Source of the DNA: Acetivibrio saccincola
GTDB taxonomy: Bacteria; Bacillota; Clostridia; Acetivibrionales; Acetivibrionaceae
Direction: 5' to 3'
DNA: 64,000 bases
Assembly (NCBI RefSeq): GCF_002844395.1
Contig: NZ_CP025197.1
Coordinates: 1,364,001 to 1,428,000, forward strand
Part shown: positions 1 through 64,000 of the stretch, piece after piece
Numbering within the stretch: the first letter of the stretch is position 1
Layout: every line of letters begins with the position of its first letter
The notes under the pieces: generated by a model
Seen by the model: only the letters and a program-made list of their open reading frames with translations
What the model was told of the DNA's origin: nothing
Database searches by the model: none
Program-made: the position numbers and the translations under genes

Positions 1-733
1 GGGAGTGTATAAGAATTCAGAAGATTTGTGGCTTGAAGTATCGGAATACATATATAAACAATATGACGTTGATTTTTTAGAGACGGTGTATATATCAGGA
101 GATGGGGCGTCATGGATAAGGCAAGGAGTTAACTGTCTTTCAAAAAGTAAATTTGTACTTGATAGATACCATCTTCAAAAATACGTAAGAGTTGCGACCA
201 CACATTTAAATGATGAAGCAATAAGCCAAGATTTACAGGAGGCTTTGAATTTATCTGATAAAAAAATGCTAACAAAGGTTTTTAAAAAGATAATTGAAAA
301 GACAGGCGATAATGAAAATAAAATAAAGGCTATAAAAAATGCAAAGCGATATATTTTAAATAATTGGGATGGTATAGAAATAAGGTCAAACAGAGGAATA
401 GTGGGTTGTAGTGCTGAAGGTCATGTGAGTCATGTATTTTCATCCCGTTTAAGTTCAAGACCTAAAGGCTGGTCGAGAAAAGGTGTAGAAAAGATGTCAA
501 AGCTAATAATATACAAGAAGAATGGCGGTAAGGTATATGACATAGTTATGGCACAAAAACAAAAAAAGTTAGCATCTAGTAGGCAAGAAATTCAGGAAAA
601 ATTAATTAAGGAATTAAAGAAGTCATCAAACAGGTATGAGAGTGTATGGAATAGTAATTTAACTGTTATTCATAAGGGGTGTAAAACTGGTTTATATAAA
701 GAATTAAGGCGTATTATAGGTATATGCGGATAG
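1..733 (+). CDS. ISLre2-family transposase, 3' part (copy 1)
   Basis: C-terminal half of the transposase, identical in translation to residues from about 237 onward of the full copy at 7084-8523. The reading frame is open from base 2 to the stop at 731-733. It contains the stretch with GDGASWI and LDRYHLQKY, where acidic and histidine residues of the predicted catalytic core lie. The N-terminal half is outside the window, so whether this copy is intact cannot be judged here. Confidence 0.9.
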   Translation, partial: GVYKNSEDLWLEVSEYIYKQYDVDFLETVYISGDGASWIRQGVNCLSKSKFVLDRYHLQKYVRVATTHLNDEAISQDLQEALNLSDKKMLTKVFKKIIEKTGDNENKIKAIKNAKRYILNNWDGIEIRSNRGIVGCSAEGHVSHVFSSRLSSRPKGWSRKGVEKMSKLIIYKKNGGKVYDIVMAQKQKKLASSRQEIQEKLIKELKKSSNRYESVWNSNLTVIHKGCKTGLYKELRRIIGICG

Positions 734-1239
734 GGATGAGGTAATAATAAAGCAAAAATTACGGGAAAGTTTACAAGTAAGCCTATCCAATAGGAATTAT
801 ACATATCTGGAAAAAAGACAAAGAAAAAGAAAAAACATAAAAAAAGAAAAAGAAAAGAAAAAAGCAAAACTTTAGTACCATGACCCGCGGAGCCCTACTA
901 CTTGTCAAGGCCGGGCTTTGCCCGCTTGTTTTAGCCTTGACAAAATGGAAAATGGTACAATAGAAATACTTTTTTCTTTTAAAAGTAGCGTTAAAATGTG
1001 AAGGAACATAGATAACAAAACGTACTAATTTGTCACAAGTATTGAGTAAAATGAATTCTTTATAGAAAGAAAGAGTTATATGGTATAATAGACAATAAGT
1101 TAGAGGAATTATAAAAGAAAATAAGGCTCAAAATGATGTAAAACACTTTCGTTACTAAGAGACCGTTATTTGAAATAGTTGCACAAATAAAAAATGGGAT
1201 GCCATCTACTTTTCTTTTTCCTACAATAAATTGACGCTA
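1..1239 (+). mobile_element. ISLre2-family insertion sequence, copy 1 (left part outside window)
   Basis: This stretch matches 7791-9029 base for base except at two positions (889 and 1084), so it is the right part of a second copy of the element described at 6965-9029. It holds the last 243 codons of the transposase and the full 500-base non-coding tail. The right end reads inward as tagcgtcaatttattgtagg. The left end, and so any target duplication on that side, lies outside the window. Same orientation as copy 2, with 5.7 kb of other genes between them. Confidence 0.9.
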
Positions 1240-1257
1240 TCGATGTTAAATAGATAA

Positions 1258-1286
1258 TTGACATTGCTTGGAATTAGTGATATTTT
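1258..1286 (+). promoter_or_regulatory. Sigma-A-type promoter for the transglutaminase-like gene
   Basis: TTGACA at 1258-1263, a 17-base spacer and TATTTT at 1281-1286. It begins only 18 bases outside the right end of IS copy 1, so it belongs to the flanking DNA rather than to the element. Confidence 0.6.
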
Positions 1287-1319
1287 GTTTATATTATAAA
1301 AACTTAAGGAGTGAGCGCA

Positions 1320-3998
1320 GTGAAAAGAAAAAATTTATTAGCTGTTGTATTGGTTATAGCTCTGGTTTTAAGTTTTATTAACCCGGTGGTCTATGCCAGA
1401 CAGGAAGAAATAACCGTACACTTTAACGGAGCAATAACAATGATTTTGGATGGGGAAGAGTTTATTCCTTTAGAAACAGACGGTTCGTATCTTATACCTG
1501 TAATTTACAATGGCCGTACATATCTTCCGGTAAGGGCATTGTGCGATGCTCTGAAATTATTCGTTGACTGGGATGCTTCCACCAAAACGGTTTCCATCGG
1601 AGGAGGTGAGTGGGTACCACCTCAAAAGGTAACTCCGAAAGGTTCAAAAGACAGAAGTCTTCGAACCGGTAAGGCATATAAAGATACTGATTTAAAAATG
1701 GTTTTGTATGGGAACCCATTCAATCCGAGAGAAGCAGACGGTACATTGGTTTATCCCATTTTGGTTAACAACAGAACATATTTACCTCTTAGGGCATTGT
1801 GTGATGCGGTGGGAGTGGATGTGCAATGGGACGGAAATACAAGCACAATAACCATGACCAGCACCGGCAAAGGTCCGAAAAAGGACGGGGAATATATACA
1901 TGATGGTAGTACCTATGAAGAAAATATTTCTTATTTTCAGGATCTTGAGCCCATTTATAATGTATCCGAGGATCAGGTATTTAAATTTAAGTTAAAGCTT
2001 TCAGATGCTCCTTTTGCGTCTTTTGGCATTAAAAATATGTTTAAGGTGTTTTCCGATAGGGATTGTACTACGGAGTTGATAGCAAGAGTTGATTACGATG
2101 AAGAATCAAACATTATTACAATAAAGCCTGATGACTCTTCATGGGGAATGTACCCAAGAAAAGGTGTTGATGTCAAAGGCCTGTCATGGGGTGGATTGCA
2201 AAAATATTACATAGTTATTTATCATGACTTAAATGCTACGGAAGTAACTAAGTTGAGCAAACCAATGAGACTAATGTTTACAGTGGGTTCCGACATTCCG
2301 ATACCTACTGTGAAGGTTAAAAAGGACAATAACGGGAATATAATTCTTACTTGGAATAAAATAGAGGGTGCGCAAAAATATAAGATTTACAGAGGCAGCA
2401 GATATGAGATGGAGCTTTTAAAAGAAACAACAGAGAACAGTATGTCAATGACTGCGGAAGAATATGCTGATGTTGTTATGAACTCTTATTTGTCGGATGT
2501 ATATAGCTATGCAGTTACGTCAGTAGTTGGCGGGAAGGAATCCAGACTTAGCAATATAATAGAAGGAGAGGACTATATTTCAATAGCACCGAGTAAATTG
2601 ACAGCCTCCAGTTATTACTATGTCGGAGAGGATTTTGATTATGAGAATATCTTTTCACTTCCCAAATCCGTGAGTGTCGATTATCTTGAGTATATTTCCA
2701 GCGATGTTCCCGGAAGATTTGGAAGTTATAAAACTTCAAACCATAAAGTAGTATGGGATTTTTCAAAGGATAGCGACGAATATTTCCCAACCTATGAAGG
2801 TAAGGTTTTAGGAACTAACTTCAAACTGAAGGCTACTTTTTATGATGGTCCTCCGACCTCTGACGAAATAGCAATGTTTTTGGATGATTCAAAATCCTCT
2901 GAAAATACAATTATAGGCGGAGCGGAGGATTTGAAGGATATTATAGATATTAAATCCGTTCCCGACGCCGATGAGATTAGCTCTGGCATTCAAAGCAATG
3001 ATAATGTCGTTGAAGTAGCCGAAACAACTACAGAAAACCGGAAGCCCTTTGAGCAGGTTTTGGTTGAAGGTTTGATGGAGAGAAAAAAATCAATATATGT
3101 GGGAAATTACCCGGAGGCTGAGGATTCCACATATCTTGAGGATGTTATTTTAAAGGTTATAGTACAAAACCCGTTAATTCTCGATGAGAGCCGTTTTGGA
3201 TATGATTATAGGACAAAATCCGTATTGGTTGAGTATAAATCCACTGCGGAAGTGGTTGAGAAAAAACAGAAAGAAATAAAGGAAAAGGTTAAAAGTGTTG
3301 TGGAACAGGTTATTAAGCCCGGCATGTCGTTATATGAAAAGGAGTTGGCTTTGCACGATTGGTTGGTTGATAACGGAGAATACCATCATGAAATATTGGA
3401 CGCATACTTTGAAGGAAAATCCCTTAATGAAATAGCTGAGATTTATCCCGATTCCTTTAATGCATACGGAATACTGATTAACGGTCTGGGAGTATGTCAG
3501 AGCTATGCGGAAGCCTTCAAGCTGCTGTGTGATGAAGCCGGTGTTCCTTGTGTTGTTGCTACCGGAGATCTTCAGACCGTTCCTCATGCATGGAATATGG
3601 TAAAGATAGGTGAGAAATGGGCCCATGTTGACGTGACCAATAATGACATAGGAATAGATTATCCGGTGTTTAATGCTACAGATAATTCAATAGCACTGGA
3701 ATACGCATTGAACAGCGAGTTTGAAATTGACAGCCATCTGGTAAATTATGTTGCAGATTCATATGAGTATGATTATTATTATGTCAATGATTTATATGCC
3801 AGCAGTCCTGAAGAATTAAAGGAAAAGCTTATTGACTCCTTCAGTGACCCTGATGAACAATACAGCATTAAAATATTAAACTGGGCTCCGACTCAGGATG
3901 AAATAATGGATTGTTTCAGCGAGGTATATATGGAGTATAATAAACCTGCCAGCTTATCGATGTTTGCATCGGTATTGTATGGAAAGAAAGAGGAATAA
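1320..3998 (+). CDS. Secreted protein with copper-amine-oxidase-type N domains and a transglutaminase-like domain
   Basis: An 892-residue exported protein. Residues 1-27 form a signal peptide ending after VVYA. Two copies of the clostridial copper-amine-oxidase N-terminal-like domain follow (about 30-97 and 122-182, each with the NGRTYLPVRALCDA or NNRTYLPLRALCDA motif); these are cell-surface modules, not oxidases. A fibronectin-III-like segment lies near 330-415. The C-terminal third carries a transglutaminase/protease-like core: Cys in GLGVCQSYAEAF, His in VPHAWNMV and Asp in AHVDVTNND make a complete Cys-His-Asp triad. The start is taken at GTG 1320, because AAGGAG at 1306-1311 would overlap the in-frame GTG at 1311. 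It probably acts on wall peptides or proteins outside the cell; the substrate is unknown. Confidence 0.85.
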   Translation: MKRKNLLAVVLVIALVLSFINPVVYARQEEITVHFNGAITMILDGEEFIPLETDGSYLIPVIYNGRTYLPVRALCDALKLFVDWDASTKTVSIGGGEWVPPQKVTPKGSKDRSLRTGKAYKDTDLKMVLYGNPFNPREADGTLVYPILVNNRTYLPLRALCDAVGVDVQWDGNTSTITMTSTGKGPKKDGEYIHDGSTYEENISYFQDLEPIYNVSEDQVFKFKLKLSDAPFASFGIKNMFKVFSDRDCTTELIARVDYDEESNIITIKPDDSSWGMYPRKGVDVKGLSWGGLQKYYIVIYHDLNATEVTKLSKPMRLMFTVGSDIPIPTVKVKKDNNGNIILTWNKIEGAQKYKIYRGSRYEMELLKETTENSMSMTAEEYADVVMNSYLSDVYSYAVTSVVGGKESRLSNIIEGEDYISIAPSKLTASSYYYVGEDFDYENIFSLPKSVSVDYLEYISSDVPGRFGSYKTSNHKVVWDFSKDSDEYFPTYEGKVLGTNFKLKATFYDGPPTSDEIAMFLDDSKSSENTIIGGAEDLKDIIDIKSVPDADEISSGIQSNDNVVEVAETTTENRKPFEQVLVEGLMERKKSIYVGNYPEAEDSTYLEDVILKVIVQNPLILDESRFGYDYRTKSVLVEYKSTAEVVEKKQKEIKEKVKSVVEQVIKPGMSLYEKELALHDWLVDNGEYHHEILDAYFEGKSLNEIAEIYPDSFNAYGILINGLGVCQSYAEAFKLLCDEAGVPCVVATGDLQTVPHAWNMVKIGEKWAHVDVTNNDIGIDYPVFNATDNSIALEYALNSEFEIDSHLVNYVADSYEYDYYYVNDLYASSPEELKEKLIDSFSDPDEQYSIKILNWAPTQDEIMDCFSEVYMEYNKPASLSMFASVLYGKKEE

Positions 3999-4038
3999 TG
4001 ATGAGTAAGCAGTACTTTTAAATTGCTTGGCTAGAATA

Positions 4039-4090
4039 GGCTTTAAAAACCTTGGAACATATTGTTTCTCGGTTTTTAAGGCCTTTTTTT
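4039..4090 (+). terminator. Intrinsic terminator after the transglutaminase-like gene
   Basis: Inverted repeat ggctttaaaaacc (4039-4051) with ggtttttaaggcc (4071-4083), followed by seven Ts. Confidence 0.85.
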
Positions 4091-4282
4091 CATTTGTGGC
4101 TTCTATACGAAAAGAATGTATAATAAATATATAAATACATTTGATTTAATTGCTGTTATATGACTGTTGTGAAGAGTAATAATGTATGATATTATTCATA
4201 TATAATAAACAAAATAATATCCGGAAATAGTTTTAACACTGCGCTTTACAAAGCATGATTTTGCGAACGGAGGATTACGGCA

Positions 4283-5119
4283 TTGGATAACAGATTTGAT
4301 AAAAGCAAAGATGTAACCCATGTATCAATTAACGGCATAGAATTGATCCAGTTTAATAACTTGTTAAAATATAAGGATGTTATTACCCACTGTTTTACCA
4401 CCAGGCACGGAGGGGTAAGCCAAAAACCCTATGAGTCGTTGAACATGGCCTTTAATAAAAAGGATGAAAGAGAAAATGTGGAAGAAAACTACAGAAGGGT
4501 GGCTAAGGCGCTGGAAATTGAAATTGAGAACATGGTTCTTTCAAATCAGGTGCATGATAGCAAAATTCGGGTGGTAACCGAGGAGGACAGAGGCAAGGGC
4601 ATTATAAGGCAGAGCGATATAATTGGATTTGACGGACTTGCTACAAACAGAAGAAAAGTGGCACTGGTTACCTTTTATGCCGACTGTGTACCTGTTTTTC
4701 TGTTTGATCCGGTAAAAACCGTAATTTCAATTGCTCATTCCGGCTGGCGCGGTACGGTGAAGGAAATAGCAAAAGAGGCTGTAAGGAAAATGAAAGATGC
4801 TTTTTTTTGCGAACCGAAGGATATCTTGGCAGCGATAGGTCCCTCAATCGGCAGGTGCTGTTTTGAGGTGGGGGATGAGGTATATAGGGAATTTGAAGCA
4901 AACATTGAGTGGAGCACGAAATACTGTGAAAAAAAAGACGGGAAATGGTATTTTGATCTTCCTGCGGTAATTAAAAACAGTCTTTTAAATGAAGGGCTTG
5001 CGGATGATAATATTGTTTTAAGCGGTATATGTACCAAATGCAACAAAGACATGTTTTTTTCACACCGGGGCGACAATGGCAAAACCGGGACTCTTGCGGG
5101 TATTATGATGATTAATTGA
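4283..5119 (+). CDS. pgeF: PgeF/YfiH laccase-domain protein
   Basis: A 278-residue member of the multicopper-polyphenol-oxidase / YfiH (PF02578) family. Family motifs are in order: CFTTRHGGVS (about 37-46), NQVHDS, ADCVPVFLFD, AHSGWRGT and GPSIGRCCFEVG. The His and Cys residues in QVH, ADC and AHSGWRG form the metal site. Members have been reported as purine nucleoside phosphorylases/adenosine deaminases and, in E. coli, as a peptidoglycan editing factor; which applies here cannot be told. The start is TTG at 4283, chosen because ACGGAGGA lies 9 bases upstream. It stands alone between a terminator and a repeated spacer. Confidence 0.88.
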   Translation: MDNRFDKSKDVTHVSINGIELIQFNNLLKYKDVITHCFTTRHGGVSQKPYESLNMAFNKKDERENVEENYRRVAKALEIEIENMVLSNQVHDSKIRVVTEEDRGKGIIRQSDIIGFDGLATNRRKVALVTFYADCVPVFLFDPVKTVISIAHSGWRGTVKEIAKEAVRKMKDAFFCEPKDILAAIGPSIGRCCFEVGDEVYREFEANIEWSTKYCEKKDGKWYFDLPAVIKNSLLNEGLADDNIVLSGICTKCNKDMFFSHRGDNGKTGTLAGIMMIN

Positions 5120-5190
5120 TTATATGATTGAAAAAAGACAAGTTTATCGATTATTGAAAAAAGAAAAGTTTGACAATGATTGAAAATGAG
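5115..5190 (+). repeat. Degenerate tandem repeat in the pgeF-SBP spacer
   Basis: Imperfect head-to-tail copies of a roughly 23-30 base unit (gattattgaaaaaagaaaag and variants) start right at the pgeF stop codon; a third copy is partial. Nothing coding is seen. It is one of several such junction repeats in this window. Confidence 0.6.
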
Positions 5191-5281
5191 GGATCATTAC
5201 TGGCAGTTGATATTATACAAAGGAAAAAGTTTTATCAGTACCGGTGTATTGATAAAAATATAAATCAGGGAGAGATACGTT

Positions 5282-6955
5282 TTGAAAAAGAGGACGTTAT
5301 TGCTTGTTGTATTTATATTCATAAATGTGCTAATAACAGGCTGCAATGTGGATTTAAACAGTCTTTTGGGTGAAAATTCAGGTAACGATTACAGTTTTTT
5401 AAATAATGATATAGATGATATATTGGATACCGGGCCTGTAAAAAGCGGTGTATTGAACCTGTTTTCCACCGCTCCCGATACTCTGAATCCGATATTGACG
5501 GCTAATGCCTTTGTCAAGGATTATTCTTGCTTTATATATGAAAGTCTTGTTAAGCTCAATGATAAGCAAAAACCCGTACCGGTGTTGGCAGAGAGATGGG
5601 AGCCGTCTGAAGGCGGAAAGGTGTGGACTTTTTATTTAAGGGACAATGTTTACTGGCATGATAACATTCGTTTATCGGCGGAGGATGTGGAATTTACGGC
5701 AAGTACCATAGTGAATGCCGGTTCCAAAAGCCCCTATGCCTCCAGCTTTAAAAATGTTGTAAGCTTTTCGGCTGTTGACTCAAAAACCTTCAGGGTTGAA
5801 ATGGACGGTCCCAATTCCTTTACTCCCGAGCTTATGACTTTTCCCATAATTCCAAAACATTATTACTTGGGGGAAGACATTATGAATACGCCAAAAAATG
5901 ACAGACCTATCGGGACAGGGCCGTATAAATTTGTAGAGTATAGAGAGAACGAGTTTATAAGACTTGAGGACAATGAGAGCTGGTGGAAAAATTCCGATAC
6001 AGATGAGAGCGGGCTTACCTTGCCGTATATCACGGAGATTAATATAAAAATATACGGAAAGGACAGTTCTGTAACCAATGCCTTTCAGTCCAGGGAAGTT
6101 GACATGATCATAGCCGATACAAAGAATTGGATCGGTTACAGCGGAAGATCGGATATAACTCTTAAGAAATATGTGAGCAACAGGTTTGAATTTATTGCCT
6201 TTAACCTGTCCAACAAAATTCTCAAGGAAAAAGAAGTAAGAAAAGCGATAGCCTATGCTGTTGACCGGAGCAAGCTTGTAAATGATGTTATGCCCGGTGA
6301 GGCAGTGGTGTCGGACTTGCCTGTAATTCCGGATACATGGTTGTATGATACAAACATTGTTTCCTATGAAAGGGATGTTGAAAAAGCAAAGCAAATACTT
6401 AATGACAGTGGGTGGACGGAGAGAAACGGTGTTTTATACAAGAGGATAAACGGTGTTAATACTTCTCTTACTCTGGAGTTATTGGTGAATACCGATAACG
6501 AACGTAGACTCGAGGTGGCAAAGGAAATACAAGGCCAGCTTCAGGAAGTGGGAATTGCTCTGAATATCAAAGAGGTAACATGGGAAGATGAGCTAAATAA
6601 AGTAAAATCCGGTAAGTTTGATATGGCTTTTGTTGGATGTAATGTGCCGTCAATACCGGACATATCCTTTTTGTACTCATCGGCTGAAATCGGAACGGGT
6701 ATTAATATTGCCGGCTACGAAAATGAGATTGTAGATAGTTATTTGTCTATGATTTTACGGGAAACAGACTCATCAATGAAGAAAGCATATTTTATTAACA
6801 TGAAAGAAGCAATATACGAGGATATGCCGTATCTCGGATTATATTTCTTTTACGATGCGGCTATATACAACAAAAGAATCAGGGGAGAGTTTAACCCTTG
6901 TATATGGAGCAAGTATGATAATTTTGCAAAATGGTATATACCTGATGTGGAATAG
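5282..6955 (+). CDS. Family 5 extracellular solute-binding lipoprotein (OppA/DppA type)
   Basis: A 557-residue ABC-importer binding protein. Residues 1-20 are a lipoprotein signal ending in the lipobox LITGC, so Cys21 is the lipidated N terminus on the outer face of the membrane. The SBP_bac_5 fold follows, with the recognisable segments LNPILTANAFVKDY, LAERWEPSEGGKVWTFYLRD and IGTGPYKFVEY. Such proteins bind oligopeptides, dipeptides or nickel. No permease or ATPase gene adjoins it, so it is an orphan binding protein here. The start is TTG 5282 behind GGGAGAG. The stop lies only 9 bases before the left end of IS copy 2, so downstream partner genes may have been displaced. Confidence 0.88.
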   Translation: MKKRTLLLVVFIFINVLITGCNVDLNSLLGENSGNDYSFLNNDIDDILDTGPVKSGVLNLFSTAPDTLNPILTANAFVKDYSCFIYESLVKLNDKQKPVPVLAERWEPSEGGKVWTFYLRDNVYWHDNIRLSAEDVEFTASTIVNAGSKSPYASSFKNVVSFSAVDSKTFRVEMDGPNSFTPELMTFPIIPKHYYLGEDIMNTPKNDRPIGTGPYKFVEYRENEFIRLEDNESWWKNSDTDESGLTLPYITEINIKIYGKDSSVTNAFQSREVDMIIADTKNWIGYSGRSDITLKKYVSNRFEFIAFNLSNKILKEKEVRKAIAYAVDRSKLVNDVMPGEAVVSDLPVIPDTWLYDTNIVSYERDVEKAKQILNDSGWTERNGVLYKRINGVNTSLTLELLVNTDNERRLEVAKEIQGQLQEVGIALNIKEVTWEDELNKVKSGKFDMAFVGCNVPSIPDISFLYSSAEIGTGINIAGYENEIVDSYLSMILRETDSSMKKAYFINMKEAIYEDMPYLGLYFFYDAAIYNKRIRGEFNPCIWSKYDNFAKWYIPDVE

Positions 6956-7083
6956 TTTTAAAGTTAGCGTAAAGTTATTGTAGGGAATGAGACATAAAAT
7001 ACCATATATAATTGAAAAGAAGATGACATCCTGTTAAGATATTAATTAAGCAAAAATAATAAATAGAAAGGATGACATCTTCT

Positions 7084-8523
7084 ATGTATAATAGTATACA
7101 ACATTTTAATGAATTTGGGGTAAAAAGAATTGAAAAAAAGATAAAAAATTTTATTGAAGAAGGAAAAGACTTAGCTGATCTTGTTCTTGGTCTAAAAGAA
7201 GATTTATTTAAACTTGGACGCGATATACTTAAAGAAGTGCTTGAAGATATGGATGAATATTTCCGTAACTGTGAAATAAGGAAACAGTATTGGGAAATTA
7301 TAAGAAAAGATAAAACAGCTATTTTAACGACATTTGGAACACTAAGTTATAACAGGACATATTTTAAGCATAAGGAAAATGGTAATAGACAACACCTAGT
7401 CGACAGGATTGTAGGTGTAGAACCACATGACAGAGTAAGTGCCGATGTTGTAATTAATGCAATAGATGAAGCAGCTGACAGCAGCTACAGAAAGGCAGGA
7501 GAAAAGGCGACATATATTGATGAAATCAGCAAACAAGCAGTGATGAATAAAATACATAATATTGAAATAGTTGAGCCTGAAATAAAAGTAGATAAAAAGA
7601 GAGAAGTAAAAATATTGTATGTTGAGGCCGATGAGGACCATGTAGCATTACAACAAAAAAGTATATTGAGACAGAATGAGAAGGGCAAGAGAAATACAAT
7701 TATGCCAAAACTTGTATATGTGCATGAGGGAATTGACTTTGAAAAAAGTAATAAGAAGAGAAAAGTATTAAAGAATGTTCGATATTTTGGGGGAGTGTAT
7801 AAGAATTCAGAAGATTTGTGGCTTGAAGTATCGGAATACATATATAAACAATATGACGTTGATTTTTTAGAGACGGTGTATATATCAGGAGATGGGGCGT
7901 CATGGATAAGGCAAGGAGTTAACTGTCTTTCAAAAAGTAAATTTGTACTTGATAGATACCATCTTCAAAAATACGTAAGAGTTGCGACCACACATTTAAA
8001 TGATGAAGCAATAAGCCAAGATTTACAGGAGGCTTTGAATTTATCTGATAAAAAAATGCTAACAAAGGTTTTTAAAAAGATAATTGAAAAGACAGGCGAT
8101 AATGAAAATAAAATAAAGGCTATAAAAAATGCAAAGCGATATATTTTAAATAATTGGGATGGTATAGAAATAAGGTCAAACAGAGGAATAGTGGGTTGTA
8201 GTGCTGAAGGTCATGTGAGTCATGTATTTTCATCCCGTTTAAGTTCAAGACCTAAAGGCTGGTCGAGAAAAGGTGTAGAAAAGATGTCAAAGCTAATAAT
8301 ATACAAGAAGAATGGCGGTAAGGTATATGACATAGTTATGGCACAAAAACAAAAAAAGTTAGCATCTAGTAGGCAAGAAATTCAGGAAAAATTAATTAAG
8401 GAATTAAAGAAGTCATCAAACAGGTATGAGAGTGTATGGAATAGTAATTTAACTGTTATTCATAAGGGGTGTAAAACTGGTTTATATAAAGAATTAAGGC
8501 GTATTATAGGTATATGCGGATAG
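7084..8523 (+). CDS. ISLre2-family (UPF0236) transposase
   Basis: A 479-residue transposase of the ISLre2 / UPF0236 family, recognised by overall pattern, including the N-terminal segment with KTAILTTFGTLSYNRTYF, the ILYVEADEDHVALQ segment and the GDGASWI, LDRYHLQKY core. Start is ATG 7084, set by AAAGGA at 7067-7072; an ATG at 7072 overlaps that site. It catalyses movement of the element. The protein stops at GICG, but an open stretch of about 49 codons with protein-like composition continues in another frame past the stop. Confidence 0.92.
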   Translation: MYNSIQHFNEFGVKRIEKKIKNFIEEGKDLADLVLGLKEDLFKLGRDILKEVLEDMDEYFRNCEIRKQYWEIIRKDKTAILTTFGTLSYNRTYFKHKENGNRQHLVDRIVGVEPHDRVSADVVINAIDEAADSSYRKAGEKATYIDEISKQAVMNKIHNIEIVEPEIKVDKKREVKILYVEADEDHVALQQKSILRQNEKGKRNTIMPKLVYVHEGIDFEKSNKKRKVLKNVRYFGGVYKNSEDLWLEVSEYIYKQYDVDFLETVYISGDGASWIRQGVNCLSKSKFVLDRYHLQKYVRVATTHLNDEAISQDLQEALNLSDKKMLTKVFKKIIEKTGDNENKIKAIKNAKRYILNNWDGIEIRSNRGIVGCSAEGHVSHVFSSRLSSRPKGWSRKGVEKMSKLIIYKKNGGKVYDIVMAQKQKKLASSRQEIQEKLIKELKKSSNRYESVWNSNLTVIHKGCKTGLYKELRRIIGICG

Positions 8524-8664
8524 GGATGAGGTAATAATAAAGCAAAAATTACGGGAAAGTTTACAAGTAAGCCTATCCAATAGGAATTATACATATCTGG
8601 AAAAAAGACAAAGAAAAAGAAAAAACATAAAAAAAGAAAAAGAAAAGAAAAAAGCAAAACTTTA

Positions 8665-8748
8665 GTACCATGACCCGCGAAGCCCTACTACTTGTCAAGG
8701 CCGGGCTTTGCCCGCTTGTTTTAGCCTTGACAAAATGGAAAATGGTAC
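8665..8748 (+). other. Three-tier nested inverted repeat in the IS tail
   Basis: Outer arms GTACCAT (8665-8671) and ATGGTAC (8742-8748), middle arms TTGTCAAGGC (8692-8701) and GCCTTGACAA (8724-8733), inner arms CGGGC (8702-8706) and GCCCG (8710-8714). The same structure lies at 875-958 in copy 1, where one of the two inter-copy differences falls in its loop. No long T-run follows. It may be a transcription barrier or a structured RNA of the element. Confidence 0.6.
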
Positions 8749-9047
8749 AATAGAAATACTTTTTTCTTTTAAAAGTAGCGTTAAAATGTGAAGGAACATA
8801 GATAACAAAACGTACTAATTTGTCACAAGTATTGAGTAAAATGAATTCTTTATAGAAAGAAAGAGTTATATGGAATAATAGACAATAAGTTAGAGGAATT
8901 ATAAAAGAAAATAAGGCTCAAAATGATGTAAAACACTTTCGTTACTAAGAGACCGTTATTTGAAATAGTTGCACAAATAAAAAATGGGATGCCATCTACT
9001 TTTCTTTTTCCTACAATAAATTGACGCTATCAGCGGTTGTTTAGTTC

Positions 9048-9076
9048 TTGACATCCAATTAATACTTTTATATAAT
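9048..9076 (+). promoter_or_regulatory. Consensus sigma-A promoter for the HIT gene
   Basis: TTGACA at 9048-9053, 17-base spacer, TATAAT at 9071-9076: a perfect match to the vegetative consensus. It starts 18 bases outside IS copy 2 and gives a leader of about 170 bases. Confidence 0.8.
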
Positions 9077-9115
9077 TTATTTAACGGAACTTTATACCTA
9101 AGATTGCTAATTTAA

Positions 9116-9146
9116 AAAGGGAGTTTTTATGTAATAAACTTCCTTT
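9116..9146 (+). promoter_or_regulatory. Leader hairpin with a start-stop codon pair in the loop
   Basis: Arms aaagggagttt (9116-9126) and aaacttccttt (9136-9146) pair over 11 positions with one G-U. The left arm contains a ribosome-binding-like GGGAG, and the loop contains ATG TAA (9129-9134), a start codon directly followed by a stop. It lies in the leader between the promoter at 9048 and the HIT gene. Confidence 0.45.
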
Positions 9147-9257
9147 AAATTAATTTTACAAATACTTTATATGGTGGAAAGACTGAAATTACTCAATTAG
9201 CCAGGATTATTAGAAAAATACCTTATAAATAAAGAGGGAAAAAAGGGGAATCTTAAA

Positions 9258-9602
9258 ATGGGCGAGTGTGTTTTTTGTAAAATTATTAGAAAAGAAATAC
9301 CTTCCACAATTTATCTTGAAAATGAAAAAGTAATAGCTATAAAAGATATCAATCCAGCAGCTCCAGTTCATGTGTTAATCATTCCCAAAGAACATATTGA
9401 AAATGTAAAAGATATAAATGAAAATAATGGTGAAATACTTGTAGATATTCATTTGGCAGCAAACAAAGTTGCAGATGAATTGGGTATTTCTCAGAAAGGT
9501 TACAGGCTTATCACAAACGTTGGTAAAGATGCCGGTCAGACGGTTTTTCATTTGCATTACCACCTTCTAGGCGGTATGGAAATGGGGGAAAAAATAATAT
9601 AA
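9258..9602 (+). CDS. HIT-family nucleotide hydrolase (HinT type)
   Basis: A 114-residue histidine-triad protein of standard HinT length. The N-terminal CVFCKIIRKEIPS segment, PVHVLIIPKEHI and the active-site triad FHLHYHLLGG are all present. The middle histidine of the triad is the nucleophile in HinT-type purine nucleoside phosphoramidases. Cytosolic. Start ATG 9258 behind AAAAAGGGG. Single-gene transcription unit. Confidence 0.93.
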   Translation: MGECVFCKIIRKEIPSTIYLENEKVIAIKDINPAAPVHVLIIPKEHIENVKDINENNGEILVDIHLAANKVADELGISQKGYRLITNVGKDAGQTVFHLHYHLLGGMEMGEKII

Positions 9603-9839
9603 AATAATTATTTAATTTTGGCAACCGTATTGCAATATAATGTAAATTATGATATTATTTTATTAAGTCTTGTTTATCATTTATGTATATCACCTGACTT
9701 AAAAAATATGAAAATTATATTGTGCTATTAGTGTAATGTTAACGCAATTAAAAATAGTAATTAAAATACAAAAATTCATTTCCCAACTGAGTTTTTGTAG
9801 TTTAAAAATAATAAGGATTAAAAATTAGGGGGGGCAATA
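9603..9839. other. Intergenic region, HIT to SLH gene
   Basis: 237 AT-rich bases without a convincing ORF, terminator or repeat. The only clear signal is the G7 ribosome-binding stretch just before ATG 9840. Confidence 0.5.
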
Positions 9840-12119
9840 ATGAAAAAAAACCTTAGGAAAACGTTTCAAAGCATACTTTCTTGTATCACTGTATTTACAC
9901 TAATTATAGGAATTATGGCTGGGGGTGCTGTATTTGCTAAATATCAGGACTATACCCTGGAAGAACTAATTAATGAAAGCATGGGACTTTCAAAAAGCGA
10001 AAGAGAAGACTTGCTTAATGAATTAACACAAGAAGATCTGGACAGATTTAGAAACGAAGTGAAAAACATGTCATTGCGCGAAAAAGGTGAACTGGTAATA
10101 AAAATAATAGCGGATGACGATTTGGCTAGATTTTTAAGAGAAGTCCTGCTTACAGACCCTTCATACGACTTGACAATTGAAGACTTGAAGAATTTTATAA
10201 AAAACAGAGTAAAAGACCCACTTGAACGCCTTATACTAGAAATAATCGGTCTTTCACTGGAAGAAAAAGGAGAAGCGTTTTCTGAATTTATTGATGATTT
10301 TGAAAAGCAAATAAAAGAACTAACAAAGGAAAATTACCTGGAGTACGCTATAATTCTCAGTGAGAAGCTCAATAACATGACCAGAGAGGAAATAGAAAAA
10401 GCTCTTAATAAAATTGTAGACTACTCAATATCACGCAGGGAAGATATTGTTTACTTCCTAAAACAAGTCGGGGCAGTTGAGTTTGATCTTGACACAACAG
10501 GTTTTGAAAAAATAGCTGCTGATTTTAATGCGGAGATAACAGGAGACCCTCATGATGACTTTGGAATAAAACTGGTATTCTGCTTGCTTGATGTACTTGC
10601 TAATCTATCACTATCACCATCTGTGCGCGACCATGCTGAAGATCCGTACAAAGTACAAATATACGTAAACTTTCCTTCATCAAAGAAGGATCAATTAAGC
10701 AAGTTACTAGGATTCCTTGATGTATTTAAGAGAAGAGGAGTAACAGACATAGACAAGTTCTTTGATTATATGACTAACTTCATAAACCGTCATGATGATA
10801 TGCAGATATATTACTTTAAAGCAGAAGTGCAATATCGGCTTGGTACGAGAAGATACAGCGGATCATTACCAAAACCACCAGAAACACCTGAACCAACGGA
10901 ATCACCAGAGCCAACAGAAACACCTGAACCAACGGAATCACCAGAGCCAACAGAAACACCTGAACCAACGGAATCACCAGAGCCAACAGAAACACCTGAA
11001 CCAACGGAATCACCAGAGCCAACAGAAACACCTGAACCAACAGAGTCACCTGAACCAACGGAAACACCGGATCCAACAGAAACGCCTGAACCAACGGAAT
11101 CACCAGAGCCACCAGAAACACCTGAACCAACGGAATCACCAGAGCCACCAGAAACACCTGAACCAACGGAATCACCAGAGCCACCAGAAACACCTGAACC
11201 AACGGAATCACCAGAGCCACCAGAAACACCTGAACCAACGGAATCACCAGAGCCACCAGAAACACCTGAACCAACAGACGAACCTGAAGACCCAACACAA
11301 ACACCAACAACATCACCAAAACCAACTTCAAGCAAACCTCCTTCAGGTGGTGGAAGAATTATTAGCACACCAACGCCAACACCTACACCTACACCAACAC
11401 CTGACGAAGATATTGAAGAGCCAGTTGAAACAGAAGTTCCTGGCGGACCGGACGATGAAATTAACTTTACTGACATAGATGGCCACTGGGCTAGGGAAAT
11501 AATATTAAAACTTGCAAAAATGGGTATAGTTAACGGTTATCCTGATGGAACAATCAGACCTGATGCAAGTATAACAAGAGCTGAAATGGCAGTAATTGTT
11601 GTTCATGCTGCAGGATTGAAGCCGGCAGAAAAGGTAGACCTTAAATTTGAAGACAGTGCACAAATCCCTGAGTGGGCAGCGGGCTTTATCCAAACAGCAG
11701 TAGAAAATAATATTATAGTAGGATATGAAGACAACACATTCAGGGCATCAAGAGAACTTTCCAGGGAAGAAATGGTTGTCCTAATTCTGAAAGCATTTGA
11801 CATAGCAGCAGAAAATGGTCTTGAGCAGCCTGCATTTATAGATAGAGATGAAATAGGCAAGTGGGCTATGGACTACATAACAAAATCAGTAGAACTGAAC
11901 ATTGTAAAAGGATATCCGGACAACACATTTAAGCCTAAGAGAAATGTTACAAGGGCAGAAGCTTTTGTAGTGCTATACAATACCATGTTGGATAGAGGCT
12001 TAATTCCTTCTGATGACAATGGGGAAGATGTAAAAGATGATGCTGATAAAGATGACAGCGGGGATGAAGGCAGCCAGGAGGAAAGTGACAGCGGTGAAGA
12101 AGACAGCAGTGAGGAATAA
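9840..12119 (+). CDS. S-layer (SLH) protein with proline/threonine repeat
   Basis: A 759-residue cell-surface protein. Signal peptide at 1-34 (ending AVFA). Residues about 36-330 form a helix-rich, charged domain that I do not recognise. Residues about 345-480 are tandem TPEPTESPEP-type units, then a run of TP repeats; this is an extended, probably glycosylated wall-spanning linker. Three SLH domains follow (about 543-600, 605-663, 668-722), with ITRAEM, LSREEM and VTRAEA motifs. They bind pyruvylated secondary wall polymer. The last 40 residues are a very acidic Asp/Glu/Ser tail. RBS is a G-rich run before ATG 9840. The N-terminal domain faces outward; its role is unknown. Confidence 0.9.
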   Translation: MKKNLRKTFQSILSCITVFTLIIGIMAGGAVFAKYQDYTLEELINESMGLSKSEREDLLNELTQEDLDRFRNEVKNMSLREKGELVIKIIADDDLARFLREVLLTDPSYDLTIEDLKNFIKNRVKDPLERLILEIIGLSLEEKGEAFSEFIDDFEKQIKELTKENYLEYAIILSEKLNNMTREEIEKALNKIVDYSISRREDIVYFLKQVGAVEFDLDTTGFEKIAADFNAEITGDPHDDFGIKLVFCLLDVLANLSLSPSVRDHAEDPYKVQIYVNFPSSKKDQLSKLLGFLDVFKRRGVTDIDKFFDYMTNFINRHDDMQIYYFKAEVQYRLGTRRYSGSLPKPPETPEPTESPEPTETPEPTESPEPTETPEPTESPEPTETPEPTESPEPTETPEPTESPEPTETPDPTETPEPTESPEPPETPEPTESPEPPETPEPTESPEPPETPEPTESPEPPETPEPTESPEPPETPEPTDEPEDPTQTPTTSPKPTSSKPPSGGGRIISTPTPTPTPTPTPDEDIEEPVETEVPGGPDDEINFTDIDGHWAREIILKLAKMGIVNGYPDGTIRPDASITRAEMAVIVVHAAGLKPAEKVDLKFEDSAQIPEWAAGFIQTAVENNIIVGYEDNTFRASRELSREEMVVLILKAFDIAAENGLEQPAFIDRDEIGKWAMDYITKSVELNIVKGYPDNTFKPKRNVTRAEAFVVLYNTMLDRGLIPSDDNGEDVKDDADKDDSGDEGSQEESDSGEEDSSEE
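10877..11281 (+). repeat. 36-bp tandem repeat coding the PEPTESPEPTET linker
   Basis: Eleven or so near-identical 36-base units coding PEPTESPEPTET, with the second half of the array switching to PEPPET in register. Long open frames in other phases here are by-products of the repeat. A tract like this is expected to vary in copy number between isolates. Confidence 0.9.
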
Positions 12120-12145
12120 TAAAATAAATAGTTAATGACTTATGT

Positions 12146-12186
12146 AAATCAGACAACTGGGGAAACTTATTCCAGTTGTCTGATTT
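12146..12186 (+). terminator. Hairpin after the SLH gene
   Basis: Perfect 14-base stem aatcagacaactgg / ccagttgtctgatt. The T-tract is short (ttt), so termination may be partial. Confidence 0.65.
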
Positions 12187-12206
12187 GTTAAATTTGAAAA
12201 AATCTC

Positions 12207-12235
12207 TTGAGACTTCAACGATATAGTGATATAAT
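12207..12235 (+). promoter_or_regulatory. Sigma-A promoter of the polysaccharide operon
   Basis: TTGAGA at 12207-12212, 17-base spacer, TATAAT at 12230-12235, about 90 bases before the CpsB-like gene. Confidence 0.75.
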
Positions 12236-12323
12236 TTACTTTGCAGCAAGAATTAAATGGTATTTAAATAAAACAACAATATCAGCATAAAGTACAATAA
12301 CAAACAAAAGAAGGATGAGAAAA

Positions 12324-13112
12324 ATGATAGACATACATTGTCATATTCTAGATGGACTTGATGACGGGCCTCAATCCTTGGATGAGTCTGTTGAATTGTG
12401 CGGCAAGCTTAAAGAGGCAGGAATAAGCAGTATTATTGCAACACCCCACTATATGATAGGTGGCGGTTATGCACCTACACCTGAGACAATAAAGTCTAAA
12501 ATGGATAATTTAAAAGGTGTTCTTAAAGAAAAGAACATTGATTTAAATATTTATTCAGGTATGGAGGTGTTTGCAGACCATGAAATAGCCGATGGAATAG
12601 AGAACGGGGAAATCCTCACGCTTAATAATACTAAATATGTACTTATTGAATTTCCTATGGACATTGTTCTTAAACAAGCTTCAAATTTAGTTTTTTCTCT
12701 ACTAGTTGAAGGATATGTACCTATAATTGCTCACCCAGAGAGGTACACCACAGAATACAGAAAAACCAACGTCTTACAGGATCTTGTTAATAATGGAGCT
12801 CTAATTCAGATTAATTCCGGCAGCATACTTGGATATCACGGTAAAAGGGTTCAAAAAGAAGCTTTTGCTCTCATAAATGAGGAAATGGCGCACATTGTTG
12901 CTTCTGATTCTCACGGACAGCACAGATTCTTAAAGGACAAGGATGATTTAGAGGCAAAATTAGTTAAATTCTGTGGTATGGAAAATACTCAAAAACTTAT
13001 GTACACAAATCCATTGATGGTACTGGAAGATAAAGATGTGGAATATCTTACAAAACCAAAGAAAAGTTTCTTTTTGCTAGAGATATTTAAAAACATAAGA
13101 TACAACACATAA
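12324..13112 (+). CDS. CpsB/YwqE-type tyrosine-protein phosphatase (PHP domain)
   Basis: A 262-residue manganese-dependent phosphatase of the CpsB/CapC PHP family. Metal-binding motifs: DIHCHIL at the N terminus, ATPHY, the glutamate in GMEVF, IAHPERY and SDSHG. It removes phosphate from the tyrosine cluster of the autokinase encoded downstream (13841-15247), so setting polysaccharide chain length or output. Start ATG 12324 is preferred over ATG 12315, which overlaps the ribosome-binding GAAGGA. First gene of the capsule/exopolysaccharide module. Confidence 0.92.
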   Translation: MIDIHCHILDGLDDGPQSLDESVELCGKLKEAGISSIIATPHYMIGGGYAPTPETIKSKMDNLKGVLKEKNIDLNIYSGMEVFADHEIADGIENGEILTLNNTKYVLIEFPMDIVLKQASNLVFSLLVEGYVPIIAHPERYTTEYRKTNVLQDLVNNGALIQINSGSILGYHGKRVQKEAFALINEEMAHIVASDSHGQHRFLKDKDDLEAKLVKFCGMENTQKLMYTNPLMVLEDKDVEYLTKPKKSFFLLEIFKNIRYNT

Positions 13113-13190
13113 ATTACTGAAGATTGGCTAGAATTTCAGCTGTTTTCAAGTTAGTTGGCAGTTTATATGATTTTAAAAAGGGGTTTTTAT

Positions 13191-13799
13191 ATGAAAAAAG
13201 CAATTATAATTATATTAGCCATATTGCTAGCCGTTTTCATAGGAATCATTTTACCTATCCTGATTAATAATGGTGCTTCGGGGAGTCCAGATGTAAACAA
13301 TTCAGAAGGAGAGGTGGATATTATAGAATCAGGTGAGCCAGATGACATCCCAGGCGGACCTGGAAGTGTGCAAAATTCAGCTGACCTTGATACTGACGCT
13401 CCAGAGGACACATCTGTAAACAACTCAGAAAACAGCTCAGAAAATGACCCTGCACCAACGGACAAACAAACAAATGCTCCAGGTGGAGATAACAACGGGG
13501 CAGATGAAGAAGGTAATAATGATTCAGATGCAGAAAACAAAATTTTATCAGAATCATGGGTTGAAGAGATGATCAGGGAATACGGACACCACATTAGCGA
13601 TGACGATTTAGAGGACTTAAGAAGGCTTTATTCAAAGGTAGACATTGCTTATCTGCAAGGCATAATGGAAGATGGCTATACAGATGAAGAAGTAGAAGAA
13701 GTCAAAGAATACCTTAAAGCGACACTTGGCAGTGATTATCTAAGAGGAAGAGAGTTATTTTACAAGTATTCCTATTTAATGGCGGAAATAGAAATTTAA
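13191..13799 (+). CDS. Membrane-anchored acidic protein of the polysaccharide operon
   Basis: I do not recognise a family. A 202-residue protein: residues 1-27 are a single hydrophobic segment (KKAIIIILAILLAVFIGII) acting as signal anchor, about 30-118 is a low-complexity acidic stretch rich in Asp, Glu, Ser, Asn and Pro, and the last 80 residues are a compact, charged helical region (SWVEEMIREYGHHISDDDL onward). Start ATG 13191 is set by AAAAAGGGG 8 bases upstream. It lies between the CpsB-type phosphatase and the tyrosine kinase and probably works with them outside the membrane; this is inference from position. Confidence 0.75.
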   Translation: MKKAIIIILAILLAVFIGIILPILINNGASGSPDVNNSEGEVDIIESGEPDDIPGGPGSVQNSADLDTDAPEDTSVNNSENSSENDPAPTDKQTNAPGGDNNGADEEGNNDSDAENKILSESWVEEMIREYGHHISDDDLEDLRRLYSKVDIAYLQGIMEDGYTDEEVEEVKEYLKATLGSDYLRGRELFYKYSYLMAEIEI

Positions 13800-13840
13800 T
13801 TAGTATTTAATTAGTATTAGTGAAAAGGGGTCAAGCATTT

Positions 13841-15247
13841 ATGGAGAGAAATAATTTCGAGGAAATAGACGTAAGAGAGATTTTCTTCTTACTTCTGAGG
13901 AAATGGTACGTAGTTGCTGCATGTTTTATATTTGTTACTGTTTCAACTTTTCTAATCACAAGTTACTATTTAACACCCATTTACAGATCAGAGGCTACAT
14001 TGTTTTTAGGAAAAGAAAGCGGCAATGTAGGAGGACTAAGTATAGGGGATATACAACTAAACAACCAGCTTATCGCTGACTACAGGGAACTTTTAAAATC
14101 GAGGACTGTTGCAGAAAGAGTTGGTGAAAAACTCAATGTAAGTCCGTCAAAACTTCTTAGTAATGTAGATGTAAGGACAGTTAAAGACTCCAGGATATTT
14201 AAGATTAGTTATGAAGACAGCAACCCAACCCTTGCAAGGGATGTGGTAAATGAGCTGTCAAATGAAATTCAAGAACTGGCGGCAGATATTATAGAAGTTA
14301 AAAATGTGATGGTGGTAGACGAAGCAAATATGCCGAATTCACCGGTTAAACCTAACAAGAAGATGAATGTTGCAGTTGCAGGATTGTTGGGGATTGTACT
14401 TGGTGTAGGGCTTATTCTAGTTCTGGAGTTTGTTGACCACACATTTAAGAAGCCGGATGAGGTAGAAAGATATCTAAGTCTTAATGTGGTGGGAACTATT
14501 CCTAAGTTTAAAGGCGGTAAAAGAGGAAAGAGCAAAGCCAAGAACAGGAGAGAATTGGAAAAAGAGTACCTTAAAAACCTTATTACTAAAAACGATCCGA
14601 AGGCTGCAGCTACAGAAGCCTTTAGAGAACTTAGGACAAACCTTCACTATATAAATATTGATAAAGAAGTAAAGACAATGGTGGTAACAAGCCCGTCCAT
14701 GGGAGATGGAAAATCTGTAACTGCTGCAAACTTAGCAGTTATATTAGCTAAGTCGGGCAAGAGGGTTCTTATTGTGGATGCTGACCTTAGAAAGCCTAAA
14801 GTGCACCATTACTTTGGAGTTAAAAACAATATAGGACTGACAAGCATCCTTACTGACACGAAAGAGGATATTAAAGCTAAGGCAATAGAAAAGACGGAAA
14901 TTTCAAACCTGGATATAATAACAAGCGGCCCTGTACCACCTAATCCATATGAAATGCTGAGTTCTAACAAGATGCAGAGTTTCGTTGAAAAAGTTAAAGG
15001 TGAGTATGATATAGTTATATTTGATACACCTCCGGTGGGACAAGTTACAGACGCAGCAATTTTGGCAGGATTAGCTGACGGGACTATATTGGTTCTGGCA
15101 TGCGCAGGCACCAGGATTGATATGGCGAAGCGGGCATGTAAAGCCCTTGAAGGTGTAAACGCAAATATGATTGGAGCTGTTCTTACTAAAATTGATTTTA
15201 GAAAGACATCCTACTACGGTTACAGTTACAGCTATCAATATGATTAA
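13841..15247 (+). CDS. Wzz/BY-kinase fusion: polysaccharide chain-length regulator and tyrosine autokinase
   Basis: A 468-residue fused CpsC-CpsD protein. The Wzz domain has a first membrane segment at about 27-48 and a second near 175-197, with an extracellular loop between. The cytosolic kinase domain has Walker A (SPSMGDGKSVTAAN), Walker A' (RVLIVDADLRKP) and Walker B (IVIFDTPPVG). The C terminus is a tyrosine cluster (SYYGYSYSYQYD), the autophosphorylation site. It controls export and length of the polysaccharide and is the expected substrate of the CpsB-type phosphatase at 12324. Start ATG 13841, with AAAGGGG at 13824-13830. Confidence 0.92.
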   Translation: MERNNFEEIDVREIFFLLLRKWYVVAACFIFVTVSTFLITSYYLTPIYRSEATLFLGKESGNVGGLSIGDIQLNNQLIADYRELLKSRTVAERVGEKLNVSPSKLLSNVDVRTVKDSRIFKISYEDSNPTLARDVVNELSNEIQELAADIIEVKNVMVVDEANMPNSPVKPNKKMNVAVAGLLGIVLGVGLILVLEFVDHTFKKPDEVERYLSLNVVGTIPKFKGGKRGKSKAKNRRELEKEYLKNLITKNDPKAAATEAFRELRTNLHYINIDKEVKTMVVTSPSMGDGKSVTAANLAVILAKSGKRVLIVDADLRKPKVHHYFGVKNNIGLTSILTDTKEDIKAKAIEKTEISNLDIITSGPVPPNPYEMLSSNKMQSFVEKVKGEYDIVIFDTPPVGQVTDAAILAGLADGTILVLACAGTRIDMAKRACKALEGVNANMIGAVLTKIDFRKTSYYGYSYSYQYD

Positions 15248-15550
15248 ATTCACACAATGCCATATATCAGCATTTTATGATATTATTGATTTTCTCATGA
15301 TAAAGTGTTATGGTAATTTTATGGAAGAATATTAAAAAATTTATAGAGATATAGATAAAAGATAATAGAGTTAGATAGGACTAAATTGGGGGTATATCTA
15401 ATAAAAATGGAGAACGGCATATAACTAGTTTTAGAAATTAAACGACATAGTTTTCTAGGGGATTTTCTTTAGAGTACAGAATGCATGAGTAATAACTCTA
15501 TAAAAAAATATTTAAAAATATAAAAATGATATGCATTGGGGGATTTAGGA
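15248..15550. other. Intergenic leader before the CapD-like gene
   Basis: About 300 AT-rich bases. A five-codon ORF (MENGI) and a weak inverted repeat around 15430-15460 can be found, but nothing that I would call a riboswitch or terminator. A separate promoter for the downstream gene is likely but not clear. Confidence 0.4.
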
Positions 15551-17449
15551 ATGTATGCTGTAGTCGGAAGACTTATTAAGGGCTTTAATCTCAATTTAAC
15601 CTACAGAAGATGGCTTTTACTATTACTTGATATTGTACTTATAAATCTTGCATCTTTGGGCGCAGTGTTTTTAAGAACCGACTTTAGAATACCTGAAATA
15701 TATCTTGCCAGCATTCAAAAAACGTACATAATCACAACACTTGTCCTAATAGCAGTATTCCGTCTCTTTAACTTGTATAAAAGCGTTTGGCGTTATGCAA
15801 GTATAGAAGAGATGAATAATGTAATATTCGCATCAGTAGTTGGGGGCGGAATACTATTTGTCCTATACGAACATATTCTCAACATCGATTTTCCAAGAAG
15901 TTATTACATCTTAATGCCAATATTACTCGTAATACTTGTAGGTGGGATGAGATTTTCTTATCGTGCCCTGAGACGCATAAAAAATGTGTACTTTAACGGA
16001 CTTTTGTCTGAGCGGAAAAGGGTCATGATTGTAGGTGGGGGAGAAGCAGGTTCATTAGTGATTCAAGAGCTTTTCGACAACCCACAGCTTTTGAAGTATC
16101 CTGTAGCTGTTATTGATGACAATCCTCAAAAGAACCGTGCAAAAATCCACGGTGTTCCGGTTTTAGGAACAAGGGAAGATATACACTGGGTTGTAAAAGC
16201 AAAAAGAATTGATGAAATAATAATTGCCATCCCTTCAGCCAGCAAAAGTGAAATACGGGAACTGGTGAATATTTGTAAAGAAACAAAGTGCAAATTAAAG
16301 ACCATACCCGGAGTATTTGAATTAATAAATGGACAAGTAGATATAAAGAAAATCAGGGATGTGAATATTGAAGATTTACTAGGGAGGGATCCCGTAAAGG
16401 TAAATTTAGCGGAGATATGCAATTATTTAAGCTCTGAAGTAGTGCTGGTAACCGGTGGCGGTGGTTCAATAGGAACAGAGCTTTGCCGCCAGATAGCACG
16501 TTTTAGTCCCAAACAGCTTATTATACTTGACATTTATGAGAATAACGCTTATGAAATACAACAGGAGCTAATTAGAAATCACAAAAATTTAAATCTTGAA
16601 GTTGTAATTGCTTCAATAAGAGACAGAAAAAGAATGGAGAGTGTTTTCAAAAAGTACAAGCCGGGGGTTGTATTCCATGCCGCAGCACACAAGCATGTGC
16701 CATTAATGGAAGCAAATCCGACTGAGGCCATTAAAAATAACGTTTTTGGTACATTGAACGTGGCTGAGTGTGCTGACAAATACGGTACCAAACGCTTTGT
16801 ACTGATATCTACAGACAAGGCGGTAAATCCAACTAATATAATGGGTGCAACCAAGAGGACGGCAGAAATGATTATACAGTCTCTTGACAGAAGAAGCAAG
16901 ACAGAATTTGTGGCTGTCCGTTTTGGAAATGTATTAGGAAGCAACGGAAGCGTTATTCCACAGTTTAAAAAGCAAATAGCTGAAGGCGGTCCTGTAACGG
17001 TGACTCATCCTGAGATAATACGTTATTTTATGACAATACCTGAAGCAGTTCAATTGGTTATACAAGCCGGCTCCATGGCAAAGGGAGGAGAAATATTTAT
17101 ACTTGACATGGGAGAGCCTGTTAAAATTGTGGATTTGGCAAGAGATCTTATAAGGCTTTCCGGTTTTGAACCTGATAAAGACATAAAGATACATTATACA
17201 GGCCTGCGTCCGGGAGAAAAGCTTTATGAGGAATTGCTGCTTGCAGAAGAAGGAATTTCTCAGACAAGGCATGAAAAGATTTTTATTGGAAAGCCGATTT
17301 CAATAGACAGCGATGAATTGTATAATAAATTGAACTGGTTAAAAGAAGCTATTGCACATGAAAGACCTGATGATATTGAAAAAATAATGCGGTGTATTGT
17401 ACCTGAATATAAAAAGGCGGATACCCAAAAGTCAAAAAAGGTTGGATAG
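15551..17449 (+). CDS. CapD/EpsC-type membrane nucleotide-sugar 4,6-dehydratase
   Basis: A 632-residue polysaccharide biosynthesis protein. Four membrane segments occupy about 15-130, then a CoA-binding-like Rossmann domain (GGGEAG near 161) and a second NAD-binding domain (VTGGGGSIGTELCRQI, near 300). STDKAVNPTNIMGATKR carries the family's Met in place of the usual catalytic Tyr. Members convert UDP-GlcNAc to a 4-keto-6-deoxy sugar, the first step to UDP-bacillosamine or UDP-QuiNAc-type sugars. Start ATG 15551, with GGGGGA at 15538-15543. It supplies sugars to the surrounding polysaccharide module. Confidence 0.92.
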   Translation: MYAVVGRLIKGFNLNLTYRRWLLLLLDIVLINLASLGAVFLRTDFRIPEIYLASIQKTYIITTLVLIAVFRLFNLYKSVWRYASIEEMNNVIFASVVGGGILFVLYEHILNIDFPRSYYILMPILLVILVGGMRFSYRALRRIKNVYFNGLLSERKRVMIVGGGEAGSLVIQELFDNPQLLKYPVAVIDDNPQKNRAKIHGVPVLGTREDIHWVVKAKRIDEIIIAIPSASKSEIRELVNICKETKCKLKTIPGVFELINGQVDIKKIRDVNIEDLLGRDPVKVNLAEICNYLSSEVVLVTGGGGSIGTELCRQIARFSPKQLIILDIYENNAYEIQQELIRNHKNLNLEVVIASIRDRKRMESVFKKYKPGVVFHAAAHKHVPLMEANPTEAIKNNVFGTLNVAECADKYGTKRFVLISTDKAVNPTNIMGATKRTAEMIIQSLDRRSKTEFVAVRFGNVLGSNGSVIPQFKKQIAEGGPVTVTHPEIIRYFMTIPEAVQLVIQAGSMAKGGEIFILDMGEPVKIVDLARDLIRLSGFEPDKDIKIHYTGLRPGEKLYEELLLAEEGISQTRHEKIFIGKPISIDSDELYNKLNWLKEAIAHERPDDIEKIMRCIVPEYKKADTQKSKKVG

Positions 17450-17561
17450 CATAGCTATTTAGAAAACAAAACTGTGAGCCATTGAAAACGGATATTTCTT
17501 TTAGTATAATAATATTTCAGATACAGGCAGGATTATAGTTTGTACCAATAAAGGACAGGTT

Positions 17562-19538
17562 TTGGTTTCAGATGAAGAAAGAACAGAACTAAAAGAAGCT
17601 TTTACCTTTAAAGCCGGCTATACTCAAAACACATGGGGGCATGATAAATATAAAAACTATATTTTATTGGCCAGTTATGGAAAACATAATGCCGATAATC
17701 CGCCCAGAGAGGTCTACCTTTCAAAGGATCATGGTGAAACGTGGGAGAAGATTTTTGACAAGCCAATTTCAAAGATGCTTGACCCTGGTTATTATCACAT
17801 ACATGATGTAGCATTTGATCCCTATTCAAACATGATTCTTATTTCTGTTGGAGACGGAGTAAACAGGCAGATTCATTATTCTTATGATTTTGGAAAGACG
17901 TGGCATGATGTGTTTGATGAAAGGGTTTATGACAAAGTAAACATGGCGCCGATACACCCTACATCCATTTTGCCCTTTCCGGACGGCATTGCTTTTGGAA
18001 GTGATGAATTGCCGGAAGGCATATCCTGGTGGAAAAGACCTGAAAACGTTGAAAAACCTGAAATCAGGTGGGAAGATATTGAGTATAAAATAACTTTTGG
18101 GAAGGCAAACGATAATTTGATTGGTACATATGCCACTAAAGGTGATACCCTTGAAGTAAACGGACAGGTTTTGGGGGTAATGCCCTTCCGCAACCATGAT
18201 ACCAAAACAGAAGGTCATACCAGATTGTTTGCCACAGGTGACGGCGGGCAAAGCTGGCATGAAATATTCAGGGAAGCTGAGTGGAGTCCGGATTATAAAG
18301 GTTTTTTCAATGCCTTTCTTCGTGAGGAAAACGGAAATGTTTATATTTATGCAGCATATTCAAAATTTGGGAATGTATATGCATGGAAGGCACAAATGCC
18401 GGATTTTTCTGAGAATAATAAATTAGAAACATATTCATTAATATATGATGAAAACGGAGCTGACTTAGGCAAGGCACCGGTAGACTTAAACTGTTATTTC
18501 AGCGGGGATGTTGCAGTGGTAAATAACAGCGGTTCCCTGAAAAAAAACGGACATGTTTTTTCCTGTTGGAATACAAAAGCAGACGGGAGCGGAAAGGATT
18601 ATAATGCATGGGATGCCATAACTGTAGAGGATCAGAACATTGTTTTATATGCTAAATGGGAAGCTGCACCCGGTGCGGATGTATTTATTGAAAGAGCTGA
18701 GTCTGAGGAAAGCCCGTATAAGGCATTGGCAGTTTATGAAGAGGGAATTGAATTTTATCCGTCAGATATCAGATTTTATGAAGGAATTAACAAAAGCTTA
18801 AATACGATACTGTCATGGGCAATGTCCAGCCATCAGAGAGGGAATTTTTCCACGGCAATGTCAAGTTATAACAGAGTGATTAACTGTAAATGGGCGGACA
18901 GCTTGCTGGCAGAAAGGGCAAAAGCTTTATTTGACTTAGCAAAGGAAAATAAATTAATTGATACGGCAGATTCTATTGCTGAACATGCAAAATCAGCGAA
19001 CAGTCCGTATAAGGCATTGAGTATATATGAAGAAGGTTTGTTAATATACCCGCAAAACTCCATATTAATAAACGGAGCAAATGAAAGTGCAAAAATCATT
19101 CTGTCATGGTGTGAGGGCAGCATAAAAAGAGGGGATATTTATTCTGCCAAATCAGGATATAGAAGAGTTGCAAACAGTAAATGGGTTGATGAAGACATAA
19201 AACTTAGGGCAATAACATTATTAAATTACACGGAAAATCCGAATAACGTTATTGAGCATGCAAAATCAGCGGACAGTCCGTATAAGGCATTGAGTATATA
19301 TGAAGAAGGGCTGTTGATTTACCCGCAAAACTCTAAATTAATAAACGGAGTAAATGAAAGTGCAAAAATCATTTTGGATTGGAGCAAAAAAAGCTACATG
19401 AGGGGCAGTTTCAGTTCTGCAATCCATGGTTACAATACTGTTTTAAAAAGCCGGTGGGCAGAAGAAGAACTGAAGCATGAGGCTGAAATTTTATTAAATT
19501 ATGCCAGGGAAGGGGTTTTATTTAACGGGGTGAATTAA
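17562..19538 (+). CDS. Beta-propeller / InlB-repeat / helical-repeat protein lacking a signal peptide
   Basis: A 658-residue protein of mosaic build. Residues about 20-290 hold BNR-like blades (YLSKDHGETWEKIF, HYSYDFGKTWHDVF, FATGDGGQSWHEIF), as in sialidase-like propellers. About 295-370 resembles an InlB/Flg_new beta-repeat ending in IVLYAKWE. About 375-650 contains three copies of an 85-residue helical repeat (SPYKALSIYEEGLLIYPQNS unit). Such modules are usually secreted, yet there is no signal peptide. The frame stays open for 15 codons upstream of TTG 17562 to a stop at 17515, so the true N terminus may have been lost. AAAGG at 17550 makes TTG 17562 usable. Function unknown. Confidence 0.7.
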   Translation: MVSDEERTELKEAFTFKAGYTQNTWGHDKYKNYILLASYGKHNADNPPREVYLSKDHGETWEKIFDKPISKMLDPGYYHIHDVAFDPYSNMILISVGDGVNRQIHYSYDFGKTWHDVFDERVYDKVNMAPIHPTSILPFPDGIAFGSDELPEGISWWKRPENVEKPEIRWEDIEYKITFGKANDNLIGTYATKGDTLEVNGQVLGVMPFRNHDTKTEGHTRLFATGDGGQSWHEIFREAEWSPDYKGFFNAFLREENGNVYIYAAYSKFGNVYAWKAQMPDFSENNKLETYSLIYDENGADLGKAPVDLNCYFSGDVAVVNNSGSLKKNGHVFSCWNTKADGSGKDYNAWDAITVEDQNIVLYAKWEAAPGADVFIERAESEESPYKALAVYEEGIEFYPSDIRFYEGINKSLNTILSWAMSSHQRGNFSTAMSSYNRVINCKWADSLLAERAKALFDLAKENKLIDTADSIAEHAKSANSPYKALSIYEEGLLIYPQNSILINGANESAKIILSWCEGSIKRGDIYSAKSGYRRVANSKWVDEDIKLRAITLLNYTENPNNVIEHAKSADSPYKALSIYEEGLLIYPQNSKLINGVNESAKIILDWSKKSYMRGSFSSAIHGYNTVLKSRWAEEELKHEAEILLNYAREGVLFNGVN

Positions 19539-19685
19539 AAAAAACCTCAGTAACACTTGCAGGTGTTTCCGAAAAGTACTTTTATACAGCCTTCTTTTTT
19601 GTATTCGGTGTTGTTTTTGATATAATATGTTTTATGAGATTAGTAAAAAAATATAGATATAGTTTTAAGGAGGAAATGTATTTTA

Positions 19686-20789
19686 ATGAAAAAAATTATG
19701 GTAGTCTTTGGAACAAGGCCGGAAGCTATTAAAATGTGTCCCCTTGTAAAAGAATTAAAATCCAGAGATGAGCTGGAAACTGTTGTTTGTGTAACGGGTC
19801 AGCACAGGGAAATGCTGGATCAAGTGCTTGAGGCTTTTGATGTGGTACCGGATTATGATTTATCCATAATGAAAGAAAAACAGACGTTATTTGACGTTGC
19901 TGTAAATATTTTAGAAAGGATGAAGGCTGTTTTAGAAGAGGTCAGGCCGGATGTTGTATTGGTGCATGGCGATACATCAACAACTTTTGTAACTGCATTG
20001 GCGTGTTTTTATCTGCAGATACAGGTAGGGCATGTTGAAGCGGGACTCAGGACATATAATATTTACTCACCGTATCCTGAGGAATTCAACCGCCAGGCTG
20101 TCGGCATTATATCCAATTATAATTTTGCCCCCACGGAAGTTTCAAAAAACAACCTTATAAAAGAAGGAAAGAATCCAGAAACTATTTTTGTTACAGGAAA
20201 CACAGCTATAGATGCACTTAAAACCACCGTAAGGAAAGAATACACCCATGAACATTTAGAATGGGCATCTGACAGCAGGCTTATTATGATAACGGCTCAC
20301 AGAAGAGAGAATCTTGGAGAGCCGATGAGAAATATGTTCAGGGCAATTAAGAGAATCATTGATGAAAAGCCCGACATTAAAGCCATTTATCCAATTCATA
20401 TGAACCCTTTGGTGAGGGAAGCAGCCGGTGAGATATTTGGAAATACAGACAGAATAAGAATTATAGAACCTTTGGATGTTTTAGATTTTCACAATTTCCT
20501 TGCAAGGTCATATTTAATTTTAACAGACAGCGGGGGAATACAAGAGGAAGCTCCAAGCCTTGGCAAGCCTGTTCTGGTAATGAGGGATACCACAGAACGG
20601 CCTGAAGGAATTGCGGCAGGAACTTTAAAACTTGTAGGAACTGATGAAGAAGTTATATATAATACCTTTAAACTGCTTCTTGAGGATAAAGAGGAATATG
20701 AAAAAATGAGCAAGGCAAGCAATCCATATGGTGATGGATTTGCAAGCAGGAGGATTGCTGATATATTGTGCGGTTGCTATAAAGAATAA
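19686..20789 (+). CDS. wecB: UDP-N-acetylglucosamine 2-epimerase (non-hydrolysing)
   Basis: A 367-residue enzyme, full family length, interconverting UDP-GlcNAc and UDP-ManNAc. Diagnostic segments: VFGTRPEAIKMCPLV, VTGQHREMLDQVL, VHGDTSTTF, VEAGLRTYN, ITAHRRENLG and LTDSGGIQEEAPSLGKPVLVMR. Start ATG 19686, with AAGGAGG at 19668-19674. TATAAT at 19621-19626 with a weak -35 suggests its own promoter. UDP-ManNAc is used for capsule or wall-polymer linkage units. Confidence 0.95.
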   Translation: MKKIMVVFGTRPEAIKMCPLVKELKSRDELETVVCVTGQHREMLDQVLEAFDVVPDYDLSIMKEKQTLFDVAVNILERMKAVLEEVRPDVVLVHGDTSTTFVTALACFYLQIQVGHVEAGLRTYNIYSPYPEEFNRQAVGIISNYNFAPTEVSKNNLIKEGKNPETIFVTGNTAIDALKTTVRKEYTHEHLEWASDSRLIMITAHRRENLGEPMRNMFRAIKRIIDEKPDIKAIYPIHMNPLVREAAGEIFGNTDRIRIIEPLDVLDFHNFLARSYLILTDSGGIQEEAPSLGKPVLVMRDTTERPEGIAAGTLKLVGTDEEVIYNTFKLLLEDKEEYEKMSKASNPYGDGFASRRIADILCGCYKE

Positions 20790-20803
20790 GGTTTATTTGT
20801 AAA

Positions 20804-20856
20804 AAGAGCGATGTACAGTCAGCAGGATACAGCCGGGTGTGTATCGCTTTTTTTGT
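20804..20856 (+). terminator. Terminator after wecB
   Basis: Arms around agcgatgtaca and tgtgtatcgct, with G-U pairs, followed by seven Ts. Confidence 0.65.
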
Positions 20857-20920
20857 GCAGCGATATTTATTCACCCTAATAAAACTTTTCTCATATATAT
20901 GCTATATGGGAAGGGGTGAC

Positions 20921-21907
20921 ATGATGAATATATTGGTTACCGGCGGAGCGGGTATAGGGTCTCATTTATGTAAAGAACTTCTTAAAAGAAAATGCAATGT
21001 AGTTGTAGTTGATAATTTTGATAATTTGTACAGTCCCAAAATAAAAGAAAATAATATTATTGATATAAAGAATTTTATGTATTGTAAAAATATTATACAG
21101 GACGCGTTTAAGGTTATTAAATGTGATATAAGAGATATTTTTAAAATAAATCAGATATTTAGTGAAGAAAAAACAGACATTGTCGTTCATTTAGCCGCCA
21201 TGGCAGGGGTGCGGCCGTCTATAACCGATCCTTTGACTTATACGGATGTAAATGTTAAAGGAACGGTAAATCTTTTAGAAATGTGCAAAAAATATAAAGT
21301 GAATAAATTTGTGTTTGCATCTTCCTCTTCAGTTTACGGAAACAATGATAAAGTTCCTTTTTCAGAAGAAGACAGCGCCGGCTGTCCAATTTCTCCTTAT
21401 GCAGCTTCTAAAAGAGCAGGGGAGCTTTTTTGTTATACTTATCACCAATTATTTAATATTGATGTGGCAGCGTTAAGATTTTTTACCGTGTACGGGCCGG
21501 GACAAAGGCCTGATCTTGCTATACATAAGTTTACAAAACTAATATTTGACGGTGAGGAAATTCCTTTCTATGGAGACGGATTGTCCGAGAGGGATTATAC
21601 ATATATTGATGATATTATAGACGGAATTATAAGAACCATTGAGTGGATTAATAAAGAAAATGGCAGGTTTGAAATTTTTAATCTTGGAAAATCCCATACA
21701 GTTAGTTTAAAAACAATGGTTGAGCTGCTTGAGAGGTCAATCGGCAAAAAGGCAGTAATTAAAAAACTGCCTGCGCAGTCAGGGGATGTTAAAAGAACCT
21801 GTGCAGACATAAAAAAAGCAAGGGAAATTCTTGGCTACAACCCTTCCACAGACATTGAGACAGGAATTAACAGATTCATTGAGTGGTACATAAAAATTTG
21901 TTTGTGA
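20921..21907 (+). CDS. UDP-glucuronate/UDP-galactose 4-epimerase family protein with altered Rossmann motif
   Basis: A 328-residue short-chain epimerase close to the UDP-glucuronate 4-epimerase group: VHLAAMAGVRPSITDP, ASSSSVYG, SPYAASKRAGE (catalytic Tyr and Lys) and RFFTVYGPGQRPD are present. The N-terminal nucleotide-binding loop reads VTGGAGIGSHLC, whereas the family has GGAGFIGSH: one residue of the GxxGxxG loop is missing. Start ATG 20921 or 20924, behind GGAAGGGG. It is followed 10 bases later by UDP-glucose dehydrogenase, so a UDP-GlcA to UDP-GalA route is likely. Confidence 0.88.
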   Translation: MMNILVTGGAGIGSHLCKELLKRKCNVVVVDNFDNLYSPKIKENNIIDIKNFMYCKNIIQDAFKVIKCDIRDIFKINQIFSEEKTDIVVHLAAMAGVRPSITDPLTYTDVNVKGTVNLLEMCKKYKVNKFVFASSSSVYGNNDKVPFSEEDSAGCPISPYAASKRAGELFCYTYHQLFNIDVAALRFFTVYGPGQRPDLAIHKFTKLIFDGEEIPFYGDGLSERDYTYIDDIIDGIIRTIEWINKENGRFEIFNLGKSHTVSLKTMVELLERSIGKKAVIKKLPAQSGDVKRTCADIKKAREILGYNPSTDIETGINRFIEWYIKICL

Positions 21908-21917
21908 GGGTTGAAAC

Positions 21918-23240
21918 ATGTATAAGATAGCCGTTGTGGGAACCGGATATGTGGGACTTGTAACAGGAGCCGGTCTTTCAGATTTTGGAATGAATGTTAT
22001 ATGTGTGGATAATGATTATAAAAAAATTGAAGATCTTAAAAACGGGATTATTCCAATTTTTGAGCCGGGACTTTCTCCTATAGTTGAAAGAAATACTTAT
22101 TATAAAAGGCTTACCTTTACAACAGATATTAAAAGGGCAGTGGAAGAATGCCGGGTTATTTTTATAGCAGTAGGTACACCTCCACAGGATGACGGCAGTG
22201 CAGATTTAAAATATGTGGAGCAGGTTGCAAAGGACATTGGAAAAAATATGAATGAATACAAGGTGATTGTAAATAAAAGTACAGTACCTGTCGGAACGGC
22301 TAAAAAGGTGAGGGAACTTATTGAGGAAAAGCTAAAGCAAAGGGGCGTTAATTTCCCGGTTGACGTGGTTTCAAATCCTGAGTTTTTGAGAGAGGGTACC
22401 GCCGTACATGACTTTTGCCGCCCTGACAGGGTGGTTATTGGTTCAGACTCACAAAAGGCTGTGGAAATTATGAAACAGGTATATAACGTACTGTATCAAA
22501 ATGACATTCCTTTTATGCTGACTAATAATGAAACTGCAGAAATGATAAAATATGCTTCCAACGCTTTTTTGGCAATGAAGATAACTTATATAAATGAAAT
22601 AGCAAATCTTTGCGAGAAGTTAGGGGCAAATGTACAGGATGTGGCAGAAGGAATGGGGAAAGACAGAAGGATTAGTCCTGAGTTTTTAAAGCCGGGTCCG
22701 GGTTATGGAGGCAGTTGTTTTCCAAAGGATACTATAGCTCTTGTCAATATGGGTAAACAATATGGTTTTCCGGTAACATTAATTGAACAGACTGTCAGGG
22801 CAAATGAAAATCAAAAAAAGCTTATGGCACAAAAGATAGAAAAGGTTATGGGGGATTTGGAGGGGAAAGAGATGGCAATACTGGGGCTTGCCTTTAAGCC
22901 AAATACAAATGATATGAGGGAGGCACCGTCAATTACAATATTAAAATATATTATTAAAAAAGGTGCAAGGGTTAAGGCTTATGACCCCGCCTCAATGGAG
23001 GAAGCCAAGTGGAGGCTTTCAGATATTAATGATAAAATAAAATATTGTAAAGATGAATATGAGGCTATAGATAAAAGTGACGGAGTGGTTATCTTAACTG
23101 AATGGGACCGGTTTAAACGTCTTGATATTAAAAAGGTTAAAGAATTACTAAAAGAGCCGTACTTTTTTGATTTTAGGAATATATATGAAAGATCCGCTAT
23201 GGAGAGTTATGGATTTAAGTATAGCGGGGTGGGACAATGA
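21918..23240 (+). CDS. ugd: UDP-glucose 6-dehydrogenase
   Basis: A 440-residue UDP-glucose/GDP-mannose dehydrogenase. N-terminal NAD-binding motif VVGTGYVGLVTGAGL, GTPPQDDGSADL, NKSTVPVGTA, and the catalytic cysteine in GYGGSCFPKDT (about 264). It oxidises UDP-glucose to UDP-glucuronate in the cytosol. Translationally close to the epimerase upstream, forming a two-gene uronic-acid unit for the polysaccharide. Confidence 0.95.
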   Translation: MYKIAVVGTGYVGLVTGAGLSDFGMNVICVDNDYKKIEDLKNGIIPIFEPGLSPIVERNTYYKRLTFTTDIKRAVEECRVIFIAVGTPPQDDGSADLKYVEQVAKDIGKNMNEYKVIVNKSTVPVGTAKKVRELIEEKLKQRGVNFPVDVVSNPEFLREGTAVHDFCRPDRVVIGSDSQKAVEIMKQVYNVLYQNDIPFMLTNNETAEMIKYASNAFLAMKITYINEIANLCEKLGANVQDVAEGMGKDRRISPEFLKPGPGYGGSCFPKDTIALVNMGKQYGFPVTLIEQTVRANENQKKLMAQKIEKVMGDLEGKEMAILGLAFKPNTNDMREAPSITILKYIIKKGARVKAYDPASMEEAKWRLSDINDKIKYCKDEYEAIDKSDGVVILTEWDRFKRLDIKKVKELLKEPYFFDFRNIYERSAMESYGFKYSGVGQ

Positions 23241-23285
23241 TTCAGATATATAATTATACAAATTATGTCAAGCGGCAACGTGGTT

Positions 23286-23314
23286 TTGACAAGTATGCAT
23301 TAATGTGGATAACT
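23286..23314 (+). promoter_or_regulatory. Promoter-like sequence before the frameshifted small gene
   Basis: TTGACA at 23286-23291, 17-base spacer, ATAACT at 23309-23314. Confidence 0.45.
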
Positions 23315-23380
23315 TTTTAAAAATTATGTAGAAATTTGTATTATTTTATGATAGACTATAGGGGAGGAGGAATTATATTT

Positions 23381-23739
23381 ATGTGTGATGTATATGAGCA
23401 GTTTTTTAAAGTTCAAAAAAAAATATTGACTTTATAGAAAAAACTGATTTTACAGATCCAGAAGATATTACAAAAACAATAAAATATTTTAAATGGCTTG
23501 AAAAAAAGAATGATTTAATTCAAAATGAGAATGATATAATAGTTCCTCAAACATTTTTACCGAATACAATTACTGATTATCAGTACCAAACACTAATACC
23601 AAGTAGACAAGCATATGTAAATAAATTTTATCAAAAATTGAATTCTGAAGATTCTGTTTTTACAATTAATAATACACTTACTATAAATACGGTTTTAAAT
23701 CAAATTAGTAATGCAATTAATATTGCAGGAGTGAGATAA
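23381..23739 (+). pseudogene. Small gene of unknown function, frameshifted at an A9 run
   Basis: Behind a strong ribosome-binding site (GGAGGAGG at 23363-23370) ATG 23381 opens a frame that reads 18 codons (MCDVYEQFFKVQKK then ILTL) and stops at TAG. A shift of -1 in the run of nine As (23415-23423) joins it to an open frame running to TAA 23737-23739, giving about 119 residues in all (KKNIDFIEKTDFTDPEDITK onward). The second part has the composition of a real soluble protein. I recognise no family. It may be a pseudogene, a slippage-expressed gene, or a sequencing error in the homopolymer. Confidence 0.55.
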
Positions 23740-23769
23740 AAGTAAGATAAATAAACTTTTAAATTTTTA

Positions 23770-23798
23770 TTGCAAAAGAGAACAAAATATGTTATTAT
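23770..23798 (+). promoter_or_regulatory. Promoter-like sequence of structured element A
   Basis: TTGCAA at 23770-23775, 17-base spacer, TATTAT at 23793-23798, about 32 bases before the first hairpin of element A. Confidence 0.5.
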
Positions 23799-23825
23799 AT
23801 TATTAGCATAAATAAATGATTATTT

Positions 23826-23888
23826 TGAAAGGGTCTATGACTCGTATTTTTTTTTGAAAGTGAGCTACCAGTAATGGTAGCTTTCGTC
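23826..23888 (+). ncRNA. Candidate small structured RNA, element A
   Basis: Two hairpins: P1 GGGTC-tat-GACTC (23831-23843) and P2 GAGCTACCA-gtaa-TGGTAGCTT (23862-23883). The P2 block with flanks (tttgaaagtgagctacca onward) recurs almost exactly in element B 153 bases downstream. No reading frame and no T-run terminator. Its identity is unknown; it is not a CRISPR repeat, tRNA or a riboswitch that I know. Confidence 0.5.
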
Positions 23889-23943
23889 GTTAATTCAATT
23901 AAATTTATCTCTAAAGTTTTCATATATAAGTATTAAATTTTAG

Positions 23944-23949
23944 TATAAT
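23944..23949 (+). promoter_or_regulatory. -10-like TATAAT before structured element B
   Basis: TATAAT 34 bases before P1 of element B; the -35 region is weak. The spacing matches that in element A. Confidence 0.4.
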
Positions 23950-23978
23950 ATAATTGTAGGACACTAAACTGATTTTGA

Positions 23979-24046
23979 TGATAGGGTTCTTTTGAACTCG
24001 CAAGTTTATTTGAAAGTGAGCTACCAGTAATGGTAGCTCTCGTAAG
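23979..24046 (+). ncRNA. Candidate small structured RNA, element B
   Basis: Second copy: P1 GGGTTC-tttt-GAACTC (23984-23999) and P2 GAGCTACCA-gtaa-TGGTAGCTC (24018-24039). Compared with element A, P1 gains one base pair on both sides (T and A) and the closing pair of P2 changes from G-U to G-C, so pairing is kept while sequence changes. The linker between P1 and P2 is not conserved. Confidence 0.5.
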
Positions 24047-24285
24047 TAATCTTGATATCTACAATAAAGAAAAGAATCATATTCAAAATTTTTAGATAAT
24101 ACAGTACAAGCTTATGCTGAGCCTGATAAGTTAATTAATAATTTAATAACAATTCTTTTTTCATAAAATACACTGTCATGTTTTATTAATTTGAGAAAAA
24201 AAGGTAAGTTTCCAAAAGCAAAAAAAGTAGTATAATGTAGTGTATAAACAGAAGATACTTTTAGACTGGATTGGTGTGAGGAAAT
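24047..24285. other. Intergenic region before the PAP2 gene
   Basis: About 240 bases. A 33-codon frame without a start (ending in NNLITILFS at 24165) looks like a gene remnant. TTTCCA, 16 bases and TATAAT (ending near 24237) may be the promoter of the PAP2 gene. Confidence 0.4.
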
Positions 24286-24780
24286 ATGATGTTTATAGAC
24301 AAAAAAATAATTTTAATGCTGCACAAATTTGTATCAAAAAAAAAGAGGCTTAAAAAAGCCTTGGACCTTATAAATTTAGTTTCTGTAATTATTTTTATTA
24401 CTTTATACTCATTATGTGCTTTAATGCTGCTGATTTCTTTGGACCGGCGCTTGATAAAATTTCTTTTAATACCCGCACTGGTACTTTTGGTTGTAACTAT
24501 ACTAAGAAAAGCAATAAACAGAAAAAGGCCTTTTGAGGCACTTGAAATTGAGCCGGCAATGGAACATGATGCAGGATGTTCCTTTCCCAGCAGACATGCT
24601 TCATCAGCTATGATTATTGCTCTTTCTGTATATTGGAATAATCCAATAGCAGGAGGCGTATTGATTTTTTTTGCTTTGCTTACCGCCGTTACCAGGGTGT
24701 TAGCAGGGGTACACTACCCAATTGATGTTTTAGCAGGCATTATTATTTCTATTTTGTTTTCAATATTATTTTATATATAA
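24286..24780 (+). CDS. PAP2-family membrane phosphatase
   Basis: A 164-residue integral membrane protein with about five hydrophobic segments. The three PAP2 signature motifs are present: KAINRKRP, PSRHA and RVLAGVHYPIDVLAG (catalytic His in each of the last two). Likely substrate is undecaprenyl pyrophosphate or phosphatidate, at the outer face of the membrane. TGAGGA at 24277-24282 is better spaced for the second Met (24289). Single gene. Confidence 0.9.
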   Translation: MMFIDKKIILMLHKFVSKKKRLKKALDLINLVSVIIFITLYSLCALMLLISLDRRLIKFLLIPALVLLVVTILRKAINRKRPFEALEIEPAMEHDAGCSFPSRHASSAMIIALSVYWNNPIAGGVLIFFALLTAVTRVLAGVHYPIDVLAGIIISILFSILFYI

Positions 24781-24863
24781 GTGTTATATATAAATGCTAT
24801 ATAATGATATATAGTGTTATATATTATTTATAATTATCTTTTGTATAATTTTCCTGAAGGACT

Positions 24864-26684
24864 TTACATAAATTTTCCCGAAGCCTTTTTCATATCCAGC
24901 CCCAAAATGTTTAATTTTTCATTAATTTTGTTTTCTTCCACAGACCTTTTAATTTTTAATGTGGTGGTCTTTGCCAAGTCCTCATAAGTCATTATAAAAT
25001 GTCTTATTATTTTATACAGAGGTAGAGTCCGGTTTATCTCTCTGATAGCATTTTCAAACCCGGCAGAGAGTACCTCATCAGGCGGTAGTTCTCCTTTTTC
25101 CGCCAATATTGCTTCCTTATCTACAACAAGTTTTGCACATACCTGAATGTCCCCTCCGGGAGAAGGATGACCCCAGGCAAAGGAATCTTTTATACCGGGA
25201 ATTTCATTTAGAAGCACTTCGTATTCCTCCGGAAATGCCTTTTTGCCGTTTGCAAATACAATCATGGATTTAGCACGGCCCCGTATGCTTATATACCCGT
25301 CTCCATCAATAATCCCTAAATCACCGGTTCTAAGCCAGCCTTTCTCATCCAAAACTTTTTTGGTTTCACTTTCATCCTCGTAATATCCCATCATTACATT
25401 AGGACCTCTTATGATAATTTCACCTAAACCGTCTTCATCCGGCGAATCAATTGCCACTTCCACATCTGCCAAAGGAAAACCTATTGTTCCGAATTTATTA
25501 AAAAACTCATAATTTACAGATACAACAGGTGATGTTTCGGTAAGACCATATCCCTGAAGAAGGTTTAAGCCGATTTTGTCAAACCAGGCGATTACTTCTG
25601 AGTCTAAAGGTGCAGCACCGGAAACGGCAATTCTAAGGCGCGGCCCGAATTGTTTAAACAGGCTTTTAAACAGTTTCCTGCGTATATCAATTTTTAAAAG
25701 TCTTAATAGTTGGGATATTTTTATGAGGGTGTTAACCAATCCGGTTTTTCCTGATTTTTCTATTCCTTTGATTAGTTTTCTGTGCATGGCTTCAAAAATA
25801 GCCGGTACAGCTACTAAAATAGATGCCTCATATTCTATAAGATTTTGCGCTATATATTTAATACCCTCACAGTAAGCTATACATACACCCCTGTGTATCA
25901 TAAAAAGCAGTCCCACTGTGTTTTCAAATGTGTGATGCAGGGGAAGCAGTGAAAGGTGTACATCCCCGGGACCTACATAAATACAGGATGAAAGGCTGGT
26001 TACATTGCCTGCAATGTTGGAATGGGAAAGCATCACACCTTTTGATATATTTGTTGTACCTGAAGTAAAAAGGAGTACTGACATTTTGCCCTTGTCAATT
26101 TCTGCGTCTATAAAACTTCTGTCACCTTTATCAAGGAGTTTTTTACCCCTGTCAATTAAATCAGGCAAAGTTAAAAACTTATCATTTGGTTTGTCTATAT
26201 CGCCGTCAATGCATATATAGTATTTGATATTTTCATTTGTTTCAGATATTTCAGTCATAGTTTGGTGATAAGGTTTACTGTAAAATATGGCACTAACTTT
26301 TCCCCGTTCAATTAAATTGATTATTTCATTAGGAGGCAGATACTTATCCATGGGTACCGCCACACCTGTAGCATTGACAATGGAAAGGTAACATAATCCC
26401 CATTCGTACCTGTTCTCGCTTATTATTGCTATTTTTGAGTTTTTTAATCCCAGTGACAATAGAGAAGTGCCAAGATAGTCTATTTCCCTGTCAAATTCCA
26501 CATATGTTTTTCCAACTATATTGCCGTTCTTATCCTTGAACTTAAATCCTATGGAACCCCCGTAGTTTTTTACACTTTCTTTTACCAGTGTTTTAAGATT
26601 ATCTACAGGCTGAGGTTGGTAATATCCCAATCCTTTAACAATGCGCCTGTCATTTTCAAAGTAAATCTCTACACATTTACTCAT
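24864..26684 (-). CDS. Long-chain acyl-CoA synthetase / AMP-forming ligase
   Basis: A 606-residue ANL-superfamily ligase that activates a carboxylic acid with ATP to acyl-AMP and then to the CoA thioester. Motifs: LLFTSGTTNISKGVMLSH (phosphate-binding), the aromatic-rich LQGYGLTETSPVVSV, and GWLRTGDLGIIDGDGYISIRGR (hinge). Length and motif spacing fit the FadD/long-chain group. RBS AGGGAGA lies upstream of ATG 26684 on the minus strand. Monocistronic, facing the PAP2 gene. Confidence 0.9.
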   Translation of the reverse strand: MSKCVEIYFENDRRIVKGLGYYQPQPVDNLKTLVKESVKNYGGSIGFKFKDKNGNIVGKTYVEFDREIDYLGTSLLSLGLKNSKIAIISENRYEWGLCYLSIVNATGVAVPMDKYLPPNEIINLIERGKVSAIFYSKPYHQTMTEISETNENIKYYICIDGDIDKPNDKFLTLPDLIDRGKKLLDKGDRSFIDAEIDKGKMSVLLFTSGTTNISKGVMLSHSNIAGNVTSLSSCIYVGPGDVHLSLLPLHHTFENTVGLLFMIHRGVCIAYCEGIKYIAQNLIEYEASILVAVPAIFEAMHRKLIKGIEKSGKTGLVNTLIKISQLLRLLKIDIRRKLFKSLFKQFGPRLRIAVSGAAPLDSEVIAWFDKIGLNLLQGYGLTETSPVVSVNYEFFNKFGTIGFPLADVEVAIDSPDEDGLGEIIIRGPNVMMGYYEDESETKKVLDEKGWLRTGDLGIIDGDGYISIRGRAKSMIVFANGKKAFPEEYEVLLNEIPGIKDSFAWGHPSPGGDIQVCAKLVVDKEAILAEKGELPPDEVLSAGFENAIREINRTLPLYKIIRHFIMTYEDLAKTTTLKIKRSVEENKINEKLNILGLDMKKASGKFM

Positions 26685-27133
26685 GATTTTTCTCCCTATA
26701 AAAACTTAATTATGACCTGATAATAATTATACTTTAAAATTAAATCTCAGGCAATATTGAATTTTGAAATTTTTAATGCATTTTATGTAAAGTTAAAATA
26801 TATAAGTGGTACGTAAGTATAATGAAGCATAATTAATATATTCGACAAAATATGTGATATTATTTATTGGATTTTTTGCACAAAACATATTGAAGTATCC
26901 TTTTTGTGTGATATAATATTTATGGTCAAAATTACCAATGTACAATTTTTTACACGCCGGAACATAAAATGTATAAAACTACACTCCAGTGAAGTTTGAA
27001 AATGAACAAATCTTGTTTTAAATTCAGTATACATGCACAGTACAGAAGAGTACCGTGATGGACTTAAAAAAATGGTTTGAGCAGTGTTGCCAAACCATAT
27101 TAAGTATAAAAAAAATAATGGGAGGTAATGTAT
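26685..27133. other. Divergent intergenic region with long leader
   Basis: About 450 AT-rich bases between divergent genes. On the plus strand TTGAAG (26890-26895), 16 bases and TATAAT (26912-26917) would give a leader of about 210 bases, which contains a hairpin of 8 base pairs, ATGGTTTG (27072-27079) with CAAACCAT (27091-27098). No ORF seen. Confidence 0.5.
26890..26917 (+). promoter_or_regulatory. Promoter of the surface-protein gene at 27134
   Basis: TTGAAG, 16-base spacer, TATAAT. Confidence 0.6.
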
Positions 27134-28875
27134 ATGTCGGTAAAATCAGGTAAATCCATTGTATTTGTGATGATCTGTGTTTTAGCTTTTATGTTAAGCT
27201 TTTCTGTAGGCGTATTTGCTAATGAATCCCCAAATATGGCACAGGTAGATAATATTTTTAATATTCAAGGGAGTAATGTTGTAATAAATAAGAATGTCAG
27301 GCTGTTTCAAGATACTGTGGTAACAGGGGATTTAGAGTTAAGGGATGGAGAGCTGGATTTAGACGGAAATGAGCTGGTGGTTACGGGAAACCTAATTCAA
27401 AAGGGCGGAAAAATTATATTAAATGGTGGAAAGTTAAAGGTAGAAAAAAACTACACCATAGGTAGTGAAGGAAATTATCCAAATGCTTATTTGATTATGA
27501 AAAATGAAAATGATTACATAGAGGTAAAAGGTTCTTTTGCAACATATTCAAGCAATTCCCATATTGGTTGCCTAACGGCAGGTACATTGGAAGTAAAGGG
27601 GGACTTTTTTCAGAAAGTTGACATTAAAAAACAAAATATTCAAGCAACTTCGTTGCAAGTGGAACACATAAAGTAATACTAAGTGGGGAAGGAATTCAGA
27701 CAGTGGAATTTAACAGCCCTGAGTACTCATATATGAACATTCTTTGCATAACAAAGCCTTTAGAGGAAGGATATAATTTTGTTAATGAGGAAAGGGTATG
27801 GGTTAAGCTGGTTAAGCTTTTTGATGAAGTACCAAAAAACTCTTTAGAAGTAAATGTTTTAGGTGATGGTTTTGTAAAAGAAAATGGTGAGAAAGTTCTT
27901 CCAACAAGTTATAAGTATGATTATGAAGTTGGAACTGAGATTGAGTTAGAGGCCTATGCAAATGAAGGTTCTGAATTTGCTTATTGGGAAGATGGAGAAA
28001 TTGGAAGAATTTTATCCGACAATCCTATATATAAATTAGTAATGGGAACAGGTGCAAAACTTAAAGCAGTATTTTATCAGAATCCGGAAGTTGCAGAGGA
28101 ACTTATGGTGGTATTTAAGGACAGGAGCGGAAGAATACTTCAGTCTACCAAAGTACCTAAAAATGAGGAAGCTGTCGCTCCGGAAGACCCGTATATGACA
28201 GGATACAGGTTTGTAAGATGGAATCAGGACTTTAGCAATGTTGTATCTAATATGATAATAACACCTGTTTTTAGAAGACTGGCAGATCTTTATACAGTGA
28301 CTGTTACAGGCGGAGAATTGTCTACAGGCGGAACAGAAGGCCAGTACCTCTTTGATGTTCCGGTAGAGGTTGTTGCAAATAAAGCTCCGGAAGGCAAGAA
28401 ATTCAGTCATTGGGAACAAGACGGAATAAAAGTCAGCACAAAGAGTACATTTTCTTTCTTTGTACCAATGAGGGATACTAATTTGACGGCTGTTTTTGTA
28501 GATGAAAATGAAGTTTTAGATACAGAGCCTTTTATTGCACTGTCAGAAAACACTATTGTGGATCATCTTGACCATACGGTTATATTCACTGCAACAAGAA
28601 ATATGACAGAAGGGTATCAGCTGATAGAAAGCGGTATTATTCTCCTTAAATCATACGAAGAGTTGCAAGAACCTTTAACTTTAGAAACTGAGAATATAAT
28701 ACGTGGAAGGATAAGTAATGACTCTACCAGCCAGTTCTACGTACGCAAGATAAACGTGGAGGACGGTGCTACCTGGTATGGAAGGGCGTACTTAATTTAT
28801 AAAAATCCTGAAGGTGTTATAAAAACTGTATATAGTGAAGTAACTGCTAAGGGGACAATGGAGTTACCGGAATAA
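27134..28875 (+). pseudogene. Secreted InlB-repeat surface protein, interrupted by a frameshift
   Basis: Two adjacent frames form one protein of about 580 residues if one base is restored in the A6 run at 27626-27631. The first part has a signal peptide (ending GVFA) and parallel-beta repeats (VVTGDLELRDGELDLDGNEL). After the shift the reading TKYSSNFVASGTHKVILSGEG joins in phase to VEFNSPEYSYMN. The second part contains InlB/Flg_new-type beta-repeats (KNEEAVAPEDPYMTGYRFVRWN, FSHWEQDG, TNLTAVFVDEN) and a C-terminal beta domain. Without the shift the first frame stops at 27674. Start ATG 27134, behind GGAGGT. Possible role: surface adhesion. Real disruption and sequencing error cannot be told apart here. 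Confidence 0.75.
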
Positions 28876-28921
28876 TACCCGGAGGATTGTTATATATAAA
28901 AGGGTACAGGAGGTGAATGAA

Positions 28922-29032
28922 ATGAAAAAGCCGTATGAAAAGCCAGAAATGGAGATAACAAAGTTTGAGACAGAAGATATTGCATACAGCGCACCCGATC
29001 CATCGGGAATGGATGGGATAGATCTTAATTAA
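28922..29032 (+). CDS. Candidate RiPP precursor peptide, 36 residues
   Basis: ATG 28922 follows a perfect Shine-Dalgarno (AGGAGGTGA, 28908-28916) by five bases. The peptide starts KKPYEKPEMEITKFETEDI, a leader type common in small Firmicutes peptide genes, and ends with a short, acidic, glycine-containing tail (residues 21-36: YSAPDPSGMDGIDLN region, with two Ser and four Asp). There is no Cys or Thr in the tail. A terminator follows at once, and then PqqD-like, kinase, peptidase and exporter genes. Leader recognition by the PqqD-like protein and modification of a tail Ser or Asp are inferences. Confidence 0.7.
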   Translation: MKKPYEKPEMEITKFETEDIAYSAPDPSGMDGIDLN

Positions 29033-29043
29033 GGAAAAGCATA

Positions 29044-29073
29044 AAAACAGGCAGAAAATTCTGCCTGTTTTAC
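29044..29073 (+). terminator. Terminator/attenuator behind the peptide gene
   Basis: aaaacaggcaga-aaat-tctgcctgtttt, a strong 12-pair hairpin ending in four Ts. It probably limits read-through, giving much peptide mRNA and less enzyme mRNA. Confidence 0.8.
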
Positions 29074-29119
29074 GCATTTTCAGGGGCACGGAAAAAACAA
29101 AAGAGGGAGAGAAAAGATT

Positions 29120-30277
29120 ATGAGATTAAAATTTTGCGTTGTTTTGGTAATGGCAGTATTTATAATAAATATCATGGCAGGGATTAATGTTTTAGCACAA
29201 AATGAAGTTATAGAATTTGAAGACGTACATGAGGGTTTTTGGGCAAAAAGTGCAATAGACAATTGGAAAGACCGTGGGGTTATAAAAGGGGACGGAAAAA
29301 AATTCAATCCAAATAATAATATTACCCGTGCAGAGATGGTGGCAATTTTAAATAATATTTTTAAATTTCATTTGAAAAAAGACAACCCTTTTTCTGATGT
29401 GAAAGAGGGGGCGTGGTATTATGATGCTATAGTTAAAGGGTATGCCCATGGTGTAATTAAAGGAAATTTTGATGAAAAGGGGAGTTTGGAGGCAAGACCC
29501 AACCACCCGCTAACCCGTGCTGAAGCGGCGGTTATATTTACCAATGTGTTTTCTATAGAAGTTCCTTCTGACTATAATTCAAATTTTAAAGATGAAAACT
29601 TGCCTAAATGGGCGGAAAACTCAATTTTTGCCATGGAGGCAGAAGGGTATATACGTGGAAAAGAGGAAGGATTCTTTGATCCTTACAGCAATTTGACAAG
29701 GGCAGAGATGGTACAGATTCTTGACAATGTTATAAAGCTTTATTTGGATGCTCCCGGTGAGTACAGTGCAGATGTAGCCGGAAATGTAGTTATAAGTTCA
29801 CCCGGGGTTAAGCTTAAAAATATGAAAATAGAGGGAAATCTTTATTTGGCAGAAGGAATTGGAGACGGGGATGTTGAATTTGAAAATGTCTATGTGTCCG
29901 GTATCACCTTTGTAAGAGGTGGAAGTAGTGATGGAATAAAAGCAGTAAACAGTGTTTTTGGGACGGTTAAAATTGAAAAAGAAGGAATAAATCTAAATTT
30001 AGCTAATGAGGATACCGGGGATTTGGAAGAGGAAAAAGAAGATATACCGGCAGCTCCGGAAGACAGCGAAGGTCAAAAAGATGAAAGGGGACAAAATTCA
30101 AAGGAACAAGGCGCAGAAAACCAAGAATCAGAAAACAAGGGAGATAAAGGAACACCGGGAGAGAATAAAGATGAACAGGGTACTTCGGGAGAAAATAAAG
30201 ATGATCAAGGGTCAGGGGGTGAAGAGCCGGATGATGGTTCTCACTACCCTGATAGTGCGGATATAGTAGATTATTAA
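29120..30277 (+). CDS. SLH-domain surface protein of the peptide cluster
   Basis: A 385-residue exported protein. Signal peptide 1-26 (ending VLA). Three SLH domains follow directly (about 30-90, 92-150, 153-212), with ITRAEM, LTRAEA and LTRAEM, so it is anchored through its N-terminal part. Residues about 218-295 look like a small beta-solenoid (VVISSPGVKLKNMKIEGNLYL). The last 85 residues are a hydrophilic, disordered Glu/Asp/Lys/Gly tail with GENKDEQGTSGENKDDQG repeats, ending in HYPDSADIVDY. It sits between the peptide gene and the kinase gene with short gaps, so a role in displaying or receiving the product is possible. Confidence 0.85.
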   Translation: MRLKFCVVLVMAVFIINIMAGINVLAQNEVIEFEDVHEGFWAKSAIDNWKDRGVIKGDGKKFNPNNNITRAEMVAILNNIFKFHLKKDNPFSDVKEGAWYYDAIVKGYAHGVIKGNFDEKGSLEARPNHPLTRAEAAVIFTNVFSIEVPSDYNSNFKDENLPKWAENSIFAMEAEGYIRGKEEGFFDPYSNLTRAEMVQILDNVIKLYLDAPGEYSADVAGNVVISSPGVKLKNMKIEGNLYLAEGIGDGDVEFENVYVSGITFVRGGSSDGIKAVNSVFGTVKIEKEGINLNLANEDTGDLEEEKEDIPAAPEDSEGQKDERGQNSKEQGAENQESENKGDKGTPGENKDEQGTSGENKDDQGSGGEEPDDGSHYPDSADIVDY

Positions 30278-30295
30278 TTGGGAGGATTTATTTAA

Positions 30296-31009
30296 GTGAA
30301 CCGTTATAAAATAGCAGATTTGGGAGTGGAAATTAAGTCTTTGCAAAAAACTTTAAAAGTACGCTCTAAGCCATATATTTGCGAAGATGTAGAGAAGATA
30401 GACATTAAAATACATATGACAGATGAAAAATTACAAAAACTAAAGGATAAACATCCTACACTTGGTTTTGATGAATTGGAGTATATTTTTACGGGCTTTG
30501 CTTTTTCAAATTCTATTTTGGATTTTAATGGTTTTTGCCTGCACTCTTCTGCAGTTTCAGTGGACAATAAGGCGGTGCTGTTTTCTGCACCCTGCGGCAC
30601 CGGAAAGTCTACTCATACAAGGCTGTGGACAGAGTATTTTGGAAAAGAAAAAGCAGTTATAATAAATGATGATAAGCCTGCTATCCGGCTGGTTGATGAT
30701 GTTTTCTATGTATACGGGACGCCCTGGAGCGGAAAGAACAATATACATACCAATATAAAAGTGCCGCTGCAGGCAATTGTGTTTATCCGGCAGTCTGAAG
30801 AAAACTATGTTGAAGTTTTAAAAAGCAGGGAAGTCGTTAAACTTTTGATGGAACAGAGTTTGCGCCCGTTTAGCAGTAATAATGATGGAATGAGTAATTT
30901 ACTTAACATTTTAGATTCTATAATTAAAAAAATACCCATATACCGTCTGGGTTGTAATATAAGTATGGATGCTGTAGAATTAATTTACAGTACTGTTAAC
31001 GGGGCGTAA
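30296..31009 (+). CDS. HPr-kinase-like protein (HprK-related, peptide-cluster type)
   Basis: A 237-residue protein related to the C-terminal domain of HPr kinase. P-loop SAPCGTGKSTHT (about 96-107) and a following IINDDKPAIR segment with paired Asp are clear; the region with GTPWSGK fits the family. It lacks the HprK N-terminal domain and the HprK signature, so it is not the carbon-catabolite HPr kinase. HprK-like proteins occur next to PqqD-like genes in peptide-modification clusters, and in some lasso clusters they phosphorylate a C-terminal serine. Start GTG 30296, behind GGGAGGA. Cytosolic. Confidence 0.82.
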   Translation: MNRYKIADLGVEIKSLQKTLKVRSKPYICEDVEKIDIKIHMTDEKLQKLKDKHPTLGFDELEYIFTGFAFSNSILDFNGFCLHSSAVSVDNKAVLFSAPCGTGKSTHTRLWTEYFGKEKAVIINDDKPAIRLVDDVFYVYGTPWSGKNNIHTNIKVPLQAIVFIRQSEENYVEVLKSREVVKLLMEQSLRPFSSNNDGMSNLLNILDSIIKKIPIYRLGCNISMDAVELIYSTVNGA

Positions 31010-31019
31010 TTGGAAAGCC

Positions 31020-31092
31020 GAAAGCAGGGATAATGTGAAGGAGATAATGTAAAAGAGATAATATAAAAGAGATAATATAAAGGAAAGGGTAA
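31020..31092 (+). repeat. Short tandem repeat before the PqqD-like gene
   Basis: Three copies of a unit close to gagataatataaaa (15-16 bases), running into the ribosome-binding site of the next gene. Confidence 0.6.
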
Positions 31093-31098
31093 TTGGGT

Positions 31099-31365
31099 AT
31101 GAAAATAAAATCAGGATATATTATGAGGGAAGTTGCAGACAATTATGTTGTAGTTCCAACAGGCCAGGCTACAGTTGATTTTAACGGAATGATAACGTTA
31201 AATGAAACAGGAGCTTTTTTGTGGGAACAGCTGGCAGAGGAAAAGAATTTAGAAGAGTTGGTGGAAAATTTTACAAAAGAATATGATGTGGATGAGGCTA
31301 CCGCCAGAAAAGATATTATGGAGTTTGTTGAAAAACTTAAGGATGCTGATTTAATTGACTGTTGA
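31099..31365 (+). CDS. PqqD-like RiPP recognition element protein
   Basis: An 88-residue stand-alone PqqD-family (PF05402) protein: a winged-helix with TVDFNGMITLNETGAFLWE and a C-terminal DIMEFVEKLKDADLI helix. Such proteins bind the leader of a precursor peptide and bring it to the modifying enzymes. Start ATG 31099 with AAAGGAAAGGG upstream; the in-frame TTG at 31093 is too near that site. Confidence 0.87.
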   Translation: MKIKSGYIMREVADNYVVVPTGQATVDFNGMITLNETGAFLWEQLAEEKNLEELVENFTKEYDVDEATARKDIMEFVEKLKDADLIDC

Positions 31366-31414
31366 TAAATTGACTAATGATGAATGGATTAATAATAAAC
31401 AGGAAGATGATAAA

Positions 31415-31921
31415 ATGACTGACAGTAGATTGGGTCATGATAAACCGGCTAATAAAATAACCCTGTCTGAAGCTCATGAGCTAATTGAAGAGGTCTTAAA
31501 TAATGCTGGGGAAATTGTGCTTACAGTTATGGGAAATAGCATGTTTCCTATGCTTAGGCATGGAAGGGACAGGGTTTGTATTGTAAAGGCAAAAGATAAT
31601 GCTTTAAAAAAGTACGACATACTGCTTTTTATAAGGGATGACGGCAAGTACATACTGCACAGGGTTGTAGGTGTAAAGCCTGACGGGTATGTTGTGATTG
31701 GAGATAATCAGTATGTTAAAGAGTATCCGGTTAAGCATTCCCAGGTAATAGGGGTGGTAAAGGGCTTTTGGAGGAATGGAAAATATACATCCTGTGATGC
31801 TTTTTTTTATAATGTTTATGTAAGGTTTTGGAGCTGGACATTTTTTATACGGCTTATTTTGCACAAGGGGAAGTTGCTGTGCAAAAGATTAATTTGCATA
31901 TGGCTGAATGATTATAAATAA
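31415..31921 (+). CDS. S24/S26-family signal peptidase (SipW-like)
   Basis: A 168-residue serine peptidase. Nucleophile Ser in MGNSMFPMLRHG; ILHRVVG supplies a His in place of the Lys of classical signal peptidase I, as in the S26B/SipW type; the GDN box (VIGDNQY) follows. A hydrophobic stretch near the C terminus (about 130-150) may anchor it; no N-terminal membrane segment is seen, unlike typical SipW. It may cut the leader of the cluster peptide or mature the SLH protein. ATG 31415 is set by AGGAAG 8 bases upstream. Confidence 0.8.
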   Translation: MTDSRLGHDKPANKITLSEAHELIEEVLNNAGEIVLTVMGNSMFPMLRHGRDRVCIVKAKDNALKKYDILLFIRDDGKYILHRVVGVKPDGYVVIGDNQYVKEYPVKHSQVIGVVKGFWRNGKYTSCDAFFYNVYVRFWSWTFFIRLILHKGKLLCKRLICIWLNDYK

Positions 31922-32075
31922 TTAAAGAACTATAAATGGCTGAAAAATTATAAAAGATTAGATAATTATAAATGGTTAAAGAGCTATGATTAATTAAAGT
32001 ATTTGTGATTGATTAAAGTATTATAGATGGTTAAAGTGTTGTAAACCATTGAAGAATTGAAAGTGGTTGGACAAT
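31922..32075 (+). repeat. Degenerate tandem repeats in the peptidase-exporter spacer
   Basis: Many imperfect copies of a unit like tataaatggttaaagaactatga, about 20 bases long. No coding potential. It fills nearly the whole spacer. Confidence 0.55.
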
Positions 32076-32107
32076 ATAAAAGATTGAAAATTTGGGGAAA
32101 GTACAAA

Positions 32108-34018
32108 ATGAAGGACAAAAAAGTTTTGCTGTGGATATATAAAAACTCCAAATCCCAGATTTTAAGAATGGCTGTGCTGATTTTTACAAGCATAGTTGTA
32201 GCTGTAAACGGGGTAGCTATTGCTCTTTTTTCCCGTGGGCTTGTAGACAGTGCCCAGGAAGGTTCAAAGGACAGGTTGCTTGTACATGGATTTATTTTAG
32301 TTGCATTATTTTTACTGCAATTTGTATTAAGTATTACATGCAAGTATTTGCAAAAGGAAATGCAAAACAGACTTGAAAATTGCTACAAATCATATATGAT
32401 GAGGGAATATTCTAAAAAGTATTATTCACATTTGAGAAAATATCATAAAGGGGATATATTAAGCAGATATACAGCGGATACATTAAAGGTAAGTGAAGGT
32501 GTATCGTCAATTTTGCCTGATTTTGCGAAATTTATTACAAAATTGATTTCTGCATTTGCCGCATTGTTTATTTTAAATAAAATTTTTACATCGGTATTTA
32601 TAGCAGGCGGGATAGTGGTTATTTTTGTTGCAAGGCTTTTGAGAAACAGGGCTAAAAAGCTTCATAAAAATGTACAGGATAAAGATGCTTCATTACGTTC
32701 TTTTATTTATGAGCTTTTGGAAAATACAGTTGTTATAAAAGTTTTTAAAGCAGAAGATAGGATGCTGGATAAAACAAACCAACTGCAAAAGCGGCACTAT
32801 AATGCCAAAAGGGAAAAGAATATTTTTGATGTATTTGCTGCAACGGGTTTTTCTTTTATTTTTGCAATGGTTTATTTGTATGCACTTGTTTGGAACAGCT
32901 ACGGGCTTGTACATAATAATATAAGTTTTGGAACATTAGTAGCAATCCTGCAGCTTGTAGGCCATCTTCAGGCACCTTTTGCAGGGCTGTCCGGTCTTCT
33001 CCCCAAATTCTACGGGGTTTTGGCTTCAGCAGAGAGGATAATTGAAGTGGCTGAACTTCCGGAAGAACAGGGCTTAGAGGATGAAGATGCATATGATGTG
33101 CAGCAATACTCCGATATGGAATGTATAAAAGTACAGGGTGTGACTTTTGCATATGGTGAAGAAGAAGTTTTAAAAAATATATATCTGACAATTAATAAAG
33201 GCGATTTTACATTGGTATGCGGTGCTTCAGGTGCCGGAAAGAGCACTCTTTTAATGCTCCTTCTCGGGGTGTACTCCCCTGACAAGGGAAGGATTTTTCT
33301 AAAGACATATTCCAATGAAAAAATAGATATAAGCGGTCATGTGAGAAAATATTTTGCGTTTGTCCCACAAAAAAATATGATTTTTTCTGGGACTGTAAGA
33401 GAAAATATTTCATTTTTTAAGTCCGGTGCAACAGATGAAGAAATAATGGAGGCCGCTAAAATAAGCTGTGCAGATGAATTTATAAATTGGCTTCCTAATA
33501 AGCTGGATACTGTCATTGGAGAAAATTCTCAGGGACTTTCGGAAGGTCAGATACAAAGGCTTGCAATTGCAAGGGCAGTTTTGAGCGGTGCACCTATTGT
33601 GCTTTTAGATGAGGCAACTTCTGCATTAGATGAAATAACTGAAAAGAAAGTTTTGTTAAATCTAAAAAAGCTTACCCACAGGACTTTTGTTTTTGTAAGT
33701 CATAAAAAAACCCTCAGCTCCTTATATAATAATGTAATTAATATTAAAAAAGGAAAGGCTTATCAAAAAAGATATGATAATGGAAAAAGGTACAGGGACA
33801 AAAAAAGATATAATAAGGGATATGGCGGTACAAAGGAATATAGCGATAAAAAGGGATATAATGATAGGAAGGAATGCAGTGGTAGAAAGGCATATAGCGA
33901 TATAAAAGCATATAGCGACAAAAAGGGATACAGCGACATAGAGGTATACGACATTAGAGGGAGGTATGACGGAGGTGAAAAACATGGCAACAGGAGGGGT
34001 ACATATGAAGGGATTTAA
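32108..34018 (+). CDS. ABC transporter, fused permease-ATPase, with an unusual repeat tail
   Basis: A 636-residue type-1 exporter half-transporter. Six membrane segments lie within about 20-290. The ATPase has Walker A (CGASGAGKSTLL), Q-loop FVPQKN, signature LSEGQIQRLAIARA, Walker B IVLLDEATSALDE and a switch His in FVSHKK. There is no C39 peptidase domain. Normal homologues end soon after the LSSLYNNVINIKKGK helix; here about 80 more residues follow, rich in Tyr, Lys, Asp and Gly in imperfect units such as AYSDKKGY. The tail overlaps the start of the next gene. It probably exports the cluster peptide. Start ATG 32108, with GGGGAAAG upstream. Confidence 0.87.
   Translation: MKDKKVLLWIYKNSKSQILRMAVLIFTSIVVAVNGVAIALFSRGLVDSAQEGSKDRLLVHGFILVALFLLQFVLSITCKYLQKEMQNRLENCYKSYMMREYSKKYYSHLRKYHKGDILSRYTADTLKVSEGVSSILPDFAKFITKLISAFAALFILNKIFTSVFIAGGIVVIFVARLLRNRAKKLHKNVQDKDASLRSFIYELLENTVVIKVFKAEDRMLDKTNQLQKRHYNAKREKNIFDVFAATGFSFIFAMVYLYALVWNSYGLVHNNISFGTLVAILQLVGHLQAPFAGLSGLLPKFYGVLASAERIIEVAELPEEQGLEDEDAYDVQQYSDMECIKVQGVTFAYGEEEVLKNIYLTINKGDFTLVCGASGAGKSTLLMLLLGVYSPDKGRIFLKTYSNEKIDISGHVRKYFAFVPQKNMIFSGTVRENISFFKSGATDEEIMEAAKISCADEFINWLPNKLDTVIGENSQGLSEGQIQRLAIARAVLSGAPIVLLDEATSALDEITEKKVLLNLKKLTHRTFVFVSHKKTLSSLYNNVINIKKGKAYQKRYDNGKRYRDKKRYNKGYGGTKEYSDKKGYNDRKECSGRKAYSDIKAYSDKKGYSDIEVYDIRGRYDGGEKHGNRRGTYEGI
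33760..33985 (+). repeat. Imperfect ~24-bp repeats coding the exporter tail
   Basis: Units like gcatatagcgacaaaaaggga recur head to tail through the last 230 bases of the ABC gene. They look like the junction repeats seen elsewhere in the window, but here they are translated. Confidence 0.6.
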
Positions 34019-35213
34019 AGATGAAAAGCAGTATTTGATACATTTAATTTCTCAAGCCATAAATGAAAAAAAAGCAGGGAATCCTCCTAAAAATATAAAA
34101 TGGGAAAAACTTTATAATTTAGCTTGCTATCATAAAGTTTCCAATATTATTTATTACTCATTAAAAGACGTTAAGGATGAGTATAAAATGCCTGAAGATA
34201 TATGGCAGAAAATATACGGTGACTATAAAAAAGGTGTTGCAAAGGAAGCAGTGCAGCATGTAATGACAGAAATGATTTTGGAGGAATATGAGAAAAGCCG
34301 GATTGAATGCATACCCCTTAAGGGATATGTGTTGAAGGGTTTTTATCCTAAACCAGATATGAGGACAATGGGGGATATAGATATTTTCTATAATGAGAAA
34401 AAGACGCTTGAGGTACGGCAGGTTATGAAAAACATGGGGTTTAAAATTGTAAAGGTTGAGGATAAACATGATAAATACTATAAAAAGCCTTTTATGACTT
34501 TGGAGTTGCATAAAAGTCTCATGGGAAGGGCTGAGCCCTATGCTTCTTATTACAAAGATGTTTGGAACAAAATGAAAACAAGGGATAATTCCCAGTATAT
34601 ATATGAGTTTTCAAAAGAAGATTTTTATATTTTTTTACTGGTGCATTTTACAAAACACTTTGAAAACGCAGGGACAGGTGTCCGCAGTGTTCTTGACATT
34701 TGGGTGTATAATAAAAAGTTTTATAATGAGATGGATTGGGATTATATTAAAGATGAGCTTAAAAAAATCAAACTTGATGAATTTGAAGAAAATATACGTG
34801 GGCTGTCTGAGTTCTGGTTTGATAATAAGATGGTTGAAGGGAAAAAACGTGAATTTTATAATTTACTAGGGGAGTATATTTTATCAAGCGGTGTTTATGG
34901 AACAGTAAAAAATAGCGTTATGGTGGCTATGGGTAAAAAGTTTGAAGAAAAAAGCCATGGAAAAAAGTCAAAATATATTTATGGTTTTAGAATGATTTTT
35001 CCTGGCTTAGAGGGAATGAAAAAGAGATTTAATATTTTAAACAGGTTTCCCTTCCTTCTTCCTGTGTTTTGGGTGTTTAGGCTGGTGAGGGGTATTTTGT
35101 TTAGAAGGGAGAGGGCATTTAGAAGTGTAGAGTCGGTTTACTCTGCTTCTGATAAGGAGTTAGCGGAAATTCTGGATTTACACAAAAAGGCAGGACTTTA
35201 TAAAAAGGCTTAG
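34005..35213 (+). CDS. Uncharacterised nucleotidyltransferase family protein (NTP_transf_5 type)
   Basis: A 402-residue protein with the nucleotidyltransferase core CIPLKGYVLKGFYPKP and MGDIDIFY, where the two Asp would bind metal, then LELHKSL. This family is often found with PqqD-like and HprK-like genes. The transferred group and target are unknown; nucleotidylation of the peptide or of a protein is possible. ATG 34005 has AGGAGGGG five bases upstream; ATG 33984 with GGAGGTGA is a second possible start. Overlaps the exporter gene by 14 bases. Confidence 0.82.
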   Translation: MKGFKDEKQYLIHLISQAINEKKAGNPPKNIKWEKLYNLACYHKVSNIIYYSLKDVKDEYKMPEDIWQKIYGDYKKGVAKEAVQHVMTEMILEEYEKSRIECIPLKGYVLKGFYPKPDMRTMGDIDIFYNEKKTLEVRQVMKNMGFKIVKVEDKHDKYYKKPFMTLELHKSLMGRAEPYASYYKDVWNKMKTRDNSQYIYEFSKEDFYIFLLVHFTKHFENAGTGVRSVLDIWVYNKKFYNEMDWDYIKDELKKIKLDEFEENIRGLSEFWFDNKMVEGKKREFYNLLGEYILSSGVYGTVKNSVMVAMGKKFEEKSHGKKSKYIYGFRMIFPGLEGMKKRFNILNRFPFLLPVFWVFRLVRGILFRRERAFRSVESVYSASDKELAEILDLHKKAGLYKKA

Positions 35214-35221
35214 TAAGGAGT

Positions 35222-35743
35222 GTGTTTAATATAAATAATATAGATAAAAAAATAAGATATATAATGACGGTACTTTTTTGGCTGCTTGCAGTTATTTGGG
35301 CTATATCCATTATTTCATTTTCCAGCGACCCTGCTCATGTTTCGAAGGAAAAAAGTGGTTTGATTTTAGAGAAAATAGAGCCTTTTGTAGAGAGAATAAT
35401 TGAGGAATATGATATTAAATTTATTGATTTAGATGACCTTCATTTCTACATACGTAAATCGGCACATGTGTTTATATACTTTTTGCTGAGTGTTTTCATG
35501 TGTCTTGGGTGGAAGACCGTCAGGACAAGGGGGTTAAGGCCTTATTATATCACATGGGTTATGGCTACTGTTTTTTCTATTATAGATGAGATATATCAGG
35601 TATTTATTCCGGGAAGAAGCGGGGAAGTAAGAGATGTATTTTTAGATAATGCAGGTATTGTATTGGGACTTTTGTTTGTTGCATTTGGTATTTTTTTATT
35701 TAAAAAATTAAGAAGAAGATTAAAAAAATTAAGGAAAAATTAA
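35222..35743 (+). CDS. VanZ-like membrane protein
   Basis: A 173-residue protein with four membrane segments and the VanZ-family pattern: FSSDP, RKSAHVFIYFLL, SIIDEIYQVFIPGRSGEVRDVFLDNAG. VanZ relatives give low-level teicoplanin resistance or occur in surface-related loci; function unknown. Start is unclear: AAGGAG (35215-35220) is one base from GTG 35222 and ten from an in-frame ATA at 35231. Last gene of the cluster by orientation. Confidence 0.82.
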   Translation: MFNINNIDKKIRYIMTVLFWLLAVIWAISIISFSSDPAHVSKEKSGLILEKIEPFVERIIEEYDIKFIDLDDLHFYIRKSAHVFIYFLLSVFMCLGWKTVRTRGLRPYYITWVMATVFSIIDEIYQVFIPGRSGEVRDVFLDNAGIVLGLLFVAFGIFLFKKLRRRLKKLRKN

Positions 35744-35830
35744 GAAAACAGATTTTTTAAAAAGACAATGAATGAGACAATGAATGCAAAATTTTAAAAA
35801 ATATATTTTGCAATGCAGGTTGAAATGAAA

Positions 35831-35859
35831 TTGAAATACAATGTTAATTTAGATATAAT
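35831..35859 (+). promoter_or_regulatory. Sigma-A promoter of guaA
   Basis: TTGAAA (35831-35836), 17-base spacer, TATAAT (35854-35859); leader of only about 30 bases, so no room for a riboswitch. Confidence 0.75.
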
Positions 35860-35895
35860 AAAACATTATATTTTGATTTGTAAGGAGAGGTTATT

Positions 35896-37428
35896 TTGAA
35901 TAGGGAATTAGTTTTGGTGCTTGATTTTGGAAGCCGGCATAATCAGCTTATTGGAAGGAAGGTAAGGGAAGCAGAGGTTTATTCAGAGGTACTGCCTTAC
36001 CACGCTTCTATTGACAAAATAAAGGCTATGAATCCAAAGGGGATTATTTTTATTGGGGATTCTGATTCTATAAAAGAGCCAGGGGCTAAACTTTGTGATA
36101 AAGGTGTTTTTGAATTGGGGGTTCCCATCCTTGGTATTTGTTATGGCATGCATTTAATAAACAGTATAATGGGCGGGAGCTTTAAAAAAGTCCAGTGGGA
36201 AGGCGGCAAAAATGACATTTGTTTAGAGGGAAAAAGCAGGCTTTTTGAAAAACTTGAAGGGGATACTACAGGCTGGATGAATTCCAGCTATTTGGCTGAC
36301 AGCCTTCCGGAAGGTTTTGAGGTTACTGCACGGTTAAAGAACGGGGAGATTGCAGCAATTGAAAATGAAGAGAAGAAATTGTACGGGGTGCAGTTTCATC
36401 CTGAATTAAGTGATACCCCTAAGGGTAAGGATATTTTGAAAAATTTCCTTTACAATATTTGCGGGTGCAGAGGGGACTGGAAAATGTCTTCCTTTGTTGA
36501 AGAGTCAATAAAGGAAATAAAAGAAAAAGTGGGGGACAAAAAGGTTTTGTGTGCCCTTTCGGGAGGAGTGGATTCCTCTGTAGCTGCCGTTATGATTCAT
36601 AAAGCTATAGGCAAGCAGCTTACATGTATTTTTGTTGACCACGGTCTTTTGAGAAAAGATGAGGGAGACCAGGTGGAAGAACTTTTTAGAAAACAGTATG
36701 ATATAAACTTGGTAAGAGTAAATGCGCAGGACAGGTTTTTGGACAAGTTAAAGGGAGTTACGGATCCTGAGAGAAAGAGAAAAATAATTGGGGAAGAGTT
36801 TATAAGGGTTTTTGAGGAAGAGGCAAAAAAGATAGGAAAGGTGGATTTTCTCGTACAGGGAACCATTTATCCTGATGTAATTGAAAGCGGTGCCGGTGAC
36901 GGGGCTGTTATTAAAAGCCACCACAATGTAGGCGGTCTTCCTGACCATGTTGATTTTAAGGAAATTATAGAGCCTTTGAGGAATCTTTTTAAAGAGGAAG
37001 TCAGGAAAGCAGGTTTGGAGCTGGGAATACCTGAAGATATGGTTATGAGGCAGCCTTTCCCGGGACCTGGGCTTGGAATAAGGATTATAGGTGAAATAAC
37101 AAGGGAAAAGCTTGATATACTACGGGAAGCGGATTATATTTTCAGGGAAGAAATTAAAAGAGCAGGTTTGGACAGGGAAGTAAATCAGTATTTCACGGTA
37201 CTTACAAACATGAGAAGCGTAGGGGTAAAAGATGACAAAAGAACCTATGATTATACTTTGGCGTTGAGAGCTGTTAAAACCACTGATTTTATGACGGCAA
37301 AGTGGGCAAAGCTTCCTTATGATTTGTTGGAGAGAGTGTCTGACAGGATTGTAAATGAGGTGGGGCATATAAACAGAATTGTATATGACATAACAGGAAA
37401 ACCCCCGGCGACAATAGAGTGGGAGTAG
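35896..37428 (+). CDS. guaA: GMP synthase (glutamine-hydrolysing), divergent amidotransferase domain
   Basis: A 510-residue GuaA: amidotransferase domain (1-190), ATP-pyrophosphatase domain with the PP-loop [12 protein letters not shown] (about 221-232) and dimerisation domain with [14 protein letters not shown]. It converts XMP to GMP. The synthetase half is standard. In the amidotransferase half the nucleophile Cys (GICYGMH) and the His-Glu pair (VQFHPE) are kept, but several family motifs differ: FGGQYNQ reads FGSRHNQ, the TGGP loop reads FIGDSDS, WMSHTD reads WMNSSY and HPEVxHT reads HPELSDT. Glutamine use may be weakened. Start TTG 35896, behind AAGGAGAGG. Confidence 0.93.
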
Positions 37429-37475
37429 GCAGTTTTTCATTTATGAATGATGTACAAAATGAAGAAATCTTTTAA

Positions 37476-37503
37476 GGCGTTCACCGGTTGTTGTGAACGC
37501 TTT
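37476..37503 (+). terminator. Terminator after guaA
   Basis: ggcgttcac / gtgaacgc hairpin followed by ttt. Confidence 0.65.
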
Positions 37504-37669
37504 AGTTTATGTAAATTTAAGTTTACTACAATTGGCAACTTGAAATTATGTTAATGACAAGATAAAAATATGTGGAATTTTTAAGGCAAAATTGTTATAC
37601 TTAGATATAGTTCTAATTTCAAAATGAGGTGGATAATGTAAAAAGTGCTTTAAAAAAAGGTATACCAAC

Positions 37670-37801
37670 ATGAAAATTGACGTTGATAACATTGAAGAAA
37701 TCAGACATATGATTTTAAATTTGGATTCAAGTGAATATAGCACTAATAATGTTTCGGGTAAAATTATCAAGGATATTGTAAATAATAAAATTAGCAGGTG
37801 A
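37670..37801 (+). CDS. Small ORF, possible FlgM-like fragment
   Basis: A 43-residue frame from ATG 37670 (AAAGG nine bases upstream). Its pattern, VDNIEEIRHMILNLDSSEYS followed by VSGKIIKDIV, recalls the C-terminal helices of FlgM-type anti-sigma factors (hydrophobic residues spaced as in EIRxxIxxGxYxVxxxxIAxxxV). It lacks the N-terminal half, and no flagellar gene is nearby. Probably a remnant or chance frame. Confidence 0.3.
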   Translation: MKIDVDNIEEIRHMILNLDSSEYSTNNVSGKIIKDIVNNKISR

Positions 37802-37859
37802 TTTATTTTTTTATAAGTTTTATTTATAAAAATAATGTTTGATTTTGAAAGGGATTTCA

Positions 37860-37889
37860 TTGACAAAAAGTAAACCAATTTGATACTAT
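37860..37889 (+). promoter_or_regulatory. Promoter of the purine operon
   Basis: TTGACA (37860-37865), 18-base spacer, TACTAT (37884-37889). Confidence 0.6.
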
Positions 37890-37917
37890 TATTATTGTGA
37901 TAAAAGAGGTAAATTTA

Positions 37918-38001
37918 ATGAAGGTGAGAGGGACATCTTTTAGTTATAACGCTTTAGGGTTGGGTAAGTTCGCCAACTCTCTTTTTAATTTTAACTGTTA
38001 A
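37918..38001 (+). CDS. 27-residue leader ORF before purE
   Basis: ATG 37918 with AAAGAGG upstream encodes a 27-residue peptide (MKVRGTSFSYNALG, then LGKFANSLFNFNC). It runs through the terminator at 37956-37986 and its stop TAA (37999-38001) touches the purE ribosome-binding site. This is the layout of a transcription-attenuation leader. No run of one amino acid codon marks it as a classical amino-acid sensor. Confidence 0.5.
   Translation: MKVRGTSFSYNALGLGKFANSLFNFNC
37956..37986 (+). terminator. Leader terminator/attenuator of the purine operon
   Basis: Stem agggttgg (37956-37963) with ccaactct (37973-37980), one G-U, then ctttttaatttt. A competing pairing of gagag (37926-37930) with ctctc (37977-37981) would break it. 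Confidence 0.7.
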
Positions 38002-38016
38002 TGGAGGTTTGGATAT

Positions 38017-38517
38017 ATGACAGAAACAAGAGCCACAAAAGTTGCTATAGTGACAGAAACTGATATTAACATTTTTCAAGACTGCACTGAATTGTTAAAT
38101 GAATTTGATGTGGAGGTCTTGATTAATTCAAATCTTGATGCTTCCAAAGATGCTGTTGAATATGTACAGAATGCAGAATCTGAGGGAGTAGGGGTTATTG
38201 TTGCTGGCTATAAAAAAGGCTCTAATTTTGCAGAAAGTTTAGCAAAAGTGACTAATATTCCTGTTATAGCAGTTCCAATTAAGCAGGAAAATGATAAAGG
38301 GTTGGATTTACTTTCGTCAATGCTTAATGGGGAGGAAAGTGTCCCTGTTGCAACGGTAGCTGTTAACGGAATAAAAAATGCAGCTTTGCTTGCAGTTCAA
38401 ATTCTTTCCACCAGCTGCAGGGAGCTGAGGGAGAAAATGAAAAACTATAAAAATGATTTAAAAGAAATGGTGGAAGAAAGAGATAAATTATTAAGGCAAC
38501 AGTATGAAGCTAAGTAA
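38017..38517 (+). CDS. PurE-like protein without catalytic motifs
   Basis: A 166-residue protein in the purE position, first of the purine operon. The fold-level pattern fits PurE (N5-CAIR mutase / AIR carboxylase): VAIVTETD for the first strand, GVGVIVAGY, IPVIAVPI, DLLSSM and VPVATVAVNGIKNAALLAVQIL. But the substrate-binding motifs are gone: GSxSD reads TETDI, SAHRTP reads NSNLDAS, and GAGGAAHLPG reads GYKKGSNFAE. The C-terminal helix is long and charged. It probably cannot carboxylate AIR; a structural or regulatory role, or decay, is possible. ATG 38017 has AATGGAGG upstream, next to the leader ORF stop. Confidence 0.8.
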   Translation: MTETRATKVAIVTETDINIFQDCTELLNEFDVEVLINSNLDASKDAVEYVQNAESEGVGVIVAGYKKGSNFAESLAKVTNIPVIAVPIKQENDKGLDLLSSMLNGEESVPVATVAVNGIKNAALLAVQILSTSCRELREKMKNYKNDLKEMVEERDKLLRQQYEAK

Positions 38518-38574
38518 GAAATCTAACAATAATCTACATAATGGGATTAATTTTTATGTAAGGGAGAAGTTTAT

Positions 38575-40041
38575 ATGAGTGTTAATGGGGAATTTATACA
38601 ACAAGATAAAGATTATTTCTTTTTAGAAGATGATTTTAGATTAGATAAGTTGAATGAGGAGTGTGGGGTGTTTGGAATTTTTAACAGACAAGGAGGTAAT
38701 GCAGCCAGAGCTACTTATTATGCACTATATGCCCTTCAGCACAGAGGGCAGGAAAGCTGCGGGATTGCTGTAAATTCAGATGAAAACTTGGTTTTTCATA
38801 GAGATATGGGACTTGTACCTGAAATATTTACAGAAAAAATACTTAATAAACTTGAAGGAAATGTTTCAATAGGTCATGTGAGATATTCTACGGCAAAGGA
38901 AAACATAAGGGAAAATTCCCAGCCCATGGTGATAAAATACAAAAATGGCAAATTAGCCCTTGCCCACAATGGAAATCTTGTAAATTCAAATGAGATTAGG
39001 GAAAAGTTTGAGGAAGAAGGTGTTATATTTCAGTCTACTATAGATTCAGAGCTTATTTTAAATCTTATTTCCAGACACAGGGTTACAAGTTCTGGAATTG
39101 AAGAGGCGATAATAAAGACAATGCAGGAAATAAAAGGTTCGTATGCATTGATTATGTTGTCTCCCAGAAAACTTATAGGGGTAAGGGATCCCTTAGGAAT
39201 AAGACCTTTGTGCATTGGAATGACTGAAGACGGTTCCCATGTCCTTTCATCTGAATCATGTGCCTTAGATGCGGTGGGAGCTAGGTTTTTAAGAGATGTA
39301 AACCCGGGAGAAATAGTGGTTATTACAGAAGAGGGGCTAAACTCAATTCAGACAAAAGTACCCAATGAGTCAAAGCTTTGTATATTTGAGCATATATACT
39401 TTGCTAGACCTGACAGCTATATTGACGGGGCAAGTGTCTACAGAGCCAGGATAGAAGCTGGAAGAAGGCTTGCAATAGAGCATCCGGTGGATGCGGATTT
39501 AGTTATTGGTGTACCTGACTCCGGTCTTACTGCAGCACTGGGTTTTTCCCAGCAGTCCGGTATTCCCTATGGTATGGGGATTCTTAAAAACAGATATGTG
39601 GGTAGGACTTTTATCCAGCCGGAGGAGGGACAAAGGGAAAAATTTGTTAAAATCAAATTAAATGCCATAAAAGATGTGGTAAATGGCAAAAGGCTTGTAA
39701 TGGTGGACGATTCCATAGTAAGAGGAACTACCAGCAGAAGAATAGTTGAGATGTTAAAGGAAGCCGGGGCTACTGAAGTTCATATGCGGGTTAGTTCTCC
39801 GCCGGTTAAATACCCCTGCTTTTTTGGAATAGATATTTCCAACAGTTCCCAACTTATTGCTGCTAAATATTCCACTGAAGAAATATGCAAAATGGTAGGA
39901 GCCGACAGTTTAGGATACTTAAGTGTTGAGGGGCTTTTAAAAACACCTTTGGGTTCAAAAACAGGTTTTTGTTCAGCTTGCTTTGAAGGTAAATATCCTA
40001 TGGAAGTACCGGAGAATGCAAATAATTCTTCTTGTGGATGA
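38575..40041 (+). CDS. purF: Amidophosphoribosyltransferase
   Basis: A 488-residue PurF. Residues 1-29 are a propeptide; cleavage would free the nucleophile Cys30 in EECGVFGIF. Glutamine-domain residues: HVRYST, AHNGNLVN and IDSELI. PRPP site: VMVDDSIVRGTTSRR. C-terminal Cys residues for the iron-sulfur cluster type are present (FCSACF). It makes phosphoribosylamine from PRPP and glutamine, the committed step. The loop after HVRYST reads AKENIREN rather than the usual glycine-rich form. Confidence 0.96.
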   Translation: MSVNGEFIQQDKDYFFLEDDFRLDKLNEECGVFGIFNRQGGNAARATYYALYALQHRGQESCGIAVNSDENLVFHRDMGLVPEIFTEKILNKLEGNVSIGHVRYSTAKENIRENSQPMVIKYKNGKLALAHNGNLVNSNEIREKFEEEGVIFQSTIDSELILNLISRHRVTSSGIEEAIIKTMQEIKGSYALIMLSPRKLIGVRDPLGIRPLCIGMTEDGSHVLSSESCALDAVGARFLRDVNPGEIVVITEEGLNSIQTKVPNESKLCIFEHIYFARPDSYIDGASVYRARIEAGRRLAIEHPVDADLVIGVPDSGLTAALGFSQQSGIPYGMGILKNRYVGRTFIQPEEGQREKFVKIKLNAIKDVVNGKRLVMVDDSIVRGTTSRRIVEMLKEAGATEVHMRVSSPPVKYPCFFGIDISNSSQLIAAKYSTEEICKMVGADSLGYLSVEGLLKTPLGSKTGFCSACFEGKYPMEVPENANNSSCG

Positions 40042-40090
40042 TTTTTTAAAAAAATAATGGTAAAATATCATTTGTTGGAGGTTTTTAAAA

Positions 40091-41113
40091 ATGGCTACTT
40101 ATAAAGATGCTGGTGTGGATATAGAGGCTGGTTATGAGGCAGTCAGATTAATGAGGGAAGATGTAAAGAGAACCTTTAGACCGGAAGTGCTTACTGATAT
40201 AGGAGGGTTTGGGGGACTTTTTGCTTTAAATAAGGAAAAGTACATAGAACCTATACTGGTATCAGGGACTGACGGGGTAGGGACAAAGCTTAAAATTGCT
40301 TTTTTAATGGATAAGCATGATACCATTGGAATTGACTGCGTTGCCATGTGTGTAAACGATATAGTGTGCAGCGGTGCGGAACCTTTGTTTTTCTTAGATT
40401 ATATTGCGTTGGGGAAAAACCGTCCTGAGCAAGTTACGGAAATTGTAAAGGGCATTTCAAAGGGATGTATTGAAGCAGGCTGTGCCTTAATTGGAGGGGA
40501 GACTGCTGAAATGCCGGGTTTTTATCCGGACGGAGAGTATGATGTGGCAGGTTTTGCAGTTGGTATTGTAGATAAAAGCAAAATTATCGACGGTAAAAAT
40601 ATAAAAGAAGGGGACAAGATAATAGGCATAGCTTCCTCAGGGATACACAGCAATGGGTATTCATTGGTGAGAAAAGTTTTGTCACCTACAAAAGAAAAGC
40701 TTAAAGAAAAGGTAAAATCCTTAGGTTCTACATTAGGAGAGGCTTTATTAAAGCCTACCAAAATATACGTTAAGACTATATTGGATTTAAAAGATAAATT
40801 TGAAATCAAAGGAATATCCCACATTACAGGTGGAGGATTTTACGAAAACATTCCAAGAATGATTCCGGAAGGGCTGGGGGTTAAGGTTTTTAAAGGTTCT
40901 TGGCCAATACTTCCGGTGTTTAATTTGCTTCAGGATGTGGGAATGATTGATGAAAACAATATGTTTAATACATTTAATATGGGAATAGGAATGGTTATTG
41001 CTGTAGATAATGAAATAGCAGATAGTGTATTGGAGTATTTAAATAAGGAAAAAGAGGAAGCCTACATTATAGGGGAGGTAGTCAGCGGAAAGGCCGGGGT
41101 TGAATTATGCTGA
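40091..41113 (+). CDS. purM: Phosphoribosylformylglycinamidine cyclo-ligase
   Basis: A 340-residue PurM (AIR synthetase). [61 protein letters not shown] and [13 protein letters not shown] are all family motifs. Forms AIR from FGAM using ATP. Its last codons overlap the purN start (ATGCTGA), so the two are translationally coupled. Confidence 0.97.
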
Positions 41114-41733
41114 AGATAGGTGTTTTGGTTTCTGGAGGAGGGACAAATCTCCAGGCCTTAATTGACAAGATTGAAGAAGGCTATATTGGGAATTGTTCAA
41201 TTGTTACAGTTGTTTCAAGCAAAGAAGGCGTATATGCATTAGAAAGGGCAAAGAAGCATGGTATTTCTGCAACGTGCATTGCAAGAAAGAATTATGCAGA
41301 TATTAAAGAATATGATGAGGCTCTAATAAAGCATTTTGAAGAGTGCAAAGTTGACCTGATTGTTATGGCGGGTTTTTTATCCATTTTAGGGGAGACTTTT
41401 GTACAGCGTTTTAAGGGGAGGATAATTAATATTCACCCTTCTTTGATACCTTCTTTTTGCGGAAAAGGGTATTACGGGATAATTCCCCATCAAAAAGCCT
41501 TAGAATACGGGGTTAAAGTTACAGGGGCAACTGTTCACTTTGTAGAATTAGAGGCTGATTCAGGTCCTATTATTTTGCAAAAGGCTGTATATGTAAAAGA
41601 TGACGATACTCCTGAAACGCTGCAAAAAAGAGTAATGGAAGAGGCGGAGTGGGAGATACTGCCAAAAGCAGTAAAGTTAATTTCAGAAGGAAAGATTTCA
41701 GTAGAGGGAAGAAGAGTTAGAATAAAAGACTGA
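41107..41733 (+). CDS. purN: Phosphoribosylglycinamide formyltransferase
   Basis: A 208-residue folate-dependent GAR transformylase. [14 protein letters not shown] binds the phosphate, [17 protein letters not shown] holds the catalytic Asn and His, and ADSGPIIL the catalytic Asp, where most relatives have GTDTGPI. Transfers formyl from 10-formyl-THF to GAR. Confidence 0.95.
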
Positions 41734-41809
41734 GGGAAAATGTAAAAAAGAAGACAAAGATTGAATTTAAGTGGGAATAAATACAATATACATAAAAGGA
41801 GTGGTAATA

Positions 41810-43354
41810 ATGATTAAACGTGCATTAATTAGTGTTTCAGACAAAACCGGTATTGTGGAATTTGCAAAAGAACTGGAAAGCCTTGGAGTTGAAATTATTT
41901 CAACAGGGGGTACTGCAAAAGTTTTAAGTGATAATGGTATAAAGGTAATTAATATATCCGATGTTACGGGTTTTCCGGAGTGCCTTGACGGAAGGGTAAA
42001 AACCCTTCATCCAAAGGTTCACGGCGGCATTTTGGCTATGAGAAGCAACCCGGAGCATATGAAGCAGCTTGAGGAGCTTGGAATAGAGCCTATTGATATG
42101 GTTGTTATAAACCTTTATCCTTTTAAGGAAACTATATTAAAGGGACATATTTCACTGGAGGAAGCTATTGAAAATATTGATATAGGTGGTCCTACCATGT
42201 TAAGGGCGGCAGCAAAAAATTATCAGGATGTTGTTGTGGTGGTGGACCCTTCCGATTATAAAATGGTTTTAGATGAAATAAAAAATTCAAAAGACATGTC
42301 TGTTAAGACCAAGTTTAAACTTGCATACAAAGTTTTTGAGCATACCAGCCATTACGACACTTTAATTGCAAAATATTTAAGGGACAAGACGGGTGAAGAA
42401 GAATTTCCAGAAACTTTATCCCTTACATTTGAAAAAGTGCAGGATATGAGATATGGGGAAAACCCTCATCAAAAGGCTGTTTTTTACAAAGAAGTGGGTG
42501 CAAATATCGGAAATTTAGTGTCGGCAAAACAGCATCACGGAAAAGAACTTTCATATAACAATATAAATGATGCCAATGGTGCATTAGAGCTTTTAAAAGA
42601 ATTTGATGAGCCAACGGTTGTTGCAGTTAAACATGCTAATCCTTGCGGTGTGGCCAGCGGAAAAGACATATATGAAGCTTATTTGAAGACATATGAAGCA
42701 GACCCTGTTTCCATATTCGGCGGAATTATTGCTGCAAACAGGGAGATAGATGCAAGGACTGCAGAGGAGATAAATAAAATATTTATTGAAATTATAATTG
42801 CTCCATCATATACAAAGGAAGCTTTGGAAATTCTTACCCAGAAGAAAAATATCAGGATTTTAGAGCTTGATAATATTGCCACTAAATTGCCTGCGGGAAC
42901 TTACGATATGAAAAAGGTTGCAGGCGGCTTATTGGTTCAAAACTACAATAATGAGCTTTTTGATGTTGATAAACTGGAGTATGTTACAGAAAAGAGACCT
43001 ACACATGAAGAACTGGAAGATATGATATTTGGCATGAAAGTTGTAAAGCACACCAAGTCAAATGCAATAGTGTTGGTAAAAAATAAACAGTCAGTGGGAA
43101 TAGGACCTGGACAGTCTAACAGGGTGACAGCTGCAAAGATTGCCATTGATTACGCAGGAGAAAAGGCTAAGGGCGCAGTAATGGCTTCAGATGCTTTCTT
43201 CCCGTTCCCGGATTGTGTTGAAGAAGCAGCTAAAGCAGGTGTTACTGCAATTATCCAGCCTGGCGGGGCAAAAAGAGACCAGGAGTCTATAGATGAATGC
43301 AATAAAAATGGTATTGCTATGGTATTTACCGGAATGAGGCATTTTAAACATTGA
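41810..43354 (+). CDS. purH: Bifunctional AICAR transformylase / IMP cyclohydrolase
   Basis: A 514-residue PurH of normal length. IMP cyclohydrolase domain: [55 protein letters not shown]. Transformylase domain: [33 protein letters not shown]. It catalyses the last two steps to IMP. Start ATG 41810 has AAAGGAG; a longer in-frame GTG (41771) has none. Confidence 0.97.
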
Positions 43355-43386
43355 TTATAGATACAGGCTTAAAGGAGAGGATTGGA

Positions 43387-44649
43387 ATGAAAGTACTTGT
43401 TGTAGGAAGTGGCGGGCGTGAACATGCTCTTGTGTGGAAAATTGCACAAAGCAAATTGGTTGAGGAAGTATACTGTGCCCCAGGAAATGGCGGTATTTCA
43501 TCAATAGCTATGTGTGTACCCATAGATGCCTTGGATGTAGATGGCGTGGTTAATTTCTCCAAAGAAAAAGAAATTGACCTGGTGGTGGTGGCAGCAGAAA
43601 ACCCGTTAGCGGCAGGTATGGTTGACAAATTAGAAGAAAATGGGATAAGAGCCTTTGGACCAAATAAAGCTGCTACCATAATTGAGGGAAGTAAATCCTT
43701 TGCCAAGGAGCTTATGAAAAAATACGGAATACCTACAGCGGAGTATGAGGTTTTTGACAGTAGCGAAAAAGCTATTTCATATTTAGAAGAAAAAAACACC
43801 TATCCTATAGTTGTTAAAGCAGACGGACTTGCTTTGGGGAAAGGTGTGATAATAGCCCGGGATTTTGATGAAGCCAAAGAAGCAGTAAAAAGTATGATGG
43901 AGGAGAAGGCTTTTGGGGAAGCCGGGAATAAAGTTGTAATTGAGGAATTTTTGACTGGACAGGAAGTTACCGTCCTTGCTTTTACCGATGGAAAGACGGT
44001 AAAGCCTATGGTTAGTGCACAGGATCACAAAAGGGTATTTGACAATGATGAAGGACCTAATACAGGAGGTATGGGGGCTTTTTCACCAAGCAGGATATAC
44101 ACTCCGGAAGTTGAAAAGATTTGCATGGAAAAAATATTTATGCCTACAATAGAAGCTATGAATAAAGAAGGCAGAAAGTTTAAAGGAGTGTTGTATTTTG
44201 GTCTTATGGTTACAAAGGACGGTCCTAAGGTAGTGGAATACAATGCAAGATTTGGAGATCCTGAAGCACAGGTTGTGCTCCCAAGGCTTCAAACTGATAT
44301 TTTGGAAATATTTAATGCTGTTATAGATGAAAAATTAGATGAAATTGATATAAAGTGGAGCGATAGCGGATGTGTATGTGTTATAATGGCTTCAGGGGGA
44401 TATCCCAAAGAGTATGAAAAGGGTTTTGAAATATTAGGACTGGATGAAGCTCAAAAAGATGCTAATGTTGTTGTTTTCCATGCAGGAACCAAGAAGGAAA
44501 ATGAAAAGTACATAACAGCAGGAGGAAGGGTCATAGGGGTTACTGCACTAGAGGACAGTCTGGATTCGGCAATTAAAAAGGCATATGAGGCTGTTGGAAA
44601 AATAAGCTTTAAAAATGCTCATTATAGAAAAGATATTGGGGTAAAATAA
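43387..44649 (+). CDS. purD: Phosphoribosylamine-glycine ligase
   Basis: A 420-residue ATP-grasp enzyme. VVGSGGREHALVWK, VVKADGLALGKGV, DEGPNTGGMGAFSP and VEYNARFGDPEAQVVLPRL are diagnostic. It joins glycine to phosphoribosylamine. The GPEAPL motif of most PurD reads AAENPL here. Start ATG 43387 with AAAGGAGAGG. Last gene of the purE-F-M-N-H-D run; purC, purL, purQ and purS are not in the window. Confidence 0.96.
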   Translation: MKVLVVGSGGREHALVWKIAQSKLVEEVYCAPGNGGISSIAMCVPIDALDVDGVVNFSKEKEIDLVVVAAENPLAAGMVDKLEENGIRAFGPNKAATIIEGSKSFAKELMKKYGIPTAEYEVFDSSEKAISYLEEKNTYPIVVKADGLALGKGVIIARDFDEAKEAVKSMMEEKAFGEAGNKVVIEEFLTGQEVTVLAFTDGKTVKPMVSAQDHKRVFDNDEGPNTGGMGAFSPSRIYTPEVEKICMEKIFMPTIEAMNKEGRKFKGVLYFGLMVTKDGPKVVEYNARFGDPEAQVVLPRLQTDILEIFNAVIDEKLDEIDIKWSDSGCVCVIMASGGYPKEYEKGFEILGLDEAQKDANVVVFHAGTKKENEKYITAGGRVIGVTALEDSLDSAIKKAYEAVGKISFKNAHYRKDIGVK

Positions 44650-44676
44650 AAGAATTTCTCATGTGAGGTAGGTTTA

Positions 44677-45639
44677 ATGGCGGACAAGTATATTTGTATT
44701 GATATTGGCGGGACAAAAATATTAGGTGCTATAGTTGATGAAAAAGACAATATAATTTGTGAGGTAAAAAAGAAAACCAAGGCTCATAAAGGTCTTGAAG
44801 TGGTGGAAGAAAGACTTTTAGGTGTGATAGAAGAGCTTTTGGAAAAATCCCAGGTACCAAAGGAAGAAATTGCAGCAATAGGAGCAGGTGCTCCCGGGGT
44901 TATAAATAAAGATACCGGGGAAATTATATATTCCCCCAACCTGCCCTGGAAAAACTATAATATAAAAAAAATTATTGAGGGCAAATTAGGAATACCTTTT
45001 GTTGTGGGAAATGATGCTAATGTTGGTATTATGGGAGAATGGAAATACGGTGCCGCCATAAATAAAAAAAATGTAGTTGGAATTTTTGTAGGGACAGGGA
45101 TAGGAGGAGGGCTCATTGTAGATGATAAGCTTTTTACAGGGGCAAATCATTTAGCAGGTGAGCTGGGGCATATGGTTATAAATCCTGAAGGTCCCTACTG
45201 CAACTGCGGTCAAAGGGGCTGCCTTGAATCATATGCAGGAAAGGTGGCTATGACAAGGGAAATAAAGAATCAGATAAAAAGAGGCAGGGAGAGTATTTTA
45301 AAAGATTTAATGGATATGGAAAGTTCAGTTATTAGCAGTAAGCCGTTAAAAGAAGCTATTGAGGAAAAAGATGCTCTTGCTGTTGAAGTATTAGATAAAG
45401 CAATATATTACTTAGCTGCCGGGACAGGTTCTTTAATAAATATTTTTAATCCTGAAATGGTGGTATTAGGCGGCGGCGTAATAGAGTCTTTAGGCTGTTA
45501 TATTATGCCGATTTTAAAGGAATATATAAAAAAATTTATACTTCCTGGCATGCTTGAAGGGACAGAAATTGTGGAAAGTGCATTGGGGGACCATTCTATT
45601 ATATACGGTGCCCTTGCACTGGCTAAAGAAATTAAATAA
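44677..45639 (+). CDS. ROK-family glucokinase
   Basis: A 320-residue ROK sugar kinase. DIGGTKILGAIVD (ATP phosphate site), VGNDANVGIMGEW, FVGTGIGGGLIVD, the zinc motif CNCGQRGCLESYAG, and GELGHMVI with the sugar-binding residues. Probably phosphorylates glucose. Lies 27 bases after purD, maybe on the same transcript. Confidence 0.92.
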   Translation: MADKYICIDIGGTKILGAIVDEKDNIICEVKKKTKAHKGLEVVEERLLGVIEELLEKSQVPKEEIAAIGAGAPGVINKDTGEIIYSPNLPWKNYNIKKIIEGKLGIPFVVGNDANVGIMGEWKYGAAINKKNVVGIFVGTGIGGGLIVDDKLFTGANHLAGELGHMVINPEGPYCNCGQRGCLESYAGKVAMTREIKNQIKRGRESILKDLMDMESSVISSKPLKEAIEEKDALAVEVLDKAIYYLAAGTGSLINIFNPEMVVLGGGVIESLGCYIMPILKEYIKKFILPGMLEGTEIVESALGDHSIIYGALALAKEIK

Positions 45640-45654
45640 AAGGTGTATTTTATT

Positions 45655-46266
45655 ATGCTTACTACTAAAATAGGTATTTTAGGCGGGACATTTAATCCTA
45701 TTCACAACGGGCATTTAATAATGGCAGAAGAAATACGGGAAACTTTCAGACTGGACAAGGTGCTTTTTATGCCTTCCGGAAATCCGCCTCACAAAACCGG
45801 CGGGGAAGTTATTGATAAAGAGCACAGGTTTAATATGGTTTGTGAAGCTGTAAAAGGGAATGATTTTTTTGAAGAATCCAGAATTGAAGTGGAAAGGGAA
45901 GGTTATACTTATACAATTGATACTTTAAGAAAATTAAAAACATTATTAAAAGATAATGTTTTGCTGTACTATATAGTAGGGGCTGATGTTTTATACGATT
46001 TATCAAAGTGGAAAGATTTTGAGCTGGTATTTAGAGAATGTGAGTTTATTGCGGCTTTAAGGCCCGGTTTTGAATCGGAAGGATTTGAAGGGCACATAAA
46101 GTATCTAGAAACTAAATACCATGCAAAAATAAAAAAAGCATATATTCCACTGATAGATATTTCTTCTACGGAAATAAGAAAGAGAGTAAAAGAGGGAAGG
46201 TCTATAAAGTATTTGGTTCCAGAAAGAGTGGAAAAATACATTAAAGAAAACAAGCTTTACTTATAA
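45655..46266 (+). CDS. nadD: Nicotinate-nucleotide adenylyltransferase
   Basis: A 203-residue Nad[21 protein letters not shown] carries the (H/T)xGH nucleotidyltransferase motif; [23 protein letters not shown] and [22 protein letters not shown] are typical. Makes deamido-NAD. Start ATG 45655 is preferred, since GTG 45643 touches the ribosome-binding site. Confidence 0.95.
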
Positions 46267-46269
46267 AAA

Positions 46270-46388
46270 CAAACTTTGCTTATAATATAATGTGAGAAAT
46301 ATAATGCGAGTAATGTAATCTGATAAATATAATATGAGTAATATAATGGGAGAAATAGAATACCAGTAATATAATGCGAGGGAAAAAA
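46270..46388 (+). repeat. Short tandem repeats between nadD and yqeK
   Basis: Seven or more imperfect 15-16 base units like gtaatataatgcgagaaa fill the spacer up to the ribosome-binding site of yqeK (gcgaggg). Confidence 0.65.
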
Positions 46389-46389
46389 A

Positions 46390-46962
46390 GTGACCAGGGA
46401 AGAAATGAAGGTTAAACTTAAAGAAAACATTACAAAAAAGCGGTTTGTTCACTCAATAAATGTGATGGACCTTTCAGAAGAACTGGCAGCGGCACATGGG
46501 GCAGACCGGGAAAAGGCTGCTGTTGCCGGGCTTTTACATGATTGTGCAAAAAATATTGAAGCTGATGAATTGTTGCGGCTTTGTGAAGAATATAAAATAG
46601 ATGTGAATGATGTGGAGAGACTTCAGCCAAAGCTGCTGCACGGAAAGGTTGGGGCGGTATTGGCATCAAAGGAGTATGGCGTTACCGATAAGGAAGTTTT
46701 AGATGCAATAGAGCACCATACCCTTGGCAGGGAAAATATGACTACCATGGACAAAATAGTTTTTATTGCCGACTATGTTGAACCAGGCAGGGATTTTGAG
46801 GGGATTGAAGAACTTAGGAAACTTGCTTTTGTTGATTTAGACAGGGCTATAATTGTTTCCCTTGAAAACATTATGAAGCACATTATGACTAAAGGGCTTT
46901 TGATTCATCCTGTGGCAGTGCTGGCAAGAAATGATTTGATAAAAAAGAGAATGAGGAAATAA
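46390..46962 (+). CDS. yqeK: YqeK-type HD-domain Ap4A hydrolase
   Basis: A 190-residue HD-domain protein. RFVHSINVMDLSEELA, GLLHDCAKN (HD pair), LLHGKVGAVLA, IEHHTLGRENMT and VFIADYVEPGRDF fit YqeK, a symmetrical diadenosine tetraphosphatase. The nadD-yqeK-rsfS order is common in Firmicutes. Start GTG 46390. Confidence 0.93.
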   Translation: MTREEMKVKLKENITKKRFVHSINVMDLSEELAAAHGADREKAAVAGLLHDCAKNIEADELLRLCEEYKIDVNDVERLQPKLLHGKVGAVLASKEYGVTDKEVLDAIEHHTLGRENMTTMDKIVFIADYVEPGRDFEGIEELRKLAFVDLDRAIIVSLENIMKHIMTKGLLIHPVAVLARNDLIKKRMRK

Positions 46963-46968
46963 TGTTTA

Positions 46969-46998
46969 TTTACATAGATAGTTTTCATATGGTATAAT
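46969..46998 (+). promoter_or_regulatory. Promoter of rsfS-leuS
   Basis: TTTACA (46969-46974), 18-base spacer, TATAAT (46993-46998). Confidence 0.6.
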
Positions 46999-47039
46999 TT
47001 GAAACTGAAAAGACCCTTTATGAAAGGAAGGATTGTGTT

Positions 47040-47378
47040 TTGAAACCTGATAAGATAGCCAAAAAAATAGCTGATGTACTAGAAGACAAAAAGGCAAAGG
47101 ATATAAAGATTATAAATATAAGAGAACTTTCCACATTAGCTGATTATTTTGTTATAGCCAGTGGGACATCTGTTATTAATATAAAAATGCTTTCTGATGA
47201 AGTGGAAGCTAAAATGGAAGAAGAGAATGTAAAGCTTTTACATAGAGAAGGCTACAATAGTGCCAGATGGGTATTGATGGACTATGGCAGTGTTGTTGTT
47301 CACATTTTCCATGAAGAAGACAGGGAGTTTTATAATCTTGAAAGATTATGGTCAGATGGTATGAAAGAACAGAGTTAA
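47040..47378 (+). CDS. rsfS: Ribosome silencing factor RsfS
   Basis: A 112-residue RsfS/YbeB. DIKIINIRELSTLADYFVIA, EGYNSARWVLMDYGSVVVHIF and REFYNLERLW are family segments. It binds L14 and stops subunit joining in starvation. TTG start at 47040 behind GAAAGGAAGGA. Confidence 0.95.
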   Translation: MKPDKIAKKIADVLEDKKAKDIKIINIRELSTLADYFVIASGTSVINIKMLSDEVEAKMEEENVKLLHREGYNSARWVLMDYGSVVVHIFHEEDREFYNLERLWSDGMKEQS

Positions 47379-47399
47379 AATAGAGGTGGAGGTATTTTT

Positions 47400-49877
47400 A
47401 TGCACTACAATTTTAAGGAAATTGAAAAAAAGTGGCAGAAAAAATGGGGAGAAGAAAAACCATTTTCTGTAAAAGAGGATGACAGCAGAGAAAAATATTA
47501 TGTTCTAGAAATGTTTCCTTACCCTTCAGGTAAACTTCATATGGGGCATGTCAGAAATTATTCCATTGGGGATGTTGTAGCAAGATTTAAAAAGATGAAC
47601 GGGTACAATGTACTTCACCCAATGGGTTGGGATTCCTTCGGACTGCCTGCAGAAAATGCTGCTATACAGAGAAATATCCACCCTAATGAGTGGACATGGT
47701 CAAATATAGAAAGCATGAGGGAGCAGCTAAAAGGACTTGGAATGGGATATGATTGGGACAGGGAAGTGGCTACCTGCCATCCTGATTATTATAAATGGAC
47801 ACAGTGGATGTTTCTTAAGCTTTACAAAAACGGGCTTGCATACAAGAAAAAATCATTTGTTAACTGGTGTCCTTCCTGTTCAACAGTTCTGGCAAATGAA
47901 CAAGTTGTAAACGGGGCTTGCGAAAGATGCAGTTCCACTGTTACAAAGAAAGACCTGGAGCAGTGGTTCTTTAGGATAACAAAGTATGCCCAAAGGCTTT
48001 TAGACGATATTGAAAAGCTCAAAGGATGGCCTGACAAAGTAAAGACAATGCAGCAAAACTGGATTGGCAGAAGTGAAGGTGTGGAAGTTGATTTTAAAGT
48101 GGACGGGCTTGATAAAACAGTGAGGATCTACACCACAAGGCCTGATACCATTTTTGGTGTCACATATATGGTTATGGCACCGGAACATCCTTTGGCAAAA
48201 GAGATTATAGAGGGAACAGAGCAGGAAAAGGCTTGCACTGAGTTTATTGAAAAAATGAAGTTTTTAAGTGAACTTGACAGGACAGCAACGGATGTGGAAA
48301 AAGAGGGAGTGTTTACTGGAAGGTATGTTGTTAATCCTTTAAACGGGGATAAAGTACCTTTATATCTTGGAAACTATGTACTGGCGGATTACGGGACAGG
48401 GGTTGTCATGGCTGTACCTGCCCATGACCAGCGTGACTTTGAGTTTTCAAAGAAATATAATTTGCCTGTAAAAGTGGTTATTCAGCCGGAAGGAGAAGAA
48501 CTTAATGCAGAAAGTATGACTGAGGCCTATGAAGATGTAGGCTACCTTGTGAATTCAGGACAGTTTGACGGCATTAAGAGTGATGAGGCAATAGATAGAA
48601 TAATAGACTATATAGAAGAAAAGTCCTTTGGTGAAAGGAAAGTAAATTTTAAACTCAGGGACTGGCTGATTTCAAGACAGAGGTATTGGGGAGCTCCTAT
48701 TCCTGTTGTTTATTGTGATGACTGCGGTATTGTACCGGTACCCGAAGAAGATTTGCCGGTTGTACTGCCTGTAGATGTTAAGTTTAAAGGAGCAGGGGAA
48801 TCACCTTTAGCAACGAATGAGGAATTTTTAAAGGCAAAATGCCCTAAATGCGGTAAAGAGGGAAGACGTGAAATTGATACTATGGATACCTTTGTTTGTT
48901 CGTCCTGGTACTTTTTGAGGTATTGTGACCCATGTAATGATAAACTTCCTTTTGAAAAGGAAAGTGTAGATTATTGGATGCCTGTTGACCAGTATATAGG
49001 CGGTGTTGAGCACGCAATACTTCATCTTTTGTATTCCAGATTTTTCATGAAAGCCCTCTATGATATGGGGTATGTATCCTATGATGAACCATTTAAAAAT
49101 CTTTTAACCCAGGGTATGGTTTTAAAAGACGGGGCTAAGATGTCAAAGTCCTTAGGAAATGTGGTAAGTCCTGAGGAGATAGTTGAAAAGTACGGGGCGG
49201 ATACTGCAAGACTCTTTATATTATTTGCATCTCCTCCGGAAAAAGACCTTGAGTGGAGCGACCAGGGGGTTGAAGGATGTTACAAATTTATTAACAGGGT
49301 GTGGAGGATAATAAATCACTTTATAGATATTGTAAAAGGTGATTATGAAGTAAATCCTGCAGGGTTTACAAAGGAAGACAAAGATTTGTGGTTTGTTATA
49401 AATAATTCAGTTAAGAGAGTAACTGATGATATTGAAAAGAGGTTTAACTTTAATACAGCAATAAGTGCCATAATGGAGCTTGTAAATGCATTTTACAATT
49501 ACAGTGACAAAGTGCCTGATGAAAAGAAAAACAAGGGAATAATAAAATCAGGTATTGAAAAAATGATACTTATGCTGGCTCCGTTTATTCCTCATGCGGC
49601 AGAAGAGTTATGGTGCTCTATAGGAAAAGAGGGCAGTGTCCATGATGAAAAATGGCCAGGGTATGACGAAAGTGCATTGGTTAAAGATGAAATAGAAATT
49701 GTAGTTCAGATAAACGGAAAAGTGAGGGATAAAATTGTTATCCCGGCTGGACTGGATAAAAAAGAAATGGAAGAAAAGGCTTTAGAAAGTGAAAAAATTA
49801 AGATGGCAATTGAAGGAAAGAATGTTGTAAAAGTAATTTCTGTACCAGGAAAACTTGTAAACATTGTTGTAAAGTAA
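47400..49877 (+). CDS. leuS: Leucyl-tRNA synthetase
   Basis: An 825-residue class I synthetase, full length. HIGH-type motif in [15 protein letters not shown], editing domain (about 225-420) with [14 protein letters not shown], zinc-like segments [13 protein letters not shown] and [12 protein letters not shown], and KMSKS in [12 protein letters not shown]. Charges tRNA-Leu. Start ATG 47400 with GGTGGAGG upstream. Confidence 0.98.
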
Positions 49878-49973
49878 CTACTTGTTGTGAAAAAGGTCTT
49901 GTTATTGTGAAGTATGGATTTTGTCTGTGAGGATTTTATTGTAGAGTAAGATTTGTTGTGGAGTAAGGACTAA

Positions 49974-50022
49974 AAAGGGCTTTGGCATAAGCAGTAAAAA
50001 TGCTTTTGCACAGCCTTTTTTT
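49974..50022. terminator. Bidirectional terminator between leuS and the DacF-type gene
   Basis: Long hairpin: aagggct with agcctt outside and gcataagca with tgcttttgc inside, seven Ts on the plus side and five on the minus side. Confidence 0.75.
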
Positions 50023-50072
50023 CAGGGTTTTTTAAAATTTTTCATGGTTTAGAATTTTCCATGGTTTTTTAT

Positions 50073-51359
50073 TTAAAATTTATTTTTTGCAATTATACTT
50101 CTGGATATTTTTTTAAGTGTGATTCTAAGAAGTATAAATGCAATGAGAAAAAATATTGTGCCATTTAAAATGCGCTTTAGAAGTGACTTTTTTGTGGAGG
50201 TACCAGGTTTTTTTTCGACAGGTTTTTCAGGGATTTTTTCTTCCACAGTGCGTGTTGCAATAAGGTCTACTTTTCCAAGGGATTTCTGACCGTTTTTTAT
50301 TTCTATACTGCCTAATACATCCCCCTTGTATACAGGGGCGGTTATATTTTCATTAATGTTTTTTTCAAAAGTAAGCTCATTAATACTTGTCCCCTTTGGG
50401 AGAACGCATTCAAAATCTTCAGCTACAAGCAAATCCAAATTGCTGTTTCCTGAAGCATTGGAAACATGTACAGTTTCAGCATATGAATTTTTGGCAAGTA
50501 CATGACGTAATGAGAAATTTTTAAATCCGTATTCTAAAAGCTCTTGTGAATAGGTGAATACATCGTTGTATCTTTCAACCCCCATTACAGCAGCAATTAA
50601 TTCCATACCGCTTTCATCCCTTGCGGATGAAACAAGATTGGCCAGTGCCCTGTCTGTATATCCTGTTTTTATACCTGTAACCTCAGTGTAGTATTCGGAT
50701 TTAGAAAAAAGTAGTTTGTTACTGGTGTTTAGAAAAATTTCTTCATCGTGTTTGTTTGTAGGAGGTATTCTGTAGTAGGTTTTTTTTACTATTTCTCTAA
50801 ATTCAGGCAGTGTCATGGCATGCCTTGCCATGAGAGCTAAATCATAAGCAGAGGAAACATGCAGGTGACCGTCTGCTGTATTGTCCATACCTGAAGGGTT
50901 TACAAAATTTGTACACTCAGCGCCTAGTTCCTTTGCCCTTTTATTCATAAGGTCAAAAAACTCCTCATGAGAAGAACTTATGTTTTCAGCTATAACATAA
51001 GCGGTTTCGTTTGCAGACCTAATTAATAAGGCATTTAAAATGTGAATCAGCTTTAGCCTTTCCCCTGCTATAAGACCTATATGCATTCCACCGGCGCCGA
51101 TATTGTCAATGGCAGACTGGCTTACAGTTACCATACTGTCAAGATCCCCATATTCAATTGCTAAAATCCCTGTCATAATTTTAGTTGTGCTGGCAGGATG
51201 CAATGGGGTTTTGGAATTATATTCACATAATACTTGGCCTGTTTTAAAATCCATGAGAATATATGCCCTAGCAGGTATATTTAAAGGTTGTGAATTTATT
51301 GGCAAGACAGTTGATATTGCCACAGAAAGAACTAATATAATAAAAAGTATTTTTTTCAT
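50073..51359 (-). CDS. D-alanyl-D-alanine carboxypeptidase (DacF/PBP5 type)
   Basis: A 428-residue low-molecular-weight PBP. Signal peptide 1-23, active site Ser in PASTTKIMTG, SAN motif (IRSANETA) and KTG (GIKTGYT). A beta-rich C-terminal domain follows and then a hydrophobic anchor near 400-418 with a basic end. It trims pentapeptides of peptidoglycan. ATG 51359 is behind CGGAGGAA. Which of the several clostridial paralogues (vegetative or sporulation) it is cannot be told. Confidence 0.92.
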   Translation of the reverse strand: MKKILFIILVLSVAISTVLPINSQPLNIPARAYILMDFKTGQVLCEYNSKTPLHPASTTKIMTGILAIEYGDLDSMVTVSQSAIDNIGAGGMHIGLIAGERLKLIHILNALLIRSANETAYVIAENISSSHEEFFDLMNKRAKELGAECTNFVNPSGMDNTADGHLHVSSAYDLALMARHAMTLPEFREIVKKTYYRIPPTNKHDEEIFLNTSNKLLFSKSEYYTEVTGIKTGYTDRALANLVSSARDESGMELIAAVMGVERYNDVFTYSQELLEYGFKNFSLRHVLAKNSYAETVHVSNASGNSNLDLLVAEDFECVLPKGTSINELTFEKNINENITAPVYKGDVLGSIEIKNGQKSLGKVDLIATRTVEEKIPEKPVEKKPGTSTKKSLLKRILNGTIFFLIAFILLRITLKKISRSIIAKNKF

Positions 51360-51657
51360 AAATTCCTCCGTCCAGATACCTTAATTATGTAGTTTAAAAG
51401 AGCTGTTTTAGTTACGCCTTATTAAAGTATAACAAAAAAGTTGAGAAAAATGTATATTAAAATCAAAAAAAAAATTTAGGTAATTAAAGGGAAGAAGTAT
51501 AATGATGTAGAATTATAACAATATAAGAGTAAAAATTTTTAAACAAAAATTTTTTAAATTAAAGTTATATCAAGTAAAGTTATATCAAGGCGCTAAATGT
51601 CCCCACCAAAAAGTATTCTTTGGATGAAGTATATAAATTAATATGGAGGGAATGCTT
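51360..51657. other. Divergent intergenic region
   Basis: About 300 AT-rich bases between the carboxypeptidase and comEA. A short direct repeat (aagttatatcaag, twice at 51563-51590) is the only clear feature. Confidence 0.4.
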
Positions 51658-52416
51658 ATGCTGAAAGAGATGTTAAATTCTGAAATAACCATTAAAAGAG
51701 GAGTTTTAATTTCTCTTATTACAGCATTGCTTCTTAGCATGTCAATGACAGGGTATTTACTAATTATGTGGGATTATGGCGAAAATGTGATTATGATGAA
51801 ACCGGATAATGAAATGGTAGTAATTCCCGAAAAAGAAGAGGAGATAGAAAAGGAAGAAGAAAAGGACAAGATAAAAGTATATGTGGTGGGGGAAGTGAAG
51901 AACCCATCGGTAGTTACTTTGGAAAAGGGGCAGATAATAGAAGATGCAGTTCTTTTGGCAGGGGGATTTACAGAAAATGCTGATGTGGAAAATATAAATC
52001 TTGCTTACATACTTACAGAAAATGTTATGCTGCAAATCAGAGGCAAAAAGGATGTGAAAGACGAGGATGGAGAAGGTGCAGGGGATGATGAGGGTGTACC
52101 GGAAAGTGGAGGTGTATCTGAAAATACTTTTCGAGAAATATCAGATCCGCTTTTTCCAGGAATGAATATTGTAGCGGACAGCGGCGGTGTTGTTGTAGGT
52201 GAGAGTTTAAATAGTGTAAAATTAAAGATAAATATAAATACAGCTTCTAAAGAACAGCTGACTACACTGCCGGGTATAGGACCTGCAATTGCAGATAATA
52301 TAGTTGCATTCAGAAAGGAAAACGGAAGGTTTGAAAAAATTGAAGATATAATGAAGGTATCAGGAATAGGTGATGCCAAATTTAAGAGATTAAAGGATTT
52401 AATAACAGTTGAATAA
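51658..52416 (+). CDS. comEA: ComEA-type DNA-binding competence protein
   Basis: A 252-residue protein. One N-terminal membrane segment (about 20-42), an acidic linker, an SLBB domain (VYVVGEVKNPSVVTLEKG, about 75-130), a low-complexity linker and a C-terminal helix-hairpin-helix pair (NINTASKEQLTTLPGIGPAIA, VSGIGDAKFKRL). It binds incoming double-stranded DNA outside the membrane. Start ATG 51658 is set by GGAGGG (51645-51650). Confidence 0.93.
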   Translation: MLKEMLNSEITIKRGVLISLITALLLSMSMTGYLLIMWDYGENVIMMKPDNEMVVIPEKEEEIEKEEEKDKIKVYVVGEVKNPSVVTLEKGQIIEDAVLLAGGFTENADVENINLAYILTENVMLQIRGKKDVKDEDGEGAGDDEGVPESGGVSENTFREISDPLFPGMNIVADSGGVVVGESLNSVKLKININTASKEQLTTLPGIGPAIADNIVAFRKENGRFEKIEDIMKVSGIGDAKFKRLKDLITVE

Positions 52417-52510
52417 GGTTAAAAGCCCTCCAATTCAAGGTTTTTGACAAATATATGGTTTATAAAGTATAATTAAATTGCAAAGTGAGACTTTTTGTTT
52501 TTTGAAAATT

Positions 52511-52560
52511 GAAAGGGGGGCTGGTTTGTTAGCTTGTTGCCTAACAAAGCACATTAAATG
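52511..52560 (+). promoter_or_regulatory. Hairpin between a strong ribosome-binding site and its start codon
   Basis: AAAGGGGGG (52512-52520) is followed by a perfect hairpin TTTGTTAG-cttgttgc-CTAACAAA (52525-52548) and then ATG 52558. The linear gap is 37 bases; with the hairpin formed the effective gap is about 13. No other Shine-Dalgarno lies near the ATG. Confidence 0.55.
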
Positions 52561-53178
52561 AAAAAAGTATGTATAGCTGCGGTAATATCATTAATGGTAT
52601 TATCGGGGTGCAACAACTCCAAGTCTTCTAATGAAAATGGTAATTTAGAGGAGAAGGCATTAAAAACTCTTGCAGCTGATTCTTTAGAAACCTATGTTGC
52701 GGGAAATAGTGAAAGCAATGAAAATGAAGAGACTATAGAAGAGACTATAGAAGAGACTATAGAAGAGACTATAAGGGATATAACTCTCTATTTTAGCGAC
52801 TATCAGGCGGAATATACAGTTGCTGAAACAAGAAAAGTGGAAATTAAAGGAAGTATCGAAGAGACTGTTTTTGAAGAGCTAAAAAAGGGACCTGAAAATA
52901 AGGAACTATATGGTGTAATTCCCGAAGGAACAAGGCTGTTATCCATCCAGACAGAGGACGGGGTCTGTACGGTGGATTTATCAGAGGAATTTGTTTCTAA
53001 CCAACCGGGAGGAACGGCAGCTGAAACTATATCTATTAATTCCATTGTAAACACATTGACAGAACTTGAGCATATAGACAGTGTACAGTTCCGTATAGAA
53101 GGAAATGTAAGGGAAGTTCTTATTCACCATGCTTTAGACAGACCAATAAAGAGAAATGAAAATGTAATAAAAAATTAA
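52558..53178 (+). CDS. GerMN-domain lipoprotein
   Basis: A 206-residue lipoprotein: signal with lipobox VLSGC (Cys18), acidic linker with four IEET units (52729-52774), then one GerMN domain (about 75-200: ITLYFSDYQAEYTVAETRKV, VFEELKKGP, GVCTVDLSEEFVSN, TISINSIVNTLTELEHIDSVQF). GerM has two such domains; this has one, as in several Firmicutes lipoproteins. Role in spore wall or surface is inferred. Confidence 0.85.
   Translation: MKKVCIAAVISLMVLSGCNNSKSSNENGNLEEKALKTLAADSLETYVAGNSESNENEETIEETIEETIEETIRDITLYFSDYQAEYTVAETRKVEIKGSIEETVFEELKKGPENKELYGVIPEGTRLLSIQTEDGVCTVDLSEEFVSNQPGGTAAETISINSIVNTLTELEHIDSVQFRIEGNVREVLIHHALDRPIKRNENVIKN
52729..52774 (+). repeat. 12-bp in-frame tandem repeat
   Basis: GAGACTATAGAA repeated nearly four times, coding IEET units in the linker of the GerMN lipoprotein. 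Confidence 0.85.
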
Positions 53179-53183
53179 CAAAA

Positions 53184-53216
53184 TAAAAAAGCCGGTATTT
53201 TAGCCGGCTTTTTTAT
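53184..53216. terminator. Bidirectional terminator
   Basis: aaaaaagccgg-tattttag-ccggctttttt, perfect stem with A and T runs on both sides; it serves the GerMN gene and the small minus-strand gene. Confidence 0.9.
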
Positions 53217-53365
53217 TTGACTTTCATCAAGGGTAGAATGAAAACAGTTCTAATTATGTAGCCTAAAAATATTGAAATTGCAGGCAGTACAAAAAGATAC
53301 AACAGCACTTTTTTATATCGTTTTCTTCTCAATTTTTTAAATTTATCTACCCTTTTTTTTCTCAT
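53213..53365 (-). CDS. Small basic membrane protein
   Basis: A 50-residue frame from ATG 53365, with GGAGGG five bases upstream. The first 20 residues are very basic (MRKKRVDKFKKLRRKRYKK), then one membrane segment (VLLYLFVLPAISIFLGYII) and a short tail. It resembles the N-terminal anchor of longer clostridial wall proteins without the rest. Good RBS and a shared terminator support it as real. Function unknown. Confidence 0.55.
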   Translation of the reverse strand: MRKKRVDKFKKLRRKRYKKVLLYLFVLPAISIFLGYIIRTVFILPLMKVK

Positions 53366-53605
53366 TTGTGCCCTCCACAAATTTATGCTTATTTACAATT
53401 ATTTTAAATATTATACCACAAATTAATAAAAAATATTATTTCCAGGGAAAGTGTTTTTTAGGAAGGAAGTTTTAGTGTTATTGAAAAAAAGCCGCCTGTA
53501 TAGTACAATTGAAGGGTGGTTTATAGGACAGGTTGGATTACAGTTTATAGGAAGTTTGTAAGACATAATAAATTTCTAAAACTTGTAATTATGGAGGAAG
53601 GATTA

Positions 53606-54730
53606 ATGAGTATTGATGTAAGTAAGATGCCAAAACTGGGCTTTGGACTTATGCGTCTTCCGGAAAAAGACGGAGAAATAGATATGGAAAAGGTATGCAA
53701 AATGGTGGATATTTATATGGAAAGCGGGTTCAATTACTTTGACACCGCTTATGTGTACCACGGGGGAAAATCCGAAGTAGCAGCGAGGGAAGCTATTGTA
53801 AAACGTTATCCTAGGGATTCTTTTTACCTTGCAACAAAACTTCCTGCATGGGAGATTAAAAAAGCTGAGGATTGTGACAAAATATTTAATACGCAGCTTG
53901 AACGTGCAGGAGTGGATTATTTTGATTTTTACCTTTTGCACAGTGTGGAGGAAGGAAGCAATTATGACAAATATATAGAGTTTAACTGTTTTGAATGGGG
54001 AATTGAAAAGAAGAAAAAGGGTCAGATAAAGCATTTCGGGCTTTCATTTCACGGTTCCCCTGCTTTGCTGGAGAAAATTCTTTTAGAACATCCTGAGGTG
54101 GAATTTGTGCAAATCCAGTTAAACTATGCGGATTGGGATAATCCCATTGTCCATTCAGGGAAATTGTATCAAATGTTAAAAGAAAGAAATATGCCGGTAA
54201 TTGTAATGGAGCCGGTAAAAGGCGGCACCCTTGCAAGTACCACGCCGGAAATTGAAGCTATGATGAAAAAACACCAGCCGGATAAGAGCATTGCCTCCTA
54301 GGCATTCCGTTTTGCAGGCTCTTTAGACGGTATAACCACAATATTAAGCGGCATGTCCAATGAAGAACAGCTTAGGGACAATATAGAAACCTTTACAAAC
54401 TTTGAGCCTTTAAGCGATAAAGAGAGAGAAATTCTCAATGAAGTGGTTAAAGCTATGCAAAAACTTCCCACCATACAATGCACCTCATGCAAATACTGTT
54501 GTGATGGGTGTCCTGTCAATATCAGTATTCCGGATGTAATAAGTGCTTTAAACACACTGCGTATGTATGGTGAAGATGCAAGACCCCGTTTCTATTACGG
54601 CAATTTGGTGGAAAGAAGCGGAAGAGCAGGTGAGTGCATTGCTTGTGGTCAGTGTGAAAGTGTGTGTCCTCAGCATCTACCAATTATAGAGACAATGAAG
54701 GAGGCCTCTGAAATTTTTGATAAGGAGTAA
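53606..54730 (+). pseudogene. Aldo/keto reductase with ferredoxin-like tail, split by an amber codon
   Basis: One 374-codon frame interrupted by TAG at 54299-54301. Before it lie the TIM-barrel motifs LGFGLMRLP, FDTAYVYHGG, LATKLPAW and FDFYLLHSV. After it, in the same frame, come AFRFAGSLDGITTILSGM and two iron-sulfur clusters, CTSCKYCCDGCP and CIACGQCESVCP. Full-length relatives read Trp at the amber position (TGG to TAG is one change), and their clusters pass electrons to the reductase. Start ATG 53606, with GGAGGA upstream. As written, a 231-residue reductase lacking the clusters would be made; an internal ATG 54353 has no good RBS. Confidence 0.8.
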
Positions 54731-54732
54731 AG

Positions 54733-54800
54733 CTTTGGAGACAGATAACATTAAATTTTATAAACAGATAACATTAAATTATAAATGTAAAATAATGAAA
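54733..54800 (+). repeat. Short tandem repeat before the cohesin-SLH gene
   Basis: Two copies of cagataacattaaattata, then a degenerate tail. Confidence 0.6.
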
Positions 54801-54835
54801 TGAAAAATGTATAAAAATGAGAAGGGGATATAATT

Positions 54836-56077
54836 ATGATTAATGTGAGAAAGGGATTTAAACATGTTTTAGCGGGGGTAATTATACTTAGCATGTTACT
54901 GCCCTTATGGGTGACAGCACAGCTTGAAACCGGCTTTTTTATTGAGGCAGGAAAGAATGAAGTGGAAGTGGGAAAAGAGTTTGATGTGTACGTTAAGGGG
55001 AAAGATGTGGAGGACATATACGCATTTGAACTGGACATAATTTTTGAGCCTGATAAGTTGGAACTGATAAAGGCAGAGGGAACAAATGAAGGCTATTTCG
55101 CATATAATTTCATGGATGAAGACAAAATTCACTTTGTATATACAAAAATAGGCGATGTATCGCCTTTAAAAGGGAACGTAAACCTTTGTAAATTTACTTT
55201 TAAAGTTCTTGAAGCTGCAAAGGCAAGTATAGAACTAGAGTCGGTAAGGGTTGTAAGTAGTGAAATTGTTGATACTAAAGTTGGGGATTTAGAGTCTTTG
55301 GATACAAAATATTCTTTTGACGATAAAAAAATATCTATAACAGGTATTTTAAAGCCTGAAGATAAAGAACCGTCATCTCCGGGGGGAAGTAGCGGAACCG
55401 GTACTCTGCCGGGCGGTAAAGATTCAGAAAAAGAGGATGAAAGCACGGGAGAGGATGATAAAGTTGATGAAGTAGGAGAGGACGGTAAAGATTGGGACAA
55501 GGACGGGGAGGAAATAGAAGAACAGCCAGGAGATGTGCCGGGTGCAGTGGTTTTTACCGATATTGAAAACCACTGGTCAAAGGAGTTTGCATTAAAACTT
55601 GTTAATTTAGGCATATTAAAAGGCTATCCGGACAATACATTAAGGCCGGATGAGAAAATAACAAGGGCAGAAGGCGTAGTCTTGCTTGTAAACACTCTGG
55701 GGCTGGAAATTTCAGATGAAGGGGAAATAAGTTTTAATGATAAAGACATAATTCCTGCATGGTGTGCAAATCATGTAAAGATTGCTTCAGAAAAAGGTAT
55801 ACTGAAAGGATATGAGGACAATACACTAAGGCCTTTTAACAATTTAACCAGAGCGGAAATGGTTGTCTTGGTAATGAACGCTTTTGGCATTGAAAAGGCA
55901 GGGCTTGATAAATCCCGGTTTAAAGACGGGGATGAGATACCCGGCTGGGCAGCGGATTTTATAGAAGGAGCGGTTAAAGAGGGAATAGTTAAAGGTTATC
56001 CGGACAATACATTTAAGCCTGGAAACGAAGTTACAAGAGGAGAAGTATTTGCCATAATTGCAAATTGTATAGATTAA
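54836..56077 (+). CDS. Single-cohesin S-layer anchoring protein
   Basis: A 413-residue exported protein. Signal peptide 1-27 (ending TAQ), one cohesin-like domain at about 32-165 (VEVGKEFDVYVKGKDVEDIY, YAFELDIIFEPDKLELIKAE, GNVNLCKFTF), an acidic Gly/Ser/Asp/Glu linker (178-240), and three SLH domains (about 240-300, 302-360, 362-413) with ITRAEG, LTRAEM and VTRGEV. This is the layout of anchoring scaffoldins such as OlpA or SdbA, which hold a dockerin partner at the cell surface. Cohesin type cannot be decided by eye. Start ATG 54836 behind AAGGGG. Confidence 0.85.
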   Translation: MINVRKGFKHVLAGVIILSMLLPLWVTAQLETGFFIEAGKNEVEVGKEFDVYVKGKDVEDIYAFELDIIFEPDKLELIKAEGTNEGYFAYNFMDEDKIHFVYTKIGDVSPLKGNVNLCKFTFKVLEAAKASIELESVRVVSSEIVDTKVGDLESLDTKYSFDDKKISITGILKPEDKEPSSPGGSSGTGTLPGGKDSEKEDESTGEDDKVDEVGEDGKDWDKDGEEIEEQPGDVPGAVVFTDIENHWSKEFALKLVNLGILKGYPDNTLRPDEKITRAEGVVLLVNTLGLEISDEGEISFNDKDIIPAWCANHVKIASEKGILKGYEDNTLRPFNNLTRAEMVVLVMNAFGIEKAGLDKSRFKDGDEIPGWAADFIEGAVKEGIVKGYPDNTFKPGNEVTRGEVFAIIANCID

Positions 56078-56164
56078 TTGTTTGTAATTTTTATAGATTT
56101 ATGTTGATTATTTAATCTATAAATGGTATTATACGTATGTAAAAAAATATTAAAGAAGGTGATT

Positions 56165-56356
56165 ATGATAGTAAAAAAAGTTTTAGCCCTGCTGATGGTT
56201 GTTGTACTCTGTATGACTATGCTGGCAGCTTGTGGGGTGGCAAAAGAGTGCTTTTTTTGTTCCGAGGAGAAGAAAGGAAAAACCATAGACTTTTTCGGGG
56301 AGAAAGTACATATATGTAATGACTGCGAAAAAGATATAAAATCAGCATTTGAGTAG
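56165..56356 (+). CDS. Small zinc-ribbon lipoprotein
   Basis: A 63-residue lipoprotein: signal ending in the lipobox LAAC (Cys22), then CFFC and CNDC pairs 22 residues apart, as in zinc ribbons. ATG 56165 with AGAAGGTGA upstream is preferred over a longer frame. Function unknown. Confidence 0.7.
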   Translation: MIVKKVLALLMVVVLCMTMLAACGVAKECFFCSEEKKGKTIDFFGEKVHICNDCEKDIKSAFE

Positions 56357-56426
56357 CGGAATTTGCTTTTATATTGATGTACATATCAGAAAAAATTTAT
56401 AAATAATAGTACCTGAAAAAGCACAA

Positions 56427-56467
56427 TAAAGCTGTTCTGCTAAATAATTAGCGGGACAGCTTTAAAA
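56427..56467. terminator. Hairpin after the small lipoprotein gene
   Basis: aaagctgttctgctaa-ataa-ttagcgggacagcttt; only three Ts follow on the plus strand. Confidence 0.5.
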
Positions 56468-56516
56468 AAACAAATCTAAAAATATATACTTGGTGTAAAA
56501 GATCAAAGTATAATAA

Positions 56517-56553
56517 ATTAAAATCAGAGGGCAGTTAACAGCCCTCTGATTTT
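56517..56553 (-). terminator. sigK terminator overlapping the gene end
   Basis: Stem aaaatcagagggc (minus 56553-56541) with gccctctgatttt (56532-56520); the sigK stop codon TAA lies in the loop. Confidence 0.75.
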
Positions 56554-57242
56554 AATTCTTTGCTAAGTTTTTTTATAGCTTTTTTTTCTATCCTTGATAC
56601 ATACGACCTTGATATTCCAAGCATTTTAGCAATTTCCCTCTGGGTTTTGCTGGTGCCGTTTAAAAGGCCGTATCTTAATTCTAACACCATTTTTTCTCTA
56701 TGCTTTAAAACATCCTTCATTTTCTTATAAAGGCGCCTGACCTGCATCTTTAACTCCACTTCTTCTACAACAGATTCAGAGTCATTGCCTAAAACATCAA
56801 TTAAAGAAATTTCATTGCCGTCTCTGTCCATACCTATGGGGTCTTGGAGGGATACTTCGCTTTGGATTTTTTTATTTGACCTTATTTGCATAAGTATTTC
56901 ATTTTCTATACACCGTGCAGCATAAGTTGCAAGCCTTGTGCCTTTGTCATAGTTAAAGGTAGCAATGGCCTTTATAAGACCTATTGTTCCTATTGAAATT
57001 AAGTCATCAGAGTCGCTTATGGTGGAGGTGTATTTTTTTACAATATGTGCAACAAGACGTAAGTTTCTTTCAATTAAAACATTCCTGGCTTCCTCATCGC
57101 CTTCTGACAATTTTTTTATATAATACTGCTCCTCTTCGGGTTTAAGAGGTTGTGGAAAAGAGCTGGTATTGGATATATAACCAAATACAAAAAAGATGTT
57201 TTTAAGGCATTCAATAAATGGAATAAACAGAATATTAAACAA
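56535..57242 (-). CDS. sigK: Sporulation sigma factor SigK
   Basis: A 235-residue sigma-70 family factor. The hydrophobic N terminus (MFNILFIPFIECLKNIFFVF) is the pro-sequence removed by SpoIVFB in Bacillus. Region 2: RNLRLVAHIVKKY, DDLISIGTIGLIKAI, ATYAARCIENEILM. Region 4: ELRYGLLNGTSKTQREIAKM and ISRSYVSRIEKKA. Directs late mother-cell genes in sporulation. The gene is continuous: no skin-type insertion. TTG start at 57242, with GGAGGT eight bases upstream. Confidence 0.96.
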   Translation of the reverse strand: MFNILFIPFIECLKNIFFVFGYISNTSSFPQPLKPEEEQYYIKKLSEGDEEARNVLIERNLRLVAHIVKKYTSTISDSDDLISIGTIGLIKAIATFNYDKGTRLATYAARCIENEILMQIRSNKKIQSEVSLQDPIGMDRDGNEISLIDVLGNDSESVVEEVELKMQVRRLYKKMKDVLKHREKMVLELRYGLLNGTSKTQREIAKMLGISRSYVSRIEKKAIKKLSKELKSEGC

Positions 57243-57322
57243 AGTAAAGTACCTCCAATAAATAGGTTACTTTATAAGTATATGAATTGAAAGGTAGGTA
57301 GGTGCAAGTACAAAAAGGTTTT

Positions 57323-58966
57323 TTAAAGATTTTTTTCACAGATTTCCTTTGCAATTTCTTTAAACACAGGGGCGGCAACATCTCCGCCGCTTTTTCCGTC
57401 TTCTATAAATACCACTATTGAGTATTTAGGATTTGCTTTAGGAAAATATCCTGCAAACCATGCATGAACCACTCTTTCACCGTCAATAACCTGACCTGTT
57501 TCGGCACTTCCGGTTTTTCCACCGGCACCGCCATAGGCGTCTAAATTTGCTTTGGTGCCTGTTCCGCTTATAGTAACTTCCTCCATGTAAGACTTTATAT
57601 TATCGCATATTTCTTTAGGGAGAATTCTTTCCCCCTCTTCTTTTTTTATTTTTTTTACAATGTTTCCATCTGAATCAACAATACAATCAACAATGTTAAC
57701 GGTGTTTTTTATACCGCCGTTTGCTATAGTTGCGATGATGTTTGAAACCTGAAGGGGGGTGGCAAGAATATCACCCTGGCCTATGGATATGTTGGCAATA
57801 TCCCCGTGGGTATAATATTTGCCGGGTTGGGGAAGATGCCCATTAGATTCTTCAATACCCTGTACGTTTATGCCTGTAAAAAATTTTTTGGCAGTTTCAA
57901 GTATATTTTCTATGCCTGTGTTTATTCCCAGTTCTATAAAATAAGAGTTGCAGGAAGAGGCAAAGGCTTTTTTAACATCTACAAAACCATGGCCTCCTGA
58001 TGCATATGAGGAGCATTTAAACTCTTTATCCCCAAGCATAAGATAACCCGGGCAATAAAAATTTGAAGGAGGGGTTTTGTTATCCAAGTATGCACTTGCA
58101 AGAACTATAGTTTTAAATATAGAGCCCAGATTGTATGAGGCAACTGCCCGGTTAAAAAGCTCCTTATCAGGGCTGTCTAAATACTCATCTATTTTGTCGG
58201 GATCAAAATCAGGTTTGCTTACCATGGCTACAACATCGCCGTTTAGCACATTTTGAATGACAACTGCTCCTTTTAAATTTCTTTTATCCAAAGCATTTTC
58301 TGCTATTTTTTGTATGTGATAGTTAAGTGTAAGTTTAACATGAAGTTTTTTATAATTTACAGGATTTAAAAACCTGTATCCAAGTCCCGCCAGGAAATTA
58401 TCACTTGGGTATGTTACCATTCCTATGGAACTTTTGGAGTTAAGGTTTAGAACTTGGTCATAAGATTTTTCAATTCCGGTCTGTCCAATGCCGTCTGCTT
58501 TATTTAAATAGCCTGTGACATGCTTTGCAATGCCGGAATTGTCATGGCGCTTTAGTGAGTTTATAAATGAAATACCGGGAAGTCTTTCCTTTATGAGGAT
58601 AGTTTTAGTATTGTTGTCAGTCATATAAATAATGGGCTCTTTTTTAAAATCCACTAATCTTTTAAGTTCACCGGGATTTACATTAAGTATATTTGCAATT
58701 ATTTTAATTGCTTTTTCATTACCCTTTAAATTAAGGGGCTTAATTACAACAAAAACTTCATTTACCCTGTTTGTAAAGGGGATGGAGTTTGTATCTAATA
58801 TGTTGCCTCTGTGGCTTTTAATATCTAAAGAAGATATCCTTTGGCTTGTGGCTGATACAGCAAGTCTTTCACCCACTTGCACCTGTATGTAAAAAAATCT
58901 TATAATAAGAGAAATAATTGAAACAGAAAAAAAGAAAAGCAGTATATAAAGTCTTTTTTTAATCAT
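57323..58966 (-). CDS. Class B penicillin-binding protein (SpoVD/PbpA-like)
   Basis: A 547-residue transpeptidase. One N-terminal membrane segment (5-27), a dimerisation domain beginning RGNILDTN, then the transpeptidase with NLGSIFKTIV (active-site Ser), SSCNSYF (SxN) and GKTGSAET (KTG). It crosslinks peptidoglycan with a SEDS partner. The place next to sigK suggests a spore-cortex role, but this is inference. No PASTA domain. Confidence 0.92.
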   Translation of the reverse strand: MIKKRLYILLFFFSVSIISLIIRFFYIQVQVGERLAVSATSQRISSLDIKSHRGNILDTNSIPFTNRVNEVFVVIKPLNLKGNEKAIKIIANILNVNPGELKRLVDFKKEPIIYMTDNNTKTILIKERLPGISFINSLKRHDNSGIAKHVTGYLNKADGIGQTGIEKSYDQVLNLNSKSSIGMVTYPSDNFLAGLGYRFLNPVNYKKLHVKLTLNYHIQKIAENALDKRNLKGAVVIQNVLNGDVVAMVSKPDFDPDKIDEYLDSPDKELFNRAVASYNLGSIFKTIVLASAYLDNKTPPSNFYCPGYLMLGDKEFKCSSYASGGHGFVDVKKAFASSCNSYFIELGINTGIENILETAKKFFTGINVQGIEESNGHLPQPGKYYTHGDIANISIGQGDILATPLQVSNIIATIANGGIKNTVNIVDCIVDSDGNIVKKIKKEEGERILPKEICDNIKSYMEEVTISGTGTKANLDAYGGAGGKTGSAETGQVIDGERVVHAWFAGYFPKANPKYSIVVFIEDGKSGGDVAAPVFKEIAKEICEKNL

Positions 58967-59087
58967 TAAAACCCCTCAAAATTGTATTTTTAGTTTATTA
59001 TTGCTTTTGCTATAATTCTTAACCATATAAAATTATTCCACAATTTTGCGGGGGTTATACATTAAATTTATACATTAAATACCGGGT

Positions 59088-60314
59088 TTATTCACTTTTT
59101 TTTCTTAGCATTGCATATTTTAATGCCTTTTGCTTGAGAGGCATGTAGACAGTCATTTGGGGGTGGGGGGCAACGGTTATTTCTTCATTATCAATATTTC
59201 TCATAGACTCTATCTTTTGTACAAAATAATCCCCCACAGGGTTTACAACTTCAATTTCATCTCCCACATGCATTCTGTTTCTCTGTTCAATTGTGGCAAT
59301 TCCCGTTTCTTCGTCAAAGTCTTTTACAACACCTAAAAATTCATATTCCCTTATATATGAACTGGTATGGTAAATCTGATCTTCTGAAGTTGTTTTGTTT
59401 TTATAAAAACCTGTTGTATACTCACGGTGGCTTGCCTTTGACACTTCTTCAAGCCACTTTTTATCAAAAACATAATTGTCTTTGTCCCTGTAATAAGCAT
59501 CTATTGCTTCACGGTAGGCCTTTACAACAGTTGCAACGTAGAAGGAGCTTTTCATACGTCCTTCTATTTTAAGGCTTGTGACCCCTGAGTTTATAATGTC
59601 AGGAATGTGTTCAATCATGCACAAATCTTTTGAATTAAATATAAAAGTACCTCTTTCATCTTCCATGACAGGGTAGTACTCACCGGGTCTTTTTTCTTCC
59701 ATGAGATAGTATTTCCATCTGCATGGGTGGGCACAAAGACCTCTGTTTGAATCCCTGTATGCCATATAATTGCTAAGAAGACATCTTCCAGAGTAAGAAA
59801 TGCACATGGCACCATGGATAAATATTTCCAGTTCCAAATCTTCAGGGAGTTTGTCCCTGATTTCTTTAATCTCTTTTAAAGAAAGTTCCCTTGCCAGTAC
59901 AATTCTTTTTATGCCGTTTTCATACCAGAATTTAGCACTAAGCCAGTTGGTGTTGTTTGCCTGTGTACTTAAGTGAATTTTCATATGAGGTGCTGTTTCT
60001 TTTACCAGGGAAAACACCCCCGGGTCTGAAAGAATTATTGCATCAACACCTATAGAGCTCACTCTTTTAATAAATTCAGGCATACCTTTAATATCCTCAT
60101 TATGAGGAAATATATTCATTGTAATATATACTTTTTTTCCTCTGTCATGGGCAAATTTTACCCCTTCTTGCAAATCTTCATAGGTAAAATTGCCTGCAGA
60201 GGCACGAAGACCGAATTTTGTGCCTGCAAGGTATACTGCGTCTGCACCGTAAACAACAGCCATTTTAAGTTTTTCCAAATTCCCCGCAGGGGCTAATAAT
60301 TCAACTTTTTTCAT
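59088..60314 (-). CDS. U32-family protein (tRNA/rRNA hydroxylation type)
   Basis: A 408-residue U32 protein. ELLAPAGNLEKLKMAVVYGA, GADAVYLAGTKFGLRASAGN, IHLSTQANNTNW, EIFIHGAMCISYSGRCLLSNYM, NRGLCAHPCRWKY and SLKIEGRMKS are diagnostic, with the iron-sulfur cysteines. Members (TrhP, RlhA) take part in prephenate-dependent hydroxylation of tRNA or rRNA. The next gene upstream is an O-methyltransferase, the usual TrhP-TrmR pairing. Confidence 0.92.
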   Translation of the reverse strand: MKKVELLAPAGNLEKLKMAVVYGADAVYLAGTKFGLRASAGNFTYEDLQEGVKFAHDRGKKVYITMNIFPHNEDIKGMPEFIKRVSSIGVDAIILSDPGVFSLVKETAPHMKIHLSTQANNTNWLSAKFWYENGIKRIVLARELSLKEIKEIRDKLPEDLELEIFIHGAMCISYSGRCLLSNYMAYRDSNRGLCAHPCRWKYYLMEEKRPGEYYPVMEDERGTFIFNSKDLCMIEHIPDIINSGVTSLKIEGRMKSSFYVATVVKAYREAIDAYYRDKDNYVFDKKWLEEVSKASHREYTTGFYKNKTTSEDQIYHTSSYIREYEFLGVVKDFDEETGIATIEQRNRMHVGDEIEVVNPVGDYFVQKIESMRNIDNEEITVAPHPQMTVYMPLKQKALKYAMLRKKSE

Positions 60315-60338
60315 ATGTATTACTCCATAGAACTAATT

Positions 60339-60977
60339 TTATTTTTTGTAACTTAGTGCAACACCGTCCCCAATGGGGATGATGCTTGTTTCAAGCAGGT
60401 CATTATTGCAAATATCGTCAAGGAAAGTCCTAAGCCTTGTTACAATTGTTTTTTTCCTTCTCACAACCAGCTCATCATTTGCAATCATACCTTTATACAA
60501 TATATTGTCTGAAATTAATACCCCTCCGCTGTTTAAAAGTCGGATGCACTGGGGTAAAAACTCAGGGTATTGGCCTTTGGCCGCATCTAAAAAAATCATG
60601 TCATATTTTTTATCCAAAATTTTCAGTACTTCTGTCGCATCTCCGTATATTATATTTATAGTATCTTCTAAACCGGCTTTTTTTATGTTGTCTTTAGCTC
60701 TTTCTATCATAATTTCATATCTGTCAATTGTATCAATTTTAGCGCCCTTTGGCAGGACAGATGAAATCAAAATAGATGAATAGCCTATGGCGGTACCCAC
60801 TTCTAAAACCCTTTTTGGCTTTAAAATAAGTGTTATTACTTTTAAAAGTGCAGCGACTTCAGGCTGCACAATGGGTACATGGTTTTCTTCTGCATAATCT
60901 TCCAGCCGGGCTAATATTCCTTCATTTTTTTTGATTGTTTTTCTAATATAGTCGTTTATATAATCAATGGAGACCAT
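60339..60977 (-). CDS. SAM-dependent O-methyltransferase (TrmR-like)
   Basis: A 212-residue class I methyltransferase of the caffeoyl-CoA O-methyltransferase family. VLEVGTAIGYSSILI binds SAM; DMIFLDAAKGQYPEFL and GGVLISDNILYKG complete the fold and metal site. Next to the U32 gene, it probably methylates 5-hydroxyuridine in tRNA to 5-methoxyuridine. Start ATG 60977, AAAAGGA nine bases upstream; the longer hydrophobic N terminus in the same frame comes from spacer repeats. Confidence 0.88.
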   Translation of the reverse strand: MVSIDYINDYIRKTIKKNEGILARLEDYAEENHVPIVQPEVAALLKVITLILKPKRVLEVGTAIGYSSILISSVLPKGAKIDTIDRYEIMIERAKDNIKKAGLEDTINIIYGDATEVLKILDKKYDMIFLDAAKGQYPEFLPQCIRLLNSGGVLISDNILYKGMIANDELVVRRKKTIVTRLRTFLDDICNNDLLETSIIPIGDGVALSYKK

Positions 60978-60989
60978 ATTCATACATCC

Positions 60990-61095
60990 TTTTGTAAAAT
61001 ACATTCTAAGTAAAATATATTCTAAGAAAAAATACATTCTAAAAAAAGTATAAAATATATTCAAAATAAAATACATTATAGTCAAAAAATCTAAT
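60990..61095 (-). repeat. Short tandem repeats upstream of the methyltransferase
   Basis: Imperfect units like aaaatacattctaagt (about 15-16 bases) repeated five or six times. Confidence 0.65.
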
Positions 61096-61172
61096 CAAAA
61101 AAGCCAGTCAAATAAGCTTAATTAAATAAGCATGATTTTTTAATAAAGTACGCACATAAAAACAAGTCATGC

Positions 61173-62294
61173 TTAATAAGAAACACCGTATTTTTGTTTA
61201 GCTGCCTCGTGTTCTTGTAAAGTTCTTGAAAACTCGTGGCTTCCGTCGCCCCTTGCAACGAAGAACATATAATCAGATTCTTCATTAGGGTAGAGGGCAG
61301 CTATTATAGAATCAAGACCAGGTGAACAAAGAGGACCTGGAGGCAAGCCTTCGTGGAGATAAGTGTTGTACGGATGCTCTATTTGTGTGTCTTCATATGT
61401 TAAGTTTTCCTTTACCTTGCCGTCCCTTTGTAAAAGTATATACTGTATAGTTGCACATGACTGAAGTTTCTTAAACGAAGGGTCATTACTTTTTAGCCTG
61501 TTGTGAAAAACACTTGAAACAATTTCTTTTTCTTCAGGGATTTTTGTTTCTCTTTCAATTATTGATGCAAGAGTTATCACTTCATCCACAGTCATGTCAA
61601 GTTCTTCAGCCCGTTTATAAAACTCAGGTGTAAACTTAATATTAAAATTATCAAGAAATTTTCTTATAACCATTTTTGAAGTTGACTTTGGATCAAAAAA
61701 GTATGTGTCGGGAAATAAATATCCCTCTAAAGGAAATTCCCTTTCAGGAAGACCTTCTAAAAATTTATAATCAAACTTTTCCTCTGAGGCGGTTTTTATA
61801 AAGTCTTCCTTGTCTATAAGGTTGTTTTTTGCCAGAATTTCAACTGTTTCGGTAAAGGTTTTGCCTTCAGGTATGGTTACATTAATACTTATAGGATTTT
61901 GGCTTAATACACGCATTATTTCATCGTAGCTCAAATCCTTGGAAATTAAGTGCCGCCCGGATCTGTAATTTCCGTCATGACCATTAAAAAAGGACAAAAA
62001 CTTAAAAATCCTGGGATATTTAATTATATCCTTCTCTTTAAGTATTTTGGCAATGTCATCAGTGCTGGAATTGAAAGGAATTTCAATTTCCACAGCTTCA
62101 CCGGATTCTATTTTTTTAGTTATTTCACTAATGGTGAGTTTATCCGCATTGGTTATATACCTGTAGCTAACAGTTGCCCCTACAATGAAAACAAACGTAA
62201 AGAATAAAAAGTATAAAAGCAATGAACGGAAAATACTTCTTTTACGCTTTTTTGTTTTTCTTCTTTTTTTTGTCCTGTTAGTCTCCCCACTCAT
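61173..62294 (-). CDS. mltG: Endolytic transglycosylase MltG
   Basis: A 373-residue YceG/MltG protein. Basic N terminus, one membrane segment (about 22-44), LysM-like region with IPEGKTFTETVEILAKNN, and the catalytic core: LEGYLFPDTYFF, TLASIIERETKIPEEKEIVSSVFHNRL (catalytic Glu), YNTYLHEGLPPGPLCSPGLDSI and FFVARGDGSHEFSRTLQEHE. Cuts nascent glycan strands. ATG 62294 preferred over the GTG codons just upstream. Confidence 0.95.
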   Translation of the reverse strand: MSGETNRTKKRRKTKKRKRSIFRSLLLYFLFFTFVFIVGATVSYRYITNADKLTISEITKKIESGEAVEIEIPFNSSTDDIAKILKEKDIIKYPRIFKFLSFFNGHDGNYRSGRHLISKDLSYDEIMRVLSQNPISINVTIPEGKTFTETVEILAKNNLIDKEDFIKTASEEKFDYKFLEGLPEREFPLEGYLFPDTYFFDPKSTSKMVIRKFLDNFNIKFTPEFYKRAEELDMTVDEVITLASIIERETKIPEEKEIVSSVFHNRLKSNDPSFKKLQSCATIQYILLQRDGKVKENLTYEDTQIEHPYNTYLHEGLPPGPLCSPGLDSIIAALYPNEESDYMFFVARGDGSHEFSRTLQEHEAAKQKYGVSY

Positions 62295-62325
62295 ATTATT
62301 CACCACTCTGTATAAAATTTTTTAA

Positions 62326-64000
62326 TTATTTATTTTTGTGACCATTTAATGCCTTTTTTCTAAGCCTTATATTTTTAGGTGTAACCTCCACCAGCTCATC
62401 ATCTGCAATAAACTCCAAAGCTTGTTCTAAGCTTAGGATAGTTGGAGGCGAAAGCCTCAAAGCTTCATCAGAGCCGGCAGCCCTTATATTTGTCACATGT
62501 TTTTTCTTGCATACATTTATTAATATATCTTCTTGTTTTGCATTTTCACCAACAATCATGCCTTTATATACTCTAGTGCCGGGTTCTATAAATAAAGTAC
62601 CCCTTTCCTGGGCGTTATAAAGCCCGTAAACAGAGGTTTCCCCCTCTTCCCAGGCAATCATGGAGCCTCTCCGCCTAATGGTCAGATCACCTTTATAGGA
62701 CTCATATCCATAAAATACATGATTCATTATACCATTTCCTTTTGTGTCAGTCAAAAGTTCTGATCTGTAGCCAATAAGGCATCTTGCGGGGATTTTAAAT
62801 TCCAGCCGCATGTATCCTTGGGCGGAAGAAGCCATATTAATAAGCTCGGATTTTCGCATTCCCAATTTCTCCATTACCACTCCCATATAATCTTCCGGTA
62901 CATCTACTATTAAATATTCCACAGGTTCGCATTTAACCCCGTCTATTTCCTTATAAACCACAGTGGGTTTGGAAATTTGAAATTCATATCCTTCCCTTCT
63001 CATTGTTTCAATTAAAATGGAAAGATGCAGTTCTCCTCTTCCATACACTTTAAATGAGTCAGGGGAATCTGTTTCTTCAACTCTCAGACTTACATTTGTT
63101 TCAAGTTCTTTAAAAAGCCTGTCCCTTAAATGGCGTGATGTTACATATGTTCCTTCCTGGCCTGCAAAGGGACTGTCATTTACACTAAAGGTCATGGATA
63201 TTGTAGGCTCATCAATGTCAACAAAGGGCAGTGGCTCTATTTTTTCTAAATCACAAATTGTTTCACCTATATTTACATCTTCTATACCTGATATTGCAAC
63301 AATTTCCCCTAAAGAGGCAGAAGTAATCCCGATTCTCTTAAGACCTTCAAATGTGTAGAGATTGCTGATTTTTACCTCATCCACAGAGCCGTCTTTTCTG
63401 CAAAGTGCAGCAGTCTGGCCTGCTTTTATTGTGCCCCTTTCAATTCTCCCAATGGCAATTCTTCCAATATAGTCATTATAGTCTATACTGGACACCAAAA
63501 ATTGCAAAGGCTCCTCCAAAGAACCTGTTGGTTTTGGAATGGTATTTATTATAGTTTCAAATAAAGGTTTTAAGTTTGAAGTCTTTTCATTTAAATCCAA
63601 AGTTGCATACCCTTCTCTTGCTGAAGCGTATACAACGGGAAAATCCAGCTGCTCATCATCAGCCCCAAGTTCTATAAAAAGTTCCAATACTTCACCCAGC
63701 ACTTCCTGAGGTCTTGCATCAGGTCTGTCTATTTTATTTACCACCACTATTGGTTTTAAATTTAAACCCAGTGCCTTTGTTAAGACAAACCTGGTTTGGG
63801 GCATGGTGCCTTCAAAAGAGTCCACTAAAAGCAGCACACCGTCTACCATTTTTAAAACACGTTCAACTTCACCGCCAAAGTCAGCGTGTCCAGGGGTGTC
63901 CACTATATTTATCTTGACCCCGTTATAGTGGACGGCGGTGTTTTTAGAGAGGATTGTAATTCCTCTTTCCCTTTCAAGGTCGCCGGAATCCATAACCCTG
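62326..64000 (-). CDS. typA: Translational GTPase TypA/BipA (N terminus outside window)
   Basis: The frame is open to the window end. From MDSGDLERERGITI on, G2 and G3 (DTPGHADFGGEVERVL), G4 (VNKID), the EF-G-like domains and the TypA-specific C terminus (CKKKHVTNIRAAGSDEALRL) are seen. Missing are the first 40 or so residues with the P-loop. A ribosome-binding GTPase for stress and assembly. Confidence 0.96.
   Translation of the reverse strand, partial: RVMDSGDLERERGITILSKNTAVHYNGVKINIVDTPGHADFGGEVERVLKMVDGVLLLVDSFEGTMPQTRFVLTKALGLNLKPIVVVNKIDRPDARPQEVLGEVLELFIELGADDEQLDFPVVYASAREGYATLDLNEKTSNLKPLFETIINTIPKPTGSLEEPLQFLVSSIDYNDYIGRIAIGRIERGTIKAGQTAALCRKDGSVDEVKISNLYTFEGLKRIGITSASLGEIVAISGIEDVNIGETICDLEKIEPLPFVDIDEPTISMTFSVNDSPFAGQEGTYVTSRHLRDRLFKELETNVSLRVEETDSPDSFKVYGRGELHLSILIETMRREGYEFQISKPTVVYKEIDGVKCEPVEYLIVDVPEDYMGVVMEKLGMRKSELINMASSAQGYMRLEFKIPARCLIGYRSELLTDTKGNGIMNHVFYGYESYKGDLTIRRRGSMIAWEEGETSVYGLYNAQERGTLFIEPGTRVYKGMIVGENAKQEDILINVCKKKHVTNIRAAGSDEALRLSPPTILSLEQALEFIADDELVEVTPKNIRLRKKALNGHKNK

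Follow-up and report, generated by a model that had tools for sequence, protein, structure and literature searches.

The closest described system to the cluster considered here is that of the Linear Polyphosphorylated Peptides (LPP), encoded by lppAKBSDN in Paenibacillus alginolyticus (Popov et al., Nat Commun 2026; PMC13381572). Experiments with the Paenibacillus system expressed in B. subtilis established that a core Ser of the precursor is phosphorylated by the kinase and that the leader is cleaved by an S26 enzyme in an RRE-dependent manner; deletion of lppN had no visible effect. The published precursor motif is Px9Fx[T/A], the clusters have a patchy, conflict-like distribution, and a role in biofilm is mentioned by the authors merely as speculation. 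Clostridia, surface proteins, and radical SAM enzymes go unmentioned in the main text of that paper (PMC13381572).

Other described systems share parts of this machinery. Paeninodin-like phosphorylated lasso peptides also combine an HprK-like kinase, a discrete RRE, an ABC protein, and an NTP_transf_5 protein, but where they employ a macrolactam cyclase and a transglutaminase-like B2 protein, the present cluster has an S26 peptidase, and its leader motif is built on Tyr rather than Trp. The SynChlorMet cassette pairs an HprK-like ScmC and a PqqD-like ScmD with a radical SAM protein. The kinase and RRE of the present cluster resemble ScmC and ScmD with E-values of 3.6e-7 and 3e-4, both below cut-off, whereas the radical SAM protein is absent and the precursor differs. 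The HPr-rel-A system (TIGR04352 / TIGR04353) likewise pairs a kinase with a PqqD protein, though matches to it are only marginal (0.005, for HprK_rel_A with the kinase, and 0.065). Bacillus SipW and archaeal-type signal peptidase I share the His-type S26 fold; the peptidase described here differs from them in belonging to a RiPP-associated branch that, as read from the sequence, has no N-terminal membrane anchor; in those relatives that were inspected, moreover, the position six residues past GD holds Glu instead of Asp.

A clostridial cluster with the gene order of lppAKBSDN

The window, the whole 64,000-nucleotide stretch of Acetivibrio saccincola DNA that was analysed, carries a short precursor gene and the K, B, S, D, and N core set on one strand (Table 1). 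The peptide, HprK-like kinase, PqqD-like RRE, SipW-like S26 peptidase, MsbA-like ABC protein, and NTP_transf_5 protein reproduce both the gene set and the order of lppA-K-B-S-D-N. An earlier note on this DNA had listed a peptide gene with its Shine-Dalgarno sequence, an SLH protein, and the five enzyme and transporter genes, including a His-type S26 peptidase, and each of these was recovered at its coordinates. Its description of a cluster "without any known RiPP maturase" has been overtaken: LPP maturation as published relies on an HprK-like kinase, an RRE, and a SipW-like leader peptidase, and the lack of a known maturase is therefore no longer a mystery. As in LPP, whose product is linear, no macrolactam cyclase is found in the window's cluster.

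Table 1. Features of the peptide cluster and its flanks (window positions).
Feature	Position	Strand	Remarks
Secreted surface protein gene, frameshifted	27128..28875	+	Single ORF in relatives
Conserved C-terminal Ig-like beta domain	28483..28872	+	No Pfam match; alignment, AF2 pLDDT 92.6, no close PDB fold, genome search
Shine-Dalgarno AGGAGG	28908..28913	+	8 nt 5' of peptide ATG; read directly
Precursor peptide, 36 aa	28922..29032	+	YEKP motif Y5-P8, P-x9-E18-D19-I20, S23, acidic 13-residue tail
Hairpin (terminator or attenuator) between peptide and enzyme genes	29044..29071	+	12 pairs, fold z = -7.0
SLH-domain surface protein	29120..30277	+	3 SLH repeats, PF00395 7e-22; C-terminus ...ADIVDY
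HprK-like kinase (LppK equivalent)	30296..31009	+	H83, P-loop GTGKST, NDD
PqqD-like RRE (LppB equivalent)	31093 or 31099..31365	+	PqqD 5e-21
SipW-like S26 leader peptidase (LppS equivalent)	31355..31921	+	S62, H102, D117 (ORF numbering)
MsbA-like ABC exporter (LppD equivalent)	32057..34018	+	Repetitive C-terminal tail, not seen in relatives
NTP_transf_5 nucleotidyltransferase (LppN equivalent)	33966..35213	+	3e-55; GDID motif intact
VanZ-family membrane protein	35222..35743	+	Syntenic in same genus only; membership in system uncertain

The peptide and the K-B-S-D-N genes are syntenic across five related genomes, in line with the prediction that the peptide would persist in syntenic clusters. 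Peptide and kinase also co-occur: among 391 sampled Clostridia, 39 of the 41 peptide-positive genomes contain the kinase (p = 9e-22). Given this synteny and co-occurrence, the cluster is more than a chance arrangement. The kinase family itself is present in 111 of the 391 genomes, many of them from gut and rumen. The window cluster probably makes a small, leader-cut, phosphorylated, and exported peptide of the type whose first description, in 2026, came from Bacilli. With a probability of roughly 0.7, it is a clostridial relative of the LPP pathway, including the RRE, kinase, S26, and ABC mechanism and an exported peptide that partners the surface protein encoded upstream.

Precursor peptide and predicted modifying enzymes

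The precursor, MKKPYEKPEMEITKFETEDIAYSAPDPSGMDGIDLN, begins at ATG 28922, ends with the stop codon at 29030-29032, contains no Cys, and has no Pfam match above cut-off. Its leader carries the YxxP motif for RRE binding as Y5-E-K-P8, of which Tyr and Pro are invariant in six close relatives. The cluster is not a textbook LPP, as neither the published Px9Fx[T/A] nor the wider YxxPxVLxHQxIxFETxxS consensus is found in the precursor, which presents instead P8-x6-F15-E-T together with P8-x9-E18-D-I and a short acidic tail. The general form, [Y/F]xxP-x9-[E/D][D/N][I/V]-xx(x)S followed by a short acidic tail, is termed EDI-type, and 77 such peptides were found, mainly in Clostridia. Spacing of the P-x9-[ED][DN][IV] kind occurs in 70 of the 77 with a scorable motif, in the same register as Px9Fx[T/A] of LPP. 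Compared with LPP (Px9Fx[T/A] and VLxHQxI), this type reads P-x6-F-x-x-[E/D][D/N][I/V] and has a very short acidic core; it would escape the published search motif. Shared with LPP are the six families in order, the absent cyclase, the YxxP leader, the Asn/Asp/Phe contacts of the RRE, the SipW-like leader peptidase, a Ser shortly past the cleavage region, and a variable core.

E18-D19-I20 is the presumed cleavage motif, and S23, which sits 18 residues past Y5 as in the LPP consensus, is the presumed phospho-acceptor. Because Px9Fx[T/A] is replaced by both P-x6-F-E-T and P-x9-E-D-I, the leader could alternatively be cut after FET (T17). Beyond the stop codon lies a hairpin that had been taken as the peptide gene's own terminator. 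The hairpin itself is strong and recurs 3' of the peptide in nine of nine relatives folded; it is followed by just a brief T run and may be either a terminator or an attenuator.

The kinase has no Pfam match above cut-off, a PDB sequence search returned only noise, and a plasmid search for named kinase relatives gave three distant matches. Foldseek with its AF2 model (pLDDT 67) gives L. casei HprK/P as the best matches (E 8e-6), and the modelled kinase has an HprK-type fold with a P-loop. The His, P-loop (GTGKST), and N/D residues are invariant in 23 relatives. In the RRE, the only PqqD protein of its genome, N35, D72, and F76 align with LppB N33, D70, and F74 (9x8z), which in LppB bind the Tyr motif of the leader; N35 and F76 are invariant in six sequences and D72 in five of six. 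In pairwise phmmer comparisons, the lasso RREs TbiB1 (8e-6) and PbaB1 (9e-5) score closer to this RRE than LppB does (0.077).

The S26/S24 reading frame matches the profiles sigpep_I_arch (6.5e-10) and SipW (3e-5), and its true start is likely ATG 31415. It contains Ser62 and His102 and is therefore His-type. Both residues are conserved with a spacing matching that of LppS; Asp117 lies in a GDN motif, and its correspondence to LppS D93 is uncertain.

By analogy with the published LPP system, the RRE would bind the YEKP motif of the precursor, and the HprK-like kinase would place one or more phosphates on the Ser just past the leader, predicted to be S23. The RRE would then present the precursor to the SipW-like peptidase for removal of the leader, most likely after E18-D19-I20, whose position matches that of the LPP cleavage motif F-x-T/A in an ungapped alignment. 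Export of the short acidic phosphopeptide would fall to the ABC protein. The NTP_transf_5 protein may decorate the phosphate with a moiety derived from a nucleotide or a sugar; nucleotidylation of the peptide is possible. The earlier proposal of a phosphorylated, cleaved, and exported peptide is in this way well supported by analogy, as the same gene set performs the first two steps in LPP (PMC13381572).

Genetic coupling of the peptide to a secreted surface protein

A conserved surface-protein gene, overlooked in the earlier note, ends 46 bp 5' of the peptide gene. In the window a frameshift close to an A6 stretch (27626-27631) splits it into a frame with a signal peptide (27128-27676) and a frame with Flg_new / InlB B-like repeats and the C-terminal beta domain (27703-28875). 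Intact homologues of 580-866 aa lie directly 5' of the peptide in five relatives. The C-terminal domain, to which Pfam gave no name above cut-off, is common to many surface proteins preceding EDI-type peptides. A fold search with it found generic Ig-like structures and nothing at E <= 0.001. The link to the S-layer suspected in the earlier note holds only in part: the SLH gene was seen in the genus of the window and one further bacterium only, and the secreted protein encoded directly upstream provides a stronger and more widespread association.

This arrangement recurs well beyond the window. By a simple signal-peptide heuristic applied equally to control genes, 45 of 58 scorable peptides follow a secreted-protein gene, compared with 133 of 1,238 controls (p = 6e-30). 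Peptide copies are sometimes scattered, at 8-17 per genome with one or two kinase clusters. In two genomes all 20 dispersed EDI-type genes lie directly 3' of a secreted surface-protein gene, and in one genome, with up to 17 dispersed paralogues, 15 of 15 examined do so. A search that started from the domain found new C-terminal-domain proteins in two genomes, four of five with the peptide next; the exception is a partial match. Within the window's own genus, the domain occurs mostly in proteins that lack a neighbouring peptide. Placement of the peptide gene right behind a secreted surface-protein gene, often one with the conserved C-terminal domain, distinguishes this type from LPP; it recurs in relatives across the Clostridia and seems unreported so far.

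Once at the cell surface, the peptide may be the partner of the secreted protein encoded upstream. A bolder and more tentative possibility is that secreted surface protein and RRE-dependent phosphopeptide form a two-gene unit spread through Clostridia; the phosphopeptide would, once exported, bind or become joined to its neighbour's C-terminal beta domain.

Alternative readings and biological meaning

The same coupling could instead reflect regulation, with no exported product and the phosphopeptide serving as an intracellular switch on production or secretion of the surface protein. The one-to-one pairing, often in reading frames that nearly overlap (gaps -28 to +42), and the hairpin separating peptide from enzymes fit such a switch; a dedicated leader peptidase and an exporter within the core cluster, the leader cleavage in published LPP data, and the lack of any hint in the sequence of a DNA- or RNA-binding target speak against it and make it unlikely.

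A radical SAM pathway, its maturase acting from another locus, is improbable. Seven order-level clusters and one further locus do pair the RRE with a neighbouring radical SAM enzyme and have homologous leaders, and these sister-clade clusters (PqqD, radical SAM, HprK, S26, ABC, and NTP) could represent the ancestral form. Their kinases, however, form a separate clade (support 0.999), and their precursors are Cys-rich, unlike the Cys-free precursor of the window. No radical SAM maturase is in the window cluster, only one of 60 class-level loci has one within 6 kb, and candidates elsewhere in the genome are remote, partial matches (best 1.5e-19). Together with the missing lasso cyclase motif and B2 protein described below, this speaks against the enzyme genes always accompanying a maturase, which by the earlier note's own terms would have refuted its proposal.

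It is very unlikely that the cell secretes the peptide as a signal or bacteriocin and that its gene stands behind those of surface proteins for mere operon convenience. The ABC exporter and the patchy, conflict-like spread of LPP clusters (PMC13381572) would suit such a product, but no immunity gene is seen, and both the coupling and the many dispersed paralogues argue otherwise. Least probable is a degenerate or split lasso pathway that lost or relocated its cyclase and B2: although the RRE scores nearest to lasso RREs and paeninodin clusters also contain the kinase and NTP transferase (PMC13381572), the genome has only one PqqD and no lasso B2 by a Transglut_core3 (PF13471) search, the 6 kb around the kinase are free of lasso cyclase motifs at all 60 loci, the cluster has a dedicated S26 peptidase, and its RRE carries Asn where paeninodin RREs carry Gly.

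The preferred reading remains a clostridial relative of LPP whose peptide partners a surface protein. If true, it would represent a new kind of bacterial surface-protein maturation, and the pairing of each peptide gene with one for a secreted surface protein offers LPP-like peptides a concrete, testable role. Should the two genes indeed form a unit, the RiPP product would be a dedicated modifier or subunit of a surface protein rather than a free natural product.

Gene content and likeness to a known pathway

The cluster is arranged on one strand, where the peptide gene and its hairpin are followed by genes for an SLH protein, an HprK-like kinase, a PqqD-like protein, an S26 peptidase, an ABC exporter, NTP_transf_5, and VanZ. 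All elements described for it in the earlier note were found again and that description is correct, apart from lacking the gene immediately 5' of the peptide and a paper from 2026 (PMC13381572).

Features of the cluster and of domain-bearing proteins (window positions unless a contig is named)
Feature	Position	Strand	Remarks
Surface-protein gene	27128-28875	+	two ORFs
A6 run	27626-27631	+	frameshift nearby
Peptide-modification cluster	28922-35213	+	
Peptide gene	28922-29032	+	36 codons, strong Shine-Dalgarno
Hairpin	directly 3' of peptide gene		12 pairs
SLH protein	29120-30277	+	
18-bp tandem array	33810-33949	+	about 7 copies, ABC gene 3' end
Second domain-bearing protein, window's genome	C1:2084926-2085318		1,055 aa ORF, no adjoining peptide
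Giant ORFs, Acetivibrio alkalicellulosi (G004)	C1:110478, C1:750489, C2:1299059, C2:2074982		6,600-7,300 aa

The Linear Polyphosphorylated Peptide (LPP) gene set, lppA-K-B-S-D-N, encodes a precursor, HprK-like kinase, discrete RRE, SipW-like peptidase, MsbA-like exporter, and NTP transferase (Popov et al., 2026, PMC13381572). Ser3 of the core carries 1-4 phosphates in a kinase-dependent manner, LppS removes the leader in an RRE-dependent manner, and crystal structures of the RRE with the leader have been solved (PMC13381572). The window holds identical families in identical order but differs in the SLH gene placed between peptide and kinase. Its RRE residues N35, D72, and F76 are counterparts of the LppB contact residues N33, D70, and F74, while the S26 peptidase has Ser and His, with the assignment of Asp uncertain. 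The predicted kinase structure (pLDDT 67) best matches HprK/P, and 23 divergent relatives retain His83, the P-loop, and N124/D126. The leader contains YEKP; the published Px9Fx[T/A] motif was not found in the window precursor, which has P-x6-F and P-x9-EDI instead. In a gap-free alignment on YxxP, EDI coincides with the F-x-T/A cleavage site of LPP and S23 with its phosphorylated Ser. On these grounds the cluster is classed, judged by sequence, as LPP-type with a precursor that departs from the published form, and not as strict LPP. The phosphorylated, cleaved, and exported peptide proposed earlier is probably right, as a variant of the system described in 2026 (PMC13381572).

The tandem array encodes a YSDKKGYSD-like tail that is not in relatives and lengthens the ABC protein to 653 aa; it sits just ahead of the overlap with the nucleotidyltransferase gene. 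The SLH protein and its counterparts at three loci (L033, L034, L198) share a conserved acidic C-terminus (ADIVDY, ADIVDY, ADMVDY, and ADIVDL) that faintly resembles the peptide tail DGIDLN.

The gene set, motifs, spacing, hairpin, and surface-protein coupling, established by the present analysis, frame a mechanism partly transferred from LPP, in which the RRE would bind the leader, a Ser would be phosphorylated, and the leader would be cleaved. The cut is most likely after I20, and the phosphate is predicted on S23. The ABC protein would export the peptide, NTP_transf_5 may transfer a nucleotidyl or sugar group, and the peptide may act as a partner of the surface protein. All nine relatives that were folded have a hairpin separating the peptide from the enzyme genes, which fits enzymes expressed at a lower level than a highly expressed surface protein and peptide.

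Precursor family and distribution

Iterated HMM searching gathered 102 related peptides, with F or L at P+7 in 94/100 and P-x9-[ED][DN][IV]-like spacing in 70 of the 77 having a scorable motif. Dispersed precursor copies, with longer cores, number 17, 8, 9, and 8 in G265, G107, G073, and G131, and far exceed enzyme clusters in some clostridial genomes.

Among 391 clostridial genomes, the peptide HMM matches 41 and the kinase occurs in 111, including 39 of the 41 peptide-positive genomes (hypergeometric p = 9e-22), or 34/36 with the window's own family left out (p = 4e-19). The local HMMs undercount the RRE, peptidase, exporter, and NTP transferase in divergent loci. Herbivorax sp. ANBcel31 and Acetivibrio alkalicellulosi are among the named relatives, as are two Paenibacillus species. 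P. contaminans (L252) and P. doosanensis (L238) carry YEKPQIEIEEYE precursors together with the kinase, RRE, peptidase, and NTP transferase. Within 6 kb of 60 class-level loci, a radical SAM maturase was found once and a lasso cyclase motif never.

In an order-level sister clade, a radical SAM enzyme joins the same genes, the precursors are rich in Cys (YVxPxxE...EERxAGSxC), and the kinases of these clusters form one clade (support 0.999). Eight loci (L040, L041, L044, L051, L052, L053, L056, L193) carry PqqD, radical SAM, and HprK-like kinase genes, in most cases together with S26, ABC, and NTP_transf_5. Their precursors are Cys-rich (EERxAGSxC) and their kinases fall in a separate clade; they are apparent hybrids of the LPP set and a radical SAM maturase.

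Pairing with secreted surface proteins

In five of five syntenic relatives, a gene for a 580-866 aa secreted protein lies 2-125 bp ahead of the peptide. The window's counterpart is broken by a frameshift, which may be a genuine lesion, the result of slippage, or an error in sequencing; the relatives' homologues are intact. Dispersed paralogues, found by the peptide HMM alone in two genomes, provide an independent test: 20/20 lie directly behind the gene for a signal-peptide protein (222-971 aa), at distances of -28 to +42 bp. The tight or overlapping stop and start codons of many such pairs (L275-L294) suggest translational coupling of surface protein and peptide. For EDI-type peptides ([Y/F]xxP-x9-[E/D][D/N][I/V]-xx(x)S with a short acidic tail) with scorable upstream context, 45/58 follow a signal-peptide protein, whereas 133/1,238 genes of the control set do (odds ratio 29, p = 6e-30). 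The p-value assumes independent peptides and, some being related, overstates the evidence. The window counts here as a miss because its surface-protein gene is frameshifted. Only 6/23 radical-SAM-type peptides are so placed.

Many peptide-linked surface proteins share a homologous C-terminal domain of ~110 aa, which has no Pfam match and a predicted Ig-like beta fold (pLDDT 92.6) with no close PDB relative. Since the domain HMM derives from proteins already linked to a peptide, only newly found proteins count as a test; such proteins appeared in G107 and G265, and 4/5 shown have a peptide 17-37 bp downstream. The domain also terminates the four giant ORFs of A. alkalicellulosi, none of which adjoins a peptide gene, and a second protein in the window's genome.

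Pairing of such peptides with secreted surface proteins was not found in a search of the openly accessible literature. This genetic pairing is the surprising element of the system, and within the window's genus a single peptide may serve several domain proteins.
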